Source: Sulfurovum sp. (lineage in GTDB: Bacteria; Campylobacterota; Campylobacteria; Campylobacterales; Sulfurovaceae). From it: a DNA stretch of 64,000 nucleotides. The notes below the pieces were generated by a model that made no database searches, was not told the origin of the DNA, and saw only the letters and a list, made by a program, of their open reading frames with translations. Below, piece after piece: positions 1 to 64,000 of this stretch. Where the stretch lies: the NCBI GenBank assembly GCA_027049035.1, contig JALTVI010000091.1:62001-126000 (forward strand), read 5' to 3'. Numbering within the stretch: position 1 is the first letter of the stretch; each line of letters begins with the position of its first letter. A program made the translations under genes and the position numbers.

Positions 1-114
1 CGAAAATAGAAGATTTTTTTAATTTATGTGTATAAGTTAAAGTGATTTATATTGTGGGGTAATGGGCATGATAAGGTGAGCATATAAAAGTCAAATATGA
101 AATGAATTACCCAT

Positions 115-165
115 AAAGTCTATTGGATTTATAGACTTTAGAGCCCCGCTCTCATCGGGGTTTGT
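115..165. repeat. two adjacent hairpins downstream of the MORN-like gene
   Basis: A perfect 9-bp inverted repeat (AAAGTCTAT, 7-nt loop, ATAGACTTT) at 115-139 is followed by a GC-rich hairpin (CCCCG / CGGGG) at about 144-160 that overlaps the stop codon of the minus-strand gene. Together they could end transcription of that gene. Neither is followed by a clear run of T on the minus strand, so a terminator role is only possible. Positions 1-114 hold no gene that I can support. Confidence 0.35.
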
Positions 166-826
166 GGTGGTTTGGGTTGAAATCAAGTCCCTGAAGCAGC
201 TGTTGTGTCGCATCGGGTTTTTTGGACTGAATCTCTTTCATGACCTCAATGGGTCTGTCCATTTTGAACGTGTCTGTTTTGATGATTTTCCCCTCTTTGT
301 CATACCAGGTCTGTTTTCCCTCTTTATATCCGTTGATATAGTTCACTTTGGAAGCGAGTTTGCCGTTGGTATGGTACTCTTTTTGAATCCCCTCTTTTTT
401 CCCATGTTTATAGTTTACTTCGAGAGCAAGCGCCCCGGTACTGAAATACTCTCTGTAGGGTCCCTCTTTTCTGTCGTTAACATAGTTGACCTCCGCACGC
501 TTTTTGCCGTTGCTGTAGTAGAGGATGTTCGGGCCGTGACGCATCCCATGTTTGTAGGTGATGGTCTCGAGCAATTTCCCAGCCTGGTCATACCACTTCA
601 TGATACCTTCGCGTTTGCCCTCGACATACTGCACCTCATAGGCGAGTGCGCCGGTATCGTAGTAGACCTTTTCCATACCGTGTTTGATACCCTCTTTGGT
701 TTTGGTTCGTGTACCCTCTTTGTATTCTATGCGTGATTTGACTACACCATTTTTGAAATGGTCGGTGAAAAGCTCGGCATGCAGCAGTGTGCAGGCAAGC
801 AGTCCCAGACTAAGTACTTTTTTCAT
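152..826 (-). CDS. exported MORN-like repeat protein (YwqK type)
   Basis: The 224-residue protein starts with a signal peptide (MKKVLSLGLLACTLLHA). The rest is a tandem array of about 7-8 repeats of roughly 23 residues built on a pattern like G-x-x-x-x-Y-Y-x-x-G-x-L-x-x-E-V-x-Y-x-x-G-K-x-E-G. This is the MORN-variant repeat of the YwqK family, which forms stacked beta-hairpins. The start follows a GGGAG ribosome site with 8-nt spacing. It stands alone on the minus strand, with a divergent exported protein upstream. Family members are sometimes labelled antitoxins, but no toxin lies beside it and I do not assign that role. It is probably periplasmic or surface exposed. Confidence 0.75.
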   Translation of the reverse strand: MKKVLSLGLLACTLLHAELFTDHFKNGVVKSRIEYKEGTRTKTKEGIKHGMEKVYYDTGALAYEVQYVEGKREGIMKWYDQAGKLLETITYKHGMRHGPNILYYSNGKKRAEVNYVNDRKEGPYREYFSTGALALEVNYKHGKKEGIQKEYHTNGKLASKVNYINGYKEGKQTWYDKEGKIIKTDTFKMDRPIEVMKEIQSKKPDATQQLLQGLDFNPNHHKPR

Positions 827-969
827 TGTTGTGCTCCCGTTTGTGTTTGTCTTGCGAGGCTAATCTTACAGCGTAATCGGTAATACATAACTTATTGTAC
901 TCTATAAAAAAGAATTATTAATGGTGATGGGCTATAATATGCTGACTACAATGATTAGAGGAAGAGACT

Positions 970-1671
970 ATGTTTAAAACAATCACAATGGTAGTATTGC
1001 TTTCAGGTACGCTGTTGGCAGCTACAGGTGCTTCGCCTTCAAAAGAAGCAGTCCGTTACGGAAAGGTGCTTGAGAAAAAGGAGGTGATGGGATATGTCTA
1101 TCTCAAAGTTGATGAAAACGGTACGAAACGGTGGGTGGCTATCGCCAAAGCGCCGGTGGAGATCGGAGATACGATAGGATACGATACGCATACGGTGATG
1201 AAGCACTTCAAGAGCAAGAGTCTCGGGCGGGAATTCGATGAGATTGTCTTTGCCAACGAAGTCTATCTGCCGACAAAGCAGCAGTCCCCGTCGAGCATGA
1301 AAGCGGTATTGGCAAAAGATATCGAAGCGGCGAAAGAGACGCTGCAGGTAAAGGATTTCAAAGAGAAACCTTTCTATACGGTTGAAGAGCTGCACCGCTG
1401 GCGCAGGCAGCTTGCAGGCAAAGAGGTTCACATCAAGGCGAAGATCTACAAGGTCTCCAGGCAGATCATGAAGCGTGACTGGGTGCACCTTGGCGACGGT
1501 ACGGGCAATGAGAAGAAGCTAACGGACGACATTGTCTTTACGGCTAAGAAAGCAGATGTCAAAGCGGGTGATGAGGTGATCGCCAAAGCAAAAATCGTAG
1601 TGGACAAAGATTTCGGTTATGGCTACTTTTACCGCGTCATGGGAGAAGATGCCACATTTAAGAAGCAATAA
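970..1671 (+). CDS. periplasmic protein of unknown function, possible OB-fold domain
   Basis: The 233-residue protein has a cleavable signal peptide (residues 1-19, ending LLAATGA) and a lysine-rich mature chain. The second half (about 130-230) reads like an OB-fold nucleic-acid-binding-like domain: G-K-E-V-x-I-K-A-K-I-Y-K-V, then D-W-V-H-L-G-D-G-T-G, then a closing strand with A-G-D-E-V-I-A-K-A-K-I. That order resembles small exported OB-fold proteins, by eye only. A strong AGAGGAAG site precedes the ATG. It is followed 68 bp later by another small exported protein on the same strand. Function unknown. Confidence 0.6.
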   Translation: MFKTITMVVLLSGTLLAATGASPSKEAVRYGKVLEKKEVMGYVYLKVDENGTKRWVAIAKAPVEIGDTIGYDTHTVMKHFKSKSLGREFDEIVFANEVYLPTKQQSPSSMKAVLAKDIEAAKETLQVKDFKEKPFYTVEELHRWRRQLAGKEVHIKAKIYKVSRQIMKRDWVHLGDGTGNEKKLTDDIVFTAKKADVKAGDEVIAKAKIVVDKDFGYGYFYRVMGEDATFKKQ

Positions 1672-1739
1672 ATATTACGTTAACTTATCTAATGTATAAT
1701 ATTGTCAAAAATAAGACAACCCGATTATGAGGAGAAACA

Positions 1740-1994
1740 ATGAAGTATATTGTGCCGTTACTGTTGGTGGCCACTTTTGCCAGTGCCGGATTCTTTAATG
1801 AAAACGGTGAAAAAGAGAGAGCGCAGCGTCTTGAAAATCAACGTCTGTGCAAACTTTTTACCGAAAAAGCGGAAGAGTATAAAAAGCATATGCGCGATGA
1901 TATTCTTGCCAAAACGACACTGGCCTCCTATGAGCATCGTGCAGAACTTTTCTGTTCACGTGCCCAGCCTGAAGAGGGCAACAGCAGCAAATAG
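1740..1994 (+). CDS. small exported protein, unknown function
   Basis: The 84-residue protein has a short signal peptide (residues 1-16, ending ASAGFF) and a charged helical mature part with two cysteines (in RLCKLF and LFCSRA) that could form one disulfide. A GAGGAG ribosome site lies 7 nt before the ATG. I do not recognise the family. Epsilonproteobacteria carry many such short periplasmic proteins. It is a real gene on the strength of start context and signal peptide, and function is not inferred. Confidence 0.6.
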   Translation: MKYIVPLLLVATFASAGFFNENGEKERAQRLENQRLCKLFTEKAEEYKKHMRDDILAKTTLASYEHRAELFCSRAQPEEGNSSK

Positions 1995-2023
1995 GGCTTT
2001 GAAAAGCCGGCAGCTTGTCTGCT

Positions 2024-2422
2024 TTATACGCCTTTTGGATTTGGACCGTACGGATTGCTGCCCGGCTGCGAGTCAAGCACGAAAAAGTAGAGCAGAACAA
2101 GTGCACCGACAATCGGAATGAGGCCTATGAGGTACCACCAGCCGCTTTTGCCGATATCGTGCAATCTTCTGACTGCCAGAGCGATGGAGGGTATCACCAA
2201 TGCCAGTGCAAAAACAAGTTCCAGCAACCCGCCCTGTGTCGCCTGATCGGGTGTTGCACCGAGCATGGGGTTGACTACAAAGAAGTCTACAAATGCAAGT
2301 GCAATGCTGATAAGAGCATAAAAGAGCGTAAAATACCAGAATTCACTTCGTGAAGCCCTGCCGTCGAATTTGGTATAGCGGTATTTGAGTGTGTCGAGAA
2401 AGTAACGGTTGAATGCTTCCAT
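2024..2422 (-). CDS. DUF805 family membrane protein
   Basis: The 132-residue integral membrane protein has the DUF805 signature near the N-terminus (FDGRASRSEFWYFTLFYAL). Three further hydrophobic segments follow, and the C-terminal half contains R-R-L-H-D-I-G-K-S-G-W-W, the second hallmark of the family. The function of DUF805 (YhaH-like) proteins is unknown. The start lies 5 nt after the stop of the upstream lipoprotein gene, so the two are probably co-transcribed and translationally linked. Confidence 0.85.
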   Translation of the reverse strand: MEAFNRYFLDTLKYRYTKFDGRASRSEFWYFTLFYALISIALAFVDFFVVNPMLGATPDQATQGGLLELVFALALVIPSIALAVRRLHDIGKSGWWYLIGLIPIVGALVLLYFFVLDSQPGSNPYGPNPKGV

Positions 2423-2427
2423 ACGCT

Positions 2428-2637
2428 CTACTTTTTCATATTTTCGATATTTTTGATATCCTGTGCCGAGAGTGAATTTGCGGCATCCTGCGCTGCTTCG
2501 TGGGCGGCATTGTCAAGCTCTCTGTCCTGATAGCTTCGGTTGTCGTATGCGTTGTAGTTTCCTCCTGCACATCCTGAAAGCAGTGCTGTGGCTGAAGCGG
2601 CAAAGAGGAGAGGTAGAAGTGTTTTTTTGAGTTTCAT
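2428..2637 (-). CDS. small lipoprotein
   Basis: This 69-residue protein has a lipoprotein signal peptide with lipobox L-S-G-C at about residues 20-23 (LLSGCAGG). A short acidic, Asn/Ala-rich mature tail follows (YQDRELDNAAHEAAQDAANS). I chose the ATG at 2637 because AAAGGA precedes it by 5-6 nt and it begins a proper signal peptide (MKLKKTLLPLLFA). A longer reading from 2673 would spoil that. It sits directly upstream of the DUF805 gene. Function unknown; likely anchored to the outer or inner membrane. Confidence 0.7.
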   Translation of the reverse strand: MKLKKTLLPLLFAASATALLSGCAGGNYNAYDNRSYQDRELDNAAHEAAQDAANSLSAQDIKNIENMKK

Positions 2638-2751
2638 GGGAATCCTTTTGTATTGTTTTGGGTAGCATAGCACGTTTTTTAAAAAAAGTGAATATCATCC
2701 TATAAGTATTATTCTGTAAAAATGATAAGCATTTACCACAAGGAGTTTGAA

Positions 2752-3597
2752 ATGAGACGATTACCGATAGTGCTGCTGTGTGCGGGTGCACTTCTGTTTG
2801 CCAAAGGCGAAGCGAAGACATACAACACACTTGCAAAGAACATTCCCCAGGTCCATCCGGGCATTCTGGCAGGTTACCTCAACCCAAAGCAGCTGCCGGA
2901 CTCTCTGAAACTCATACACGAAGCGCCTGTACCCGGAAGTGCGGCACAGCAATATGACGATGCGGTTAGTCACGCTTACCTGACACTGCAGGGAACCAAA
3001 CGCTGGAAACTTGCCGCCAAAGATGCCGATCTCTCTTTCCCCAATGCGGCCAAGATCTTCACCTGCGCACTTGGTGTGCCCATCGACAGGGCGCATACGC
3101 CGCACCTCTATCTGCTGCTGCAGCGTACGCTTGCCGATGCGGGGCTTTCGACCTATGGTGCCAAAAACCATTATCAGCGTCTGCGCCCTTTCATGCTCAA
3201 CAAGCAGCCCGTCTGTACCCCCAATGAAGAGAAAGCGCTGAGAAAAGACGGCTCCTACCCCTCCGGCCATACGGCCATAGGATGGGCGTGGGCGCTGATA
3301 CTTGCCGAAATCGCCCCTGAGCGTGCCGATGCTATTTTGGCAAGGGGGCGTGCTTATGGTGAAAGCAGAATCGTATGCAATGTCCATTGGCACTCCGATG
3401 TGGAGGAGGGGCGTTTTATGGGCGCTTCGGCTGTAGCGAAACTGCACAGCAATCCACAGTTCATGGCAGACCTTGAAGCGGCCAAAAAAGAGGTGGCTGC
3501 GCTGCGTGCCAAGGGTGCCAAACCAAACAGCGACTGCACTTTCGAGCGCGAAGCACTGGCAATCAAACCCAAAGAGAATTTTACGCCTGGGCAGTAA
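2752..3597 (+). CDS. class A non-specific acid phosphatase (PhoN/PAP2 superfamily)
   Basis: The 281-residue periplasmic protein begins with a signal peptide (MRRLPIVLLCAGALLFA). The three PAP2/vanadium-haloperoxidase motifs are visible in order: K-x6-R-P in KNHYQRLRPF, PSGH in YPSGHTAIGWAW, and S-R-x5-H-x2-D in ESRIVCNVHWHSD. They supply the catalytic His nucleophile, the His general acid and the phosphate-binding Lys/Arg residues. Spacing and length fit class A acid phosphatases (PhoN/PhoC type), which release phosphate from organic monoesters. The start at 2752 follows AAGGAG. The 3' end overlaps the end of the convergent RND gene by 17 bp. Confidence 0.88.
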   Translation: MRRLPIVLLCAGALLFAKGEAKTYNTLAKNIPQVHPGILAGYLNPKQLPDSLKLIHEAPVPGSAAQQYDDAVSHAYLTLQGTKRWKLAAKDADLSFPNAAKIFTCALGVPIDRAHTPHLYLLLQRTLADAGLSTYGAKNHYQRLRPFMLNKQPVCTPNEEKALRKDGSYPSGHTAIGWAWALILAEIAPERADAILARGRAYGESRIVCNVHWHSDVEEGRFMGASAVAKLHSNPQFMADLEAAKKEVAALRAKGAKPNSDCTFEREALAIKPKENFTPGQ

Positions 3598-6500
3598 GCC
3601 TCTTTTCATTCAGAATCGTGTAGAGCACAGGCAGATAGAGGAGGTTGAGCACCGTTCCCCACGCCAGTCCGAACCCAAGGGCAATGGCCATGGGCTGGAA
3701 TATGGCCGCCTGCCCGGTCGGGAAGAAGATGAGTGTGGCAAGTCCAATCAGGGTGGTGATGGAGGTGAGCATGATAGGGCGGAAGCGCTTGGCTGCGTAG
3801 TGGAATATCTCATCGATGTTCCGTGCCTTTTTGAGGTTCATGATCATGATGATACCGTCGTTGACCACGACGCCGGAAAGCCCCAGCATCCCGATGATGG
3901 AGGGCATCGAGAGATTGACACCAAGCAGGAAGTGCCCCAGCAGTACACCGAAGATGGCAAAGGGGATGACAGACATCATCATGAAGGTCTCTTTGAGCGA
4001 GTTGAACAGATAAAGCAGCGAGAGCATGATCAGCAGCAGCGCAATGGCGCTTGCCATCAGCATGTCCGACTTCAACTCTTTCTTTTTCTCTGCCTCCCCT
4101 TTGAGGGCGATTTTTATGCCCATAGCCCTGGCTTCATCGAGGGTTTTCTGCAGCCTCTCCAGCACTTCGGTAGCGGTGATCACCTTGCTGTCGACATTGG
4201 CATAGATGTAGAAGTTCTTTACCCCTCTGTCCTTGATGATCTTCTCAAAGGAGCGTTCGATGTTGAAAGTCGCTACTTCCTTGAGTGCAACGAAGGTACC
4301 GTTTGGGAGTTTGACGGGGAAGTCTCTGAGCGCATCGAGAGAATCCTGTGCAAGGCTGCGCACCTTGATCTCGAGCAGGTCGTTTTTATCAAACGCCACG
4401 GCGATACGGCGCTTTAGGAAACTGTCGGCAAGGAGTGTACCAATTCGTTTCTCGTTCAGTCCCAGTGACTGGCCGTAGGCGTTGACTTTCAGTTTGATCT
4501 CATCACGTCCGTAGTGCATGCTGTTGTTGACGGAGACGACGCCTTTGGTCTCTTTCAGTTGTTTTTGCAGCGCTTGTGCAATCTGCATCACCGCTTTGCT
4601 GTCGTTGCTGATAAGTCCGATCTTGAGGTTTGACTTGATAGGCCCTACCTTTTTTTCAACCACGGCAAGGTCGGTAAGCCCGAAGCGTTTTTTGTACCCC
4701 CTCTCTTCGATGAACTCTCTGAGTTTTGCGGCGATGATACGAGACTTCTCCTCTCTTACTCTTCCTTCTTCGTCGTAGTAGAAGCTGAGATAGGGTGTGA
4801 TGAATCGGTCTACGAAGTTCTGAGGTTTTAGCTTTTGCAGTTCGATGACGATCTGCCCCACATAGGGGTAGGTCTCCGAATTGCCCGCACTGTCCTGCCG
4901 CCACCCGGCTACCGATCCGACATGTGAAATGTAGAACTCTTTGCGGTTGTCGTAGAGATCTTTTTCGATCGTTTTGAGGTAGTGCAGCGTCTCTTCGTTG
5001 GTAGTGTTGACATTGGCTTTGAGGGTGACAGTCAGTGTGGTTGCATCGAATTTGGGGAACATTTGGAATTTGCTCAGCTTTATCCCCGCAACCGTCAGCA
5101 GCGGTACGACAATGACAAAGAGGAGCAGAAAGCGTCTGCGCCGCAGCATGAAGTAGTGGATGATGCGGCTGTAGATACGGTTGGCACGCTCCCATGAGGT
5201 GGTCTTCTCTTTGGCGTTTAGCATGTGTGCCGCGTGAATGGGCAGGAAGATGAAAGATTCGATAAGCGAAGCGAGTACGAGCACCGAGACGGCGATAGGG
5301 ATGAGTTTGATCACCTCTCCCATCGTACCGTGCAGCATCAGTGCCGGGATAAAGGCAAAGAGGGTGGTCAGCGAAGCGATGGTGACGGGTTTGAACATCT
5401 CTTTGGCACCGAGTACTGCCGCCTCCTTGGGCGGCAGGCCCTCTTCGATGTACTGTTGGATGTTTTCGCTGACGACAATGGCATCATCGACGATGATCCC
5501 CAGGGCGATCAGCACGCCCACCAGTGTGATCATGTTGATACTGTATCCGGCGAAGTAGAGGTATGCCGCCCCCATCACAAAAGAGGTTGGGATGCCAAGG
5601 AAGATGATGAAGGCCATGCGTCTATTGATCAGCCAAGCCATCAGCAGGGTGATCAGAAGCAGTCCCAAAAGGATGTTGGAGACGATGATGTTGAGACGAT
5701 CCCTGATGGCGATGGAGCGGTCGTTATGAATTGTATAGATGATCTTCGGATTGGAAGCGTTGTGTGTTTTGACAATGCGGTAGATCGCGTCAGAGAGGGT
5801 GAGCGCATTGCCCTTTGGGCTCTGTTTGATATTCAGGTCGAGTGCATCCTGTGTGTCGATGGAGTAGAGCGTTTCGGTCTCCTCGTAGTGCTTGGAGACC
5901 GTGGCGACATCTTTGATGTAGAAGGTCTTACCGTCAGCTTCAATACGCGTATCGAGCATCGCTTCTGCCTCTTTGGGGCCGTTGTGGGTGGAGAGGTAGA
6001 AGAAGCCGTTTTTCTTGTCTTCTATCTCTCCCAGCGGGTAGATGTAGCTGATCTGCGAAAGTGCGGCAATAACGCTTGCTTCATCAAGCCCCAGCGCCCG
6101 GATGCGGCGGTTGTCAAGCCTGATGTCGTAGTAGCGGTCGGATTCGCCGAAGATGCTTACCTCTGCGATGTGCGGCAGTGCCATGATCTTCTCTTTGAGC
6201 GCGTCGGCCGCTGCCATCAGTTCTGCATGTGTTGCCGTTTTGGAGGAGACGGCAATACGCATCAGTTTGCGACGAATGTCGAGAACATTGACGGTCGGTT
6301 CGTCCATATCGGCAGGCAGGTACTGTCGTGCGAGGGTGACGGCATCCTTGACGCGGTCAGCGGTGTTGTATTTGTTGATACCCTTTTCGAGTTCGAGAAT
6401 GATATTGAACTTGCCGGTGGAAACGATGGTGGCCATCTTGTCGATACCGTCGATGTTCATCACCTGCTCTTCTATTTTGCGCACGGCCATCTTGTCGAGC

Positions 6501-6679
6501 ATTTCGATGGAGGTGCCTGCATAGTGGCCATTGACGGAGATCATATCAAGGTCGAAGGCAGGGAAAATCTCTTTGGGGGTCTTGGTGTAGAGCAGTGCGC
6601 CCACAAGAAAAACGAAAACAAACAGGAAGTAGTTCAGCCGGCTGTTTTCGACAAAAAAGCGCAGGAGTTTTTCGAACAT
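3581..6679 (-). CDS. RND family efflux transporter (AcrB-like), orphan
   Basis: The 1032-residue inner-membrane pump has the RND layout: TM1 (residues 12-30), a large periplasmic loop, TM2-6, a soluble linker, TM7, a second large loop and TM8-12. The proton-relay motif in TM4 is intact (ALGIIVDDAIVVSENI), and the matching glycine-rich helix is seen in the second half (GLSGVVVNDGIIMIMNL). There is no membrane-fusion protein or TolC-like channel beside it, so its tripartite partners must come from elsewhere or it works alone. It begins 10 nt after the stop of a lipoprotein gene, with no good ribosome site of its own, which suggests translational coupling. Substrate unknown. Confidence 0.88.
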   Translation of the reverse strand: MFEKLLRFFVENSRLNYFLFVFVFLVGALLYTKTPKEIFPAFDLDMISVNGHYAGTSIEMLDKMAVRKIEEQVMNIDGIDKMATIVSTGKFNIILELEKGINKYNTADRVKDAVTLARQYLPADMDEPTVNVLDIRRKLMRIAVSSKTATHAELMAAADALKEKIMALPHIAEVSIFGESDRYYDIRLDNRRIRALGLDEASVIAALSQISYIYPLGEIEDKKNGFFYLSTHNGPKEAEAMLDTRIEADGKTFYIKDVATVSKHYEETETLYSIDTQDALDLNIKQSPKGNALTLSDAIYRIVKTHNASNPKIIYTIHNDRSIAIRDRLNIIVSNILLGLLLITLLMAWLINRRMAFIIFLGIPTSFVMGAAYLYFAGYSINMITLVGVLIALGIIVDDAIVVSENIQQYIEEGLPPKEAAVLGAKEMFKPVTIASLTTLFAFIPALMLHGTMGEVIKLIPIAVSVLVLASLIESFIFLPIHAAHMLNAKEKTTSWERANRIYSRIIHYFMLRRRRFLLLFVIVVPLLTVAGIKLSKFQMFPKFDATTLTVTLKANVNTTNEETLHYLKTIEKDLYDNRKEFYISHVGSVAGWRQDSAGNSETYPYVGQIVIELQKLKPQNFVDRFITPYLSFYYDEEGRVREEKSRIIAAKLREFIEERGYKKRFGLTDLAVVEKKVGPIKSNLKIGLISNDSKAVMQIAQALQKQLKETKGVVSVNNSMHYGRDEIKLKVNAYGQSLGLNEKRIGTLLADSFLKRRIAVAFDKNDLLEIKVRSLAQDSLDALRDFPVKLPNGTFVALKEVATFNIERSFEKIIKDRGVKNFYIYANVDSKVITATEVLERLQKTLDEARAMGIKIALKGEAEKKKELKSDMLMASAIALLLIMLSLLYLFNSLKETFMMMSVIPFAIFGVLLGHFLLGVNLSMPSIIGMLGLSGVVVNDGIIMIMNLKKARNIDEIFHYAAKRFRPIMLTSITTLIGLATLIFFPTGQAAIFQPMAIALGFGLAWGTVLNLLYLPVLYTILNEKRLTAQA

Positions 6680-6689
6680 ACCGTCGGGC

Positions 6690-7115
6690 TTATTTGTCCA
6701 GCTGTTTCAGTACATTTCCCATGAGGCTCTGCTGCAGCAGGGCGGTCAGCGAATCGGAGTCGAGTTCAAGGTAGAACTGGTCGCTGTCCTTTTCGTCTAT
6801 CTGTACCGTATAGGCAAGGGTACCGGTAATGTTGTTGTCAAACGTCACTTCGGCTTTACAGCTGCGCAGTTTAATATTAGGATCGTACGCTGAAGCCCTG
6901 GGTGCGTCTATGTTGACGATTTTTTTTGGGAGCATGACACTGTAGACCGCCATCAGGGGATTGCCCGATTTCTCCATATTCTCACGCCACTGTGTGTATG
7001 TCTCTTTCAGCAGAGATGTAACCTCTTTGTCTGAACATTTGGGAGCTTCTGTATTGAAACATCCGGTAAAGAGCAGTGCAGTAGCTGCAATGGCTGTAAA
7101 AAGGGTTTTTCTCAT
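6690..7115 (-). CDS. lipoprotein upstream of the RND pump
   Basis: The 141-residue protein has a lipoprotein signal peptide with lipobox L-F-T-G-C (residues 15-19). The mature part is mixed alpha/beta, about 120 residues, with acidic stretches and one further cysteine pair (C27 and the Cys in KLRSCKAEVTF). I do not recognise the family by name. It is translationally coupled to the RND transporter (10-nt gap), so it may be an accessory lipoprotein of that pump. The link rests only on position. Confidence 0.65.
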   Translation of the reverse strand: MRKTLFTAIAATALLFTGCFNTEAPKCSDKEVTSLLKETYTQWRENMEKSGNPLMAVYSVMLPKKIVNIDAPRASAYDPNIKLRSCKAEVTFDNNITGTLAYTVQIDEKDSDQFYLELDSDSLTALLQQSLMGNVLKQLDK

Positions 7116-7173
7116 CGGGATCTCCTTTGTATGGGTAATTGTATCTTATGATAGAGCGATATCGACTTAATGC

Positions 7174-7668
7174 TCAAAGGCTCTCATACGGCAGCGTCAC
7201 AATGTTGTAGGCTTCGGGAAGTTGCGTAGAGGGCAGCGTTTTCCAGCGCTTTGGCAGACGCATGGCAAGCTTGTCCGAAATAGCGCTTAACATGCTCTCT
7301 GCATCTTCAAGCGGCATGGCTGAGACGGGAATGAATACCTGTACTTTTTGGGGTTCTCTGCCGCGGTAGATGTGAAAATCTTCGATATTCATCGTATGAA
7401 AGAGGTGTCGTGCAAGGTGTGCGAACTGCAGCGCCTCATCGCCTTTGTATTCAAGTACAAGGTGCCGTGTTTTCCCATCTTCAACGAGAGGAACGGCAAT
7501 GGTGTACTGTTTGTTCAGGTGCTGGCTGAAAAGAAGTGGAGTAAGGGGTTCGTCAATACGTTCGAATTTGGCGTAGAAGGTGCGGTTGTCGAACTGTATC
7601 TGTTCGACAACGCGTGGACGTTTGATGTAGTAGTGGTCGCTTGCAAACTCCAGGTCGAAGACTTTGAT
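7174..7668 (-). CDS. conserved DUF1882-like protein of the lysS-glyA cluster, probable AUC start
   Basis: The 164-residue soluble protein (…DLEFASDHYYIKRPRVVEQ…) follows glyA. I recall a DUF1882 protein at the same place in Campylobacter and Helicobacter; the function is unknown. There is no ATG, GTG or TTG between the glyA stop (7682) and the conserved start of the protein. A strong AAAGGAG site ends 7 nt before an ATC codon at 7666-7668, exactly where translation should begin, so an AUC start is the best reading. The only standard alternative is a TTG at 7722 inside glyA, without a well-spaced ribosome site, which would add an 18-residue Ser/Thr/Arg tail unlike the rest. Confidence 0.75.
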   Translation of the reverse strand: MKVFDLEFASDHYYIKRPRVVEQIQFDNRTFYAKFERIDEPLTPLLFSQHLNKQYTIAVPLVEDGKTRHLVLEYKGDEALQFAHLARHLFHTMNIEDFHIYRGREPQKVQVFIPVSAMPLEDAESMLSAISDKLAMRLPKRWKTLPSTQLPEAYNIVTLPYESL

Positions 7669-7681
7669 GCGACGACTCCTT

Positions 7682-8932
7682 TTAGTAGATAGGTCTGTCG
7701 TAGATGACGAAGTTGGAGGCAAGCTCTTTCATTTCATCTTTGATCTTCGCATGCAGGGCACTGTCTTCGATGTTGTCGAGCACGTCTGCAATCTTGTTGG
7801 CGATAATTTCGAACTCCGCCTCTTTCATACCGCGGCTTGTCAGTGCTGGCGAGCCGATACGGATACCTGATGTAACGAACGGGCTGCGTGTCTCACCCGG
7901 AACGGTATTCTTGTTGACGGTGATACCTGCTGCGCCAAGTGCCGCGTCGGCATCTTTTCCGGAGAAATCCTTGTTCAGGAAGCTGACGAGTACAAGGTGG
8001 TTGTCGGTACCGCCCGAGACAACATCGTAACCGCGCTTCATCAGTACGTCAGCCAGAACAGAAGCGTTCTTTTTCACCTGCTGTGCATAGGTTTTCCATT
8101 CTGAGCTGAGGTTATGCTTGAATCCGACCGCTTTTGCAGCGACCACATGCACCAGCGGTCCGCCCTGAAGCCCTGGGAAGATAGCGGAGTTGATCTTTTT
8201 GGCGATCTCTTCGTCGTTGGTCATGATCATCCCGCCTCTTGGTCCTGCAAGGGTCTTGTGTGTGGTGGTTGTGACCACATCTGCGTAAGGGAACGGGCTT
8301 GGGTGCTCACCGGCACAGACGAGGCCCGCAATGTGGGCGATGTCCGCAAACAAAATCGCACCGACCGCATCGGCGATCTCACGGAACTTCTTGAAGTCGA
8401 TCTCTCTTGCATAGGCAGAGGCACCGCAGACGATGATCTTTGGCTGTACGATCTTGGCGATATCCATCACACGATCATAGTTGATACGACCATCAAGCTC
8501 GACACCGTAAGTGAAGCTCTGGTAGTTCTTGCCCGAGAAGCTCGGCTTGCTGCCGTGGGTGAGGTGTCCGCCGTGGCTGAGGTCCATACCCAGAATTTTG
8601 TCATATGGTTTGAGAAGTGCCGCGTAGACTGCACTATTTGCCTGTGAACCTGAATGCGGCTGCACGTTGGCAAATTTACAGTCGAAGAGTTCACACGCTC
8701 TGTCGATAGCAAGCTGCTCTACCTTGTCGGCATACTCACAACCGCCGTAGTAGCGTTTTCCGGGGTACCCCTCGGCATATTTATTGGTAAAGACCGAACC
8801 CATCGCCTCCATGACCGCAGGGATGGTGAAGTTTTCGGATGCGATCATCTCAAGGTGTGTCGTCTGTCTCTCAAGCTCGTTTTCGATCGCTTCGAAAATC
8901 TCTGGATCGAATGTCTCTATTGCATAACTCAT
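7682..8932 (-). CDS. glyA: serine hydroxymethyltransferase
   Basis: The 416-residue PLP enzyme converts serine and tetrahydrofolate to glycine and 5,10-methylene-tetrahydrofolate in the cytoplasm. Diagnostic stretches are seen: [13 protein letters not shown], the [16 protein letters not shown] region, and the PLP-lysine motif [15 protein letters not shown] start at 8932 ([13 protein letters not shown]), preceded by AAAGGA, instead of the longer frame from 8974, which would run into the lysS stop region. It sits between lysS and a DUF1882-like gene in a tightly packed minus-strand operon. Confidence 0.96.
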
Positions 8933-8977
8933 CAGGTATCCTTTGTTGGGTTTGATTGTTGGATTTATATCCAATTT

Positions 8978-10618
8978 TTACTTTTTGTTCTCTTTGGCTC
9001 TCTTGGCACACTCGGCTGCATCGATACAGAAATACCCTTTGCCCTTTTTGGCGGGCTTGAGCTCCTCTTCATTGGTGTTTCCGCACTTCTTGCACGCATT
9101 CTTGGGCTTCTCTTCAAAGGCCGCTTCAGGCTTCATGGCAGGGAAGAGAATAACGTCACGGATGGAGTGGTTGTTTGTCAGCATCATCACCAGACGGTCG
9201 ATACCGATACCCTCACCGGCTGTCGGTGTCATACCGTGACCGAGAGCACGTACGAAATCAAGGTCCATATGCATCGCCTCTTCATCGCCCGTTGCCTCCT
9301 TGGCTTCCGCCTGTGCCTTGAAACGCTCGTACTGGTCAAGCGGATCGTTAAGTTCGTTGAAGCCGTTGGCGATCTCCTTGCCGGCCATGAAGAGCTCGAA
9401 GCGCTCGGCGATTTCGGGGTTCTCGTCGCTTCTTCTTGAGAGCGGTGAAATATCGATGGGGTAGTCGGTAATGAAGGTTGGATTGATCAGCTTGGCTTCG
9501 ACGAACTCATCAAAGAGCTCCGCCTGTACATAGCCCAGGGTAAGGTTGTCGTTGACTTCGACACCGTGCTCTTTAAGGTAGGCAAGCCCCTTTTCGCGGT
9601 CAGTGGCCACGTCGGCAGGCACACCGCCGATGGTGGTGAGCGCTTCGACAAAAGAGACTTTTGCAAACGGTGTGGTGAAGTCGATCTCCATATCACCGTA
9701 GGTAAGCGTTTTGGGAAGCTGCAGTTCGGCGAAGATGTAGTCGAAGAGATCCTCGGTCAGTTTCATCAGGTCATGATAGTTGTGGTAGGCCCAGTAGAAT
9801 TCGATGGAGGTGAATTCCGGATTGTGTGTCTGGTCCATTCCCTCGTTACGGAAGTTACGGTTGATTTCGAAGACTGCCTCCATGCCGCCTACGGTCAGAC
9901 GCTTGAGGTAGAGCTCGGGAGCGATACGCAGGTAGCGGTCGACACCAAGCGCATTGTGGTGTGTAACAAACGGTTTTGCATTTGCGCCGCCGGGAATGGG
10001 GTGCATCATCGGTGTCTCCACTTCAAGGAAGCCGTGGTCTTCGAAGAAACGGCGGATGAGCGAAACGATCTTGGAGCGCATGATGAAGGTCTCTTTGACC
10101 TCCGGGTTCATGATCATGTCCAGATAGCGCTGGCGGTAGCGGATCTCCTGGTCGGTCAGTCCGTGGAATTTTTCCGGAAGCGGCATGATCGCCTTGGAGA
10201 CGATCTTGAGGTCCTTGCAGTGGAGTGTCAGCTCGCCGGTCTGTGTGACAAAAGGAAATCCTGTAGCCTCGATGATGTCGCCTACCTCGAAGAGTTTCTT
10301 GGCAATGTTGTTGTAGTAGCCCTCAGGCAGGTCATCACGGTTGTAGTAGATCTGTACCAGTCCGTCACTGTCCTCTATCTTGGCAAAGGCTGCCTTTCCC
10401 ATGATACGGATGAACTTGATACGTCCGGTAAGGGTGACAGTTTTGCTCTCATCCTTCTTCTCATCCGCATCCAGCTCCTTTACATAGGCAAAGTGTTCGA
10501 AAAACTCCGAAGAGGGCATTCCTTTGGTCACATTTGCCGGATAGGGGTTGATCCCCTCTTGTCGCAGGCGCTCTGCCTTGCTGATACGCTCTTGAATATA
10601 CTGGTTGTCAAATATCAA
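8978..10618 (-). CDS. lysS: lysyl-tRNA synthetase with C-terminal zinc-ribbon-like tail
   Basis: The 546-residue class IIb synthetase charges tRNA-Lys. It has an N-terminal OB-fold anticodon domain (about residues 50-160), then a catalytic core with motif 2 ([14 protein letters not shown]) and motif 3 ([13 protein letters not shown]). The core ends near residue 500. A tail of about 40 residues then carries C-x2-C (ACKKCGNT) and a second cysteine pair ([12 protein letters not shown]), resembling a small zinc ribbon not present in most bacterial LysRS. It lies between fur and glyA, as in Campylobacter. Confidence 0.95.
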
Positions 10619-10685
10619 GGTTTCTCCTAAAATTGGGTGTTTTCATACTGGATTTGGGTCAAGATCCCTCAGTGCGGAGAGGATA

Positions 10686-10700
10686 CTGAACCAAGTTCAG
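10686..10700. repeat. short intergenic hairpin between fur and lysS
   Basis: CTGAAC-CAA-GTTCAG forms a perfect 6-bp hairpin in the 91-bp gap between the fur stop and the lysS start. It has no T run, so it is not an obvious terminator. It belongs to the loose class of short palindromes that appear in several gaps of this window. Confidence 0.4.
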
Positions 10701-10709
10701 GGTAATGGG

Positions 10710-11159
10710 TTATTTCTCTTCTTGTTGGCACGTCTCACACAGACCGACGATCTTCATTGTGTGGTCCTGCATCTTGAAGTTGTACTGTTTGGCGATGGCT
10801 TCCTGACGCTGCTCAATGATATCATCGAAAAACTCGATGATCTTGCCGCATCTGGTGCAGATGAGATGGTCGTGGTGCTCTTTTTCACCCAGTTCGTACT
10901 TCTTGCCCTGTACACCAAAAGAGATGGAGCTGGCGATTCCCTCTTTTTCAAGCAGGGTGAGTGTACGGTAGACTGTCGCGATGCCGATGGTCACATCGGG
11001 GTGGTTTTTCTTCATCAGCATGTAGATATCTTCAGGGGTGAAGTGCCCTTCGTTCTCATACAGAAACTTCAAGATAAGTTCACGCTGTTTAGTGAACTTC
11101 AGGCCGTTTTGTTTGAGCAGCTGTTTGAATTGTTCAAGCAGTGCGTCGTAAGTGATCAT
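10710..11159 (-). CDS. fur: ferric uptake regulator
   Basis: The 149-residue DNA-binding metalloregulator has the winged-helix N-terminus (residues 1-85, with TIGIATVYRTLTLLEKEG as recognition helix region). A dimerisation/metal domain follows, with HHDHLICTRCGKIIEF (His cluster plus C-x2-C) and a second C-x2-C near the C-terminus (GLCETCQQ), the structural zinc site. It represses iron uptake genes when loaded with Fe2+. It overlaps the cvpA stop by 4 bp and precedes lysS and glyA, an arrangement I also recall from C. jejuni. I see no convincing Fur box elsewhere in the window. Confidence 0.95.
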   Translation of the reverse strand: MITYDALLEQFKQLLKQNGLKFTKQRELILKFLYENEGHFTPEDIYMLMKKNHPDVTIGIATVYRTLTLLEKEGIASSISFGVQGKKYELGEKEHHDHLICTRCGKIIEFFDDIIEQRQEAIAKQYNFKMQDHTMKIVGLCETCQQEEK

Positions 11160-11749
11160 GGCTGCTTCCCTTCTCCGGTACTGCTCTGGTTAGTATCGTT
11201 TTCCTGTGTCTCCGATGTGCTGTGCGGTATGGCCAGACCGAGCGATGACGGGTCTATCTTGATAATGGCTGATCCGGCTTTGAGGAGCAGCGGATAGAGC
11301 ATGGAGTCTTTGACATACTTCTGTGCATTGTCACGGATGAGGGTGACATTGGAGAGTGCGGTGACGATGAGTGCGAAGATGACAAAGTACTTTCCACCGC
11401 CTACAATAAAGCCGAGAATACGGTCGACCGGTCCCAGCCCGCTCGCATCGGAGAGCTTGGCTACAATGGCACCCAGAATGGTCGCACTCAGCCAGATGAT
11501 GATCAGAATGGCCATAAAACCGATCAGCTTGGCAAGAGAGGCATTCTCAAGCTGGACGAAGTGGCTCTGGATGAATGTTGCCGCTTCGGAAGCGAGACGC
11601 GAAGCGAAGTAGACACCGCCGATGAGTCCGGCGAGTCCGAATGCCTCTTTGATAACGCCGTTCATAAAGCCTTTGACTGCCAAAAGGAGGATGATAGCTC
11701 CGATCGTTACGTCAAAATAGTTGAACCCCACCATCGTAAAGTTATCCAT
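11156..11749 (-). CDS. cvpA: CvpA family membrane protein
   Basis: The 197-residue inner-membrane protein has four hydrophobic segments (around residues 12-45, 65-95, 105-130) and the CvpA pattern F-N-Y-F-D-V-x-I-G and G-x-x-K-x-F-x-x-G near the N-terminus. It ends in a polar tail (STSETQENDTNQSS). The family is named for colicin V production; the cellular role is still poorly defined. It overlaps fur by 4 bp, so both are co-translated. Confidence 0.85.
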   Translation of the reverse strand: MDNFTMVGFNYFDVTIGAIILLLAVKGFMNGVIKEAFGLAGLIGGVYFASRLASEAATFIQSHFVQLENASLAKLIGFMAILIIIWLSATILGAIVAKLSDASGLGPVDRILGFIVGGGKYFVIFALIVTALSNVTLIRDNAQKYVKDSMLYPLLLKAGSAIIKIDPSSLGLAIPHSTSETQENDTNQSSTGEGKQP

Positions 11750-11815
11750 TTACAGCTGCTCCCAAAAAAATTTCATAATTGTATCGATAAATCCTCTATC
11801 TTAGCTTTCGCTTCT

Positions 11816-12877
11816 TTAGCGGATCGCTTTGGAGAGCTCCTCAGGTTTGTTGGCATACTGCAGTGCCACTTCCCGGCTGATCTTTCCTTCTCTGATATAC
11901 TTCAGCAGTGCCTGTGTCTGTGTCTGCATACCGGAATCTTCCTGCCCCAGCTGCATCTGTGAATAGATCTGGTGCACTTTGTCCTCACGGATCAGGTTGG
12001 CGATAGCATGGTTGGTAAGCATAATCTCGTGTGTCGCGATTCGTCCGCCGCCGATTTTGGGCAGTAGCGACTGTGCGATGACTGCGACAAGTGAGGTAGA
12101 GATCATGGCACGGATCTGCGGCTGTTCGTCACCGGTAAAGACGTCGATGATACGGTTGATGGTACCGGGTGCAGATGAGGTGTGCAGGGTTCCAAAGACA
12201 AGGTGTCCGGTTTCAGCCGCTGTCAGTGCCGCTTCAATGGTCTCCTTGTCACGCATCTCCCCGATAAGGATGATGTCGGGGTCCTGACGCATTGCGTACT
12301 TCAGCGCTGTGGCAAATGAACGGGTATCTTCCCCGACTTCCCTGTGTGAGAAGACAGCCTTTTTGTTCTCATGGATGAATTCCACCGGGTCTTCGACGGT
12401 GACGATGTGTTTCTGCTCGTAGAGGTTAATCTCGTTCAGCAGTGCGGCAAGGGTGGTCGATTTACCCGAACCTGTAGGCCCTGTAACCAGGATAAGCCCT
12501 TTTTCACGTTTGATCATCTTTTTGAAAACCTGCGGTGCACCAAGGTCATCCAGAGAGGGGATCTCGATGGGAATAATACGGAAAGCGGCAGCCGTATCAC
12601 CAAGCGTTTTGTAGTAGTTGGCCCTGAAACGTCCGATGCCCGGAAGCAGCAGTGCGAAGTCGAGTTCGTTGTACTCTTCAAAGTGCTTTTTCTGCTTTTC
12701 GGTAATGAGTGAATAGGCCATCTCTTCGATGTCCTCTCCCGTAAGCTTGGGGAGGTTGACGGGTTTGAGTTTCCCGTCGAGTCTGATTTGAGGTTCGGAG
12801 CGGCTGACGAGGTGGAGGTCGGAGGCGCCGTGCGCGACGACACTCTGAAGCAGTTTTTTAATGTCGAAAGTGGCCAT
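11816..12877 (-). CDS. pilT: PilT-type retraction ATPase
   Basis: The 353-residue secretion-superfamily ATPase has an N-terminal PAS-like domain (residues 1-100, with ASDLHLVSRSEPQIRLDGKL). The core carries Walker A GPTGSGKSTT (about 130-140), an Asp box (VTVEDPVEFIHE), Walker B IILIGEMRDKET and a His box (TAAETGHLVFGTLHTSSA). PilT powers pilus retraction and twitching motility from the cytoplasmic face. Here it lies inside a housekeeping cluster without pilin or pilus-assembly genes nearby. Confidence 0.92.
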   Translation of the reverse strand: MATFDIKKLLQSVVAHGASDLHLVSRSEPQIRLDGKLKPVNLPKLTGEDIEEMAYSLITEKQKKHFEEYNELDFALLLPGIGRFRANYYKTLGDTAAAFRIIPIEIPSLDDLGAPQVFKKMIKREKGLILVTGPTGSGKSTTLAALLNEINLYEQKHIVTVEDPVEFIHENKKAVFSHREVGEDTRSFATALKYAMRQDPDIILIGEMRDKETIEAALTAAETGHLVFGTLHTSSAPGTINRIIDVFTGDEQPQIRAMISTSLVAVIAQSLLPKIGGGRIATHEIMLTNHAIANLIREDKVHQIYSQMQLGQEDSGMQTQTQALLKYIREGKISREVALQYANKPEELSKAIR

Positions 12878-12886
12878 AGGTATCCT

Positions 12887-13234
12887 TTATGTGTGGAGTA
12901 GGGTATTTTGATATTCGGACTCATTATACCCCACGATTACTTTATCTTCAAACTCCAAAACGGGACGTTTGATCAGCATATTCTCTTTTGCAAGCCAGTC
13001 TATCTTCTCTTCATCTGAAAGATCAAGCGCTTTGAGGCCAAGTGTACGGTAGGTGGTTCCTCTGGTGTTGAAGAGGGTTTTCAGGTCGGTTTTTTCAAGC
13101 CATTTGCGTATGGTTGCTTCATCGACCGGTCTCTCTCTAAAATCGATGAATTCGTAGGGAATATCATGGGCTTTGAGAAACTTGACCGCCTTGCGCACAC
13201 TGTCACAGTTTTTGATACCGTAGAGTCTGACCAT
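12887..13234 (-). CDS. Spx/ArsC-family (YffB-like) thioredoxin-fold protein
   Basis: The 115-residue protein begins with the ArsC-family signature LYGIKNCDSVRKAVKFL, with one catalytic-type cysteine (C10). It continues with YEFIDFRERPVD and the T-R-G-T-T-Y-R helix seen in YffB/Spx proteins. Members are glutathione- or thioredoxin-linked reductases or RNA-polymerase-binding regulators. The single Cys and length point to the YffB type rather than a true arsenate reductase. It lies 2 bp after gatC and 9 bp before pilT. Confidence 0.8.
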   Translation of the reverse strand: MVRLYGIKNCDSVRKAVKFLKAHDIPYEFIDFRERPVDEATIRKWLEKTDLKTLFNTRGTTYRTLGLKALDLSDEEKIDWLAKENMLIKRPVLEFEDKVIVGYNESEYQNTLLHT

Positions 13235-13236
13235 GG

Positions 13237-13527
13237 CTACTCGATGATCGCCGGAACGATGAAGAAGTCATCGTCTGCCTGGGGTGCATGCCTGAGAATT
13301 TTCTCCGGTATGTCGCTGGAACCTCTTGGGGTATCTTCGCGCAGCGGAGATCCGCCTTCGAGTGTGGAGAATGCGGGACTGAGGTTTTCGGTATCGAGTT
13401 CGTTGAGATTGTCGATGTATCCCAGAATTTCGCTCAGTTGTCCCATCACCTCCTCTTTTTTCTCTTCAGCGATACGAAGGTGGGAAAGTTTCTCCAGTTT
13501 TGCCAGAAGTGCTGTATCAATCTGCAT
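13237..13527 (-). CDS. gatC: aspartyl/glutamyl-tRNA amidotransferase subunit C
   Basis: The 96-residue small subunit of the GatCAB complex converts mischarged Glu-tRNA(Gln) or Asp-tRNA(Asn) to the amide. The helical N-terminus (LAKLEKLSHLRIAEEKKEE) and the stretch LSPAFSTLEGGSPLREDTP match the family pattern, in which the C-terminal part wraps between GatA and GatB. It heads the minus-strand cluster gatC, Spx/ArsC-like, pilT, cvpA, fur, lysS, glyA. GatA and GatB are not in this window. Confidence 0.9.
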   Translation of the reverse strand: MQIDTALLAKLEKLSHLRIAEEKKEEVMGQLSEILGYIDNLNELDTENLSPAFSTLEGGSPLREDTPRGSSDIPEKILRHAPQADDDFFIVPAIIE

Positions 13528-13638
13528 AATTATGTGCCTGTTGTTGAATTTATATGGTTTTTACTATTATATATTAATTTGGTTTAAGATATAACTACCT
13601 ACAATCACCCATATACTTCATATAAAAAGGATTTAATT

Positions 13639-13983
13639 ATGATGCAACAACTCGATATGAGCTCTCCGGAATTTCTACAGGAGCTGGAAAAGACAAAAAA
13701 GTTTACCGACAAGGTATGTGCACAGTTTGGGTTTGAATACCACCCCAACGAAGATGTCAACGAAGGTGTCATTATGGGGCTTGCACGCCATAAACTCCTC
13801 TACGGGAAGCGCTTCTGCCCCTGTTTTATGGTAGAAGAGGATCCGGCAAAGCCGGGTAAGTTCAAGAGTGTTGATGACCGTATCTGTCCCTGCCCGCAAG
13901 CGCTTGAAAAAGAGATTCCCGAAGAGGGGAAGTGTCACTGCGGAATCTTCTGTACGCCGGAGTTTGTCAAGGAGAACAGCTAA
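13639..13983 (+). CDS. ferredoxin:thioredoxin reductase catalytic (beta) chain
   Basis: The 114-residue protein carries the FTR catalytic cysteine pattern: C60-P-C62, C83-P-C85 and C99-H-C101. In known enzymes these hold a [4Fe-4S] cluster next to a redox-active disulfide. It passes electrons from ferredoxin to thioredoxin. No variable (alpha) subunit is next to it, as in many non-photosynthetic bacteria. AAAAGGAT precedes two possible starts (13639 and 13642). A rhodanese gene follows on the same strand after a 67-bp gap. Confidence 0.88.
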   Translation: MMQQLDMSSPEFLQELEKTKKFTDKVCAQFGFEYHPNEDVNEGVIMGLARHKLLYGKRFCPCFMVEEDPAKPGKFKSVDDRICPCPQALEKEIPEEGKCHCGIFCTPEFVKENS

Positions 13984-14050
13984 ACGTATACCGGGTAAAA
14001 AATAATTTTGGTATAATGCGCGATTATTTTTTATATTAAAGGTGACGAAC

Positions 14051-14398
14051 ATGCATGAATTATTGACAAAAGACGACATCACTTCCAGTGACCTGATCAC
14101 GCTGCTTGAAGCGCGTGAAAACGGTGAAGCAGATTTTCTGCTGGTGGATGTACGTGAACAGATGGAGTACGATATGGCCCACATCAAGGGGGTGGATCTG
14201 CTCAAGCCGACCTCCCGTTTTCAGGAGTGGGCCGAAGAGCTCTTTAACGAGTACAACGGTAAAAAGCCGGTGATCTTCACCTGCCGTACGGGCAGCAGAA
14301 GCGGGCAGGTGCAGCATGTCTTCAAATCCAACGGATTTGAGAATGCCATCAACCACTACGGCGGCATCGTAACCTACAGCGGAGGCATTGAGCGTTAA
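14051..14398 (+). CDS. rhodanese-domain protein
   Basis: The 115-residue single-domain rhodanese has LVDVREQMEYDMAHIKG (entry motif) and the active-site loop FTCRTGSRSG with the catalytic Cys. It ends with the INHYGGI region. Such proteins move sulfane sulfur between thiols, cyanide and acceptors. I start at the ATG at 14051, preceded by AAAGGTG, not the GTG at 14042. It is followed almost directly by an esterase gene (stop 14398, next ATG 14400). Confidence 0.9.
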   Translation: MHELLTKDDITSSDLITLLEARENGEADFLLVDVREQMEYDMAHIKGVDLLKPTSRFQEWAEELFNEYNGKKPVIFTCRTGSRSGQVQHVFKSNGFENAINHYGGIVTYSGGIER

Positions 14399-14399
14399 G

Positions 14400-14945
14400 A
14401 TGTCTTCGCTGCTCTACCTGCACGGGTTTGTAAGTTGCGGAAAGGGGCATAAGTCTACGGCACTTGCCGAACACTTTGGAAAAGAGAATGTGTTCGCTCC
14501 TGATCTCCCCTATGCACCGGACGATGCGATAGCGTATCTTGAGGATTTGCTCGCCTCGCGCCATTTTGACCTGCTTGTCGGCTCCTCCCTGGGTGGCTTT
14601 TATGCAACTTTTCTGGCAGAGAAGTATGCCCATAAGGCCGTATTGCTCAACCCTTCGACAGAACCATACGAAACACTCGCTCCCTATGTGGGAGAGCAGC
14701 GGCGTTTTTGTGACGGCGAAACATTCAGATTTGAAGCGGCCTATCTGCAGCAGCTGAAGCAGTATGTCACTACTCCTGAAACAGGGGAGTATCTTGTACT
14801 GCTGCAAAGCGGGGACGAGGTGCTTGACTACCGCAAAGCCGAAGCAAAGTATCAAAGCCAGCGTGTCATTGTTGAGTATGGCGGCAACCACCGCTTCGAG
14901 AACATTGAAGACTACCTCAGTATGATTGGAAATTTTACAAAATGA
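14400..14945 (+). CDS. YqiA-like alpha/beta-hydrolase (UPF0227 type)
   Basis: The 181-residue compact alpha/beta-hydrolase has the oxyanion strand (LLYLHGFVSC), a nucleophile elbow VGSSLGGFYA (Ser in G-x-S-x-G) and a late acid/His pair (QSGDEVLDYR and GGNHRFENIED). The order and small size match YqiA-type esterases, whose physiological substrate is unclear. ATG begins 1 bp after the rhodanese stop, and its stop overlaps the dapE start (ATGA), so rhodanese, esterase and dapE form an operon. Confidence 0.82.
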   Translation: MSSLLYLHGFVSCGKGHKSTALAEHFGKENVFAPDLPYAPDDAIAYLEDLLASRHFDLLVGSSLGGFYATFLAEKYAHKAVLLNPSTEPYETLAPYVGEQRRFCDGETFRFEAAYLQQLKQYVTTPETGEYLVLLQSGDEVLDYRKAEAKYQSQRVIVEYGGNHRFENIEDYLSMIGNFTK

Positions 14946-16057
14946 ATGCACACACAGAAGATTACGATGTCATCGACCTCTTTATGAAGCTGCTCAGTTT
15001 CGAGTCGATCACACCTGATGATGCCGGTTCGCTCGACTTTATTGCCTCTTATCTTGACGGCTATGAAGCAATCTGGGTCAATGAAGAGGGGGTGAAGAAC
15101 CTCTTTTTGTATAAGAAGTTCGGAGAGGGTGACCACCTCTGTTTTGCCGGTCATGTCGATGTGGTACCCCCGGGAAACAAGTGGGAGAGCGACCCCTTCG
15201 TACCGCTGGTCAAGGATGGAAAGATCTATGCCCGCGGGGCACAGGATATGAAAAGCGGTGTAGCCGCATTTGTACAGACGCTCAAGGAGGCGGAGCACTT
15301 TAACGGTACGCTCTCCCTGCTGCTCACTTCTGATGAAGAGGGGGATGCGACATTCGGGACGATCATCATGCTCGAACACCTCAAAGAGATAGGGATGCTG
15401 CCTGACTACTGCATTGTTGCAGAGCCGACCTGTGAAGAGGTGTTTGGTGATGCTATCAAAATCGGGCGCAGGGGATCGATCAACGGCTACCTGACCATTC
15501 ACGGCAAGCAGGGGCATGCAGCCTATCCCGAAAAGGCGGTCAATCCCGTGCATCTGACCGCGTCGGTGATGCACCGCCTTGCGGGAATACATCTTGATGA
15601 GGGAGATGAGAATTTTGCGCCAAGCCAGATGGTTATTACCGACATTCGCGGCGGCATGGAGGTGACCAATGTTACTCCCGGTGAGCTGAAGATCATGTTC
15701 AATGTGCGAAACTCCACCAACACCACCCAGGAGGATGTGCGCGCACATATCGATGAGGTACTGGAGGGACTTGAGTATGATCTCACGCTTACACAGGGCT
15801 CATACCCTTTCGTGACCAACCACGACTCAAAAGTGGTGCGAAACCTGCGCGAAAGCATCAAAAAAGTGACCGGAGTAGATACGAAACTCTCTACAGCCGG
15901 CGGTACCAGCGATGCGCGTTTCATGGGAGCGTTCGGCATCGATGTGGTCGAATTCGGCGTCATCAACGATACGATCCACGCACCCAACGAACGCACCTCC
16001 ATCGATGAGGTCAAGGGACTTCACCGTATCTTCCGTGATATCGTCAGCAGTTTTTAG
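14942..16057 (+). CDS. dapE: succinyl-diaminopimelate desuccinylase
   Basis: The 371-residue M20-family zinc hydrolase hydrolyses N-succinyl-LL-2,6-diaminopimelate in lysine and peptidoglycan precursor synthesis. Metal-binding and catalytic stretches are visible: FAGHVDVVPPGNKW, ARGAQDMKSGVAAF, LLTSDEEGDATFG (Glu-Glu pair), and STAGGTSDARF near the C-terminus. The RRGSINGYLTIHGKQGHAAYP segment marks the dimerisation lid domain. Length is normal. The start overlaps the preceding stop by 4 bp. Confidence 0.93.
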   Translation: MNAHTEDYDVIDLFMKLLSFESITPDDAGSLDFIASYLDGYEAIWVNEEGVKNLFLYKKFGEGDHLCFAGHVDVVPPGNKWESDPFVPLVKDGKIYARGAQDMKSGVAAFVQTLKEAEHFNGTLSLLLTSDEEGDATFGTIIMLEHLKEIGMLPDYCIVAEPTCEEVFGDAIKIGRRGSINGYLTIHGKQGHAAYPEKAVNPVHLTASVMHRLAGIHLDEGDENFAPSQMVITDIRGGMEVTNVTPGELKIMFNVRNSTNTTQEDVRAHIDEVLEGLEYDLTLTQGSYPFVTNHDSKVVRNLRESIKKVTGVDTKLSTAGGTSDARFMGAFGIDVVEFGVINDTIHAPNERTSIDEVKGLHRIFRDIVSSF

Positions 16058-16065
16058 GAAAGCCT

Positions 16066-17106
16066 GTGCTGTTTGAACGTCCCCACTTTACCGAGTATGT
16101 GATGGCACGGCTTGTGACGGTCTCCGTGCTGCTCTTTCTTCTCTTCATTACGCTGCTTGTCTGGCTCAATGACAATGTACAGCAGAATCTGCTTGCCATC
16201 GGCTTTGTCGGTGTCACTTTTCTTATTTTGATTTATTCCATCTGGCGGGGGGCGAAGAGGATGCAGCAAGAGCTGGAAAAGCTCAATGCCTACCTTGCCA
16301 ACCTCGAAACACTCGATGAGGTTTCCTACGAAGCCTCTTTCTTTACCAAAGAGTTCGAAGAGCTCAACAAGAACCTACTCAAGGCCCTGAAGAAGGCGAA
16401 GAAGCGTGAAGATATCAAGCAGCGCTACAATGCCAAGCTCAAACTCAAAAACCGCCAGCGCGCCGATATGATCTCCGCCATCGCGCACGAGTTTCGAAAC
16501 CCCATAGCCTCCATTATGGGTTACTCCCAAACCCTGCAGGAAGACCCCGACATTCCGCCCCCGCTGCGTGAAAAGTTTCTTGAAAAGATCTACAGCAACG
16601 GCAATAAAATAGAAGCGCTGCTTGGCAGGTTGATTTTGTGGAACAAATTCGAAAGCGGCGAAGCGACGCTGCATCAGAGCAGCTTCGATCTGTATGCACT
16701 CATTATGGAGGTCAAGCGCTCACTGGCAGAGAAGTACAAAAATCGTACCATTGAAGTGACGGGAAGCAGCTGTATGGTCTTTGCAGACCGTACACTGATG
16801 GATGTGGTGCTTAAAAACCTCATTGAAAATGCATTGAAGTACTCCAAAGAGGAGGTCGAAGTGCACCTTTCGCCGGAGTGCTGCGTGAGTGTTAAAGACC
16901 ACGGTGTCGGTATCAGCGAAAAAGATATAGAGAAGGTCACCAAAAAGTTCTACCGCTCCGGAACGCACAACTGGGACAACTCTATGGGGCTTGGCCTCTC
17001 CATCGTCAAGACGATTCTGGGGCTTCACGGAAGCAGCCTTGAGATAGAGAGTACGCTGCATAAGGGTTCTACATTCTCTTTTTGCCTGCCGGAAACGCAG
17101 GAGTGA
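16066..17106 (+). CDS. sensor histidine kinase (orphan)
   Basis: The 346-residue inner-membrane kinase has two TM segments near the N-terminus (residues 10-27 and 45-62) with almost no periplasmic loop between them, then a coiled-coil linker. The HisKA H-box is AIAHEFRNPIASIMGYS, and the ATPase domain shows N-box LIENALKYSKEE, G1 VKDHGVGIS and G2 NSMGLGLSIVK. Without an external sensing loop it probably senses membrane or internal signals. GTG start at 16066 follows AGGAAA. No response regulator is adjacent, so its partner is elsewhere. Confidence 0.9.
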   Translation: MLFERPHFTEYVMARLVTVSVLLFLLFITLLVWLNDNVQQNLLAIGFVGVTFLILIYSIWRGAKRMQQELEKLNAYLANLETLDEVSYEASFFTKEFEELNKNLLKALKKAKKREDIKQRYNAKLKLKNRQRADMISAIAHEFRNPIASIMGYSQTLQEDPDIPPPLREKFLEKIYSNGNKIEALLGRLILWNKFESGEATLHQSSFDLYALIMEVKRSLAEKYKNRTIEVTGSSCMVFADRTLMDVVLKNLIENALKYSKEEVEVHLSPECCVSVKDHGVGISEKDIEKVTKKFYRSGTHNWDNSMGLGLSIVKTILGLHGSSLEIESTLHKGSTFSFCLPETQE

Positions 17107-17409
17107 CGAAAAAAAGGTTTAAAATTCGGACTAAATCGCCAATCATCTGTTTTGTTGATGATCCCCATTAAACTGGTTGAAGAGCTTGCTGAAATCGCTT
17201 TTGAACTCTCCCTTTTTACGCACATTCTTTCAAAAATAATCTTTTGCACCCAAACTCAATGAAAGTTAACGCTTTATGTACTACAATAAAAGCGTATTAT
17301 GTACACTTATTGGAAGAGGGGTCTCTGACAAGCAGCCCGTAGAGGAAGCTTGCCAGAGGTGCCTTTGTCCGGTAAGGTGCATTACGGATCATCAAATCAA
17401 GGAGGAAGT
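17107..17409 (+). promoter_or_regulatory. leader and likely regulatory region of the molybdoenzyme operon
   Basis: This 303-bp gap holds no gene I can support. Two direct repeats TTATGTAC at 17274-17281 and 17297-17304 are spaced 23 bp apart, about two helical turns. They overlap an inverted repeat ACGCTTT (17269-17275) / AAAGCGT (17289-17295). This cluster looks like binding sites for a dimeric regulator next to a promoter. About 100 bp of leader follows, ending in a strong GGAGGA ribosome site. The regulator is unknown. Confidence 0.45.
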
Positions 17410-18153
17410 ATGAAACTAGGTTTCTTAGTCGACCTGAACCTGTGTATGGGTTGTAAAGGTTGTGAAGTAGCTTGTAAAGTGGAAAACGAAGTTCCACTGA
17501 GCTCTTGGCGTCTGCGTGTAAAATATATTGATATCGGGACATTCCCCGATGCGAAACGTGAGTTTACGCCATTGAGATGTAACCACTGTGAAAACGCGCC
17601 GTGTGAGCGTATCTGTCCGGTATCGGCACTGCATTATCTTGAGAACGGTATTGTCAACGTCGACTCTGCACGCTGTATCGGATGTGCGGGATGTATGATG
17701 GCGTGTCCTTACGGAGCGATCTATATGGATCCTGAGACAAATACTGCTGACAAGTGTACCTACTGTGCACACAGAATCGAGAGCGGCATGATGCCGGCAT
17801 GTGTGGTTATCTGTCCTGTTCAGGCGAACATCTTCGGTGACCTCGATGACGACAACAGCCACATCTCCAAGTACATTATGGAGCATCAGGGTGCTGTTCA
17901 GGTACGTAAACCTGAAAAACACACCAACCCTAAACACTTCTATGTCGGCGGCGGTACACAGACACTCGATCCGCTTGCACAGCAGAGACTTGAAGGGTAC
18001 AGTCTGTTCAACAACATCACACACCTCGATCATGTAGGTGATCCTAACCACGGTGTGATCGACAGATTCCTTGCACCGTTCGAGTCACACGAAAAACTCG
18101 ACAACAAGAGTTTTGTAGATTTTGACAATCACGAATCAGAGGGAGGTCACTAA
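17410..18153 (+). CDS. four-cluster ferredoxin subunit of a CISM oxidoreductase (PsrB/TtrB/NrfC-like)
   Basis: The 247-residue electron-transfer subunit has no Tat signal of its own. Four [4Fe-4S] cysteine sets are visible: C12-x2-C-x2-C-x3-C (LCMGCKGCEVACK), CNHCENAPCERICP, CIGCAGCMMACP and CTYCAHR with CVVICP. It would relay electrons between the NrfD anchor and the catalytic subunit, exported with it by hitch-hiking. The start at 17410 follows GGAGGA. The gene order B-C-A is like ttrBCA of Salmonella, as I recall it. Confidence 0.9.
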   Translation: MKLGFLVDLNLCMGCKGCEVACKVENEVPLSSWRLRVKYIDIGTFPDAKREFTPLRCNHCENAPCERICPVSALHYLENGIVNVDSARCIGCAGCMMACPYGAIYMDPETNTADKCTYCAHRIESGMMPACVVICPVQANIFGDLDDDNSHISKYIMEHQGAVQVRKPEKHTNPKHFYVGGGTQTLDPLAQQRLEGYSLFNNITHLDHVGDPNHGVIDRFLAPFESHEKLDNKSFVDFDNHESEGGH

Positions 18154-18154
18154 G

Positions 18155-19105
18155 ATGGTAGAAAGTACAGTTCACGCAACACACGCTGTTGTTACACTTG
18201 ACGTCGCACTGCCCGGTATTATCTGGGGTTGGATGATTACCCTGAACATGTGGGCGAAATCTATCGGTACAGGTGTTATTCTGGTAGGTGCATTCCTGCT
18301 CTACAGACACAAGAAAGATGAGATGCCGAACCTCAGATGGACAATGCCTCTGATTTCGTTTGTCTTCCTGAACATTTTCCTGCTGTTCACACTGACAGAC
18401 CTGCATCAGCCGTACAGAATGGTCAACATCTTCCTCCACCCACACTGGACTTCGGCAATTACCGTAGGTGCTTGGATGGCATCACTCTTTACAGCACTGA
18501 TCACAGTCATGCTGATTATCGGTGTGGGTGAAGAGCTTCCGGGTGTACCGTTCAAAGGGTGCAAACTGACTGCATGGGGCAGCAGAAACGGTGCGCTTTA
18601 CGACAAGATCTTCCCGTTTGTCGTATTCCTGGCGATTCCTGTAACGCTCTATACGGCGATCATTATGGCCGAGTCTTCTGCAAGAGAGCTCTGGCAGGCA
18701 CCTGCTGAAGTGATGCAGATGATGTGGGCGGCACTGCTTGCCGGTTCTGCAGCACTGATCCTCGTTTCCGGAAAGTGGAGTGCAGAGGCAAGAAAAGACC
18801 TCGCGCTCGTACTTGCCATCGCGACATTCTTCAGCTTCCTGATGTATATGGGTGAGTACTTCTTCTCATTCAAATCTTCAGAAGCGGAAGCGACACTGGC
18901 GTATGTCCACGCAGGCGGCGCATACAACACTGAATTCTGGTTCGGTATGGTTCTCGGATTTATCGTACCGTTCTTCATCGCTGTAGGCAGCATGAAGAGC
19001 GACAACAAAACACTATTGAGATTTGCGGCGATTCTGGCACTCGTAGGGCTCTACATGGCAAAAGATGTATGGCTCAAGATTCCACAGATGCTACCGTTGA
19101 GTTAA
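18155..19105 (+). CDS. NrfD-family membrane anchor subunit (PsrC/TtrC-like)
   Basis: The 316-residue integral membrane protein has about eight hydrophobic segments; recognisable NrfD features include LFTLTDLHQPYRMVNIFL near the quinone site and GMVLGFIVPFFIAV. NrfD/PsrC subunits exchange electrons between the quinone pool and the ferredoxin subunit. It begins 1 bp after the ferredoxin stop, with GGGAGG as ribosome site inside that gene. It is followed 11 bp later by the catalytic subunit. Confidence 0.9.
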   Translation: MVESTVHATHAVVTLDVALPGIIWGWMITLNMWAKSIGTGVILVGAFLLYRHKKDEMPNLRWTMPLISFVFLNIFLLFTLTDLHQPYRMVNIFLHPHWTSAITVGAWMASLFTALITVMLIIGVGEELPGVPFKGCKLTAWGSRNGALYDKIFPFVVFLAIPVTLYTAIIMAESSARELWQAPAEVMQMMWAALLAGSAALILVSGKWSAEARKDLALVLAIATFFSFLMYMGEYFFSFKSSEAEATLAYVHAGGAYNTEFWFGMVLGFIVPFFIAVGSMKSDNKTLLRFAAILALVGLYMAKDVWLKIPQMLPLS

Positions 19106-19116
19106 GGAGGATATGA

Positions 19117-22100
19117 ATGACTAAAATGAATAATGAACAACCTACTTTCGTAGAGAGCAGAAGAAGCTTCCTGAAGGGTACCGCCTACACAGTAGCGGGT
19201 GCCTCTCTGGCAACCGGCGTCTTCAAAACGATCGTCGAAACACCTGCAGTGGCAGAAGACGAGCAGTTCACACCGACACCGAAGACACTTTCGTTCTATC
19301 CTGAATTCAAAGACTGGGACAGCTTCAAAGAGCTTGACGGTACTGACTGGAAACGTGGTGGTACAGGCAGAAACGGTGTAGAGAGCGATAAGAACCCCGA
19401 CGGTATCAAAGTAAACGAGTTCATGCTTGTTCCGACTGTCTGTTCAAACTGTGAAGCACAGTGTGGTCTGACTGCATGGGTAGAAGTGGGCAAATACAAG
19501 AAAACCAAAAACCCAAGAGACCTCTTTGTAAGAAAGTACATGGGTAACCCGCTGCATGCAGGTTCACGCGGACGTAACTGTGCGAAAGGGTACGCAACCC
19601 AGTCACAGATGTACGATCCAGACAGAATCCCTTTCCCACTCAAAAGAGCACCAGGCTCCAAGAGGGGTGAAGGTAAGTGGGTAAGAACCACTTGGGATGA
19701 AGCGATGGCGACCATCGGTAAGAAGATGCACGATACCCTCAAGAAGGGTGACGAGATGTCAAGAAAGCTCATCATGTACCATGTCGGTCGTCCAAACGAG
19801 AACGGCTTCGGTCACAGAGTACCTCACTCTCTTGGATGTGACGGATACGACTCTCACACCAACATCTGTTCTGCAGGTGCGCGTGAAGGTACCATCCAGT
19901 GGGCGAACGACGACAGAAACTCTCCGGACTGGGCGAATGCAAAACTGATCTTCCTTCAGTCTTCTCACGCAGCGGATGCGGGACACTACTTCCAGCAGTC
20001 TGCAGGCTATATCGCCGATGCGAGAAGAAAGGGTGCGAAGATGGTCGTTATGGACCCAAGACTCTCCAACTCGGCGGGTATCGCGGATCTGTGGCTGCCG
20101 GTATGGCCTGGTACGGAGACTGCACTCTATCTCTACCTTGCCAACAGAGTACTGCATGAAAAAGATATCAACGGCAACGACCTGGTAAACCACGACTTCG
20201 TGAAGAACTGGCTTAACTGGGATCAGCTGATGAAAGACAAAGAGCATCTTTCATTCATGGTACAGGAAGGCATCATCAAGACACTTCCTCAGGATGAGAG
20301 CTACGAGAGCTACATCGAACTGATGAAAGAGCTCTATGCACCGTACACCAAAGAGTTCGTTGCAAAAGAGTGTAAGATCGAAGGTTACGAAGACAAGCTT
20401 GACGAACTCTTCGAGATGTTCATCGATGCGGGTGACAGAGTGGCAACATTCCTCTGGAGAGCGGGACCAATCGCACACAGAGGCGGCTGGATGATCACAC
20501 GTGCAGGATTCCTGCCGCTGGCACTCAGAGGTGCAATGCGTGGTGATGTAGGTGGTGTGAGTATGCACCACTGGCACGTTATCTCCGTCAACGGTAAGGG
20601 TGATGCCGCAACTCAGGCTGGTCAGAGACCGCCAAGAGTCGATGTGTGGAATGAGATCGCATGGCCGCCTGAGTATCCGCTCAGCACCTACGAAATGTCA
20701 CACATCATGCCACACCTGCTGATGGATGACGAGTGGAGAGCGAAGTGGAAGAAAAAGGGTCTTGACAAGATTCCTGAGAAGCTGGCTGTCTGGATTCCGC
20801 GTATGTACAACCCTGTCTGGATCAACCCGGACGGATTCAGATGGATCGAAGCACTGAAGCGTGAAGACAAGATCGAGCTGAGCTTCAACCTCTCTCCAAC
20901 ATGGTCAGAGACAAACTGGTACTGTGACTATGTCCTGCCTGTAGGTCTTGCCGGTGAGAGACACGACCAGTCTTCAGAGCCTACGAAGCCTGCAAGATGG
21001 CTGAGCTTCAAGAACCCGGCACTGCGTGTTGCTCTTGAAAAGAGCGGCTGGAAGCCGAAAGATCCGGCACGTGCGACACTCGAAGCACATATGGCTGCGG
21101 GTCTTGGTGAAATTTGGGAAGAGGTAGAGTTCTGGGCGAACATCATGGTTCACCATGTAGACCCTGACGGAAGCCTCGGTGTCAGAAAATTCTGGGCATC
21201 AAAAGAGGATCCTACCCGTGCGGTCACGATTCCTGAGTGGTACCAGGCTGCGTTCGACCTGCTGCCTAACCTCAGAAAGACAGCGAAGCTGAAGTACCCT
21301 GACTCGAAGTACCCGAACTACGAGATGATGAGAGATATGGGTACGTGGCTTGAAGAGGATCACATCTACAAGCCTCAGGAGAGACCGCTCAAAGAGGTTG
21401 ACGGCAAGTATATCGCACACGGTCACGAATATGACAAGAGCGAAGTAGAAGAGAATGAATTCGGTACACTGCTTGTAGACGACCATGTCTTCGGCGGCAA
21501 GAAGAAGATCGGTGTCGTTGTCGAGGGTGAAGCGAAGCAGGGCTTCCATACACTCAGCGGTAAGCTTGAGTTCTACTCCAAGTGGTTTGCTGAGTGGAAG
21601 TGGCCTGAGTACGCGGTACCGTTCTACCCAAGAAATGCCGATGAGCGTAAGAAGTATGTACACCTGGTTTCTCAGGTACACCACGACTTCATCGATCCGG
21701 CGAAGAATGAGTTCGCACTCAACACCGTATTCAGACTGCCGTACAACATTCACACCCGTTCAGTGAACTCCAAGCACCTGATGGAGATCTCACAGAACCA
21801 CAACCCAGTATGGATCAGTACGCAGGATGCGAAGCGTCTTGGCATCAAGCGCGGCGATGCGATCAAGGTGACCATTGAAGATACAGTCTCTGGACTCGAA
21901 TCCGGTTACTTCATCGCGATGGCGGTACCGACAGAGGGTACTATGCCTGGTGTACTGGCATGTTCACACCACGCAGGCCGATGGAAGCTTAAAAACGCTG
22001 TCGAGATCCCGGGCTTCGAGCACAAGCTCGGTGTTCTTGGACTCGGTGCACCGCTTTACGACATGACAATGGACGGAAAAGTGGGTACGCTCAAGCCTAA

Positions 22101-22473
22101 GCAGGGCCTCAAAGAGGGAATGCTTGCACGTAAAGATACATGGCAGTTCAAAGAGTACAACAGAGACCTCGACAACATCTGGTGGGATGGTCTCAGCGGT
22201 GCTTGGCAGAATGCCGTTGCGGCGTCACACCCGGATCCAATCGCGGGTAACCACGCTTGGCATCAGAAAGTACGCATCGAGAAAGCGGCACCGACAGACA
22301 AGATCGGTGATATCTATGTCAACTACGAAAACAACTTCAAAGTCTACCAGGCTTGGAGAGACAAGCTGACAAGACCGCTGGCGAAAGGCGACACACTCAG
22401 ACGTCCGGTACACATCAAGCGTCCGGCAGTACCTTTGACCCTCAAAGCGTACTCTGTAGATATCAAAGCCTAA
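19117..22473 (+). CDS. Tat-exported molybdopterin oxidoreductase, catalytic subunit
   Basis: The 1118-residue catalytic subunit carries a twin-arginine signal (SRRSFLKG, R15-R16). The FS0 [4Fe-4S] site is C109-x2-C112-x3-C116-x38-C155. C251 (NICSAGAREG) is in the place of a Mo/W ligand, which suggests the Cys-ligand group (polysulfide, thiosulfate, tetrathionate, arsenate or sulfite enzymes). The C-terminal dinucleotide-binding domain is present. Long insertions near residues 640-830 make it larger than PsrA (about 750). Large size and B-C-A gene order suggest a TtrA/SoeA-like relative. I cannot fix the substrate or direction; a sulfur compound is the likeliest. The periplasmic location follows from the Tat signal. 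Confidence 0.88.
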   Translation: MTKMNNEQPTFVESRRSFLKGTAYTVAGASLATGVFKTIVETPAVAEDEQFTPTPKTLSFYPEFKDWDSFKELDGTDWKRGGTGRNGVESDKNPDGIKVNEFMLVPTVCSNCEAQCGLTAWVEVGKYKKTKNPRDLFVRKYMGNPLHAGSRGRNCAKGYATQSQMYDPDRIPFPLKRAPGSKRGEGKWVRTTWDEAMATIGKKMHDTLKKGDEMSRKLIMYHVGRPNENGFGHRVPHSLGCDGYDSHTNICSAGAREGTIQWANDDRNSPDWANAKLIFLQSSHAADAGHYFQQSAGYIADARRKGAKMVVMDPRLSNSAGIADLWLPVWPGTETALYLYLANRVLHEKDINGNDLVNHDFVKNWLNWDQLMKDKEHLSFMVQEGIIKTLPQDESYESYIELMKELYAPYTKEFVAKECKIEGYEDKLDELFEMFIDAGDRVATFLWRAGPIAHRGGWMITRAGFLPLALRGAMRGDVGGVSMHHWHVISVNGKGDAATQAGQRPPRVDVWNEIAWPPEYPLSTYEMSHIMPHLLMDDEWRAKWKKKGLDKIPEKLAVWIPRMYNPVWINPDGFRWIEALKREDKIELSFNLSPTWSETNWYCDYVLPVGLAGERHDQSSEPTKPARWLSFKNPALRVALEKSGWKPKDPARATLEAHMAAGLGEIWEEVEFWANIMVHHVDPDGSLGVRKFWASKEDPTRAVTIPEWYQAAFDLLPNLRKTAKLKYPDSKYPNYEMMRDMGTWLEEDHIYKPQERPLKEVDGKYIAHGHEYDKSEVEENEFGTLLVDDHVFGGKKKIGVVVEGEAKQGFHTLSGKLEFYSKWFAEWKWPEYAVPFYPRNADERKKYVHLVSQVHHDFIDPAKNEFALNTVFRLPYNIHTRSVNSKHLMEISQNHNPVWISTQDAKRLGIKRGDAIKVTIEDTVSGLESGYFIAMAVPTEGTMPGVLACSHHAGRWKLKNAVEIPGFEHKLGVLGLGAPLYDMTMDGKVGTLKPKQGLKEGMLARKDTWQFKEYNRDLDNIWWDGLSGAWQNAVAASHPDPIAGNHAWHQKVRIEKAAPTDKIGDIYVNYENNFKVYQAWRDKLTRPLAKGDTLRRPVHIKRPAVPLTLKAYSVDIKA

Positions 22474-22490
22474 CTCCGGCTTTGGTTTTT

Positions 22491-22514
22491 GGCGGGCTTG
22501 CCCCGCCTTTTCAT
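22491..22514 (+). terminator. rho-independent terminator after the catalytic subunit gene
   Basis: GGCGGG, a 5-nt loop (CTTGC), then CCCGCC is followed by TTTTC. The hairpin lies 18 bp after the stop of the molybdoenzyme gene. It separates the structural genes from the downstream chaperone and accessory genes, allowing high expression of the enzyme relative to its maturation factors. Confidence 0.75.
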
Positions 22515-22634
22515 ACTCTTTTCCAAATAACCCAATGGCATTAGCATTGATTTATTTTGAAAGTGGTATAGTTCGCTCAACTGCTTCTATGAAGAAGTGC
22601 GCACCCCATAACTGTCACAAAAGGCTTATGACAC

Positions 22635-23303
22635 ATGAATGACTTGAAACAAGATATAGACAACCGTATTGCACTCTATGCACTGATCTCGCGTCTGATG
22701 ATGCAGGAGGTAGACGAAACCTTCCTCAACCAGCTCGAATCGGATGAAGCGGTTTTATCACTGCTTCCCAACTACAGAGACTGGTCCAAGCGCAAGGAGC
22801 TTAGCCGCAAAGAGCTGGTCGACCAGTACTACAATGTCGACTATGTCAACCTCTTCATCATGCACCTGGTACCCTATGAGAGCTTCTATACACGTGATGA
22901 CCAGATGATCGAAAGCGGCGGGGACAACCCGGTACTGCAGCTCTATAATGCGCTTGACTTCCGTGTGGAGCTTGAGAAGGCAAGGGTGGTCAGCCCAGAC
23001 CACATAGGAGTGGAGCTGGAGTTCATGTATATGCTCTGTGACGCGCAGAAAAAAGCGCTTGAAGCAGATGATGCCGAGGGTGTCTGTGAACTGCTCAGCG
23101 TACAGCACGGCTTCCTCAAAGACCACCTGCTCGAGTGGGCACCGCTCTTTTTGATCAACGCAAAACGAGAGTCGCGTACGCCGCTCTACCACGACGGTAC
23201 CGAGCTGGCACTGGAGTTTCTGCTGAGCGACTTCGAGTACGTGACGCAAAAGCGCAAAGAGCACTGTGACAATATCGAAGCCGAAGAAGAGGCACAGGCG
23301 TAG
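22635..23303 (+). CDS. TorD/DmsD-family Tat proofreading chaperone
   Basis: The 222-residue all-helical protein has the TorD-type features: an early L-Y-x-L-I-S-R-L-M helix, the family region YVNLFIMHLVPYESFYTRD, and the late HGFLKDHLLEWAPLFLINA segment, close to the E-P-x-D-H-x-x-x-E/L motif. Such chaperones bind the Tat signal of a molybdoenzyme until cofactor is inserted. Its place just after the catalytic gene makes that enzyme the obvious client. Confidence 0.85.
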   Translation: MNDLKQDIDNRIALYALISRLMMQEVDETFLNQLESDEAVLSLLPNYRDWSKRKELSRKELVDQYYNVDYVNLFIMHLVPYESFYTRDDQMIESGGDNPVLQLYNALDFRVELEKARVVSPDHIGVELEFMYMLCDAQKKALEADDAEGVCELLSVQHGFLKDHLLEWAPLFLINAKRESRTPLYHDGTELALEFLLSDFEYVTQKRKEHCDNIEAEEEAQA

Positions 23304-24434
23304 ATGAGACTCAACCTCGATGTCGCGCTCTGTGTCAGGGCGACAAGCAAATTTTCAGAGTGTACGAAGTGTGTTGCGGCAACAGAGGGCAAGGTGCGTA
23401 TCGATGAGCAGCTTCCGACCTTTGCCAAAGGGACTGGGGTAGAGGCAGCAGCCTGTGTAGGTGCCTGCCCCACCGAAGCCTTTTCGCTCTCGGACTTTTC
23501 ACTGACGGAGTTCTTTTTTACCTTTGTCGAAAGCAAGGTACGCCTTGTTTCAAGAAAGCTGAACATCCCTTGCCTCTCTGTGCTTAGTGTCGAGCATCTT
23601 ATTTCGCTTGCACTGGCGTGTGAAGAGCCGGTGACACTTGATTTAAATGATTATGAGAAAGAGTCGCATCTTTTCAATGTGGTTGCAGAGCGTATCGATG
23701 AGGCCAACTTCATCCTCTCCAGCTTTTCGGACAAACGGCTTGAAGTGAATATCGACAACGACGTGCCTGTGGCCTCCGAAGAAGAGACAGCTTCCGAAGA
23801 GAGCGAAGAGGAGGTATCCGACCGCCGTAACTTTCTGCGTAACACTGCCTCCCTCAAAGGGGTGGTCAAGCAGAAAAAAGCGTTCGATGAGGCGGTCGAA
23901 GCCGACGAGCTCTACGAATTCGAGATCGATGAGGCGATGACGCAGAAGATCCGTGACAAACATCTGCCCGACAAGCGCAAGATCCTCTTTACGATGCTCA
24001 AACATGCCCCAAAACCGGACCACTATGAAGTACTGGTCGAGGAAGAAGTCTCTTTCGTTTCTCAGAAGTTCGTAGACGAGAGCTGTACCAACTGTCAGAT
24101 CTGCTACCGCATATGCCCAACCGGAGCATTGAGCTCCAACAAGAAGTTCTCGCTCATCCACTTCGATGCGATGCTCTGTGTCAAGTGCCACCTCTGCCAC
24201 GATGTGTGCGAGCCGGGCTCTATTCAGCTGCAGCCGGGCTTCGAGACCAAAGAGTTCTTCGAACCTACCCAGCGTACTTTGGCGACATTCAACATCAAAC
24301 GCTGCAACGAGTGCGGCAACCCCTTCACCTATCTTGGTGGAGAGCAGACCTGCCCGCGATGCCTCATTGAAGAGGAAGAGGCGATCTTTTTACATAAAAA
24401 CGCTAAAAAGCTGATGGGTGACGATAATGAGTAA
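23304..24434 (+). CDS. accessory 4Fe-4S protein with C-terminal zinc ribbon
   Basis: The 376-residue cytoplasmic protein has an N-terminal cysteine group (CVRATSKFSECTKC, then CVGACPTEAF). An acidic, Glu/Ser-rich linker follows (about 150-175). Then come two ferredoxin clusters (CTNCQICYRICPTGAL and CVKCHLCHDVCEPGSI) and a zinc ribbon (CNECGN with CPRC) near the end. It starts directly after the chaperone stop. It may supply electrons or iron-sulfur clusters during maturation, or act as a soluble redox partner. I do not know a named homologue. Confidence 0.75.
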   Translation: MRLNLDVALCVRATSKFSECTKCVAATEGKVRIDEQLPTFAKGTGVEAAACVGACPTEAFSLSDFSLTEFFFTFVESKVRLVSRKLNIPCLSVLSVEHLISLALACEEPVTLDLNDYEKESHLFNVVAERIDEANFILSSFSDKRLEVNIDNDVPVASEEETASEESEEEVSDRRNFLRNTASLKGVVKQKKAFDEAVEADELYEFEIDEAMTQKIRDKHLPDKRKILFTMLKHAPKPDHYEVLVEEEVSFVSQKFVDESCTNCQICYRICPTGALSSNKKFSLIHFDAMLCVKCHLCHDVCEPGSIQLQPGFETKEFFEPTQRTLATFNIKRCNECGNPFTYLGGEQTCPRCLIEEEEAIFLHKNAKKLMGDDNE

Positions 24435-24452
24435 CGGAATAATTAGTAATGA

Positions 24453-24482
24453 GCAATGTCGGTATGCATTGCTGCGCAATGC
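24453..24482. repeat. GCATTG-type dispersed hairpin repeat, copy 1
   Basis: An AT/purine-rich stretch (TTAGTAATGAG) is followed by a perfect hairpin GCATTGC-TGC-GCAATGC at 24466-24482. The same order of parts recurs at 49681-49740 and 52276-52336, so this is a dispersed repeat, not a gene-specific structure. Confidence 0.55.
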
Positions 24483-24499
24483 CTTTATCCTTTTCGGTT

Positions 24500-24527
24500 C
24501 CTCATTCCTCATTCCTCATTCCTCATT
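24500..24527. repeat. four tandem copies of CCTCATT
   Basis: Four perfect head-to-tail copies of the 7-bp unit CCTCATT lie between the Fe-S protein and the next gene, just upstream of its ribosome site. Such tandem heptamers can change copy number by slippage and could alter spacing upstream of the following gene. Confidence 0.7.
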
Positions 24528-24547
24528 TAAGACACCGGAGGTGTATG

Positions 24548-25018
24548 ATGCAGCCCCATGAAATAAAACCCGACACCCAGCTGTGTACCATTCTCGGCTA
24601 CAATGCCCAGACCGGCTACACACGGAAGTACTTTAACAAGATACTCAAAAACAACGGCATCAACGCTACGGCCATTGCGCTGAACATCGGAGACGAGCAC
24701 TTCGACTTCACGATGGGAAACGTTGCACAGTCGAAAGTGGACAAGATGATCTTCGACCAGGAGTTTCAGGAAAAAGCGGTGCCTTTCTGTGACGCGCTTG
24801 ATGAGACGGCCCAAAGAGAGAAGCGTGTCGATTTCATCGAAGTGGTCGATGGAAAGATTTACGGTTATGCGCTTGACGATGCAGCCAAAGCGCTTTTTGA
24901 AAAGCCCGAATTCATCGATGAGCAGATCCTCTTTGTAGCGAAGATGATGCTGCTGGCAAACCGCTGGTACGATGCACCCGTCGATGTCGATGCGATACCG
25001 TTACTGATAGAAAATTAA
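24548..25018 (+). CDS. small protein resembling a shikimate-dehydrogenase substrate domain
   Basis: The 156-residue soluble protein opens with CTILGYNAQTGYTRKYFNKI followed by L-K-N-N-G-I-N-A-T. The pattern and predicted strand-helix order resemble the N-terminal substrate domain of shikimate dehydrogenase (L-G-x-P-x-x-x-S-x-S-P…N). The usual Ser-x-Ser is absent and there is no NADP-binding domain. The start at 24548 is set by GGAGG six nt upstream; a longer frame begins inside low-complexity DNA. It follows the accessory Fe-S gene and precedes another small gene of the same cluster. Function unknown. Confidence 0.55.
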   Translation: MQPHEIKPDTQLCTILGYNAQTGYTRKYFNKILKNNGINATAIALNIGDEHFDFTMGNVAQSKVDKMIFDQEFQEKAVPFCDALDETAQREKRVDFIEVVDGKIYGYALDDAAKALFEKPEFIDEQILFVAKMMLLANRWYDAPVDVDAIPLLIEN

Positions 25019-25037
25019 GAAAAAAGCAGGAGAAACG

Positions 25038-25529
25038 ATGAACGATTTACGAAAAGAGTTTGAAGACCTCAATCTGGAAAACTTTGCAGGGGGCAAGCCC
25101 GCTTTCTGTCCGGACGGACAGTGTGATGCGGATGAAGAGGTCGATCTCAAAGACTACCCCTCCTACACTGAAGCGCTCTATGCACAGCTGATTGCGCCGC
25201 ATGTGAGCGGTATTTACATTTCACGCTGGGATATGAAGGACATCGCCCTTGCAGCAGGCGATTCGATGGCAATCCATCCTAGAAAGCGTATGTTCGAGCT
25301 GCTGATGAAGTATGCTACCAGCCGTGAGAATATGCAGGCGGTCCTCGATGCACTCGAGAACCATATGGAGGAGAAGATTGCCATCTACGAAGAGTTGATG
25401 CGTGACTTCCCCGCCAGCGAAGCGGTCTTCCAGCCAAAGATCGACAAGGCGCGCAAGACGATGCGACTCTTCCCTGCGATTTTGGAAGAGTACTTCCCCG
25501 AAGATATGTTCGAGGATGAAGAGGCGTAA
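25038..25529 (+). CDS. conserved-looking helical accessory protein of the molybdoenzyme cluster
   Basis: The 163-residue acidic, mostly helical cytoplasmic protein has two cysteines close to the N-terminus (FCPDGQCDAD) and a helix-rich core (residues 70-150). A CAGGAGAAA ribosome site precedes the ATG. I do not recognise the family. It ends the run of genes behind the molybdoenzyme (chaperone, Fe-S protein, small SDH-like protein), all on the same strand with short gaps, so a role in maturation or electron transfer is plausible but unproven. Confidence 0.6.
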   Translation: MNDLRKEFEDLNLENFAGGKPAFCPDGQCDADEEVDLKDYPSYTEALYAQLIAPHVSGIYISRWDMKDIALAAGDSMAIHPRKRMFELLMKYATSRENMQAVLDALENHMEEKIAIYEELMRDFPASEAVFQPKIDKARKTMRLFPAILEEYFPEDMFEDEEA

Positions 25530-25862
25530 CGTTCTGTTATTCCAAACTTGATGTTTGGAAAATGTGTTACTGGTAACTGGTGTATTGGTTACCGACATGG
25601 AACCGAGAATTTATTCTCGGCTACATCTGCAAATAAGCGTAAACTTCATTCGTAGAAAAACACTTTTCATTTAAGAGAGGCGAAATGCACCTAAAGGTAT
25701 ATACTTCGTTAAATTTTCGCTTCCGAGACTTACCAATTCTCAGTTTGGTGAGGATAAATCGCTTCTTGCCTTGACTGCGACCCTTTTTCTATCGAATGAT
25801 GTCTATATCTCCGTTAATCTAATTCCATTATACTTTTTAAATAGTCATGAAAGGAATTTTAG
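25530..25862. repeat. hairpin-rich intergenic region without genes
   Basis: No gene is supported in this 333-bp gap. It holds several perfect hairpins: TTCCAAAC-TTGAT-GTTTGGAA (25540-25560), GTTAC-TG-GTAAC (25565-25576), CCGAGAAT-TT-ATTCTCGG (25603-25620) and ACCAA…TTGGT near 25725-25745. None has the T run of a terminator except weakly. The end of the gap is AT-rich and carries the AAAGGAA ribosome site of the ecotin gene. Confidence 0.5.
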
Positions 25863-26330
25863 ATGAATCTCTCTTTTTTACGCATACTTCTTTATGCAAC
25901 CCTGCTGCCGCTTACAGCCTCTGCTGCCGACAAAGACCCCTACAGCATGTTTCCCCAACCCTCCGAAAATCAGCAGCGCTATATTATTGAAGTACCCAAA
26001 CAGGATAATGAAGCGAACTACCGTCTGCAACTTTTTATCGGCAAGGAGCAGGTAGTGGACTGCAACCGGCATCTACTTTTTGGAAAGATAGAGCGCAGGG
26101 AGCTGAAAGGATGGGGGTACCACTACTATGTTGTCAGTGACCTTCGCAACGGTGCGCAAACGTTGATGCAGTGCCCACAACCGCCTCAAAAACGCTTTGT
26201 TTCAATGCAAAGTGACCTGCTGCGATACAACAGCCGTCTTGGCACCGTTATCTATATTCCGAAAGGGTATGAGGTGAGATACCGGATCTGGAAAACACAG
26301 GAAACTCTGCAACCGGCCCAGGTACATTGA
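25863..26330 (+). CDS. eco: ecotin, periplasmic serine-protease inhibitor
   Basis: The 155-residue protein has a signal peptide (residues 1-21, ending ASA). The mature part follows ecotin along its length: DCNRHLLFGKIERRELKGWG, YYVVSD, then the reactive loop TLMQCPQ with Met at P1 and its neighbouring Cys, and finally LRYNSRLGTVIYIPKGYEVRYRIWK cut in two motifs, LRYNSRL and VRYRIWK. The paired cysteines (in DCNRH and MQCP) match the ecotin disulfide. Ecotin dimers inhibit trypsin-fold proteases and protect bacteria from foreign proteases. It stands alone between a hairpin-rich gap and the malic enzyme gene. Confidence 0.93.
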   Translation: MNLSFLRILLYATLLPLTASAADKDPYSMFPQPSENQQRYIIEVPKQDNEANYRLQLFIGKEQVVDCNRHLLFGKIERRELKGWGYHYYVVSDLRNGAQTLMQCPQPPQKRFVSMQSDLLRYNSRLGTVIYIPKGYEVRYRIWKTQETLQPAQVH

Positions 26331-26464
26331 GTCAGTATACATGCGTCAAGGTAAAACAAGTGCCGCTAAAGTGTGTATAGGTGAAATGTGTAGACATTTT
26401 TGTGGCTAAACTCCTATCTTAGTTAGTGTATAATAGGGGAATCTAATTATCATAAAGGTTCATT

Positions 26465-27743
26465 ATGGGAAAAATTACAAAAGAGAAGGCACTGGAGTAT
26501 CATATCGGCGGAAAGATCGGGATTGACCTGACCAAACCCTGTGAAACACAGTATGAGCTTTCGTTGGCATATACCCCCGGTGTGGCAATACCGTGTGAAG
26601 AGATTGCAAAAGATGAAAACAAGGTGTTCGACTATACCAACAAGGGGAACCTGGTAGCGGTCGTCTCCGACGGTACGGCAGTACTCGGACTGGGGGATAT
26701 CGGGCCTATGGCGAGTAAGCCGGTCATGGAGGGGAAGTCGGTACTCTTCAAAAAATTCGCCGATGTTGATGCGTTTGATATCGAACTGGATGTGCACAGT
26801 ATTGAAGAGATAGTAGCGACCTGCAAGGCGATCGCACCGACATTCGGGGGAATCAACCTTGAAGATATCAAAGCGCCGAAGTGTTTCGAGATTGAGCGCA
26901 TTCTCAAAGATGAGCTGGATATTCCTGTCTTCCACGACGATCAGCATGGAACGGCCATCATCACGACAGCAGGACTGATGAACGTACTTGAACTGACAGG
27001 CAAAAAGGTCGATGAGATCAAGATTGTCATCAACGGGGCAGGAGCAGCGGGGATCAGCTGTGCGAAGATGTACCGTGCTTTGGGCGTGAAGAACATCATC
27101 ATGTGCGACTCCAAGGGGGTCATCTCCACTTCACGTGATGACCTGAACAAGTAATAAAGCAGAGTTTGCCGTCGATACGGAGCTCAAGACGCTGGAAGAT
27201 GCCATAGAGAATGCAGATATGTTCCTGGGCTTGAGTGTTGCGGGTGCCCTGAGCAAAGAAATGGTTGCAAAGATGGCGCCGGAGCCGGTCATTTTTGCAC
27301 TGGCCAACCCTGTACCGGAGATTCTTCCCGAAGAGGTGATGGAGGTCAGAGACGATGCCATCATTGCAACAGGACGTTCGGATTACCCTAACCAGACCAA
27401 CAATGTACTGGGATTTCCGTTCATCTTCAGAGGCGCGCTGGATGTACGTGCGCGCAAGATTACAGAGGGGATGAAGATGGCGGCAGCCGAAGCGCTTGCC
27501 GCACTGGCGAAAGAGCCGGTACCCTACTATGTCAAAGCGGCATACCACAATGAAAATATCGCTTACGGAAAGGAGCACATCATTCCGCTGCCGTTCAACA
27601 AAGAGGCACTTATTTGGGTTGCTTCAGCTGTTGCCAAAGCTGCGGTCGAAGAGGGTGTGGCACGTGTCGACAGTTTTGATTACAATGCCTACCGTGAACA
27701 GCTGCGCTGTCTCATCTACGGATGTCCGGAGGAGACAGAGTAG
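26465..27743 (+). pseudogene. NAD(P)-dependent malic enzyme, interrupted by a one-base frameshift
   Basis: Together the two reading frames encode a normal-length short malic enzyme (about 425 residues), which oxidatively decarboxylates malate to pyruvate. The first part (26465-27154) contains the substrate and metal region (SLAYTPGVAIPC, FHDDQHGTAI) and the Rossmann glycine motif (INGAGAAGISCAKM). It stops at TAA TAA after …RDDLNK. The frame continues one base later (27153 on: NKAEFAVDTELKTLED) through LANPVPEILPEEV to 27743. An extra base in TAATAAAGC explains the break. Because both halves are otherwise intact, this is either a very recent mutation or a sequencing error. Confidence 0.85.
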
Positions 27744-27746
27744 CCG

Positions 27747-29132
27747 ATGCAGCTGAAACGCTACCTTGACCTCTATGCACTGTTGCAGCAGGATCGCTCA
27801 AGCCGGCAGGAGCGGCGGGCATTTGGGCTTTCAGATGCGGCAAGAGGAAAAGAGGCGGCTGATCAGCTGCGTGCCTGGACAGAGGCACATCAATCTTTGC
27901 TTCCCCGTCCTTTGCTAAGTGAACAGGTAGAAGGTGTATTGTATCATGCAACATTGCTGCTTGGCATTGCGGCATTGCTGCTTGGTATTGTTACGGCTGC
28001 CGGATTGTTGAGCTATAGCGGGAAGGAGCCGGTAAATCTGGTTTACTTTCTTGCGGTGGCTGTGCTGCTGCCGCTTGTAACGATGCTGCTTTCTCTCATT
28101 GCCATGTTCCGTGCCAATCGGTCAAGGAACTTTCTCATCCATATCTCTCCTGCTTATTGGCTGACACGCATCATCGGTTTTTTTGATCGGAAAGGGAGCT
28201 TGACGTTTCATACCGTTCCGCTCAATCCCCTTATTCTCAACTGGATCATTATCCGACGTTCACAGCTCTTGGCACTGCTCTTTGCTATTGGCATGCTGCT
28301 TGCACTCCTTGGTGTCGTGGCGACACGCGACATCGCCTTTGCCTGGAGTACGACGCTGCAGATCGATGCGGCGCAGTTTCACGCCTTTGTCGAAACACTC
28401 GCTTTTCCCTGGAAAGCGTGGCTTCCCTCTGCCGTGCCCAGCCTGCCGCTTGTAGAGCAGAGCCACTACTTTCGGCTTGGGGGAGAGCTGAGTGATACGA
28501 TGGTGTCACATGCAGCAATGCTCGGGGCATGGTGGAAATTTCTTGCCATGGCGACCTTCGTCTATGCCATACTGCTGCGTTTTGGTATGTATCTGCTGGC
28601 GGGATGGGGGCTTTCCCGTGCCATACGCCGAAGCATGCCGGCGATTGACGGTGCGGATGTACTCCTGCGCGACATGAATGAACCGCTTGTTACCACGCAT
28701 CCCGATGAAAAAAGTCTCTCTTCCGATATGACACAGGAGAGTTTTTATCAACGAACGGATACAAAGCTGACACCTTCATACGATGCCATTGTGGGCTGGG
28801 CGACTCCGGAAGAGACACTGCTGTCTCTGTGTGACAGCTTTTCGGTTGCGGCATCAAAATGTATGGAAGCGGGAGGCAGCCGAACACTTGAAGAGGACCG
28901 TCATACACTGGAGGCACTTGGCGGAACGGTACTGCTGTTTGTCAAAGCATGGGAACCGCCGACCATGGAGTTTGCCGACTTTCTCGAAGCCGTTGCCAAA
29001 CATGTCTCAAAAGCGGTCGTCGTACCGGTGGGCACACCCAAAGAGGGATATGCGGCAAATGCACGCCATAAGGCTGTTTGGGAAAGGAAGCTCGCTTCAC
29101 TCGACTACCCCAATGTCTGGATGCTGCGATGA
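27747..29132 (+). CDS. DUF2868 family membrane protein
   Basis: The 461-residue protein has four hydrophobic segments (about residues 70-95, 105-130, 175-200, 265-290). An N-terminal soluble part with RSSRQERRAFG and a C-terminal cytoplasmic domain of about 150 residues flank them. The layout and its direct coupling to a DUF3482-type GTPase (ATGA overlap at 29129-29132) match the DUF2868/DUF3482 pair known from Pseudomonas and relatives. Function unknown; the GTPase probably acts at the membrane with it. Confidence 0.75.
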   Translation: MQLKRYLDLYALLQQDRSSRQERRAFGLSDAARGKEAADQLRAWTEAHQSLLPRPLLSEQVEGVLYHATLLLGIAALLLGIVTAAGLLSYSGKEPVNLVYFLAVAVLLPLVTMLLSLIAMFRANRSRNFLIHISPAYWLTRIIGFFDRKGSLTFHTVPLNPLILNWIIIRRSQLLALLFAIGMLLALLGVVATRDIAFAWSTTLQIDAAQFHAFVETLAFPWKAWLPSAVPSLPLVEQSHYFRLGGELSDTMVSHAAMLGAWWKFLAMATFVYAILLRFGMYLLAGWGLSRAIRRSMPAIDGADVLLRDMNEPLVTTHPDEKSLSSDMTQESFYQRTDTKLTPSYDAIVGWATPEETLLSLCDSFSVAASKCMEAGGSRTLEEDRHTLEALGGTVLLFVKAWEPPTMEFADFLEAVAKHVSKAVVVPVGTPKEGYAANARHKAVWERKLASLDYPNVWMLR

Positions 29133-30529
29133 GTCCTGCCGATTATCCTCGTTTTGCCGTTGTGGGCCACCCCAACAAGGGGAAGAGTTCCATTGTCGCA
29201 TCCCTGGCGATGGATGATGCCATTGCTATTTCCGATACACCGGGGACAACAACCCAAAAGGCGCGCTATCCTCTGAAAGTGGATGGGGAAACGCTCTACG
29301 AACTTATCGATACTCCCGGTTTTCAGCGTGCCAGAGGCGTGCTCGCCTGGCTGAAAGCACATGAGACAGATGCAAGCAGACGGCACGAAGCGGTGCATGC
29401 GTTTGTCAACACACATAAAGAGGATGCACGCTTTCACGACGAGATAGAGCTGCTGGAACCCATCATGGAGGGAGCGGGCATCATCTATGTCGTTGACGGC
29501 TCCAAACCCTACGGCGAAGAGTACGAGGCGGAGATGGAGATATTGCGCTGGACGGGGCAGCCCTCGATGGCGCTGATAAACCGCATAGACGAAGCCGATT
29601 ACACGCAGGAGTGGAAACAGGCACTAAGCGGCTACTTTCAAATGATACGCACTTACGATCCGATGCACGCGACACTTTCGCAGCACCTGAAGATTTTGGA
29701 GAGTATGGCGCAGCTTCGGGAGGAGTGGACAGCTCAGGTCAAAAACTCCATTGCACTCTTTGAACGCTATCATGCCATGATGCGTGAACGCAGTGCCGCT
29801 GCCATAGCGAAGCTGCTTTATCGTGCGCTCTCCCATGTCGAACGGCTTGTCCTGAAAGAGGGAGAAGAGGCAGAGGAAGCCAAAAAACGTCTTACGTCAC
29901 GCTACAAACAGCGGCTGCGCAGTTTTGAAGTGGAGACCCAAAAGCGCATCGAGTATATCTGGAACCATCAGCACCTCAAAAAACAGCAGGAGAATCTGAG
30001 GCTTGAGGGATTGGATCTCTTTTCAAAAGAGAGTGCTTCGGTATTCGGATTGACACGCAAGGAACTGCTGGTAACCGGTGCCAGCAGCGGAGCGGTAACG
30101 GGAGCAGGCATTGACCTTGCATTTGCGGGGCACACCTTTTTTGCCGGCGGTATCATCGGTGCGGTGGTTGGGGGTGTGGGCGCCTACCTGGCGTTCAACG
30201 AACTGGCAGACATCGAGGTGCTTGGCAAAAAGATAGGCAGACGTACCTTGCAGATGGGGCCGATGCAGAATCGCAACTTCCCCTACATTCTTCTGGGGCG
30301 TGCACTCTTTCATACGATGCATGTCGCACAGCTCTCGCATGCGGTGCGCCAGAGTGTCAACTTCGAAATGGATGAGAATTTCAGGCAGCAGTGGCTTACC
30401 GATGCGCGCCGAAAGCAGCTTGAGAAGTACCACAAGCAGTTCCGTCAGGCAAAGAAAACAGATGAAAAGGTGCTTATAGAATATGAAGCGCTGATTTTGG
30501 AAATACTTGATGGGTTGTTAGCATCGTAA
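29129..30529 (+). CDS. GTPase with DUF3482 C-terminal region
   Basis: The 466-residue Era/TrmE-like GTPase has G1 GHPNKGKSS (residues 12-20), a G2 Thr in TPGTTTQ, G3 DTPG and G4 NRID. A long helical region follows (about 200-310), then a glycine-rich hydrophobic hairpin (GAVTGAGIDLAFAGHTFFAG and GAVVGGVGAYLAF) that could insert into the membrane, as in dynamin-like or DUF3482 proteins. It overlaps the DUF2868 gene by 4 bp and the next small gene by 1 bp, so the three form one translationally coupled unit. Confidence 0.8.
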   Translation: MSPADYPRFAVVGHPNKGKSSIVASLAMDDAIAISDTPGTTTQKARYPLKVDGETLYELIDTPGFQRARGVLAWLKAHETDASRRHEAVHAFVNTHKEDARFHDEIELLEPIMEGAGIIYVVDGSKPYGEEYEAEMEILRWTGQPSMALINRIDEADYTQEWKQALSGYFQMIRTYDPMHATLSQHLKILESMAQLREEWTAQVKNSIALFERYHAMMRERSAAAIAKLLYRALSHVERLVLKEGEEAEEAKKRLTSRYKQRLRSFEVETQKRIEYIWNHQHLKKQQENLRLEGLDLFSKESASVFGLTRKELLVTGASSGAVTGAGIDLAFAGHTFFAGGIIGAVVGGVGAYLAFNELADIEVLGKKIGRRTLQMGPMQNRNFPYILLGRALFHTMHVAQLSHAVRQSVNFEMDENFRQQWLTDARRKQLEKYHKQFRQAKKTDEKVLIEYEALILEILDGLLAS

Positions 30530-30846
30530 TGAGAAGCAAGATAGGGCGTCTGAGAGTCTTTGCAAGACGGATGGGACGGGGTGTTTCCATTGAGTGGCAG
30601 GAGACCAAAGAGATTCCGATACTTCTATACCGAAGAGAGTTCAAAAAAGCCGGAGAGCAGGTGCTCGACCTCTGTAAGATGGCGGGATTGGCAACGATAT
30701 GGGTCATCCCAGGCGGTGCTGTGATTACTGCAGTCATTGTCAAAGTATCGCACAGGGCAAGACCCAGTGCCTTTCGGCCGAAATCCGAAGAGCGCTTAGA
30801 GGAGCCTGTCAAGAAGTGTGAGAAGCAGGGCGGCAAGCACACCTGA
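30529..30846 (+). CDS. small LETM1-like membrane protein (weak resemblance)
   Basis: The 105-residue basic protein has one hydrophobic segment (residues 48-70, MAGLATIWVIPGGAVITAVIV). The short stretch IPGGAVI…RPSAFRP resembles the L-P-G-G…P-S-x-F pattern of small bacterial LETM1-like proteins. That resemblance is by eye and weak. It is coupled to the GTPase gene (TAATG overlap) and overlaps the convergent pgpA gene by 51 bp at the 3' end. Function unknown. Confidence 0.5.
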   Translation: MRSKIGRLRVFARRMGRGVSIEWQETKEIPILLYRREFKKAGEQVLDLCKMAGLATIWVIPGGAVITAVIVKVSHRARPSAFRPKSEERLEEPVKKCEKQGGKHT

Positions 30847-31275
30847 CGCGATACCGGCAAGGATGTCTGCCAAAACGATGCCGAGACCGCCTTTGAGCTC
30901 CCTGTCCATCCATCCGATGGTGGAGGGTTTTTTCGCTTCGAAGCCCAAAAAGGCAAGGTAGGTCAGCAGCAGTGCCAACGGCTGGGCATAGGGCAGTTGC
31001 AGGGAGGCAGCGACAGAGAGGGCAATCATCATCGCAAACCATATGCCTACCGCTTTGTCGATGGTGACAGCGGCAGCATCTCCTCCGTTTACAACAAACT
31101 TCCCGCTCTCAAATACGGCAATGATCGAAAGTACGAACGCCAGCATGAAGAGTGTCTGCATACCGGCAGTGTAGACGATGGCTGTACCCAGCACAAGTGC
31201 CAGCAAAGAGCCGGCTGCTTCGGCATAACGGCCGAGATTTCCCGTGCTCAAAAATGTAAGAAAGAGTTTCTGCAT
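30796..31275 (-). CDS. pgpA: phosphatidylglycerophosphatase A homologue
   Basis: The 159-residue membrane protein is aligned by eye with PgpA: STGNLGRYAEAAGSLLAL at the start, TIDKAVGIWFAMM in the middle, and MDRELKGGLGIVLADILAG near the end. PgpA removes phosphate from phosphatidylglycerophosphate to make phosphatidylglycerol. Two usually acidic positions differ: the D-E of the middle motif is D-K, and the D-D of the last motif is A-D. It is the last gene of the ispDF, regulator, sat-like, pgpA operon, the same order I recall in C. jejuni (Cj1607-Cj1610). Confidence 0.8.
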   Translation of the reverse strand: MQKLFLTFLSTGNLGRYAEAAGSLLALVLGTAIVYTAGMQTLFMLAFVLSIIAVFESGKFVVNGGDAAAVTIDKAVGIWFAMMIALSVAASLQLPYAQPLALLLTYLAFLGFEAKKPSTIGWMDRELKGGLGIVLADILAGIASGVLAALLLTLLDRLL

Positions 31276-31284
31276 GGGTTTCCT

Positions 31285-32466
31285 TTATGTCAGCGACGAG
31301 GTCTGGTAGAGTTCGGCCAGCTTCAGGTAGAACTGCTCTTCGCTCTGCTGTTCGAGCAGGCCGGAGCCCGGCATCAGGGAGTAGTGCATCTCCTGAAGAT
31401 TTTCAAAGCGCTCGGGGAAGAGTGATGCCAGAATGTTGGCTGAAACCTCTTTTCGTACCAGAATGGAAGGCGGGATAAGGCCGCTTTGAATCAGTTTCAT
31501 AATCGAGTCGCTGTGGTAGTGTACATGGTGGTGCTGTCCGTGAGGGCAGGTGGTGGTACTTACCAGTGTTTTGCAGGTATCGCAGTAGACATATTCGTCT
31601 ACCGTTTTGATATTGATGTCGATATTCTTGCAGTGATCGAAGACCGAGTTGAGACGGTTCTGATCATAATAGAGCCCAAGGCCGCCGTGGTTCTTGCCCA
31701 CGACAAGCTGGTGGCAGCCGTAGTTTTTGGCAAGCAGCGCATCGAGGATGAGTTCGTTGTAGCCCGCGAAGATGTAGGTGTTTTCAAAGGGGATGATGAG
31801 CACCTTGTTGCGCGGGATGAAGTTGTCGATGAAACGGCTGAGTGCCTTGTGTCGGATATCGTAGCGCAATCCCTCGTTCGTAAATGGTTTTCTGAGAAAG
31901 ATCACCAGCAGATCCGAGTCTGTGATCGCCTGTCGTATCATGCGTTCGTGGGCACGGTTAAGCGGATTGGCGGCAATCATCATCGACGTGACGAACTTCG
32001 CACCGGTACGGGTAATCATCTGTTTGATGCGCTTGATATTATCCTCAATAAGAGGGTATTCGACATGGTAGGGACCGGAGACAGCGATCTCTCCCAGTCT
32101 GGAGGTGGTGTTCTTTACTCCCGGATGAGAGGGGTCGCAGGTACCGTAGATGTTCTGAAGACGCTGTTTGGGGTCGATGGGAAAGGTCTCTTCTACCGTG
32201 AGTTCACCAACCTTTTTGTCTTCGTTGATAAGGTCGACAATTTCACCCTTTTTGAGTGTTTCAAGTACCGCTTTGTTCTTTTTACCTTTGGGGGCGAGTA
32301 CGAAGGCGAAGGGGAAGGGAACTCCTTTGTAGAATTGTGTTTTGTCCACCTCTCTGGCTTCGGTTTTGTTCATCAGCCCCTCAACGGGGGAGATGAGCCC
32401 TGCCTGTACCAGTGCAAGGGTTGAGAGGGCTTCGGTATCGATATAGAGTGATTTGTGTGCTGGCAT
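31285..32466 (-). CDS. sulfate adenylyltransferase-like protein with altered active-site motif
   Basis: The 393-residue protein follows ATP sulfurylase over its whole length: a PUA-like N-terminal domain, then a nucleotidyltransferase core with NPLNRAHE, VGKNHGGLG and a zinc site (CDTCKT plus TCPHGQHHH). Canonical enzymes have Q-T-R-N-P-x-H-R-A-H-E; here the stretch reads I-A-A-N-P-L-N-R-A-H-E. The Gln, Arg and first His that contact sulfate and ATP are missing. I recall a homologue in C. jejuni (Cj1609), which does not assimilate sulfate. It may have another substrate or be a regulator; real ATP sulfurylase activity is doubtful. Confidence 0.75.
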   Translation of the reverse strand: MPAHKSLYIDTEALSTLALVQAGLISPVEGLMNKTEAREVDKTQFYKGVPFPFAFVLAPKGKKNKAVLETLKKGEIVDLINEDKKVGELTVEETFPIDPKQRLQNIYGTCDPSHPGVKNTTSRLGEIAVSGPYHVEYPLIEDNIKRIKQMITRTGAKFVTSMMIAANPLNRAHERMIRQAITDSDLLVIFLRKPFTNEGLRYDIRHKALSRFIDNFIPRNKVLIIPFENTYIFAGYNELILDALLAKNYGCHQLVVGKNHGGLGLYYDQNRLNSVFDHCKNIDINIKTVDEYVYCDTCKTLVSTTTCPHGQHHHVHYHSDSIMKLIQSGLIPPSILVRKEVSANILASLFPERFENLQEMHYSLMPGSGLLEQQSEEQFYLKLAELYQTSSLT

Positions 32467-32483
32467 ATATTATCCTTTCATCC

Positions 32484-33365
32484 CTATTTCTTTTTAAACA
32501 GACCGTATTTTTTACGCTTCTCCCAGAGGCTCTTGCGCGAGATGCCAAGCTTTTTGCTAAGCTCCGTGTCGGGGAACTTGTATTGGAAGCTGTTGACGAT
32601 GAACTTGACGTAGTCGTCGATGGTAAGAATCTCGTTCTGGTCGTAGAGTTTGGAGTCGGTGTTGAGTTCTATGGTGTTGAAGTCGCTCTCAAGCTCCGAG
32701 GTTGTTGAGAGGATGAAGTCGTACTTTTTAAGCTCATCGAGCAGAAACTCCCTGTCGGCTTTTTTAAGTGTATGTATCTCTGTGATATAAAGCAGTGATT
32801 TGGGACTTGCCTGCTCGAGCTTCTCTTTCCACTCCTTGTTACCAAGGGGAATGAAGGTCAGCAGACGGTCGTTCTTGTGTGCATATTCGAAAACCACCTT
32901 GTCCGCAAGCCGCTGATAGTTGGTTTGAATGATCAGCGGCGTGGAGATGGAGTCAACATCGAAATCGGTCTCTATCTCCTTGAGGAGATTTTCCATATAC
33001 TCCTGGTAGAGCCGGGTGTGCTTTTTGAGCTCCTGATACTCCTGGTAGTGCTCGATTTTGCGCAGCAGCTCTTCAATCATGAAAGGCTTGACGATGTAGT
33101 CTTTGGCACCCAGTTTCAGCGGTTCACCTACTGTATCGTTGTTGATATAGCTGACCATCAGAATGATGATCTTGTCCTTGAATTGGGTAATGAGCGGTGC
33201 GACGTTCTGTCCGGGCAGGTTGGTTGAGAGCAGATAGACATCGCCGTTGCTGGCCATAGCCTCCTTAATGGAGCTGTAAATCTCCGTTTCAAAACCGTTT
33301 TCGGCAAGTTTTGCAGCGATGCTTTGTGCCAGATAGAGTTCGTTTTCTACAATAATAATTTTCAT
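32484..33365 (-). CDS. degenerate NtrC-like regulator (pseudo-receiver plus Fis-type HTH)
   Basis: The 293-residue protein begins with a CheY-like fold (IIIVENELYLA, MVSYINN, YIVKPF). The phospho-acceptor position holds Ser47 (YLLSTNLPG) instead of Asp. The central region (about 135-235) resembles a sigma-54 AAA+ domain (STPLIIQ, LLYITEIHTL, FILSTTSEL) but lacks Walker A and the GAFTGA loop. A Fis-type helix-turn-helix ends it (ELSKKLGISRKSLWEKRKKYGL in part). It can probably bind DNA, but cannot be phosphorylated or hydrolyse ATP in the usual way. The ATG overlaps the ispDF stop by 4 bp; sat-like follows. Confidence 0.8.
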   Translation of the reverse strand: MKIIIVENELYLAQSIAAKLAENGFETEIYSSIKEAMASNGDVYLLSTNLPGQNVAPLITQFKDKIIILMVSYINNDTVGEPLKLGAKDYIVKPFMIEELLRKIEHYQEYQELKKHTRLYQEYMENLLKEIETDFDVDSISTPLIIQTNYQRLADKVVFEYAHKNDRLLTFIPLGNKEWKEKLEQASPKSLLYITEIHTLKKADREFLLDELKKYDFILSTTSELESDFNTIELNTDSKLYDQNEILTIDDYVKFIVNSFQYKFPDTELSKKLGISRKSLWEKRKKYGLFKKK

Positions 33366-34501
33366 GATAGGGTTCCGTTAAGTGATTTTTTCCAGTTGAA
33401 ATAGGTCAGGGTCGCTACGGCATGGACCGTAACCCCCTCTTTGCGTCCGACAAATCCCATCTTTTCAGCTGTCGTGGCTTTTATGTTGACCCTGTTGGGT
33501 GCAATACCAAGAAGTCCGGCCAGCGTTGTGCGCATCTGCGCCTTGTAGGGCAGCAGGCGCGGAGCCTGGGCAAGAATGGTCATATCGACATTGCCGATGG
33601 CAAAACCGTAGGCGCGAATACGCGAGACGGTATCTTCAAACAGCTTTGTCGAGTCCGCACCGGCGTAGGCTGCTTCAGTGTCAGGGTAGAGTTCGCCGAT
33701 ATCTCCCATACCCGCTGCACCCAGCAGCGCGTCGATAAGTGCGTGTATCGCGACATCGCCGTCGCTGTGGGCTTTGAAGCCGTAGTCCACATCGATGCTT
33801 ACCCCGCAGAGCTTCATCTCTTTCCCTGCCTCAAACGGGTGGATATCGATGCCAAAGCCTGTCAGCGTACGTGAAGCGGGTGCTTCGATGCAGGGGAGCT
33901 TGTCGAGGTCTTCGATGCGTGTGAGCTTGTGTGCCAGGGGCGAACCCTCCACAAAGGCGACACTGCCGCCCATGGCGGCAATGGCCGAACTATCGTCGGT
34001 AAAGAGCGTTTCGGTTGCAAGCGCCTTGCGCAGCAGATCGGTACGGCTTAGCTGCGGTGTCTGGATAATGCGCACCTTTTCACGGTCGATGGGCACGTTG
34101 TCCATATAGAGCGTGTCATTAACCGGAAGCACGGGGACAATGCAGTCTGCACTGCCGGCAGCATCGAGAATGCGTGTTACCATAGTCTCCGGTACGCAGC
34201 AGCGGGCGATGTCACTGACAAGCACGTAAGGGGTTTCCACGGCGTCCAGTGCGTTGTGCAGCGAAGCCTGCCTGCTGTCACCGCCGGTAACGTAATGGAA
34301 CGGGGCGAAGTGTTTCATGTAGGCCGTCTCTTCGGCAGTCGAGACAACGATGATCTTCGCAAACATCCCCATAGCGGCGAAGCGTTCGGCTACAGCAAGC
34401 CAGAGCGGCTGCTCACCACTGTAGAGCCACTGTTTCTTAACACTACTTTTAAAACGGGACGAGCTGCCTGCACCAAGCAGTACAAGGGTCGTTTCACTCA
34501 A
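33362..34501 (-). CDS. ispDF: bifunctional IspD/IspF of the MEP isoprenoid pathway
   Basis: The 379-residue fusion has IspD in residues 1-210 (MEP cytidylyltransferase; LLGAGSSSRFKSSVKKQWL is the CTP loop) and IspF in residues 220-379 (2-C-methyl-D-erythritol 2,4-cyclodiphosphate synthase). The IspF metal site GFGIDIHPFE and AHSDGDVAIHALIDALLGA are intact. Fused IspDF is typical of alpha- and epsilonproteobacteria. It heads the minus-strand operon and is divergent from mrp. Confidence 0.95.
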   Translation of the reverse strand: MSETTLVLLGAGSSSRFKSSVKKQWLYSGEQPLWLAVAERFAAMGMFAKIIVVSTAEETAYMKHFAPFHYVTGGDSRQASLHNALDAVETPYVLVSDIARCCVPETMVTRILDAAGSADCIVPVLPVNDTLYMDNVPIDREKVRIIQTPQLSRTDLLRKALATETLFTDDSSAIAAMGGSVAFVEGSPLAHKLTRIEDLDKLPCIEAPASRTLTGFGIDIHPFEAGKEMKLCGVSIDVDYGFKAHSDGDVAIHALIDALLGAAGMGDIGELYPDTEAAYAGADSTKLFEDTVSRIRAYGFAIGNVDMTILAQAPRLLPYKAQMRTTLAGLLGIAPNRVNIKATTAEKMGFVGRKEGVTVHAVATLTYFNWKKSLNGTLS

Positions 34502-34710
34502 TATATACCTCTTTGTGTGTCAAATTGTAACGGATTATACTCCCAGCTAGCTTGATAGTTTCTTTAATACACATATGATGCTATTTTATACCCAAAACAG
34601 GCACATTTAAAAAATAGGAGGAAATTTCTCCTAGTTATGCTTAAATTCAACCTCATTTAAGATTGGAGTGGTATAACTCAGGTATCAAATTTCTATTGAG
34701 GAGTCAGTAT

Positions 34711-35889
34711 ATGACACAGGAAACCGTACTGGAAGCATTGAAAAATGTAACCTATCCGGGGTTTACGAAAGATATCGTAACATTCGGATTTGTAAAAGAT
34801 ATTAACGTAAAGGGGAAGAACGTTTCACTGACGATCGACATCACCTCTTCTGCCGATGAGGTCAAAGCGCAGCTGACCGATGAAGCGACAACGGAGCTGA
34901 AGAAAGCGGGCTTTGAGAACATCGACATCAATATCAAAGCGCCACAGCCGCCAAAGCAGATGAGTAACTCCGTAAGCGGCAAGAACATCGCACCGCACGT
35001 CAAGAGCTTTGTGATGGTCTCTTCGGGTAAAGGAGGGGTTGGTAAATCGACAACTTCAGTCAACCTCGCGATCGCGATGGCGATGCAGGGTAAAAAAGTG
35101 GGACTGCTCGATGCGGACATCTATGGTCCGAACATCCCCCGTATGATGGGTCTTGAAGATCAGAAACCGGAAATTCAGGGTAACAAGGTACTGCCACTCA
35201 AAGCCTACGGTGTTGAAGTGATGTCTATGGGTTCACTGATGGAGCCGGGACAGTCTCTGATCTGGAGAGGTTCTATGATCATGAAAGCGATCGAACAGTT
35301 CCTCAGAGACATCCTTTGGTCAGAACTGGATGTACTTGTTATCGACATGCCTCCGGGAACAGGTGACGCGCAGCTGACACTGGCACAGTCTGTACCGGTG
35401 ACCGCGGGTATCACAGTAACAACACCGCAAGAGGTTTCGCTGGATGACTCAAGAAGATCGCTTGATATGTTTCAGAAACTGCACATCCCTACAGCGGGAA
35501 TCATTGAGAATATGAGCGGATTCATCTGTCCGTCCTGTTCAACCGAGTCTGACATCTTTGGTATGGGAACGACTGAGCCGGTAGCCAAAGAGTACGACAC
35601 AGACGTCATCGCGCGTATTCCTATAGAGCCGGCTATCAGAGTGGGCGGCGATACCGGTATGCCTGTAACCTACCACAAGCCGGATTCCGAAACGGCAAAG
35701 CGTTACCAGGAAGCGGCAACCAAACTGCTTGCGTTCATCGACAAAGTTCAGGCAGAAGGCGGAGCCAGCAACGAAGCGATCCAGCCGACAACCCCTCCGG
35801 GCGTAAGTGCATGCTCCACCGGTGCAGGTGCGGCAAGCGCACCGCAGGGCGGCGGACACAGCGGTGGCGGAAGCTGCGGCTGTCACTAA
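34711..35889 (+). CDS. mrp: Mrp/NBP35-family iron-sulfur cluster carrier ATPase
   Basis: The 392-residue protein has an N-terminal MIP18/DUF59 domain (residues 1-90). The P-loop ATPase has a deviant Walker A SSGKGGVGKSTT and the C-x2-C cluster site in ICPSCSTES. It delivers [4Fe-4S] clusters to apoproteins. The C-terminal tail beyond residue 350 is unusual: low complexity, Gly/Ser rich and ending in a Cys/His group (GGGHSGGGSCGCH), which may bind metal. The start at 34711 follows GAGGAG. It is divergent from ispDF. Confidence 0.93.
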   Translation: MTQETVLEALKNVTYPGFTKDIVTFGFVKDINVKGKNVSLTIDITSSADEVKAQLTDEATTELKKAGFENIDINIKAPQPPKQMSNSVSGKNIAPHVKSFVMVSSGKGGVGKSTTSVNLAIAMAMQGKKVGLLDADIYGPNIPRMMGLEDQKPEIQGNKVLPLKAYGVEVMSMGSLMEPGQSLIWRGSMIMKAIEQFLRDILWSELDVLVIDMPPGTGDAQLTLAQSVPVTAGITVTTPQEVSLDDSRRSLDMFQKLHIPTAGIIENMSGFICPSCSTESDIFGMGTTEPVAKEYDTDVIARIPIEPAIRVGGDTGMPVTYHKPDSETAKRYQEAATKLLAFIDKVQAEGGASNEAIQPTTPPGVSACSTGAGAASAPQGGGHSGGGSCGCH

Positions 35890-36043
35890 CCTTTTTTTGG
35901 CAGGGCACTGCGCCTTGCCGGATATTCTCTTTTTCTCTTACAACTTCTCATCAGACCCCTTTTTTACTTTTATATCAGGAAACACACCTTAACAGAGTTT
36001 TGATATACTTTTTTGTTATAAGCCTTTTGATGAGGAAGAGGGA

Positions 36044-36775
36044 TTGCGCTTTGTATATTTGATTCTTTTTGGCGTGACAATAGCCATAACGGTGACTGAT
36101 ACGTTTATGCATATTGCGGGAATGGGCAACGATATGTCCGCATATATCGGGCTTCTGACCGGTTTGGTAACAATGCTCTACGGTTATATCAAGGGGTCGT
36201 TTGAAAGCGTGCGCTTCAAAGAGTTCGCATATGCAGCGTTGGTAGGTATAGCGGTTTTGGTTGCTGCAACGGCCATACTCATAGCATTGGAGATAGATAA
36301 GCAGAGCAGCCCGTATCTGTTTGCATTGCTGGCCGGTATGTACACTTTTAAAAAGATACGTGCCAAAAGAAACGGTATAAAAAACGCAAAGAGGGATCGG
36401 TTTTTTCAAACACGAAAATGTCCCTGCTGCCAGGAAGCGATTTCCAGAATATACTTCTTAAAACAGATTCTGTTTCAGCAGGGCTCTATCTCTTTTACTG
36501 AAAAAGAAAAAGGGCTGACGTGTCAAAAATGCGACAAACCGATTTTGAGTGCAGAGAAAAAAATGCAGACCTCTCTGCGCCCGATGTTCGTCTCTATGGT
36601 ACCAATAATGGTAGTAGGCTCAATGGACGATATCTCTTTTGCCAACTTTATAGTAGCCTTTGCCTTTTCTTCTTTTATTTTTGTGTTGTTGCTTTTGAAA
36701 ACATACCAAGATGCCGACTTTGTCTGCAATGATGTAAGTTCGGAGGAGTTCGAATATTATTCGATACGTAAATAA
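36044..36775 (+). CDS. membrane protein with cytoplasmic zinc ribbon, unknown function
   Basis: The 243-residue protein has three hydrophobic segments in the first 110 residues. A zinc-ribbon-like domain follows (KCPCCQEAIS and TCQKCDKPIL, spaced about 38 residues), then two more hydrophobic segments (about 185-225). The TTG at 36044 is the only sensible start, preceded by GAGGA with 7-nt spacing. I do not recognise the family. It is convergent with the toxin-antitoxin operon. Confidence 0.6.
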   Translation: MRFVYLILFGVTIAITVTDTFMHIAGMGNDMSAYIGLLTGLVTMLYGYIKGSFESVRFKEFAYAALVGIAVLVAATAILIALEIDKQSSPYLFALLAGMYTFKKIRAKRNGIKNAKRDRFFQTRKCPCCQEAISRIYFLKQILFQQGSISFTEKEKGLTCQKCDKPILSAEKKMQTSLRPMFVSMVPIMVVGSMDDISFANFIVAFAFSSFIFVLLLLKTYQDADFVCNDVSSEEFEYYSIRK

Positions 36776-36792
36776 GAAGAGATATGACCCCT

Positions 36793-37344
36793 TCAAATGC
36801 GGCCATTGTTTTCTTTTTGCTGATAGTCACAAAATGCGACAAGGTCTGCAACAGTTTCCATTTTTGTATAAAATGGATTCTTCTCTATAGCTTCATCACT
36901 GATATCCGCCCTTGCAAAAATACGCTCCAGAACGAACTCCAAATCTTCATCGTCGAGTTTCAGATCCTCTTTGAGGTTGTCAGACGGGTGAAGCGGAATG
37001 GTTTTGTCACATGGCAGTTCGCTGTTGAGTTCTTCATAAACAGCACGTATGATCCAGGTATCAGTATTCCTGTAGTCCAGTGATCTTGCAAAGGTGCCTA
37101 TGTCTTCATCTTCTCTTGTCCTGTAGAGTGCTTCGAAATACTCTGTGGTATTCTCTGAACTGAAGTATCCGATTGCAAATATTACAGCAATAATGCCTAC
37201 TAGCACGAATACCATTTCAGGATCCTGCCATATGCCATATCCCAGCCAAAGCAGCAAGAGGGCGAGAATGCCATATCCAATGCTTTTCGATCTCCACGTA
37301 AGCGTCTCTTCGTATGTGGGCATACGACGTGAGGGTACTCTCAC
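36793..37344 (-). CDS. membrane-anchored ACP-like (DUF1493-like) protein coupled to the toxin gene
   Basis: The 183-residue protein has two hydrophobic helices (residues 27-60) and an acidic C-terminal domain (about 95-180). Its pattern is acyl-carrier-protein-like: LKEDLKLDDEDLEFVLERI…METVADLVAFC. In an ACP, the Asp in KLDDED would be the phosphopantetheinylated Ser, so it cannot carry acyl chains in the usual way. I start at GTG 37344, which overlaps the toxin stop (GTGA) and has AAAGGA 7 nt upstream inside the toxin gene. A longer ATG start at 37362 lacks a ribosome site. Translational coupling makes it the third gene of the toxin-antitoxin operon. Confidence 0.65.
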   Translation of the reverse strand: MRVPSRRMPTYEETLTWRSKSIGYGILALLLLWLGYGIWQDPEMVFVLVGIIAVIFAIGYFSSENTTEYFEALYRTREDEDIGTFARSLDYRNTDTWIIRAVYEELNSELPCDKTIPLHPSDNLKEDLKLDDEDLEFVLERIFARADISDEAIEKNPFYTKMETVADLVAFCDYQQKENNGRI

Positions 37345-37772
37345 AGCCGCATCCTTTCGCATAGAGTTGCAGTGTCCATTACCTCTATACTGTCACTTGC
37401 AAATCCTTTGTCGTTGGAGAGTATCAGGTCAGCTTCAACCTTTTTTGCCATGACATACTGAAGGGTGTCTTCAAGGTCGCCAAAGTGCCTATTTTGTTTC
37501 ATCAGACGGCAGGTTTTGGTTACTTCTGTATTGCCGAACTCCACCACACTGCACCACCGGTTGATCTCAATGATATGGTCTAGCGCTCTGCTTTTATCTT
37601 TTTTTGAAAAAATATAGTAGAGGGTTGTAACAATGTCGCATGAAGTATAAAGTGTTGTCTCCTCCTGAGAGAGCAGAGCCGCAAGTGCCTTCCTGCTTGT
37701 CATACAAAATGGGCGTGTCTCATCATAGATGTCAGCCAGGATGTTGGCATCGAGAAATACCGTTTTATACAT
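37341..37772 (-). CDS. PIN-domain toxin (VapC-like)
   Basis: The 143-residue protein has the PIN ribonuclease pattern: VFLDANILADIYDE at the N-terminus (first acidic residue), an acidic residue near DLEDTLQYVMA, and LILSNDKGFAS near the C-terminus. PIN toxins cut RNA, often tRNA or rRNA sites. It overlaps the antitoxin gene by 8 bp, and the next gene by 4 bp. The start is at 37772 (MYKTVFLDAN), not the longer upstream frame. Confidence 0.82.
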   Translation of the reverse strand: MYKTVFLDANILADIYDETRPFCMTSRKALAALLSQEETTLYTSCDIVTTLYYIFSKKDKSRALDHIIEINRWCSVVEFGNTEVTKTCRLMKQNRHFGDLEDTLQYVMAKKVEADLILSNDKGFASDSIEVMDTATLCERMRL

Positions 37773-38016
37773 CCATCTCAGCCTTGACAGACTGTACGGA
37801 TTTGTCACTCAGCAGGCCTGTACCTATCTCCTGCGCAATTTCTATGGAGCGTTCAAAGGCCTCCAGCCGTTTAGAGGCCTTTTGGCTTCGGTACTTTTCC
37901 TCGATCATCTCCTCTACCAACGAGGTCATCGATTGTCCATTCTCTTTTGCCAACTCTTCAAGGTGCTGTGCAACCTCTTGGCTGAATACAAAATTCTTTC
38001 TTATTGCCGCACTCAT
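37765..38016 (-). CDS. ribbon-helix-helix-type antitoxin
   Basis: The 83-residue protein has an N-terminal region like a ribbon-helix-helix DNA-binding domain (AIRKNFVFSQEVAQHLEELA, then NGQSMTSLVEEMIEEKY) and a C-terminal charged tail that would wrap the toxin. GGAG lies 6 nt before the ATG. Directly upstream is a perfect 22-bp palindrome (38028-38049), the likely operator for autoregulation. Confidence 0.8.
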   Translation of the reverse strand: MSAAIRKNFVFSQEVAQHLEELAKENGQSMTSLVEEMIEEKYRSQKASKRLEAFERSIEIAQEIGTGLLSDKSVQSVKAEMDV

Positions 38017-38027
38017 AAAAACTCCAA

Positions 38028-38049
38028 ATACATAAAATATTTTATGTAT
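38028..38049. promoter_or_regulatory. operator palindrome of the toxin-antitoxin operon
   Basis: The 20-bp core TACATAAAATATTTTATGTA (38029-38048) is perfectly self-complementary, and the flanking A and T extend it to 22 bp. It ends 12 bp before the antitoxin start, next to AT-rich promoter-like DNA (TATAAT on the minus strand). Toxin-antitoxin operons are commonly repressed by the antitoxin at such palindromes. Confidence 0.75.
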
Positions 38050-38368
38050 AAATTATAACATAACATTTTTTATGCAACTATAAAACGATCCAAGTAGATG
38101 GCATAGCTTTCTGCTTCATTTGTAGCGCTTTTGTCCAGTATAATACACCTTAAGGGGGAATATGTTCAGGGCACTGCTGGCGGCAATGGTGCTGTTTGAG
38201 ATCCTGTTCACATGAAAGGTGTCGCGGGAATAGGGTTCTAAACGGCATGAAAGAGGAGTTTCGTTCTTTCATCACAGAGCAATGCTAACGGGCCAGTCCT
38301 GCTACTGGTGCTTTGCAGCAAAAGAAATTGTCCTCACTTGGAACCTGATAACACTTAACGTATGATCA
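38050..38368. other. intergenic region with a possible 17-residue hydrophobic peptide
   Basis: No full gene is supported. A well-spaced AAGGGGGAAT site precedes ATG 38162, which encodes a 17-residue hydrophobic peptide (MFRALLAAMVLFEILFT) ending at TGA. Further short frames downstream (including one with CYWC) have no clear starts. The stretch may be the remains of a decayed gene. On this evidence I cannot say more. Confidence 0.3.
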
Positions 38369-39280
38369 TTACTGATAGGTAATGATCTTGGGCATATCCT
38401 TTACCCTGCTTTTTCCGACGGGCTCAAGACCAAGTACCTGTCTGGGTGTCATGACAGGGCGGTCAGCCTTGAGAAACACTTTGAATCCTCCGACGACTTT
38501 TGCTGCCCGTGCAGCCGTATAGAGACCGTTGTAGATTTTGATTTTCAAAGCCGGAGAGCCGTGCCCGTCCAGGTGCATCGCCAAATGAATTTTTTTTGTG
38601 TATCTGATGGCCTTTTTGTCTCTGACCATTTTTTCAGTGAACATATGCACAAGCAGGATCTTGTCTTCTTCGATATGGTTATCTCTCAGGTAGGCAGATA
38701 TGAGGTCCTGAACCGCATTGATTTGCGGTCCGGTGATCGATCCTATTTTCTTGCCCGGACGTACGCTGAGGTTGTCTACAGAGAACTCCGGGTCGACAGC
38801 GATGTGTACATTTTTATATTTCAGGTACTTCAGCAGGGGCTTTACCGCCTGGGCAGGACTCTTTTTGCCAAGCTGGACATCGATGAAAAGAACCATATTG
38901 TTTTCTTGTGCTGCATGAACGTACTCCATCAACTTTTTTTCGCTCAGTGTAATGACATATTTGCCGTCTTTGCCCGGTGAAGTGGTCGCCATTTCATAAA
39001 TGAGATCAAATCCCGGGGTGACGTGCTGCCCGTTCCCCAGGGCTTTTTCGTACTCTTTGGCCCTTGCTTTAACCTTCTGTACGATGGTAGAGATAGGGTA
39101 CTCACCGAGGATCCCCATGGTTTTTACGTGAGGACGGCCATAATAGGCAACGATCATATTGTAGTGGGAGGGGAGGGTTCTAAGTGCATCTTTCTCTGTC
39201 TCTGCTGCCGGTGAAGCGTATAAAAATGTTCCCATCAGCAGAGGTAAAAGTATTTTTTTCAACTGTAGTGCCTGTTTCAT
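38369..39280 (-). CDS. exported protein of unknown function, possible TIM-barrel
   Basis: The 303-residue protein has a signal peptide (residues 1-23, ending LYASPA). The mature part begins VAYYGRPHVKTMGILGEY and continues with alternating strands and helices (MVLFIDVQLGK, VHIAVDPEFSV, ILLVHMFTEKM, IHLAMHLDGHG). These are like the successive strands of a glycoside-hydrolase-type TIM barrel, with acidic or histidine residues at strand ends. I recall similar secreted proteins of unknown role in other bacteria. AAGGAAG precedes the start. No operon partners. Confidence 0.65.
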   Translation of the reverse strand: MKQALQLKKILLPLLMGTFLYASPAAETEKDALRTLPSHYNMIVAYYGRPHVKTMGILGEYPISTIVQKVKARAKEYEKALGNGQHVTPGFDLIYEMATTSPGKDGKYVITLSEKKLMEYVHAAQENNMVLFIDVQLGKKSPAQAVKPLLKYLKYKNVHIAVDPEFSVDNLSVRPGKKIGSITGPQINAVQDLISAYLRDNHIEEDKILLVHMFTEKMVRDKKAIRYTKKIHLAMHLDGHGSPALKIKIYNGLYTAARAAKVVGGFKVFLKADRPVMTPRQVLGLEPVGKSRVKDMPKIITYQ

Positions 39281-39432
39281 TGGTGGTGCTTCCTTGTTTG
39301 GTTTTAGGGATTATATCCAGATAATTGTAAATGCAGCCGGCCACTTCGTTCTTGATGATCTTCAAATCAAGCCTTGAATACCCTCTTTTTTGGGTACAAT
39401 ACGGAAATATTTTAGATGATACAAGGATTGTT

Positions 39433-39699
39433 ATGAAAGCGACAGAAAAACTGCAGAACCTGCTTGAAAACGAGATCATTCCCGATCTCGAAGCGGCGAT
39501 AGACGAACTCTTTGCCAAGATAGACAAGGCAAAGAACGCCTCCAAGACCGACAAGGATGATCTTGAGGAGATGCGTGATATGCGTACGGAGTGTTTCGCG
39601 ATGGTCGAAGAGATCAAGCGCGAAGAGATGGACGAAGATGAAGCCGAAGAGCTTCTTGAAGAGCTTGTCGATATGAAGACCGAGGAGAAGCCCCAATAG
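39433..39699 (+). CDS. small acidic helical protein
   Basis: The 88-residue, very acidic protein is predicted to be almost all helix, with a heptad-like coiled-coil pattern (LEAAIDELFAKIDKAKN; EEIKREEMDEDEAEELLEEL). The start at 39433 follows AAGGA with 5-nt spacing. A longer frame begins in non-coding DNA. I do not recognise the family. It is convergent with metE. Confidence 0.6.
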   Translation: MKATEKLQNLLENEIIPDLEAAIDELFAKIDKAKNASKTDKDDLEEMRDMRTECFAMVEEIKREEMDEDEAEELLEELVDMKTEEKPQ

Positions 39700-39772
39700 C
39701 TTTTGGCTCTTTCCTGTCTGCGCTTGGTCTTGATGTTTTGCCAAGCGCACCTCTTGTGTTTGCAAAGCTTGG

Positions 39773-42046
39773 CTATACGCCAAGCTCCTCTCTGACGATA
39801 TGGACCGCCTTGACCATATTCTCAAGGCTTGGTATCACCTCTTCCCACTTTCTGGTCTTCAGTCCGCAGTCTGGGTTGATCCAGAGCTGCTCTTTTGGCA
39901 GTACCTCAAGCAGTTTGTGAATCTGTATAACGATCTCTTCCACGCTTGGAATGCGCGGTGAGTGGATGTCATAGACTCCGGGACCAACCTCCTGTTTGTA
40001 GCCCACTTCAGCAAAGATCTTGAGCAGTTCGTTGCCAGACCTTGCTGTCTCTATGGAGATGACATCGGCATCCATCGCTTCGATGGTGCGGATGATGTCG
40101 TTGAACTCCGAGTAGCACATATGGGTGTGTATCTGTGTTTGCGGCAGTGCACTGCTGACGGAGAGCTTGAAGTCGCGTACCGCCCAGCGTTCATATTCGG
40201 GGATATTTTCGCTTCGTAGCGGATAGCCCTCTTTGAACGCCGCTTCGTCTACCTGAATGATTTTGATACCCGCTTTTTGCAGATCGTCTACTTCATCGCA
40301 GATGGCAACAGCGATCTGTCGGCTCACTTCGCTTCTTGGCAGGTCATCACGCACGAACGACCAGTTGAGGATGGTCACAGGGCCTGTAAGCATCCCTTTC
40401 ATCACTTTTTCGGTCTTGCTCTGCGCGTAGGTGATCCACTCTACCGTCATCGGTTTTGGACGGCTGATGTCTCCGTAGATGAACGGCGGTTTGACACAGC
40501 GGCTACCGTAGCTCTGTACCCAGCCGTTCTGGCTGAAGCCGTAGCCCTTGAGCTGTTCACCGAAGTATTCGACCATATCGTTTCGTTCCGGCTCTCCGTG
40601 GACGAGCACCTCCAGTCCGCACCTCTCTTGACAGGCGACACACTCGTCGATATAGGCTTTCATCTTCTCTTTGTATGTCGCTTCGTCGATGACGCCTTTT
40701 TTGAAGTCACGGCGTGCCTGTCGCACTTCGGTCGTTTGCGGGAAAGAGCCGATGGTGGTCGTTGCCAGCGGTTTGTAGCCAAGCAGTTCGTGCTGCAGTG
40801 CAATGCGCGTCTTATACGTTTCGTCGCGCTGGTGTTTGGTGATGTTTGCAACCCGTTGTTGCACTGCTTCATCGTGGATACGCGCAGAGGTACGTCGGCT
40901 GTGGTTGGCTTTGCGGTTGGCTTCAAGCGCCGCCTGTTCTGCAGCATTTAGGTTTTCACCAAAGAAGCATTTGGCAACGAGGCTCAGTTCATCCAGCTTT
41001 TCAACCCCGTAACTGAGCCAGTTTTTTATCTCACTGTCGAGTTTCTCTTCATACTTGAGTGTAAAAGGTGTGTGCAGCAGTGAGCAGGAGGTAGAAACTA
41101 TCAGCTTCTCTTTGGAGACTGTCTTTGCAATCTTCTCAAGCTGTGCAACGGTAGCATCGATATCGCACTTCCAAATGTTCCGTCCGTCGATCACACCGGC
41201 AATCAGGGTTTTTCCGCTGTTTGCAATGGCATCGAGCACTTCAAAGTTTTTCTTTCCATAAAGGAAATCAAGTGCAATACCCCATACCGGTGTATGTACC
41301 AGTACTTTAACCGCTTCTGTTGCGTGTTCAAAGTAAGTAGCTACGACAATATCGACATTGTCGGTCACAGCACAAAGCGTTTCATAACACGGCTTGATCA
41401 GGCTGAGTACTTTAGGTTCAATGTCTTTGACAAAGATAGGCTCGTCGATCTGTACAGTGATATGATCGTCCAGTGTGCTTATCTGCTGCAACAGCGCTTC
41501 ATACAGCGGCAGAATTTTCCCAAACAGTTCGTAGGTGTCGCCTCTGTCAGTGCGTTTGGAGAGTCCAAGGAAAGTGATAGGGCCGATGAGGTTGATCTTT
41601 GTTGTGATGCCCTGTGCTTTTGCTTCTTTGTACTCTGCAATAAGCTTGTCGGCATTGAGCGCATAGGTGTCATTTGGGTGCAGTTCGGGTACGATGTAGT
41701 GGTAGTTGGTATTAAACCACTTGGTCATCTCCATCGCAACGGCATCTTTGGTTCCGCGCGCCATACCAAAGTAGAGCGCTTCACCCTCCAGACCTCTAAA
41801 ACGTTGGGGAATGGCACCGAGCAGTACGGCAGTGTCTAACATGTTGTCGTAGAGTGAAAAATCATTACTGGAAATCAGATCGATACCGGCATCTTTTTGG
41901 TACTGCCAATGGCGTGTTTTGAGTGTGGAAGCGGTCTTTTCAACTTCACTGAAGTCTGTTTTCCCTGCCCAGTAGGCTTCAAGGGCAAATTTGAGTTCTC
42001 TTTGTTCTCCGATACGCGGAAATCCAATAACATAGGTGTTTGACAT
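39773..42046 (-). CDS. metE: cobalamin-independent methionine synthase
   Basis: The 757-residue enzyme transfers the methyl group of 5-methyltetrahydropteroyl-triglutamate to homocysteine, giving methionine. The N-terminal barrel starts with the family's VIGFPRIGEQRELKFALEAYW (seen in two parts, VIGFPRIGEQREL). The C-terminal catalytic barrel carries TTIGSFPQT, EPERNDMVEYF, THMCYSEF (zinc His and Cys) and the last zinc Cys in LWINPDCGLKTR. The start at 42046 (MSNTYVIGFP) follows AAAAGGATAC; the longer frame upstream is non-coding. I see no riboswitch in its leader. Confidence 0.96.
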   Translation of the reverse strand: MSNTYVIGFPRIGEQRELKFALEAYWAGKTDFSEVEKTASTLKTRHWQYQKDAGIDLISSNDFSLYDNMLDTAVLLGAIPQRFRGLEGEALYFGMARGTKDAVAMEMTKWFNTNYHYIVPELHPNDTYALNADKLIAEYKEAKAQGITTKINLIGPITFLGLSKRTDRGDTYELFGKILPLYEALLQQISTLDDHITVQIDEPIFVKDIEPKVLSLIKPCYETLCAVTDNVDIVVATYFEHATEAVKVLVHTPVWGIALDFLYGKKNFEVLDAIANSGKTLIAGVIDGRNIWKCDIDATVAQLEKIAKTVSKEKLIVSTSCSLLHTPFTLKYEEKLDSEIKNWLSYGVEKLDELSLVAKCFFGENLNAAEQAALEANRKANHSRRTSARIHDEAVQQRVANITKHQRDETYKTRIALQHELLGYKPLATTTIGSFPQTTEVRQARRDFKKGVIDEATYKEKMKAYIDECVACQERCGLEVLVHGEPERNDMVEYFGEQLKGYGFSQNGWVQSYGSRCVKPPFIYGDISRPKPMTVEWITYAQSKTEKVMKGMLTGPVTILNWSFVRDDLPRSEVSRQIAVAICDEVDDLQKAGIKIIQVDEAAFKEGYPLRSENIPEYERWAVRDFKLSVSSALPQTQIHTHMCYSEFNDIIRTIEAMDADVISIETARSGNELLKIFAEVGYKQEVGPGVYDIHSPRIPSVEEIVIQIHKLLEVLPKEQLWINPDCGLKTRKWEEVIPSLENMVKAVHIVREELGV

Positions 42047-42136
42047 GGTTGTATCCTTTTTTCTTATCATTCGTATAGTAGGCATGCAAAGCATGCAGCG
42101 CAAAAGAACAGAAACAGGCATATTATCAGACAACAT

Positions 42137-42157
42137 GTAGGGTGCGTAGCCACGCAC
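42137..42157. repeat. GTAGGGTGCGT-type hairpin, copy 1
   Basis: GTAGGGTGCGT followed by AGCC and ACGCAC forms a 6-bp hairpin upstream of metE. The same opening (GTAGGGTGCGT) and hairpin occur at 51301-51322 between thiS and thiG, so it is a dispersed repeat. Confidence 0.6.
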
Positions 42158-42217
42158 TATATACACACAGTTTATGTTGTGTAATGTAATAATAGTGGTT
42201 TGGATGTTTGCCTGTTT

Positions 42218-42550
42218 TTAGAAAGAAAAAAGAGGAGGGTGGACACCGGTGCGCCGAAAGGCGTAAAATGTCGTATAGAACGGACAGCGGGGGATAAAGT
42301 GATTCAGCAGCAGTACCAGACGCGCTTTGCGTTTATAGTAGCAGTTGCAGTGGCAGGGTTTGACAGGCTGAAGTGTCGTACGCACCTCAAGCAGCGCTTC
42401 GGACGGCTCTTCCTCGTCGCTTGGTTCTCTATCGCTTTGGAAAGTGTGCAGCATGCTTACGGATGACACCTGCGCCTGGAGTTTGTGCGCCACGCTGTGT
42501 GCAAGGATGGCAGAAAGTGTAAAGTAGTTCTTACCGAAACCGCGCAGCAT
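42218..42550 (-). CDS. small protein of unknown function
   Basis: The 110-residue frame starts MLRGFGKNYFTLSAILAHSV, and its ATG lies 5 nt after a strong AAAGGAG site. A mid-section rich in Glu/Ser (REPSDEEEPSEALLE) and a C-terminal part with C-x-C (CHCNCYYKRK) follow. I do not recognise it. The ribosome site and the amphipathic N-terminus support a real gene. The C-terminal half, rich in His, Pro and Cys, looks less protein-like, so a truncated or decayed gene is possible. Confidence 0.4.
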   Translation of the reverse strand: MLRGFGKNYFTLSAILAHSVAHKLQAQVSSVSMLHTFQSDREPSDEEEPSEALLEVRTTLQPVKPCHCNCYYKRKARLVLLLNHFIPRCPFYTTFYAFRRTGVHPPLFSF

Positions 42551-42655
42551 CACATCTCCTTTTGAATTTAAGTGAAATTATAGCCAAGAAAGGTTTAGGG
42601 AATATAAAATAATATGATAGAATCATATAAATAAGAGAGGAAGATAGAGCTGACC

Positions 42656-45600
42656 ATGGTTTCTGACGTTAAGTATCATAATATTATATTTCTGGATCTT
42701 GAAGTAGATACACATACGAAAAAGATTTATGAGCTTGGTATGGTGTATAAAAACCGTACACATAATACCACTGCGATGAATGAAACGGTCAATTTTATTA
42801 AACTCTGTAATACCCGTTATATGTGCGGACATAACTTTATTGATTTTGATCTGGAGATATTAAGAGATACTTCACTTTATGAAGCACTGAAAGCCCATAA
42901 AATCATAGATACGCTGCCTTTGTCCCTCTTGCTTTTCAATGAAAAATCCATACATGCTTTGCCAAAAAATTATAAAAGTGAAGATGATTTCAAAAATGAT
43001 CCTGTAGAGGATTCCAAGTTGACTGCTGAACTTTTGGGACGTATAGAGACACGTTTTTTGTCGTTGGATAGAAACCTTCAAAATATCTTTTATTCTCTTT
43101 TAAAAGAAGAGGAGCACTTTAGCGGCTTTTTTGATTATTTATCGAATGAACACACTTTTGTGTTTATAAATGCAAAAGAACTTCATCGTATGATTTCTGG
43201 CGAATATAAGCAGGTGATCAGAAATAACAAATATCTCAAAGAGGTGATCAAACAACATCCTGTAGAACTTGCATATATTACTGCTCTCTTAACGCCTCAT
43301 ATTGAGATCAAATCACATCCGCCAAGAATTCTGTTTCGCCATCCGGATATTGTGGATATCCAAAGGAAACTCTGTTTTGATCTCTCGTATGAAAAGAAAA
43401 ATTTAAGTGATTTTTCAAAGGAGACATTCGGTTTTGGTACATTTAGGGTTTTCCCGAAATTGAACCCTACGTTACTCAGTTCACAAGTTTCTCAAAAGGA
43501 TATTGTTGAAGCTTCATTGAACAACGATTCTTTTCTCGCTGTTTTGCCTACCGGTGGAGGTAAAACATTCACTTTCTGGCTGCCGGCAATTATCAAGGCA
43601 AAAACGACCAAGTCGCTAACTGTTGTCATTTCACCTTTGCAGGCATTGATTGAAGATCATATTACAAGCTTTAATGCCAAGGTAGCTAACTACAAGGCTG
43701 TAGCTATCAGTGGCTATATGAGCCCGCTTGAACGAAGTGAGGCAATAGAACAGGTTGTGAATGGAGAAGCAGATATTCTCTATTTGGCACCTGAGTCATT
43801 ACGATCAAATATGATCTTCAATATTTTGAAAAACAGGCTTATTGAACGTTTTGTGGTTGATGAAGCACACTGTCTTTCTACATGGGGTAATGACTTCAGA
43901 CAGGACTACTACTATATTTGTGACTATATTAACGATCTGCTTAAAGCGAAAAACTATCAGGAGCATATCCCTGTTTCCTGCTTTACGGCTACGGCCAAAA
44001 AGGATGTTATAGACGATATTAAAACGTATTTTTTGGAAGGGTTGGGGTTAAAACTTGATGAGTATGTTGCCAAGCCTGAGAGGAAAAATCTCAAATACAA
44101 AGCACTGCCTACAGAGAACAGAGAGAAATATCCGGCACTTTTGAAACTGATTAACGAGCATAACGGTGCAACACTGGTGTATATTCCATCATCAACCAAG
44201 GAGTGTGACAAGGTCGCTGAACAACTCAATATTGATACGGATAAAACGGTGCGTTCTTTCCACTCCAAGCTTGATTCACAAGAGAAAATGCAAATACTTA
44301 AAGAGTATATTGATAACCGGATTGACGTTATTGTTGCAACGACAGCGTTCGGGATGGGTGTGGATAAAGCGGATATCACCAATGTTATTCACTATGAAGT
44401 TTCGGATTCTTTGGAAAATTATGCACAGGAGGCAGGAAGAGGTGCACGAGATGAGACGCTGGAAGCTTTTTGTCCCATTTTGTTCGATGAAAATGATTTG
44501 GATAAACATTTTGCCACATTGAACCGCTCCAAGATCACTGCTGCTGAGATCAACTCCGTGTTTCAGGTCATCAAGCGGGCAAAAGGTGACACTGTGACCA
44601 AAACGGCTTTTGAAATAGCCCTTGAAGCTGGGTGGGATGTAGAAGATAGTGCGATCGACTATAGTACAAAAGTGAAAACTGCACTTTTGGAATTGGAAAG
44701 AGAAGGCTACATTAGTCGGAAACGGAACAAAACCAGATTTTTTGCGGACTCGGTAGCGGCACAAAGTATGGAGAAACTTCATCAAGCGTTAGAGGGGCAA
44801 ACAATAGAAGAGAAGGATAAGGAGTTATTAATACTGGTGCTTCAGCATATCTTGCATAGAGGGAGCACAAAGTCGGTACAAATTGATGAGTTGGCCTTTC
44901 TTCTCGGTGCGGAAAAGTCAGCTATTGCATTGGCGATACAGCAGCTTAAAGAGATGAATATCCTGGGGGACAGTAAAGATTTAAGTTTGACTGTTTTTGA
45001 AAACGCTTTAAAAATGTTCCGAGAGATTCAACAGATAGAACAAACACTTGTCTCCTATCTGTTGTCGTTGGATCGTGAAGCGGTGAGTATCAAGGAGTTG
45101 AGCGAACATCTCTATAGTTCAGGTGTGATTCAAAAAAATGAATCAACGCGTATTAGAGATCTGCTTCGTAACCTTAGAGACAAAAGCAGCTTTATATTCA
45201 AACGTATCAGCCGTCAGTATGATCTGTGGTATTTCAAGATAGTAGATGAGGCAACATTTCAAAATGATTTGAAGACCAAACATACGATCAGTGAACAAAT
45301 TATTATCGATTTTATCTCTCAAATACCGAAAAAGCAAAAAGAGACAACAATAGAGTTCTCTTTGAAACAGTTACGTGAAAAGGTAGGAAAAGAGTATAGC
45401 TTGAAAGCAATCGATAGAGCATTGCTTTATCTGCATCATATGCATGTTGTTGAATTGTTGAATGGCCGTTTTATCAGTTATTCCCCTATGATCATCACAA
45501 AAGAGGAGGAGATGAAACGGATCAACAAAAAATATACAAAGCAGGACTACAAGCATCGTATGGAACCACACTATCGTTCCAAAGTGGAAGCGATCCATAT

Positions 45601-47467
45601 TATGGGTGAGTATGGGAAAATACTGCAATACGATCCGACAAGGGCCGGTAGATTTTTAAGAGACTACTTTACAATGGAATATAGCGCTTTCAAACAGAAA
45701 TATGCATTAGTCAAAGCGAAAATTACACGTCCTATTACACAGCGAAGGTATAACAAGATATTTTCTGAGATGTCAGATGAACAAAAGGCTGTGATTGCTG
45801 ACAGGGAAACAAAGGCTATGATGGTACTTGCCGGTCCGGGAAGCGGTAAAACAAAAGTACTGGTACATAAAATTGCTTCATTGATTCTAACGGAAGATAT
45901 CAAACCTGAACAGTTTATGATGCTTACCTTTTCCCGTACCGCTGCCAATGAGTTTCGAAGCCGACTTTATAAGCTGATAGGAGAGATATCTTATGATATT
46001 GAAATCTATACCTTTCATGCCTATGCCTTGAAACTCATTGGTAGAGTGGTAAAAGAGGATGACAATATCCTTCATAATGCCATTAGAGAGGCGGTCAAAC
46101 AGATCGTAAATGGTGATATACCGTTACCATTTAAAAGTGTTCTGGTTCTGGATGAGTATCAGGATATCAATCAGGATAGTTTTGATCTGGTCAAGGAGAT
46201 TTACCATGCCAATAGAGAAATGCGTATTATTGCTGTAGGTGACGACGATCAGTGCATCATGGGGCATGCCGGAGCGGATGTACGTTTTATTGATGCATTT
46301 AAAGAGGTGTTTGGTCAGGACGAAGAGGGGAAAGAGAGTTATAAACAGTATGAACTACTGACTAACTTTAGAAGCACTAAACGCATTGTCTCTTATACCA
46401 ATACATTCATAGAACATGTTCATAAACGATACAAAACCCATCCGTTAATTCCTTACAGTGAAGAAGAGGGATCGGTTACTGTACAGACTTGCCTATGGCG
46501 TGATCTAGTTATGCCTGCGGTCAAAAAGATTGAAACAGAAGAGATGTTGCAAAACTGTGCAGTTTTAGCTTATACGAACGCTGAGGTGATGAGGCTCTAT
46601 TCCTTGTTAGATGCCAGAGGGATTAGGGTGAAATATATTTTGGATAGAGATGGTTTTTCTCTTAAAAATCTTGTAGAAATTGTCTACTTTGATCAAGTTT
46701 TGAGTGACCTAAGCAAACAGGAGGGGCTTTATAGAGCAGAAGATTTCCGTGAAGCCTTTGTGTTGACGCAGGTAAAGTTCAAGGGCTCAAAAAATCTGCC
46801 ACTGTTGGAAAAAGTCATTGACAAATTTCTTTTGGAGAGCCTTACCTATCATATTTCACAATGGCTGGCCTACCTTGATGAGATCAAGTTTGAAGATTTT
46901 GAATCTTATCATAACACTGCTACGGTTTCTACCATTCATAAATCGAAAGGCATGGAGTTCGACAAAGTGATTTTATTGGTTTCCCCGGATCGTATGCCTA
47001 AAAAAGACGAAGAGTACCGCCTTTTTTATGTAGGTATGACACGTGCGAAACAGGAACTAACCATTTTAATGCATGGAAAACGAAAGCTTTCGAAAACCGA
47101 TGAGAATGTCAGATACCTCTTCGATGAAACTGAATATATCAGTAACGATGAACAGGTAACACTGGTTATGGGGTTAAAAGATATCGTCCTTGGGTTTGAT
47201 AATACCCCAAATATGCAATCAGCAGAGATCATAGCGGGTGAAGTCGTCACATTTAAACAAAGAGGAGAAAATAGACCGTTTGCTATTCTCTATAAAGGGA
47301 TGGAGATAGGTCTATTGTCAAAAAGATTTTTTGCTGAACTTCAGGGGTATTTTGAAAAAGGGTATCACATTGGAAAAGCATCTATTGATTATGTGGTTGT
47401 GTGGTATGACAAAGAGAAGGATGCGTATTTAAAACATCCGCTGTGCAAGGTTGTTTTGTCGAAATAA
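42656..47467 (+). CDS. exonuclease-RecQ-UvrD fusion helicase
   Basis: The 1603-residue protein has three enzymatic parts. Residues 1-150 form a DnaQ-like exonuclease (FLDLEVD, CGHNFIDFD, DPVEDSKLTAEL), with Asn in place of the usual His five residues before the last Asp. Residues about 270-780 form a RecQ helicase: PTGGGKT (298), VVDEAHCLSTWGNDFRQDY (401), TATAKK, TTAFGMGVDKADI (562), QEAGRGARDE (592), then winged-helix-like segments. Residues about 1030-1500 form a UvrD/Rep helicase: AGPGSGKT (1059), LDEYQD (1164), GDDDQ (1195), STIHKSKGMEFDK (1424), YVGMTRAK (1457). It probably unwinds and trims DNA in repair or defence. AT-rich codons set it apart from its neighbours, suggesting transfer. 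Confidence 0.9.
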   Translation: MVSDVKYHNIIFLDLEVDTHTKKIYELGMVYKNRTHNTTAMNETVNFIKLCNTRYMCGHNFIDFDLEILRDTSLYEALKAHKIIDTLPLSLLLFNEKSIHALPKNYKSEDDFKNDPVEDSKLTAELLGRIETRFLSLDRNLQNIFYSLLKEEEHFSGFFDYLSNEHTFVFINAKELHRMISGEYKQVIRNNKYLKEVIKQHPVELAYITALLTPHIEIKSHPPRILFRHPDIVDIQRKLCFDLSYEKKNLSDFSKETFGFGTFRVFPKLNPTLLSSQVSQKDIVEASLNNDSFLAVLPTGGGKTFTFWLPAIIKAKTTKSLTVVISPLQALIEDHITSFNAKVANYKAVAISGYMSPLERSEAIEQVVNGEADILYLAPESLRSNMIFNILKNRLIERFVVDEAHCLSTWGNDFRQDYYYICDYINDLLKAKNYQEHIPVSCFTATAKKDVIDDIKTYFLEGLGLKLDEYVAKPERKNLKYKALPTENREKYPALLKLINEHNGATLVYIPSSTKECDKVAEQLNIDTDKTVRSFHSKLDSQEKMQILKEYIDNRIDVIVATTAFGMGVDKADITNVIHYEVSDSLENYAQEAGRGARDETLEAFCPILFDENDLDKHFATLNRSKITAAEINSVFQVIKRAKGDTVTKTAFEIALEAGWDVEDSAIDYSTKVKTALLELEREGYISRKRNKTRFFADSVAAQSMEKLHQALEGQTIEEKDKELLILVLQHILHRGSTKSVQIDELAFLLGAEKSAIALAIQQLKEMNILGDSKDLSLTVFENALKMFREIQQIEQTLVSYLLSLDREAVSIKELSEHLYSSGVIQKNESTRIRDLLRNLRDKSSFIFKRISRQYDLWYFKIVDEATFQNDLKTKHTISEQIIIDFISQIPKKQKETTIEFSLKQLREKVGKEYSLKAIDRALLYLHHMHVVELLNGRFISYSPMIITKEEEMKRINKKYTKQDYKHRMEPHYRSKVEAIHIMGEYGKILQYDPTRAGRFLRDYFTMEYSAFKQKYALVKAKITRPITQRRYNKIFSEMSDEQKAVIADRETKAMMVLAGPGSGKTKVLVHKIASLILTEDIKPEQFMMLTFSRTAANEFRSRLYKLIGEISYDIEIYTFHAYALKLIGRVVKEDDNILHNAIREAVKQIVNGDIPLPFKSVLVLDEYQDINQDSFDLVKEIYHANREMRIIAVGDDDQCIMGHAGADVRFIDAFKEVFGQDEEGKESYKQYELLTNFRSTKRIVSYTNTFIEHVHKRYKTHPLIPYSEEEGSVTVQTCLWRDLVMPAVKKIETEEMLQNCAVLAYTNAEVMRLYSLLDARGIRVKYILDRDGFSLKNLVEIVYFDQVLSDLSKQEGLYRAEDFREAFVLTQVKFKGSKNLPLLEKVIDKFLLESLTYHISQWLAYLDEIKFEDFESYHNTATVSTIHKSKGMEFDKVILLVSPDRMPKKDEEYRLFYVGMTRAKQELTILMHGKRKLSKTDENVRYLFDETEYISNDEQVTLVMGLKDIVLGFDNTPNMQSAEIIAGEVVTFKQRGENRPFAILYKGMEIGLLSKRFFAELQGYFEKGYHIGKASIDYVVVWYDKEKDAYLKHPLCKVVLSK

Positions 47468-47603
47468 ATGGACTTGCATCAACTTTATTTTATATAGATT
47501 AGATTCCTACGGTGTGTAATAAAACATAATAAATCTAATAACCTTAGGTAAATCAAATATTATTTAAGAGAAATTTTATCTTAAATTGACTATAGTGGAC
47601 TTT

Positions 47604-47702
47604 CAAACTCTCGGGGTGCCATGGAAGACATGGCTGAGAAGACCCACAAAGGTCTACCCGCTGAACTTGACCCGGACAATACCGGCGTAAGGAAGAGCTT
47701 TG
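47604..47702 (+). promoter_or_regulatory. TPP riboswitch upstream of thiC
   Basis: The conserved THI-box parts occur in order: TCGGGGTGCC, GGCTGAGA, ACCCGCTGAACTTGACCCGG, CAATACCGGCGTAAGGAAGA (the last ones abutting). Outer bases CAAACTC / GAGCTTTG can form stem P1. It lies 109 bp before thiC. The rest of the leader contains a weak A/T hairpin (GAAAAAA…TTTTTTC, about 47719-47745), so control of translation initiation may be as likely as termination. The flanks of this 343-bp gap (47468-47603 and 47703-47810) hold no gene. Confidence 0.95.
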
Positions 47703-47705
47703 TAA

Positions 47706-49740
<2,035 letters not shown>

Positions 49741-49746
49741 GTTATT

Positions 49747-49868
49747 GTCACTGAGCACGGGTGCACAGATGCGTTGTCGCCCATATTTGCGAAGCAAGGC
49801 GACATAAGCATCGCCCGTGCACTTGCGAAGTGACGCTTTTTTGCCTACTTTTTTTTAAAAAAAGTAGG
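49747..49868. repeat. long imperfect hairpin plus A/T palindrome between thiC and thiO
   Basis: GTCACT…GCACGGG…GATGC…TTGTCGCC pairs with GGCGACA…GCATC…GCCCGTGC…AGTGAC, an imperfect stem spanning 49747-49834. A second palindrome, CCTAC plus eight T, seven A and GTAGG, spans 49844-49868 just before the thiO ribosome site. The second could act as a terminator or attenuator for thiO; the first looks like a foldable mobile repeat. Confidence 0.5.
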
Positions 49869-49907
49869 AAAGAACAAGCTTTTAACGATTTTTGGAAGGA
49901 AAAAACG

Positions 49908-51008
49908 ATGAACATCGCTATCGCCGGTGCCGGTCTGGCTGGCCGTGTACTTGCCCTGAACCTGCTGCAAAGCGGAGAGCACACCATTACCTTTTTTGAC
50001 AAGGACTCCAAAGAGGGGGTGCGTGCAGCAGGGTTTACGGCCGCTGGGATGCTGGCACCCTATGCGGAGCTTGAAACGGCAGAGTCGGTCATCTTCGAGC
50101 TGGGGCAGCGCTCCATCGAACTCTGGCCGGCACTCCTGAAGCAGATAGGGCTCTTTGACGGCTATCAGCAAAAGGGTACGGTGGTTACCGCTCATCCGCA
50201 GGATATGGGAGAGCTGGAACACTTCATCGGGATGCTGCGGCGCAAGGTCGATGCGGCGCAGAGTATCGAAACGCTTGATGCAGAGGCAGTCCGTACCCTT
50301 GAGCCGGACCTCTATACGCACCGGCACGGCTTTTTCATTCCGCAGGAGGGACTGGTGGACGCACAGCGCTTCATCGCCTTTTCGGTCAACTACTTCGACC
50401 GTATGGAGAATGTCACATTTCGTGAATATACGCCTGTAGAAAAGCTGGAGCCAGGCAGGGTCCATACCGCCGAAGGAGTCGAAACATTCGACTGGGTCTT
50501 CGATACGCGAGGTCTGGGTGCCAAAGAGCATTTTGATGACCTGCGCGGCGTGCGCGGCGAAGTGGTGTGGGTGGAGGCAAACGACATCGATATCACCCGT
50601 CCGACCCGTCTGATGCACCCGCGCTACAAACTCTACATCGTCCCGCGCGGCAACGGCTGTGAGGGGATAGACCTGGAGTACTGTGCAGACTGCAAACTCT
50701 CACAGACACCGGGTTACAAGCGCTACTTGATCGGTGCAACGGAGATAGAGAGTGAAGATATGTCGCCCATTTCGGTACGATCGAGCATGGAGCTGCTTTC
50801 AGCCCTCTATACCGTACACCCCAACTTCGGTGAAGCGCGGGTGGTCAATACCGAGACCAACTGCCGCCCGGCATTTAGAGACAACCTGCCGCGCATCGAG
50901 AATGAAAAGGGGCTTACGCGTATCAACGGTCTCTATCGGCACGGCTATCTGCTCTCTCCGGCGATTGTGGAGAAAGCACTTAACGAAGGGATAAGGAGAG
51001 TACAATGA
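49908..51008 (+). CDS. thiO: glycine oxidase ThiO-type FAD enzyme
   Basis: The 366-residue FAD-dependent oxidase has the dinucleotide motif IAIAGAGLAGRVLALNLL at the very start and the DAO-family region GFTAAGMLAPYAELE. The late FAD-binding signature is NCRPAFRDNLPRI, with GLYRHGYLLSPAI. ThiO oxidises glycine to the imine that ThiG uses, with oxygen as acceptor. That replaces ThiH and implies at least microaerobic life. The start at 49908 follows GGAAGGA; the longer frame upstream is repeat DNA. The stop overlaps thiS by 4 bp. Confidence 0.88.
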   Translation: MNIAIAGAGLAGRVLALNLLQSGEHTITFFDKDSKEGVRAAGFTAAGMLAPYAELETAESVIFELGQRSIELWPALLKQIGLFDGYQQKGTVVTAHPQDMGELEHFIGMLRRKVDAAQSIETLDAEAVRTLEPDLYTHRHGFFIPQEGLVDAQRFIAFSVNYFDRMENVTFREYTPVEKLEPGRVHTAEGVETFDWVFDTRGLGAKEHFDDLRGVRGEVVWVEANDIDITRPTRLMHPRYKLYIVPRGNGCEGIDLEYCADCKLSQTPGYKRYLIGATEIESEDMSPISVRSSMELLSALYTVHPNFGEARVVNTETNCRPAFRDNLPRIENEKGLTRINGLYRHGYLLSPAIVEKALNEGIRRVQ

Positions 51009-51214
51009 AGTCTATCAGTGTATCGGTAAACGGGGAGAAGAAAGCACTTCCGGCAGAGTGCAGCATCAAAGAGATGCTAAAGCGGCTCAGTTTTCACGAC
51101 GAGTGGCTTGGGGTCGCCGTTAATGGCGAGTTCGTGCCAAAAGATGCCTTTGAACGAACCTTTTTGAAAGAAGGGGATGAGGTGGACGTGCTGGCGCCGG
51201 TAAGCGGAGGATAG
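51005..51214 (+). CDS. thiS: sulfur carrier protein ThiS
   Basis: The 69-residue ubiquitin-like sulfur carrier opens with a beta-strand start (SISVSVNGEKKAL). It ends with the diagnostic Gly-Gly (APVSGG), which is adenylated by ThiF and thiocarboxylated before sulfur passes to ThiG. It overlaps thiO by 4 bp. ThiF is not in this window. Confidence 0.92.
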   Translation: MKSISVSVNGEKKALPAECSIKEMLKRLSFHDEWLGVAVNGEFVPKDAFERTFLKEGDEVDVLAPVSGG

Positions 51215-51298
51215 ATGAGATAATAACCAAATGGGATTGCAGGATGCAATTGTCAACGGACCTATTGCGCATATATCCACCCACAACCGTTCTACCTC

Positions 51299-51397
51299 GC
51301 GTAGGGTGCGTAATCACGCACCTTTGAGACGCATGGAAGCAATAAACCGTTCATCTTTTGACAACGGTTTGGAGGTGCGAAACATGGCACCCTACGC
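51299..51397. repeat. nested-palindrome element between thiS and thiG (GTAGGGTGCGT-type copy 2)
   Basis: An 11-bp outer inverted repeat, GCGTAGGGTGC (51299-51309) / GCACCCTACGC (51387-51397), encloses three more pairs: GGTGCGT / ACGCACC, CGCACCT / AGGTGCG and AAACCGTT / AACGGTTT. The whole could fold into a branched structure of about 99 nt. The opening matches the copy at 42137. It resembles a small palindromic mobile repeat. Confidence 0.6.
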
Positions 51398-51454
51398 AGA
51401 TAGAATGAAAGAGTACGAGAAAAAATGACATCAATAAAAAACAAAGGTATACCC

Positions 51455-52258
51455 ATGACAAACAATAACCATACCAAATGGCAGATTGGTGGCAAGGAGC
51501 TCTCCTCGCGGATGTTCATAGGTTCGGCGCTCTACCCCTCACCGGCGGTGATGGAGGATGCCATCAGGGCATCGCAGGCGCAGGTGGTTACCGTATCGCT
51601 GCGCCGTCAGGGAGTGAACAAAGAGGCAGGAGAGGGGTTTTGGAAGATCATTCGTGATCTTGGCGTAGAGGTACTGCCCAATACGGCAGGGTGCCACTCT
51701 GCCAAAGAGGCGATTACTATCGCACAGATGGCGCGTGAGGTTTTTGGTACCAACTGGATCAAGCTTGAGGTCATTGGCGATCAGTATAATCTTCAGCCAG
51801 ACCCCTACGAAACCGTGGAAGCGGCGAAGGTACTTGTCAAAGAGGGGTTTGAAGTCTTTCCCTATACCACAGATGATCTGGTCGTAGCCAAAAAACTTGT
51901 CGATGCGGGGTGTAACATACTGATGCCGTGGGGCTCACCCATAGGTTCGGGGAAAGGGTTGATGAACCCCTACAACCTCAAAGCGATAAGAGAAGCCTTT
52001 CCTACGATGCCGCTAATTATCGATGCCGGCATAGGCAAGCCCTCTCACGCGGTGACGGCAATGGAGCTTGGCTACGACGGTATTCTGCTAAACTCCGCAG
52101 TGGCCCTTGCACAGGACCCTGTAGCGATGGCAAGAGCATTCGCGCTGGCGGTCGAAGCGGGGCGCACAGGCTACGAAGCGGGTGCGATGCAGGAACGTGA
52201 GTTTGCCTCCCCCTCTACACCAACGGTGGGAACACCGTTTTGGCACCAGGGAAAATAG
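51455..52258 (+). CDS. thiG: thiazole synthase
   Basis: The 267-residue TIM-barrel enzyme builds thiazole phosphate from deoxyxylulose phosphate, dehydroglycine and the ThiS thiocarboxylate. It begins [22 protein letters not shown]. The Schiff-base lysine is in [11 protein letters not shown]. Phosphate-binding regions [13 protein letters not shown] and [21 protein letters not shown] are intact, as is the C-terminal FWHQGK end. Start 51455 is favoured by AAAGG upstream; an ATG at 51425 would add 10 residues. A palindrome overlaps its stop. Confidence 0.94.
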
Positions 52259-52277
52259 TTGCGTTCGCAACTATTTT
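52252..52277 (+). terminator. perfect palindrome over the thiG stop, possible terminator
   Basis: AAAATAGTTGCG-TT-CGCAACTATTTT is a 12-bp perfect stem with a 2-nt loop. It includes the thiG TAG stop codon and ends in TTTT. It might end part of the transcript before thiE or protect the mRNA end. A loop of two bases is tight, so the top pairs probably stay open. Confidence 0.45.
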
Positions 52278-52336
52278 AGTGAGGAAGTAGGAGGTAGGAG
52301 TGAGGAGTTGTAGTATGCATTGCGTTGCAATGCTTC
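52276..52336. repeat. GCATTG-type dispersed hairpin repeat, copy 3
   Basis: It starts TTAGTGAGGAAGTAGGAGG and ends with GCATTGC-GTT-GCAATGC (52317-52333). Layout and sequence match copy 2 at the end of thiC and, more weakly, copy 1 at 24453. It fills the gap between thiG and thiE. Confidence 0.6.
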
Positions 52337-52396
52337 TATTGAATGTAGGGGTAACCTTTGTGGTTGCTTTCAATGAGGATCAAACAAAGGACATCA

Positions 52397-53032
52397 ATGC
52401 GATTCCCAAAATGTGACGATACCCCCCTTGGTATCTATCCGGTTGTGGACAGGGCAGAGAAGCTGCGTCCACTGTATGAGTGCGGCATTACTACGGCACA
52501 GCTGCGCGTGAAAGATATGGAGGGTGAGGTGCTTGAAGAGGAGATCGTAGAGGCTATTATGGTTTCCCGTGCGTTTGAAGCGCGTCTTTTCGTCAACGAC
52601 TACTGGCAGCTTGCCATAAAGCACAACGCCTACGGTATTCACTTGGGGCAGGAGGATATTCAGGATGCGGACATCGATGCCATCTTTGAAGCGGGACTTC
52701 GGCTTGGCATCAGTACCCATACCCCCGAAGAGATCGATATCGCGCTTGGGTTCGAACCCTCCTACATCGCCATCGGTCCTGTATTTGTGCCCATCTCCAA
52801 AGAACTCAAGTATGACACGGTAGGTACCCAACTGCTGAAACGCTGGGCCGAAGAGGTGGATTATCCTGTGGTGGCGATTGGGGGCATTACCATCGACAAC
52901 ATCGAAACGGTGGCAAAGACCAAAGCGGCAAGCGGCATTGCAATGATATCGGGCGTACTCGATGAGCAGGGTAACATTTCAAAAGCAAAAACCAAAGCGC
53001 TGATGGAGGTCTTTGAACGTCATGGCATCTGA
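52397..53032 (+). CDS. thiE: thiamine-phosphate synthase
   Basis: The 211-residue TIM-barrel protein joins HMP pyrophosphate and thiazole phosphate to thiamine phosphate. Seen motifs: TAQLRVKD (pyrophosphate Lys/Arg), RLFVNDYWQLA, GIHLGQED, IAIGPVFVPISKELKYDTVG (in two parts) and VVAIGGIT. The usual P-T-x-T-K loop is altered to P-I-S-K-E-L-K, still with its lysines. The start at 52397 follows AAAGGA. It overlaps thiD by 11 bp. Confidence 0.9.
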   Translation: MRFPKCDDTPLGIYPVVDRAEKLRPLYECGITTAQLRVKDMEGEVLEEEIVEAIMVSRAFEARLFVNDYWQLAIKHNAYGIHLGQEDIQDADIDAIFEAGLRLGISTHTPEEIDIALGFEPSYIAIGPVFVPISKELKYDTVGTQLLKRWAEEVDYPVVAIGGITIDNIETVAKTKAASGIAMISGVLDEQGNISKAKTKALMEVFERHGI

Positions 53033-53831
53033 GCATACACCAACGGTGCTTGTCATTGCCGGCTTCGACCCCTACGGCGGGGCAGGCATTACGATGGATA
53101 CCAAGGTCGTTCACGCCCTTGGCGGGTATGCCTTGAGTGCCGTAACGGCGATCACCGCACAGAACTCTCAGGGGGTAGCTGCCGTCGAGCCGGTGGATGC
53201 CGGGCTGCTTGAGGCACAGCTGTGTACGCTGCTTGAGGATGTGCGTGTTGATGCGGTGAAGATAGGAATGCTGGGGACCAAAGAGCTGATTGAAACCGTA
53301 GCGAAGGTACTCAAGCATTACAGACTCGGTAATGTCGTGCTTGACCCGGTTCTTGTCAGTTCAAGCGGCAAACGGCTTCTGGAGGAGGAGGCTATCGAGA
53401 CAATGGTTTACAAACTTTTTCCGCACTGCCGGCTTGTCACACCAAACCTTCCGGAGACCAATGCACTTATTGGAAGCGACTTTGCAGGAGGAGCGAAAGA
53501 GGTACCGATGATGGCACAGGCACTATTCGAATTGGGAGCGAAGAACATACTGCTCAAAGGCGGCCATACCATCGAAGAGGAGGCAGTGGACTATCTTGTA
53601 GAGCTCTCAAGCATTACCCGGTTCTGTTCTCCACGTATCGAAACGACACACACCCACGGTACCGGCTGCCTCCTTTCATCAGCAATTGCCACAGAACTTG
53701 CAAAGGGGGAGAGCCTGGCGCAGAGTGTCAAGCATGCAAAACACTTCCTCTTTGAAAAGCTCAAGCACGCTTCGGCACTTTCACTGGCATATACGAGTGA
53801 TGCCACGGAGCGAAAAGAGCCCATTTTTTAA
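53022..53831 (+). CDS. thiD: hydroxymethylpyrimidine (phosphate) kinase
   Basis: The 269-residue ribokinase-fold enzyme phosphorylates HMP and HMP phosphate. The substrate motif AGFDPYGGAGI replaces the more usual A-G-x-D-P-S-G-G-A-G-I. A-V-K-I-G-M-L-G, D-P-V-L-V-S-S-S-G and the catalytic anion hole HGTGCLLSSAIA are present. It starts inside the end of thiE (11-bp overlap). It is the last gene of the synthesis cluster. Confidence 0.93.
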   Translation: MASEHTPTVLVIAGFDPYGGAGITMDTKVVHALGGYALSAVTAITAQNSQGVAAVEPVDAGLLEAQLCTLLEDVRVDAVKIGMLGTKELIETVAKVLKHYRLGNVVLDPVLVSSSGKRLLEEEAIETMVYKLFPHCRLVTPNLPETNALIGSDFAGGAKEVPMMAQALFELGAKNILLKGGHTIEEEAVDYLVELSSITRFCSPRIETTHTHGTGCLLSSAIATELAKGESLAQSVKHAKHFLFEKLKHASALSLAYTSDATERKEPIF

Positions 53832-53889
53832 TAAGAGATTTTTTATCCTATTTAAGCCTTTTTAAATTGATTGTAATGTATAACCTACA

Positions 53890-54162
53890 TATTACCGAAC
53901 CAACGGGTAGTCTGAGCTTTTGAGAGGATGAGACCAGGTAAGATGTGCGTTAAAAAGCCTGAAGGACTGTCCGTAGACAATTCAAAGATTTTTTTGCGTG
54001 CAGGTTGCCTGGTATCATCCTCCCCAAAGGGTGCAGCACTTTCGCCCACATACCGCGTTAGATTTTCTTGAATTAGCCTCCGGCTAGTCCTGCAAAAATC
54101 TGCCTTGCCTGTGAACGAAATTGTTGCATCAAAAATTCAGACTATCCGTTGGTTAGGTAATA
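53890..54162. mobile_element. MITE-like element with 34-bp imperfect terminal inverted repeats
   Basis: The left end (53890-53923) and the reverse complement of the right end (54129-54162) agree at 30 of 34 bases, both beginning TATTACC and sharing AACCAACGG and TAGTCTGA. The outermost TA on each side could be a TA target duplication, as for Tc1/mariner-type MITEs. A second stem lies inside: GAGGATGAGACCAGG (53924-53938) against CCTGGTATCATCCTC (54009-54023). There is no coding capacity. The right end abuts the TPP riboswitch exactly. A TATAAC box at 53879-53884 would place the element within the leader RNA. Confidence 0.65.
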
Positions 54163-54238
54163 AACTCTCGGGGTGCTCTATGAGCTGAGATACCACCCGC
54201 AGAACTTGACCCGGACAATGCCGGCGTAAGGAAGAGTT
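54163..54238 (+). promoter_or_regulatory. TPP riboswitch upstream of the thiamine uptake operon
   Basis: It contains CTCGGGGTGCT, AGCTGAGATACCACCCGC, AGAACTTGACCCGG and ACAATGCCGGCGTAAGGAAG in THI-box order. P1 is formed by AACTCT / AGAGTT. It lies 69 bp before the TonB-receptor start. Binding of TPP should lower expression of the whole uptake and salvage set. The other parts of the gap between thiD and the receptor hold the MITE-like element and AT-rich promoter-like DNA, and no gene. Confidence 0.95.
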
Positions 54239-54306
54239 GTACTGCATAAATGTACCTTCTGCTTGCTGCCTCCCGCATTCTCCGAAACTATTTTGAGGAA
54301 AAATCT

Positions 54307-56367
54307 ATGAAAAAAAGACTGTTACCGTTATCTGTAGCTGCCATAAGTGCACTGGGAAGTTCACTGCTTATGGCTGAAGAGGTGAGTTTAGACCCTGTGG
54401 TTGTCAATGCGGACTTCCGTTCTCAAAAACTTTCTGAAACATCCGGAAGTGTATCTGTTATTGATGAGTCACAATTGGCGGATAAGACACAAGCACCACT
54501 TTTTGAGGTGGTTGGTGCACTGCCAAATGTTAACTTTACTGCCGGTGCATCCAAGTCAAAATATATCCAGATACGGGGAATTGGTGAACGCAGCCAGTTT
54601 GAAACACCAATCAACCCCTCTGTAGGTCTTATCGTAGATGGTATCGATTTTTCTCAGTTGACACTAGGGGCGACACTGTTTGATGTCAAGCAGATTGAAG
54701 TACTGCGTGGTCCGCAGGGGACGACATTTGGTGCCAACGGTTTGGCAGGAGTCATAACGGTTGAGAGCAATCCTCCGACAGAAGAGACAGAAGGACATAT
54801 AGAAGCCGGTATCGGTAACTATGGCAGTTATACATTGGGTGCTGCAGTCGGCGGGACACTTATAGAAAATAAACTGATTGGACGTATCAGTGTGTTTCAA
54901 AACAGCAGTGATGGCTATATGAAAAACAGCTATCTTGGTAGGGATGATACCAACAATATCGATGAATTGACCATCAAGTCACAACTGCGCTGGTTTGTTA
55001 CAGATAGACATACCATCGATTTGAACTATATTCATGTTGATATCGATAACGGTTATGATGCCTTTACGCTGGATAACAGCAGAACTTCCCATTCCGACCA
55101 GCCTGGAAAAGATACACAAAAAACCGATGCAGTCGCTTTGCGCTCAACCTATCGTTTTGATACGATGCATCTGGTTACGGCACTGAGTTATTCGGATACA
55201 AGCTCTCTTTACAGTTATGATGAAGACTGGAGCTATGTAGGTGAGTTTAATCCTGCATTGTGGCCTTATCAAGGGTTTGACTCCTATGACAGGAAGAAAA
55301 AACAGGGAGATTTCGATATCCGTCTTGTCTCGGATGAATCAGGCCGTATCTTTTCCGGTACAACAGACTGGACGATTGGTTTGTATGCCAAAAAATATGA
55401 TGAAGATATGTACCGTTACCATCCTACAGATTACGGTGCACAGGAGCATTTCGACAGTCGCTATAATTCAAAGAATAAAGCGGTATACGGTCAGTTGGAT
55501 ATACATATAGATGAACGCTCCAAAGTGATTGCCGGACTGCGTCTGGAAGAGTGGAGTATGGATTATGATGATTCTAATGGTGTTGTGATTGATAATGACG
55601 AGACGATGGTTGGCGGTAAACTGGGATATACATTCGATAAAAACGCAAATGAACACTACTATGTTATTCTGTCACGCGGTTACAAGCCGGGCGGTGTAAA
55701 CCCAGGAACGACACTGACTGATGAAGAGAAACGTTTTGGTACCGAATCGTTGTGGAACCTTGATATAGGGCAGAATGCATCATTTTTTGATGATACACTT
55801 GTTACCCGTGTGAATCTCTTTTACGGGAAGCGTAAAGATATGCAGGTAAAACACTATAAAACCAATACGCACAGCTTTACTGATTATCTTTCTAATGCCG
55901 CGAAAGGAAGCTACTACGGTTTGGAAGCACAGGCTGACTATTACCCTGTTGATACCCTGCACCTGTATGCACAGCTTGGACTGCTGCATGCAGAGTTTGA
56001 TGAATATACCCCGGAGTTGACTGGACGTGCACCTGCTCAGTCACCAAAATATCAGTATAATGTGGGTGTGGATTATAATTTTCTTGAAAACTGGATGTTC
56101 CGTGCCAATGTGGAGGGACGTGGCAGCTACTATTTTTCTAATACTCACGATGCCAAATCTAACCCTTATGCACTCTTCAACAGCAGTCTGACTTATATGT
56201 ATGAAAACTGGACTGCAACACTTTGGGGAAGAAATCTGTTTGATGAAACATATGAGACAAGAGGGTTCTATTTTGGAAACAATCCGGGAAATGGGTATGT
56301 TGATGAACTTTATACACAAAAAGGCGACCCAAGAACCTTCGGTTTCACCCTCAGCTACGACTTTTAA
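54307..56367 (+). CDS. TonB-dependent outer-membrane receptor, probably for thiamine
   Basis: The 686-residue protein has a signal peptide (MKKRLLPLSVAAISALGSSLLMA) and a TonB-box-like start (LDPVVVNA). The plug domain (about 30-160) has IQIRGIGERSQF and VEVLRG-like IEVLRGPQGTTFG. A 22-strand barrel follows, ending LSYDF. The TPP riboswitch upstream and the thiamine-handling genes downstream point to thiamine or a precursor as ligand, not iron. The start at 54307 follows GAGGA. Confidence 0.9.
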   Translation: MKKRLLPLSVAAISALGSSLLMAEEVSLDPVVVNADFRSQKLSETSGSVSVIDESQLADKTQAPLFEVVGALPNVNFTAGASKSKYIQIRGIGERSQFETPINPSVGLIVDGIDFSQLTLGATLFDVKQIEVLRGPQGTTFGANGLAGVITVESNPPTEETEGHIEAGIGNYGSYTLGAAVGGTLIENKLIGRISVFQNSSDGYMKNSYLGRDDTNNIDELTIKSQLRWFVTDRHTIDLNYIHVDIDNGYDAFTLDNSRTSHSDQPGKDTQKTDAVALRSTYRFDTMHLVTALSYSDTSSLYSYDEDWSYVGEFNPALWPYQGFDSYDRKKKQGDFDIRLVSDESGRIFSGTTDWTIGLYAKKYDEDMYRYHPTDYGAQEHFDSRYNSKNKAVYGQLDIHIDERSKVIAGLRLEEWSMDYDDSNGVVIDNDETMVGGKLGYTFDKNANEHYYVILSRGYKPGGVNPGTTLTDEEKRFGTESLWNLDIGQNASFFDDTLVTRVNLFYGKRKDMQVKHYKTNTHSFTDYLSNAAKGSYYGLEAQADYYPVDTLHLYAQLGLLHAEFDEYTPELTGRAPAQSPKYQYNVGVDYNFLENWMFRANVEGRGSYYFSNTHDAKSNPYALFNSSLTYMYENWTATLWGRNLFDETYETRGFYFGNNPGNGYVDELYTQKGDPRTFGFTLSYDF

Positions 56368-56377
56368 AGGATAGAGT

Positions 56378-56632
56378 ATGAAAGTTTCCATCGATATCAG
56401 TATGTATCCGCTCCAAAGTGAGTTCGAAAAGCCCATCTCTGCGTTTATTGAAAGATTGGCGCGTGAGCAGAGGGTGAACATTGTGCGAACGGAGCTCAGT
56501 ACACAGGTGTATGGTGAGTACGATGTTGTTATGGGTCTGCTTACCGAAGAGATGAAAGCAGTGTTCGAGACGATGCCGCAGTCTGTCTTTGTCATCAAAA
56601 TTGTCGGTGAAGACAGAAAAGGACGCTTTTAA
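56378..56632 (+). CDS. YkoF/MTH1187-type thiamine-binding protein
   Basis: The 84-residue ferredoxin-like-fold protein opens VSIDISMYPLQSEFEKPI, has a mid-strand with VYGEYDVVM, and ends FVIKIVGEDRKGRF. These features match single-domain YkoF-type thiamine/HMP-binding proteins. No signal peptide, so it is cytoplasmic, possibly a carrier or sensor of incoming thiamine. It sits 10 bp after the receptor and abuts the transporter gene. Confidence 0.75.
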   Translation: MKVSIDISMYPLQSEFEKPISAFIERLAREQRVNIVRTELSTQVYGEYDVVMGLLTEEMKAVFETMPQSVFVIKIVGEDRKGRF

Positions 56633-57241
56633 ATGGATATCTCCGCAGCGGCCATAGCGGAAGCGTTCGCACAGATGTCGGTCTGGGAGATCGCTGCAAC
56701 ACTGCTTGGCATCGCCTATGTCGTACTGGCGGCAAAGGAGTCGCAGTGGGCGTGGCCCTTTGCCTTTTTCAGTACGCTGATCTACACCGTCATCTTCTGG
56801 GACGGAGCGTTGGTAGCCTCCTCTTTGTTGAACTTCTACTATATGGTCATGGCCGTCTATGGCTTTATGCTCTGGAAGAAAGATGAGCATGGTAAGACTC
56901 TGCCAATCAGCAGGTGGTCTCTGAAACACCATCTTGTTTTTATCGCTGCAGGGGTGGCCGGTACGCTGCTTCTTGGCTACCTCACCTCCACCTATGCCGG
57001 TGCGAAGTTCGCCTACCACGACGCGTTCGTGATGGTCTTTTCCGGCATCGCTACCTGGATGATGGCCAAGAAGGTATTGGAGAACTGGCTCTACTGGATG
57101 GTGGTCGACTCTACCGCGGCGGTGCTCTACTACAAATCAGGCTATCTGGCGACCATCGTTCTCTTTATACTCTATGTTATACTGGCATTCTACGGTTATG
57201 CAAGCTGGAAAAAGGCATACGGTGAACAGAGCCGCACTTGA
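56633..57241 (+). CDS. pnuT: PnuC-family thiamine transporter (PnuT)
   Basis: The 202-residue inner-membrane protein has seven hydrophobic segments and PnuC-family signatures: WAWPFAFFSTLIYTVIFWDG, NFYYMVMAVYGFMLWKK, ENWLYWMVVDSTAAVLYYKSG (in two parts) and the late LYVILAFYGYASWKK. The W-x-x-W-x-W-P motif near the N-terminus marks the family. The TPP riboswitch and neighbours favour thiamine (PnuT) over nicotinamide riboside. It abuts the thiamine-binding gene and overlaps the kinase gene by 20 bp. Confidence 0.88.
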   Translation: MDISAAAIAEAFAQMSVWEIAATLLGIAYVVLAAKESQWAWPFAFFSTLIYTVIFWDGALVASSLLNFYYMVMAVYGFMLWKKDEHGKTLPISRWSLKHHLVFIAAGVAGTLLLGYLTSTYAGAKFAYHDAFVMVFSGIATWMMAKKVLENWLYWMVVDSTAAVLYYKSGYLATIVLFILYVILAFYGYASWKKAYGEQSRT

Positions 57242-57923
57242 GAAGCTTCCGCTTTTCAAAGATAATCCCATACGCTCCATAACACCTGTCGGCACCCAGG
57301 GCTACTGTAACTTCAACTACCGTATCGAAACTGCAACACATACCTACCTCTGGCGGGTTTTCAAAGAGGAGGGCATCGACCGCCAAAGAGAGTTCATGCT
57401 GCAGCAAAAGGCGGCAGCACTTGGCATTGCACCCCACCCGCTGCTGCTTGACCTTGGTGCAGGATGTATGATCACGGAGTTTGTAGAGGGAGAACACCTG
57501 AAGATGTTGAGTGAGAGCCGAATGAAATCACTGGCGAAATCATTGCAAAAACTGCATACGATAGAAGTTGATATGCCGCCTTTGGTACTTTACGAACTTG
57601 TTAAAGAACATCATGAAACGATCGAACAAGCATTCGAAGTGATTGAAGCCCACCCCAAAGAGACCGTGTTGTGCCATAACGACCTCAACCCCCAAAACCT
57701 GATTTGGCAGGAGAACGAGACCACACTTGTCGATTTCGAATACGCCGCAGTCAACGACCGTTACTTCGATGTGGCAGCAGTGTGTGAAGAGTTTGGTTTT
57801 GCAGAAGCGGAACAAGAGGATTTTTGTATCTTTTACTTTGATGGAGACTATATGAACGAGAAGGTGGAAGCATATCGGGTGATTTATCGGCAGTTGTGCA
57901 AAGAGTGGTTCGAGGGGCGGTAG
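57222..57923 (+). CDS. thiamine-kinase-like phosphotransferase (choline kinase fold)
   Basis: The 233-residue aminoglycoside/choline-kinase-fold protein has TPVGTQGYCNFNYRIET (nucleotide loop) and LWRVFKEEGIDRQREF. The catalytic motif is VLCHNDLNPQNLIW and the metal motif LVDFEYAAVNDRYFDVAA. Facilitated uptake by PnuT needs trapping by phosphorylation, so this is probably a thiamine kinase. I start at GTG 57222 because AAAAAGG lies 6 nt upstream; this overlaps pnuT by 20 bp. It closes the uptake operon. Confidence 0.82.
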   Translation: MNRAALEKLPLFKDNPIRSITPVGTQGYCNFNYRIETATHTYLWRVFKEEGIDRQREFMLQQKAAALGIAPHPLLLDLGAGCMITEFVEGEHLKMLSESRMKSLAKSLQKLHTIEVDMPPLVLYELVKEHHETIEQAFEVIEAHPKETVLCHNDLNPQNLIWQENETTLVDFEYAAVNDRYFDVAAVCEEFGFAEAEQEDFCIFYFDGDYMNEKVEAYRVIYRQLCKEWFEGR

Positions 57924-57937
57924 CGCCCTCTGGATAT

Positions 57938-58777
57938 TTACTGGTATTGGTGCTGTGCAGGCTGGCTTGGCATTGCATCGTTTGTCGGCTGCATCTGAAT
58001 CACCTTTGGTTGACTGCCTACAGTGTCATCCTGCGGTTTGGGAGCAGGTTGTCCAACCCTCTGTGGTACTGCGGGGCGTCCCATCGCTTTGAGGGCAGCG
58101 ATGGAGTCGTTGATATTCTTGTCGTTGGCTGCACGTGCGTTGCTGATCAGCTGGTACTCGGCTTCGAAATCTAGCTGTGGGCTGGCACCAAGGCCGTACG
58201 CCTGCTGGTATGCCGCAATGGAGTTGCGTGTCATCGGGCCGACGGAGCCGTCAATCTTTCCGTGATAGAAACCAAGTACTTTCAGGGCTGTCTGAATGCG
58301 TTTGCCGCGGGTAATCTTGTCATTCCCTCGCGCGACAAGGTTGCGGTCGAAAGCGAAGAGGGTACCAAGATAGATGAGTGTGTCCCGCTCTTCAGGTTTG
58401 AGTGAGGCGGTATTCCCAATACCGTAGGCGTTGTTCATCTCCTTGATGGCTGTGCGTGTCTCAAAGGAGTTGACTTCACCGTCGAGTGCACCATGGTAGA
58501 ACCCAAGGCCTTTGAGAGCCTTTTGTATCTTCATCTCATCGCTCATCATCGGTGTGGTAGCACGTTTTGTTTTATGCTGTTTTTTATGTGATTTTGTATG
58601 AACAGGTCTGTACTCCGGCTGGGAAGCTTTATTGCTGTTATATACTTCGTTGGTGATAACGGAGCCGACTGCCCCTCCGACCAGTCCCCCGACCAGTCCG
58701 TCGGCAAAATCAGCGTATGCCAATGTACCGAAGAGCAGGACTCCCGTGACTGTGAGTGAAAGTGGTGCCTTTTTCAT
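57938..58777 (-). CDS. exported protein with two peptidoglycan-binding-like domains
   Basis: The 279-residue protein has a signal peptide (MKKAPLSLTVTGVLLFGTLAYA) and a short glycine-zipper stretch (GLVGGLVGGAVGSV). A basic linker follows (HKKQHKTKR), then two PG_binding_1-like repeats (IQKALKGLGFYHGALDGEV and IQTALKVLGFYHGKIDGSVG). A Gln/Pro-rich tail ends it. It probably associates with the cell wall. The start at 58777 is chosen for spacing from AAAGGA. It is convergent with the kinase gene (15 bp between stops). Confidence 0.75.
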   Translation of the reverse strand: MKKAPLSLTVTGVLLFGTLAYADFADGLVGGLVGGAVGSVITNEVYNSNKASQPEYRPVHTKSHKKQHKTKRATTPMMSDEMKIQKALKGLGFYHGALDGEVNSFETRTAIKEMNNAYGIGNTASLKPEERDTLIYLGTLFAFDRNLVARGNDKITRGKRIQTALKVLGFYHGKIDGSVGPMTRNSIAAYQQAYGLGASPQLDFEAEYQLISNARAANDKNINDSIAALKAMGRPAVPQRVGQPAPKPQDDTVGSQPKVIQMQPTNDAMPSQPAQHQYQ

Positions 58778-58840
58778 ATGTTCCATCCTTTTGTGTGTAT
58801 CGATGGAATATTGTATGACAAAGCGGCTTAAAAAGGCTCT

Positions 58841-60649
58841 TTATTCAACTGTCACCGACTTTGCCAGGTTCCTTGGCATATCGACATCATTCCCCAATCT
58901 AACAGAGATTTCAAGTGCGAGAAGCTGTGTGACAACCATCATTTCAAAAAACTCTACCATTGGGTGTGAACTGTATTGTGTCTGTACGAAGTCGTCGGCA
59001 AGATCGAATGGCAGCGGGGAGATGGCACAGATGGTCGCATCGCGGGCGCTGAGCTCCTCGACGTTGGATTTTATCTTGTCGTAGTGCATCGTCTTTGGCA
59101 TCAGGGCAATGGTGAAAAGCTCCGCATCGGCAAGAGCGATGGGGCCGTGTTTCATCTCACCTGCGGGGTAGCCCTCAGCGTGCAGGTAGCTGATCTCCTT
59201 GAGCTTGAGCGCACCCTCGAGCGCAAGCGGGTAGAAGATGTCCCGTCCGATGAAGAAGAAGCCGTGTCCGTGCAGGTAGCGTTTGCTGAGTCTGTGCAGC
59301 TTGGCATGCAGTTCGTCGGTGACCACAAGTGCTTTGGGTGTGCGAAGCATCGCATCGATCTCCTCTTTGAGCAGCTCTTGGGGGAGTGTCTGCTTGACCT
59401 GTCCGACATAGAGTGCCAGCATCCAGAGTACCATGGTCTGTGTCGCAAAGGCTTTGGTGCTTGCCACACCCTTTTCGATGCCCGCACGGGTGAGGATGGC
59501 GGTATCGCTCTCTCTGACGATGGAGGAGTTGTCGACGTTACAGATACTGAGGCTTTTGAGCCCTGCACGTTTTGCCATCTTGAGTGCTTCAAGGGTATCG
59601 GCAGTCTCACCACTCTGGGAGATGGTCACAAAGAGAGTATCATTGCTCAGCAGCGGATCTTTGTATCGGAACTCCGAAGCGATCTCCACATCGCAGCGTA
59701 TCTTCGCCAGCCTCTCGAAGAGGTATGCCGCTGTCAACGCAGAGTGGTAGGAGGTACCACAAGCACAGATTTTGATGGCATTGATACCTTCGAAGAAGTC
59801 AGCATTGAGTTCATCGAGCACGATCTCCTCTTCAAGCACACGTCCCATCATCGTCTCGCCCATTACACGGCTCTGCTCGTAAATCTCCTTCTCCATAAAG
59901 AAGCGGTACCCCTCTTTTTGCGCCATCGCTTTGTCTGCAATGAGCGGCTGTGTCTGGAATGCTTTTTCGCCGTTGCCGTCAAAGAGGTGGACTTTGCCGT
60001 TTTGTACGTAGCCGTACTCGCCGTCTTCAAGGTAGTAAACTTCGTTTGCCCTGCCGATAATAGGGGTATCGGAGGAGGCAAAGTAAACCTCTTCACCGTC
60101 AAATCCGATAAGCATCGGAGAGCCGTTCTTTGCAAAAAAGATCGTATCGGGTGCCGCTTCGGTAATCAGCAGTGTCGCATAGGCACCCTCAAGACGCTCT
60201 ACCATTTTTTGGAACGCTTCAAAAGGAGCAAAACCTTCGTTGTGGTACTTCTCAAAAAGGTGTACAATGGTTTCGGTATCGGTCTGGCTGAGGAAAGTAA
60301 CCCCCTCTTGTTGCAGCTCTTTTTTAAGCTCTTGGTAGTTTTCGATGATACCATTGTGTACCACATAGGAGTAGGCACCAAGATGCGGGTGTGCGTTGAG
60401 TTCTGTTGGCTTTCCATGTGTCGCCCAGCGGGTATGGCCAATGGAGATGCCAAAGCCTTTAGAGGTATAGTTTTTAGTCTTCTCTCTCAGGTTTTTGAGC
60501 TTGCCTACGGCCTTAAAGTTGTTGAGTTTCTCCCCCTGGATGACGGCGATTCCCGCAGAGTCGTAGCCTCTGTACTCAAGTTCCTGCAGTCCGTCAAGGA
60601 GTATCTCTTTTTTCTCTTTTGGGCCGATGTAGCCGACAATCCCGCACAT
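58841..60649 (-). CDS. glmS: glutamine-fructose-6-phosphate aminotransferase
   Basis: The 602-residue enzyme makes glucosamine-6-phosphate for peptidoglycan and LPS. The N-terminal glutaminase starts at Cys2 (MCGIVGYIG) with GHTRWATHG and YVVHNGIIENY. Two SIS domains follow (ISQSGETADTLEALK, GRDIFYPLALEGALKLKEIS in two parts), and the C-terminus ends DVDMPRNLAKSVTVE. It starts immediately after the glnD stop, with its ribosome site (AAGGAAG) inside the last glnD codons. Confidence 0.96.
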   Translation of the reverse strand: MCGIVGYIGPKEKKEILLDGLQELEYRGYDSAGIAVIQGEKLNNFKAVGKLKNLREKTKNYTSKGFGISIGHTRWATHGKPTELNAHPHLGAYSYVVHNGIIENYQELKKELQQEGVTFLSQTDTETIVHLFEKYHNEGFAPFEAFQKMVERLEGAYATLLITEAAPDTIFFAKNGSPMLIGFDGEEVYFASSDTPIIGRANEVYYLEDGEYGYVQNGKVHLFDGNGEKAFQTQPLIADKAMAQKEGYRFFMEKEIYEQSRVMGETMMGRVLEEEIVLDELNADFFEGINAIKICACGTSYHSALTAAYLFERLAKIRCDVEIASEFRYKDPLLSNDTLFVTISQSGETADTLEALKMAKRAGLKSLSICNVDNSSIVRESDTAILTRAGIEKGVASTKAFATQTMVLWMLALYVGQVKQTLPQELLKEEIDAMLRTPKALVVTDELHAKLHRLSKRYLHGHGFFFIGRDIFYPLALEGALKLKEISYLHAEGYPAGEMKHGPIALADAELFTIALMPKTMHYDKIKSNVEELSARDATICAISPLPFDLADDFVQTQYSSHPMVEFFEMMVVTQLLALEISVRLGNDVDMPRNLAKSVTVE

Positions 60650-63127
60650 TTATTCTTCCTTCTTGTCCGTTGTGAGTTTTTCGATTATTCGTTCCGTATT
60701 ATGGCAGAAATTTCCATTCTTTTCGATGAGGAACATATCACGCACACGGTTTTTGAGGGTATGTACTTTCGCGGTAACGATATCGATACCCATCTCATCG
60801 AACATATCGATGATGTAGGCAAGCAGTCCTCTCTGGTTTTTGCTTCGAAGATGCATGATGGCGTAGGTCTTGGAGTGCTCACAGTCGATGTCGATATCCT
60901 CCTTTTTGATCAGTGGAATCGATTCGATGCTTTTTTTGGTCGGATCGAATGCATCGTTGATGATTTGCTCTATAAGCCCGACTTCATCATCATCCACCCG
61001 CGTAGCAAAGTCGATCTTGAAGTACTTGAGCTCGTTGAAAAGTTTGCTGATATCCATATTGACCACTTCAAGTGTGCTGAGTTTTCCCAGCAGATAACTG
61101 AGGTTGATGGAGTCGGCACGGATAATTTCGATGGTGAGGTAGTCGCGGTTGCTGATGTGGTAGGTGTAATGTTCTGTCTCAAACGCCTTTTTTGCAATTT
61201 CGACGATACGTTCCGGCCGGTAGCGCAGGAAAAGGAGATTGGAGGGCATCTGGAGGATCTTCTTCTGTTCACTGCGCTTGAGTGCCAGAAATGCCGGGTG
61301 GCGCTTGAGTGCCTGTTCCTTTTTTGCGCGTTTGGCCGCTTCATCGAGCATGGCTGTGCGGCCCAGCACTTCAAGCGAGTGTTTGTAGAGTGTACGCAGC
61401 AGACGTGCGGAGAAGGAGCTGTAGATGTCGCTGCCCACTCCGTTCATATCGGCATAGGTGAGAATATAGATCATATCAAGCAGTTTTTTGGTTGGAAAGT
61501 GTGATGCAAAGCCAAAGATGATCTTCTCGCTGTAGAGGTCTTCGCGCTGTGCAACGTTGCTCATCAGTGTATGGTACTGGATAAGCCGTTCTCCCATATC
61601 GATAAGTTCGGGTTTGATGTCCAACTTCTGAGCGAAGATCTTGAAAAGGGACGCACCTACAAGATGGTGGTCGCGTTTGCGTCCTTTACCCGCATCGTGC
61701 AGGAAAACGACCAGTTTGAGCATCGCCTTCTCTTCTCCGTCAAGCGCATCGTAGAGCTCTTGGACCAGCGGCTCCTCGATATGTTCAAGATGGTAGACGC
61801 AGCGGAGTGAATGGATGTCGACGGCAAACTGGTGGTAGCCGTCAAACTGGGGCAGGTCAACTACCTTTTTGATAGGGGGAATCGTGTAGCGCAGCAGTCT
61901 GACATAGGAGAGGGTACTTAAAACGGAGTAGGCGTGCGGCTGGCAGAAAATTGCGGAAATGGTTTTGTAGAGTATCTCGTCGGGGCGCTCCGGATGTTTG
62001 GCATCGATGAGGGCGCGCAGGAAAGTCGGATGGGCGCGGAACGGGGTATGCGCTTCCCTGACCAGCTGCTTCAGCAGGCCATTGAGGTCCCGACTATTTT
62101 TGGGGTAGATGAATCGCTTCTGTGAGGGAATCTCCACATAGTCTCGGGTGAGCTTTTCCAGCCATATGGTACTGTAAAGACGGACGATTTTGAGTGACTC
62201 GGTGACTTTTTTTGCAAATTTTGTCTGTCCGTTGGGGGTATTCTCATACCCAAGAAGTGTACCTACCTTTGGAATATGTTCGAGTCTGAGCCTGTCCTCC
62301 TTCTTATGGGTGGCAAGATGCAGGGCTGAACGGACGCGGAAGAGAAACTCCAGTGCAATGCGAAAGGGCTTGTATTCACTCTCTTCTACTATCTCTGAAG
62401 GCAGATCCTTGATGGCATTGATGTTGTAACGCACCTTTCCTATCCAGTAGACAAGGTTGGCGTCTCTGAAACCGCCTGCACCCTCTTTGAGGTTCGGCTC
62501 CATCGTCAGGGGGTACTTGTGATGTTTCTGTGCCTGCTCTTCAAGTTTGGCCTCTATGAACGCTTTGATATCGTCGTGACGTATCTGGGCAAGCGCGTTT
62601 TGTGTCTCTGTCCAGATGAAATGCGAGCCGTCAATGAAGCGTGATTCGATCAGTGCGGTTTTGATGGTAATGTCGGTTTTGGAGACTTCAAAGAGCTCTT
62701 CAACAGTGTGGACGCGGTGTCCCAGTTTGAGCCCCGTATCCCAGAGCAGATAGAGTACCTTTTCTATGAGCGCTTTGGTGTTGTAGCCGGGAATATCCCT
62801 GTAGACGATCATCAGGTCGATATCGGAATAGACGCAGAGTTGCTCCCGTCCGTAGGAACCCAGTGCGACCAGGCCGACAGGGATGGCGTTTTTAAGCGGT
62901 GTGTAGTTGCCGAACATCGAGCGCAGCGTCACCTGGTAGGCAAGTTTGATGATGGTATCTATCTTCTTCGTATGTCTGACCAGAAAGTCTTTGCCGCCGG
63001 TGGTGGAGAAGGTCTCTTCAAGGGTTTCGAAATAGGCTTTGATCTCCTTTTTGAGGACTTTTGCGATCTCGAGATCAGAAGCACCTTCATACAGCAGTGC
63101 TTCGATTTCAGACTTCAACTGGTTCAT
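60650..63127 (-). CDS. glnD: PII uridylyltransferase/uridylyl-removing enzyme
   Basis: The 825-residue GlnD-type protein has an N-terminal nucleotidyltransferase (GSYGREQLCVYSDIDLMIVY, the G-S…D-x-D motif) and a helical linker. An HD hydrolase domain (VFLHDAGKGRKRDHHLVG) and two ACT domains at the C-terminus (IEIIRADSINLSYLLG; HLRSKNQRGLLAYIID) follow. It adds or removes UMP on PII protein in response to glutamine. No glnB lies in the window. A GAGGAG site precedes the ATG. It is in one operon with glmS. Confidence 0.93.
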   Translation of the reverse strand: MNQLKSEIEALLYEGASDLEIAKVLKKEIKAYFETLEETFSTTGGKDFLVRHTKKIDTIIKLAYQVTLRSMFGNYTPLKNAIPVGLVALGSYGREQLCVYSDIDLMIVYRDIPGYNTKALIEKVLYLLWDTGLKLGHRVHTVEELFEVSKTDITIKTALIESRFIDGSHFIWTETQNALAQIRHDDIKAFIEAKLEEQAQKHHKYPLTMEPNLKEGAGGFRDANLVYWIGKVRYNINAIKDLPSEIVEESEYKPFRIALEFLFRVRSALHLATHKKEDRLRLEHIPKVGTLLGYENTPNGQTKFAKKVTESLKIVRLYSTIWLEKLTRDYVEIPSQKRFIYPKNSRDLNGLLKQLVREAHTPFRAHPTFLRALIDAKHPERPDEILYKTISAIFCQPHAYSVLSTLSYVRLLRYTIPPIKKVVDLPQFDGYHQFAVDIHSLRCVYHLEHIEEPLVQELYDALDGEEKAMLKLVVFLHDAGKGRKRDHHLVGASLFKIFAQKLDIKPELIDMGERLIQYHTLMSNVAQREDLYSEKIIFGFASHFPTKKLLDMIYILTYADMNGVGSDIYSSFSARLLRTLYKHSLEVLGRTAMLDEAAKRAKKEQALKRHPAFLALKRSEQKKILQMPSNLLFLRYRPERIVEIAKKAFETEHYTYHISNRDYLTIEIIRADSINLSYLLGKLSTLEVVNMDISKLFNELKYFKIDFATRVDDDEVGLIEQIINDAFDPTKKSIESIPLIKKEDIDIDCEHSKTYAIMHLRSKNQRGLLAYIIDMFDEMGIDIVTAKVHTLKNRVRDMFLIEKNGNFCHNTERIIEKLTTDKKEE

Positions 63128-63207
63128 ACTCTACTCCTCTGGACAGGCAGTGCGGTGCCCTAAACAATTAGTGATATAATACCGAAATTTATGATGAAAT
63201 GGACTGC

Positions 63208-64000
63208 ATGATGGATCTGATAGAAAAGGTACGCAACAAAGAACGCCTCAGCCGGGAAGAGGGCGAAGCGCTCTATGAGCTTGATCTCTATACACTTGGA
63301 GAGCTTGCCGATACGATACGCAGAGAGAAGTATGGCCGCAAGAGCTTCTTCAATGTCAACCGCCACATCAACCCCACTAATGTATGTGCGGATATCTGCA
63401 AATTCTGCGCCTATTCCGCAAGCAGGAAGAACCCGAACCAGTATACGATGAGTCACGAGGAGATACTTGCCATTGCGGAAAACTCTGTCAAGAACGGTGC
63501 CAAAGAGGTACATATTGTCTCTGCCCATAACCCCAACGACGGGGTAGAGTGGTATATGGGTGCCTTTCGGAAGATAAGAGAGCGTTTTCCCGATCTGCAC
63601 ATCAAGGCGATGACCGCTGCAGAGGTCGACTTTCTGCATCGACAGTATGGGCTCAGTTATGATGAAGTGCTTGACATGATGATCGAAAACGGTGTGGACT
63701 CCATGCCCGGAGGCGGTGCGGAGATTTTTGATGAAGAGGTACGCGAGTATCTCTGCAAAGGCAAGGTGACCTCCGACCAGTGGCTTGAGATCCACCGAAA
63801 GTGGCACGAGCGCGGCAGGGAGAGCAACGCGACGATGCTCTTTGGTCACGTCGAGACGCGTGCACACCGCATCGACCATATGCTGCGTCTGCGTGATCTG
63901 CAGGATGAGACAGGCGGTTTCAATGCCTTCATCCCGCTGGTCTATCAGCGTGATAACAACTTTTTGAAAGTCACGGAGTTCCCCACCGGACAGGAGATCC
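63208..64000 (+). CDS. mqnE: aminofutalosine synthase, truncated by the window edge
   Basis: The open frame runs off the right edge after 264 codons. The radical-SAM motif is C-x3-C-x2-C in NVCADICKFCAYSASRK. VHIVSAHNPND, the MPGGGAEIFDEEVRE region and LFGHVETRAHRIDHMLRLRD (in two parts) are typical of MqnE/CofH-type enzymes. It makes aminofutalosine in the futalosine route to menaquinone, which Campylobacterota use. ATG 63208 and 63211 are both possible, and an in-frame ATG at 63199 has no better ribosome site. It is divergent from glnD. Confidence 0.9.
   Translation, partial: MMDLIEKVRNKERLSREEGEALYELDLYTLGELADTIRREKYGRKSFFNVNRHINPTNVCADICKFCAYSASRKNPNQYTMSHEEILAIAENSVKNGAKEVHIVSAHNPNDGVEWYMGAFRKIRERFPDLHIKAMTAAEVDFLHRQYGLSYDEVLDMMIENGVDSMPGGGAEIFDEEVREYLCKGKVTSDQWLEIHRKWHERGRESNATMLFGHVETRAHRIDHMLRLRDLQDETGGFNAFIPLVYQRDNNFLKVTEFPTGQEI

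Follow-up and report, generated by a model that had tools for sequence, protein, structure and literature searches.

A single gene of Sulfurovum sp. (assembly GCA_027049035.1, contig JALTVI010000091.1) encodes a DEDD-type 3'-5' exonuclease, a RecQ-type helicase and a UvrD-type helicase in one chain. The gene lies within the 64,000-nucleotide stretch of DNA analysed here (the window; positions 62,001 to 126,000 of the forward strand). Comparisons of sequences and loci indicate that it is an accessory gene spread by gene transfer, and we give about even chances to the reading that its product would be an accessory, horizontally spread, one-protein helicase-exonuclease directed to 3' ends, with defence as its most likely benefit. 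An earlier note, made from the sequence of the window alone, had described three enzyme modules in one chain; all three were found, with the helicase motifs at the positions it gave. It placed the gene after metE and before the thiC riboswitch, a TPP riboswitch at 47602-47710, and this holds, as does its description of the gene as AT-rich: GC is 0.387 and GC3 0.386, at the bottom of the 46 ORFs in the window. The riboswitch is directly 3' of the fusion gene, and the thi region of the window has a second one at 54159-54249.

Domains of the fusion protein

From N- to C-terminus the protein consists of the DEDD exonuclease, the RecQ core, a helical middle with winged-helix-like segments, a compact UvrD helicase and a beta-rich C-terminus (Table 1). 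The same domain order occurs in full-length homologues from Campylobacterota, Bacteroidota, Cyanobacteriota and Proteobacteria, so the fusion gene is not an assembly artefact.

Table 1. Features of the fusion gene and of the metE-thiC gap, in window coordinates.
Feature	Coordinates	Strand	Evidence
Exonuclease-RecQ-UvrD fusion gene	42656..47467	+	1603 aa, single open frame, full-length homologues
DEDD (DnaQ-like) 3'-5' exonuclease domain, residues about 8-160	42677..43135	+	AF2 model, VIA-align, alignments
RecQ-type SF2 helicase core, residues 279-622, without RQC zinc cysteines	43490..44521	+	TIGR00614, DEAD, Helicase_C, PDB BLM/RecQ matches, cysteine scan
Helical middle with winged-helix-like segments, residues about 620-1035	44522..45760	+	AF2 secondary structure; weak HTH matches in some homologues
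Compact UvrD-type SF1A helicase, residues 1036-1480	45761..47095	+	PF00580, PF13361, Foldseek, VIA-align
Beta-rich C-terminal region, about last 100 residues	47096..47464	+	AF2 secondary structure; no Pfam family
Empty site: segment that relative G002 lacks in a metE-thiC gap syntenic in all else	42610..47560	.	blastn, alignment

The RecQ core scores above the curated NCBIfam cut-off for RecQ family helicases (TIGR00614, 227.9 bits against 219.8, residues 278-622) and is also matched by Pfam DEAD and Helicase_C. It stays below the cut-off of the equivalog model for bacterial RecQ proper (TIGR01389, 236.1 bits against 640.2). Its motifs start at residues 298 (PTGGGKT), 401 (VDEAHCLS), 561 (ATTAFGMGVDK) and 591 (QEAGRGARD). 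The zinc cysteines of the RQC region are missing, residues 600-759 containing a single conserved Cys (606).

The second motor is a member of the UvrD/Rep SF1A group, with both the N-terminal domain (PF00580, 112.5 bits, from residue 1039) and the C-terminal domain (UvrD_C, PF13361, to residue 1473) above cut-off and with invariant motif residues. It falls short of the UvrD, PcrA and Rep equivalogs (PRK11773 137 of 965, pcrA 134 of 911, rep 118 of 951). Motifs start at residues 1059 (AGPGSGKT), 1166 (DEYQDIN), 1195 (GDDDQCI), 1236 (TNFRS), 1425 (STIHKSKGMEF) and 1459 (VGMTRAK), and both Foldseek and VIA-align match this part to UvrD/PcrA/Rep structures (Z up to 33.6). The spacing between Walker A and DExQD is 107 residues, shorter than in UvrD itself, suggesting a small 1B domain. 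We aligned 39 proteins of full or nearly full length that span four phyla, some with truncated ends; those ends aside, K303, D402, E403, R595 and R598 of the RecQ core and K1065, D1166, E1167, Q1199 and R1239 of the UvrD core do not vary. A HIRAN domain guessed by eye near the C-terminus (residues about 1540-1570) had no Pfam match in ten sequences.

The exonuclease part was recognised by its fold. Pfam gave no match above cut-off for it in the window protein and no exonuclease family for the N-termini of ten plasmid homologues. We modelled residues 1-278 with AF2 from 21 homologues (pLDDT 81); a helical segment separates the exonuclease domain from the RecQ core in this model. Foldseek alone gave weak matches (best E 7.9e-4). 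With VIA-align all matches listed were DEDD-type exonucleases or exonuclease-bearing DNA polymerases (Z 9.3-10.5), led by E. coli Pol II (Z 10.5, rmsd 2.8, 128 residues) and including oligoribonuclease, REXO2, ExoI, a TREX1 homologue, ExoX and RNase T. The earlier note had made its exonuclease assignment depend on a fold match for residues 1-160, and with these matches the assignment survives. Judged by the fold of the model, the N-terminus belongs to the DEDD 3'-5' exonuclease superfamily.

Distribution and gene neighbourhoods

Of 397 good Campylobacterota genomes, 22 carry the fusion gene, and these belong to 14 of 68 genera. A pattern search of 84,980 genomes, which reaches close relatives only, yielded 26 loci with full-length homologues. 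Nine plasmids have full-length homologues at a coverage of at least 80% (hosts Aliarcobacter, Bacteroides, Phocaeicola, Nostoc, Thiothrix, Sulfitobacter and Rhizobium) and other plasmids have partial matches; the gene is found on plasmids, on ICE-like elements and at isolated chromosomal sites. Most homologues are publicly annotated as 'RecQ family ATP-dependent DNA helicase'. One copy (L006 / L037, G030) is broken by many stops, maybe through decay or sequencing error. A phage origin was rejected: neither the exonuclease alignment nor the whole protein found a relative in a viral contig collection, and phage records match the RecQ length only.

The suggestion of the earlier note that the gene may serve defence is a real candidate by its neighbourhoods, although the signal is uneven. 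The survey of homologues that the note proposed found a strong association in Flavobacteriaceae, where 4 of 7 loci adjoin defence systems recognised by PADLOC. PADLOC calls a complete Gabija (GajA + GajB) beside the gene in L040, a type I restriction subunit that stops 11 bases before it in L045, a DUF4297 gene in L046 and an LmuB-like (Lamassu-like) ATPase in L043. An McrC-like neighbour guessed by eye in L042 was not confirmed by PADLOC. By eye, Wadjet-like genes are seen near the copy in L022. Plasmid copies have type I restriction genes, CRISPR genes at about 4 kb, toxin-antitoxin pairs and partition genes nearby. Strong PADLOC matches (E <= 1e-60) number at least 5 among 113 proteins near the gene versus 0 among 120 controls (one-sided Fisher p 0.026, from the first 25 families listed), a suggestive excess that includes methyltransferase and dGTPase matches, perhaps not defence genes. 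Enrichment is modest in Campylobacterota, where many copies are single among housekeeping genes with no defence genes nearby, and there is no defence island at the window locus, which is surrounded by metabolic genes (metE, thi).

No constant operon partner was found across the loci examined. In three Campylobacterota loci the fusion gene begins within or right at the end of a DUF2779 gene directly upstream; in a few, methyltransferase and/or HNH genes are close before or after it. PMC3985635 lists DUF2779 among presumed 3'-5' exonucleases, and it occurs together with a PD-(D/E)XK-like domain. In three Campylobacterota loci the methyltransferase and HNH-type protein adjoin the fusion gene, separate or fused in one chain (L022:14827-16385; L080:12181-13891; L081:12659-14401). 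The description of the gene as standing alone is therefore correct at the window locus but not for these genomes with tight partners, nor for close relatives whose metE-thiC gap also houses an ABC-export operon. Arcobacter relatives have, on plasmids and one chromosome, a recurring cluster of SbcC(D)-like, ATPase, DUF2779 and dGTPase genes (L075:27-15810; L114:358-14997; L115:1-12022), whose make-up suggests a modular cluster for DNA processing or defence; the gene after DUF2779 is variable and is the exonuclease-RecQ-UvrD fusion in G457. In an Aliarcobacter genome the gene of a YobI-like P-loop NTPase (L024:6324-9983; 1220 aa; PF20693) stops 12 bases short of the fusion gene, in the vicinity of a resolvase-type recombinase.

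We prefer defence over plasmid or host repair because the neighbours include unrelated defence systems and because the gene is sparsely distributed and spread by transfer, features that are common to other accessory genes too. The case is weakened by the metabolic setting of the window locus and by the many Campylobacterota copies without defence neighbours. A serious possibility, though short of even, is that the protein serves mobile DNA or the host as an accessory factor in repair or recombination. It would then act in a WRN-like manner where forks stall or recombination intermediates form on plasmids, ICEs or DNA acquired recently, and would not attack invaders. Plasmids are frequent among the carriers, the gene adjoins parAB and replication genes on plasmid pACIB and accompanies ICE-like mobilisation genes in Flagellimonas, the pairing of an exonuclease with RecQ resembles WRN, and DUF2779 occurs in sbcCD-containing clusters, with the fusion gene following SbcC-like, ATPase and DUF2779 genes in G457. 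However, many copies are chromosomal and distant from plasmid genes, hosts already own recQ and uvrD (the window's own host has a separate recQ and two UvrD-like genes besides the fusion gene), and plasmid maintenance does not predict unrelated defence systems as neighbours.

The exonuclease active site and a proposed mechanism

The four acidic metal ligands of the exonuclease domain (D14, E16, D65, D119) are invariant in the 39 aligned sequences, truncated ends aside, as are H59, N60, D85 and P116. At the position of the catalytic His (N114) stands Asn in 38 of the 39 and Ser in the other, so the replacement of His by Asn, pointed out in the earlier note, is a family trait rather than a local mutation. 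The position of the DEDDy Tyr holds Asp or Asn. With no His five and no Tyr four residues before the last Asp, the domain falls into neither the DEDDh (DnaQ) nor the DEDDy group. A His or Tyr is considered necessary for catalysis in DEDD exonucleases. Because the catalytic His is missing, the predicted nuclease activity is not assured; the Asn suggests that the nuclease is slow, under regulation or activated in a different way, and not a housekeeping exonuclease.

RecQ and UvrD move 3'-5' on single strands, and DEDD enzymes use two metal ions and cut from 3' ends. Both motors of the fusion protein would bind 3' single-stranded tails and travel 3'-5'. The RecQ part may open a forked or tailed duplex, the UvrD part may extend the opening or strip the exposed strand, and the DEDD domain would trim the 3' end that both motors present. 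The outcome would be unwinding and resection of DNA that exposes 3' ends or contains gaps or forks, such as replicating or recombining phage or plasmid DNA. Defence against invading DNA would be the likeliest gain for carriers, and in some genomes the protein may act beside the DUF2779 nuclease or the methyltransferase/HNH pair.

PADLOC-DB 2023 has no full-length system match to the protein, the 25 matches listed being of domain length only. That it is a new one-protein immune enzyme of broad spread, combining SF2 and SF1 motors of like polarity with an Asn-base 3'-5' exonuclease as a new DEDD subtype, is a tentative proposal that we consider doubtful. We think it unlikely that the protein is structural or regulatory, with two working motors and a catalytically dead DEDD domain that merely binds 3' ends: this would account for an Asn where the general base is His in DEDDh and Tyr in DEDDy enzymes, but a dead domain would have no need of the HN and IDT motifs or of all four metal ligands, which are invariant from Campylobacterota to Rhizobium.

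Gene transfer and relation to known systems

What lies between metE and thiC varies among Sulfurovum genomes. Relative G002 is syntenic with the window on both flanks (DNA identity 87-90%) and lacks exactly the segment listed in Table 1, a precise empty site found by the gap comparison that the earlier note had called for. No integrase and no terminal repeats spanning the segment ends were found. Three Sulfurovum genomes (window, G015, L029) have the fusion gene at this site. The gap of L029 also contains an ABC-export operon, and that of G055 contains the operon without the fusion gene. In two relatives the operon consists of outer-membrane-efflux, ABC, adaptor and permease genes, to which L029 adds a signal-peptidase-like gene (gaps compared: window 42047-47560; L029:14915-19549; L064:1533-5816).

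Identity at fourfold-degenerate sites between the window and G015 is 0.64 in the fusion gene versus 0.35-0.45 in metE, thiC, thiO and thiG, and between the window and L029 it is 0.87 versus 0.55-0.73 in flanking core genes, values for which the low GC3 of the fusion gene may lift the chance level slightly. This silent-site excess fits exchange after the species parted. In the tree, Sulfurovaceae copies are scattered over several places and a single Sulfurovaceae clade is rejected (p-AU 4.5e-6); copies of different phyla form separate old groups, with no recent cross-phylum transfer evident. The empty site, the sparse distribution, the clade test and the silent-site test all agree with the acquisition by transfer that the earlier note had proposed, and vertical homologues at one conserved place are not the pattern seen. 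It is highly improbable that the gene is an assembly artefact or an ordinary repair gene passed on vertically: the shared metE-thiC site in three Sulfurovum genomes is set against dozens of independent full-length copies, a closer relative whose site is empty, the rejection of a single clade and the excess identity at silent sites.

Part of this architecture has been described. A 2014 classification of RNase H-like proteins (PMC3985635) has a cluster, F.14, for the PF13482-type 3'-5' exonuclease domains found in 'RecQ ATP-dependent DNA helicases'. The fusion protein shares the exonuclease-RecQ association, and two of its homologues match PF13482 weakly (E 0.0016); the text on cluster F.14 in that paper makes no mention of a UvrD part, distribution, mobility or function. 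The association being known from that text, the triple fusion is not a categorically new system. B. subtilis DinG (PMC12525004) is also a DEDD exonuclease-helicase fusion and degrades single-stranded DNA 3'-5', but with a single, XPD-like motor. Like Werner helicase (WRN), the fusion protein has an N-terminal DEDD exonuclease on a RecQ core, and this core matches WRN and BLM structures; unlike WRN, it has an exonuclease from another branch, no zinc-type RQC and a whole UvrD motor added. Gabija also partners a UvrD-type helicase, GajB, with a nuclease. Residues 1030-1481 are matched by the GajB models of PADLOC, and GajB structures are among the fold matches to the UvrD part. Gabija differs in having two separate proteins and a TOPRIM/OLD nuclease, without RecQ or a DEDD domain. 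RecBCD, AddAB and AdnAB share helicase-nuclease end processing and UvrD-type motors but are multi-subunit, with a RecB-type nuclease and no RecQ motor. The RecQ-like defence proteins DpdF and PsyrT provide the best PADLOC models for the RecQ core among the matches listed, but these matches stop at residues 630-690, and both proteins lack the exonuclease and the UvrD part and have different partner genes. A search of open-access papers found no publication on an exonuclease-RecQ-UvrD or RecQ-UvrD fusion.

If the reading preferred here is right, a widespread mobile helicase-nuclease has been hidden under the generic database name, so that neither its occurrence nor its likely part in conflicts with phages or plasmids has been noticed. 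The protein would then offer a single-chain model for the cooperation of two motors of the same polarity from different superfamilies, and a natural DEDD exonuclease without His or Tyr.

Follow-up and report, generated by a model that had tools for sequence, protein, structure and literature searches.

In the window analysed here (a 64,000-nucleotide stretch of a Sulfurovum sp. contig), a folded sequence with inverted ends lies at the start of an operon, directly ahead of a TPP riboswitch. What is this sequence, how did it come to lie there, and what could it do to the leader? We hold with good confidence that it is a non-autonomous MITE with IS630 ends, inserted at a TA at the operon start, and that its core belongs to a Campylobacterota-wide superfamily with exchanged ends. 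This confidence applies to the local explanation and is lower for the route by which ends were exchanged.

Structure of the element and its locus

Inverted-repeat analysis bore out the 34-bp imperfect terminal repeats reported in the first-pass annotation. The arms at 53890-53923 and 54129-54162 are 34 nt long, pair at 30 of 34 positions (88%) and have 205 nt between them. TA is present at the left and right ends of 53890-54162, and the stretch has no substantial reading frame (the longest listed ORF has 54 codons, on the minus strand), as that annotation had also stated. The element proper is 53892-54160, a 269-bp sequence of the form TTACC...GGTAA with TA outside each end.

Folding of 53888-54164 gave -125.3 kcal/mol, against a mean of -67.9 (sd 5.1) for dinucleotide shuffles (z -11.3), and 0 of 200 shuffles folded as well. 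An internal second stem had been noted earlier. The interior is indeed folded, but the prediction gives two long hairpins around a CCC-AAA-GGG mini-hairpin rather than a single stem. The right end had been described as flush with stem P1 of the riboswitch; the two adjoin, but riboswitch P1 begins one base past the right TA. An Rfam search over the element (gathering score or E up to 10) returned only the adjoining TPP riboswitch and chance hits, and with nothing credible inside the element a known Rfam RNA family was ruled out.

The features of the locus are the following.

53879-53884, forward strand: -10 box TATAAC of the thiamine-uptake operon (sequence; conserved TATAA in relatives' leaders)
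53890-53891, no strand: left TA target copy (sequence; TA-rich target among 47 family members)
53892-54160, forward strand: IS630-type MITE, 269 bp (copies, terminal inverted repeat, match of the terminal inverted repeat to IS630 elements)
53892-53923, forward strand: left terminal inverted repeat, the 5' arm of the element's outer stem P1 (inverted-repeat analysis)
53924-54022, forward strand: hairpin A of the core, limits approximate (fold and 30-element consensus; 53953-53993 matches, on the minus strand at E 3.8e-4, covariance model R1, the hairpin-B unit, built partly from the window's own 54046-54117)
54023-54031, forward strand: central mini-hairpin CCC-AAA-GGG (fold; pairs retained in 29-30 of 30 aligned elements)
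54032-54128, forward strand: hairpin B of the core, limits approximate, with conserved unpaired CGTTA and TGCCTTG (R1 unit 54046-54117; consensus fold)
54129-54160, forward strand: right terminal inverted repeat, the 3' arm of the element's outer stem P1 (inverted-repeat analysis)
54161-54162, no strand: right TA target copy (sequence; family of 47)
54159-54249, forward strand: TPP riboswitch aptamer, stem P1 from 54164 (Rfam RF00059, 71.3 bits; gathering score 54.3)
54307-56367, forward strand: TonB-dependent receptor, first gene of the operon (Pfam PF00593, PF07715)
56378-56632, forward strand: thiamine-binding-protein-like gene (Pfam PF01910, 23.5 bits, just below the cut-off of 24.9)
56633-57241, forward strand: PnuC/PnuT-like transporter (Pfam PF04973)
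57174-57923, forward strand: kinase of APH/choline-kinase type, probably a thiamine kinase (Pfam PF01636; thiamine from context)

We call this a thiamine-uptake operon because the neighbouring genes fit that role. A Pfam search placed thiE-like and thiD-like genes upstream of the element. The window also holds a second TPP riboswitch (47602-47710, 72.3 bits), upstream of thiamine biosynthesis genes.

Further copies and loci without the element

The first-pass annotation had called the sequence MITE-like and proposed looking for more copies with the same termini. The own genome (2.49 Mb in 92 contigs) has one further copy, with 85% identity over 245 bp. Among 100 related genomes, at least 35 contain a match with E 0.01 or better; some of these matches are fragments only, and copy numbers per genome are lower bounds. 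The complete, single-contig genome G015 has at least seven copies, and a scan for the terminal sequences shows more pairs at the same spacing; G020 has at least seven matches of equal score. With L001, L006 and L022 left out beforehand, 40 full-length copies aligned end to end. A search of 72,556 plasmid and 50,697 phage records with the element gave no match.

The same annotation had looked to an empty site for proof of insertion. The receptor gene is present in 44 of 61 genus-level genomes and we examined 30 loci, the own genome included in both counts. The element is absent from all 29 receptor loci of relatives, which come from diverged species and do not resolve the exact target base, and the own locus is the sole carrier among the 30. 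Of 20 receptor loci submitted to Rfam, again including our own, 19 have a TPP riboswitch. Conservation of the sequence at this locus in distant relatives, with compensating changes, had been named as the mark of an RNA element. At the thiamine locus no such conservation was found. Compensating changes do occur in copies at other loci, and structure has therefore been conserved along with mobility. Copies, termini, TA target and element-free loci together support the MITE reading.

Copies recur in one particular intergenic region. The plsY-nadA spacer carries the element or element-like sequence at L042, L115, L368 and L372, and a plsY-nadA element is colinear in two genera at 66.6%. Deep orthology of this insertion was rejected, as 28 of 30 nadA loci have no element match at E 1e-4; L368 and L372 give weak matches and have a widened gap. 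Because nadA loci are mostly element-free, repeated insertion is likelier than orthology, and the distribution points to an insertion hotspot.

Some individual copies have local peculiarities. At L056 (G057, contig C159), two partial matches overlap, adjacent and in the same orientation, which suggests an internal duplication. L117 and L133, both in G138, lie at different chromosomal places within identical flanks of at least 450 bp, so here a longer repeat carries the element. Element-like sequence occurs upstream of hemE at the same position in two genomes (L068 and L072), with 32 of 265 positions different.

IS630-family ends and a TA target

Aligned insertion sites of 47 family members have T at -2 in 37, A at -1 in 43, T at +1 in 42 and A at +2 in 37. 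Longer duplications, beyond 2 bp, are no commoner than chance. An empty site had been expected to show a TA duplication; such a duplication is seen in 27 of the 47, against 25.6 by re-pairing, and since the target is always TA it is inseparable from target preference.

The source of the ends was traced through G057, one of eight genomes scanned for the terminal inverted repeats (TIRs). Six contig ends in G057 have the identical element end TTACGGCACTAACTAAACA directly after TA. A 31-residue reading-frame tail at this element end matches IS630-family transposases from Aliarcobacter/Arcobacter plasmids (best E 3e-4). IS630 elements of Arcobacter and Aliarcobacter have TIRs TTACTTCACCGATAAATAATCTGAA and TTACTCCACTAATAAACTAA, each preceded by TA, and one of them encodes a DDE_3 transposase (Pfam). 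These plasmid elements resemble the window element in their TA target and in TIRs that begin TTAC(T)NCAC, and they differ from it in carrying a transposase gene. Because the TIR pattern is shared, with TA outside, the ends of the window element are, judged by sequence likeness, IS630-family (Tc1/mariner-type) ends. The element thus shows the marks of an IS630-type MITE: IS630-like TIRs, a TA target, multiple copies without a transposase gene, and element-free loci in relatives.

In the 92 contigs of the own genome, neither the TIR scan nor a query with the 31-residue transposase tail found an IS630 copy with the window's ends. Most likely, an IS630 transposase acting in trans moved the window copy, inserting it at a TA on the start of the thiamine-uptake operon.

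Position between promoter and riboswitch

A pattern parser placed riboswitch P1 in 23 of the 29 relatives' loci (6 were not parsed), and 21 of these 23 leaders have TATAA ahead of the riboswitch. In 20 of the 21 the box lies 10-14 nt before riboswitch P1; L095 has two TATAA boxes, the last one 2 nt before riboswitch P1. The parsed leaders of L076 and L077 have no TATAA. With the element and one TA removed from the window, the TATAAC box comes to lie 8 nt before riboswitch P1. Because the usual spacing is 10-14 nt, the element would sit on the predicted transcription start, and +1 of the operon would fall at about 53891.

Two alternatives had been set out at first pass: that the upstream TATAAC is the promoter, with the element transcribed as a folded 5' extension of the leader, or that the element itself supplies the promoter. 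Conservation of the upstream box at these loci favours the former. We regard the latter as improbable. Some bacterial MITEs do carry promoters (PMC2229807), and the right end of the element, beside the leader, is AT-rich. However, a generic sigma-70 scan of 53780-54320 found no promoter, neither in the element nor around it, and the conserved TATAAC box is intact directly upstream.

The insertion left the -10 box and the riboswitch in place; with transcription from this box, the element would have become part of the transcript. In the predicted fold of 53891-54249 both parts keep their structure, the expected number of pairs between element and riboswitch being 0.03. The transcript thus probably gains a folded 5' extension of 273 nt, which stops just short of riboswitch P1 and leaves the riboswitch fold undisturbed. 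The likely outcome is a lengthened and very stable 5' end, which could shield the transcript or delay early steps; a rewired control of the operon, as proposed at first pass, would be a putative consequence. Here an insertion has naturally and cleanly separated a conserved promoter from a TPP riboswitch, and the locus is suited to asking how much lengthening a 5' leader tolerates.

A conserved core with exchanged ends

Weak partial matches among related genomes proved to be whole elements of the same layout with unrelated ends. At E 0.001, model R1, built from 16 sequences of hairpin B, found matches in 17 of 150 Campylobacterota genomes. Hairpins A and B carry inverted copies of one motif, as R1 matches hairpin A on the opposite strand. 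An exact-pattern search of the genome collection gave 81 stretches, all Campylobacterota by name among the matches listed. Elements of 255-310 bp were obtained at 68 of 110 loci, most of them 263-280 bp long with outer stems of mostly ~30-36 bp; the other loci are contig edges, short forms, misplaced arms or loci without a clear inverted repeat, and some elements enter these two sets, the core folds and the JALUKJ core comparison below twice (L107/L132, L109/L194, L002/L108, L021/L106 and others).

The outer-stem sequences fall into several unrelated classes, and these differ in target duplication. In a class with 4-bp (TTAA-like) duplications, 12 of 26 elements are flanked by a duplication, against 3.2 expected by re-pairing. 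In a 3-bp class the count is 9 of 19, against 2.6 expected, and 9 of 17 after clean-up, as the set of 19 holds one element in both orientations (L119 and L331) and a member of the 4-bp class (L144). The AGTACC list is contaminated by other end classes and nothing was drawn from it. Duplications of 3 bp (ANT) and 4 bp (YTAR) are typical of IS5-family subgroups. No transposase was found for the 3-bp and 4-bp end classes; DDE_Tnp_1 is absent from 9 of the 12 carriers searched and present in 3. As a candidate autonomous GGGCACC-ended element, spans of 4.8 kb and 357 bp in G098 were rejected, having no transposase recognisable by eye.

Core identity across classes reaches 0.92 for L140/L159, 0.89 for L170/L173 and 0.87 for L134 (3-bp duplication) and L318 (GGGC-type ends), where shuffled cores average 0.58. 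The ends of these three pairs are 0.30-0.48 identical, around the chance mean of 0.40 and below its 95% point of 0.52. L138/L183 (core 0.95) has related ends (0.78) and was not counted as an exchange. Elements under one MAG prefix, JALUKJ (L140, L156, L198, L201 and L209), have CTAGTACC-type and AAGTACC-type ends on cores that are ~0.90 alike. Because cores up to 92% alike carry ends at chance likeness, the conserved core has changed transposon ends repeatedly.

We suggest a route in which one new end is captured and the other arm is then copied from it by template switching in the palindrome. Throughout the superfamily, the core has two hairpins with inverted motif copies around a CCC...GGG hairpin, inside outer stems of ~33 bp, and these stems have been replaced by the termini of other transposons, which differ in target duplication. 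More tentatively, at somewhat less than even confidence, we propose that this folded non-coding core survives across Campylobacterota by changing its ends (IS630-like and others, with duplications of 2, 3 and 4 bp) and so parasitises several unrelated transposition systems. A host factor would then recognise, in folded DNA or RNA, the conserved unpaired motifs that occur twice, as inverted copies, in the two hairpins; capture of one end and correction of the palindrome would keep renewing the arms.

MITEs are usually described as deletion products of one transposon, tied to its ends. If one core occurs with three or more kinds of ends and duplications, a non-coding element would be able to switch the enzyme that mobilises it; the mosaic of core and ends makes such a change directly testable. 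In the literature searched we found no printed account of a superfamily with exchanged ends, and to our knowledge it is new.

Alternatively, the core, mobile or useful to the host, could have come first, and the outer stems could be palindromes of its targets. A conserved core with differing outer stems is what this would predict, and short palindromes with the outer stem alone do occur (L282-L287, ~54-66 bp). We consider it very unlikely, since copies at different loci of one genome have the same outer stem, with the target duplications beyond it. The short palindromes were rejected as empty targets of the core: at least three (L284, L286 and L287) have asymmetric junctions like those of internal deletions. 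L282 and L283 look symmetric; set beside full copies, they were taken for deletions as well. Exchange of ends around a conserved core is the reading that we retain.

Conservation of the fold, strand and sister genome

Thirty elements of mixed end classes share one consensus fold of 95 pairs, 84 of which have changed on both sides. Stripped of the outer stem, cores fold with a median z of -6.9 (window strand) or -5.8 (opposite strand), and the window strand is the better of the two in 30 of 40, some elements counted twice. Among copies of the window's own end class, 38 of 40 fold better on the window strand. Leaving out columns whose commonest pair is G-T, the ratio of G-T to A-C mismatches is 19:18 in element P1, 63:21 in hairpin A and 24:31 in hairpin B; element P1 of the window's end class has 34 G-T against 68 A-C. 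Among 93 elements placed relative to genes, 26 are sense, 20 antisense, 36 between divergent and 11 between convergent genes. The evidence is mixed, with no clear preference for folding on one RNA strand, and strand-specific selection on RNA is not claimed. We therefore read the structure as kept mainly at the DNA level, with RNA effects possible.

The sister genome G002 has the same thiamine-locus insertion, and its contig ends within the element; 1732 bp are colinear at 90.5%. The insertion would thus predate the split from this sister species. At this locus the element differs at 6 of 229 positions, the thi flank at 152 of 1443 and thiD third positions at 78 of 273. A second common insertion (L002 1501-1773, on contig C15 of the own genome, and L041) has 6 differences in 269 positions of the element, and 58 of 492 and 25 of 491 in its flanks. 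Change is slow at both insertions, which points to the element itself and not to the thiamine leader as the cause.

These data bear on whether the element serves chiefly as a structured RNA in the thiamine leader, kept for regulating the operon jointly with the riboswitch. Its very stable fold, the better folding of the window strand in its own end class, the excess of G-T in hairpin A on that strand and the low divergence of the element beside the thi genes would all fit such a role. We nevertheless give it little credence. Copies lie at unrelated loci and the relatives' receptor loci are without the element; element P1 and hairpin B show no strand preference, and element P1 of the window's class leans the opposite way. 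Sense and antisense placements are not far apart, and the second common insertion, away from the riboswitch, is equally conserved.

Another explanation, which we judge unlikely although distinctly less so, is that the covariation arises from palindrome correction by template switching, without selection on structure. Outer arms are often perfect (34 of 34 in L136 and L159, for example), changes go mostly from one Watson-Crick pair to another, and the lack of strand preference in element P1 and hairpin B would follow. Correction alone is insufficient, however, because the sequence of the unpaired CGTTA and TGCCTTG and of the CCC...GGG hairpin is preserved from one end class to another.

Comparison with known systems

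Within the accounts consulted, the nearest known kind is RUP of Streptococcus pneumoniae. Like the window element, RUP is non-coding and palindromic, uses a TA target and has ends resembling those of an IS630 element, in its case IS630-Spn1 (PMC3049150, PMC2229807). It is 107 bp long and belongs to another phylum, whereas the window element has 269 bp and a four-stem core that is also found with other ends. Identity with RUP was rejected on length, phylum and the lack of plasmid or phage matches, and the window element is a further IS630-type MITE. As described in PMC2229807, Correia/NEMIS and ERIC are likewise folded MITEs that end in TA and whose stems are reported to let them act on transcripts; at 107/155 bp (Correia) and 127 bp (ERIC) they are shorter than the window element. 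REP/REPIN sequences, by their description GTAG-tagged palindromes of 20-40 bp associated with a RAYT transposase (PMC3733652), are set apart by size and ends. A repeat beside riboswitches in a leader, as here, is reported for the BOX element and T-box riboswitches of S. pneumoniae (PMC3049150). BOX and T-box form a composite RNA, whereas the window element and its TPP riboswitch are predicted to fold separately.
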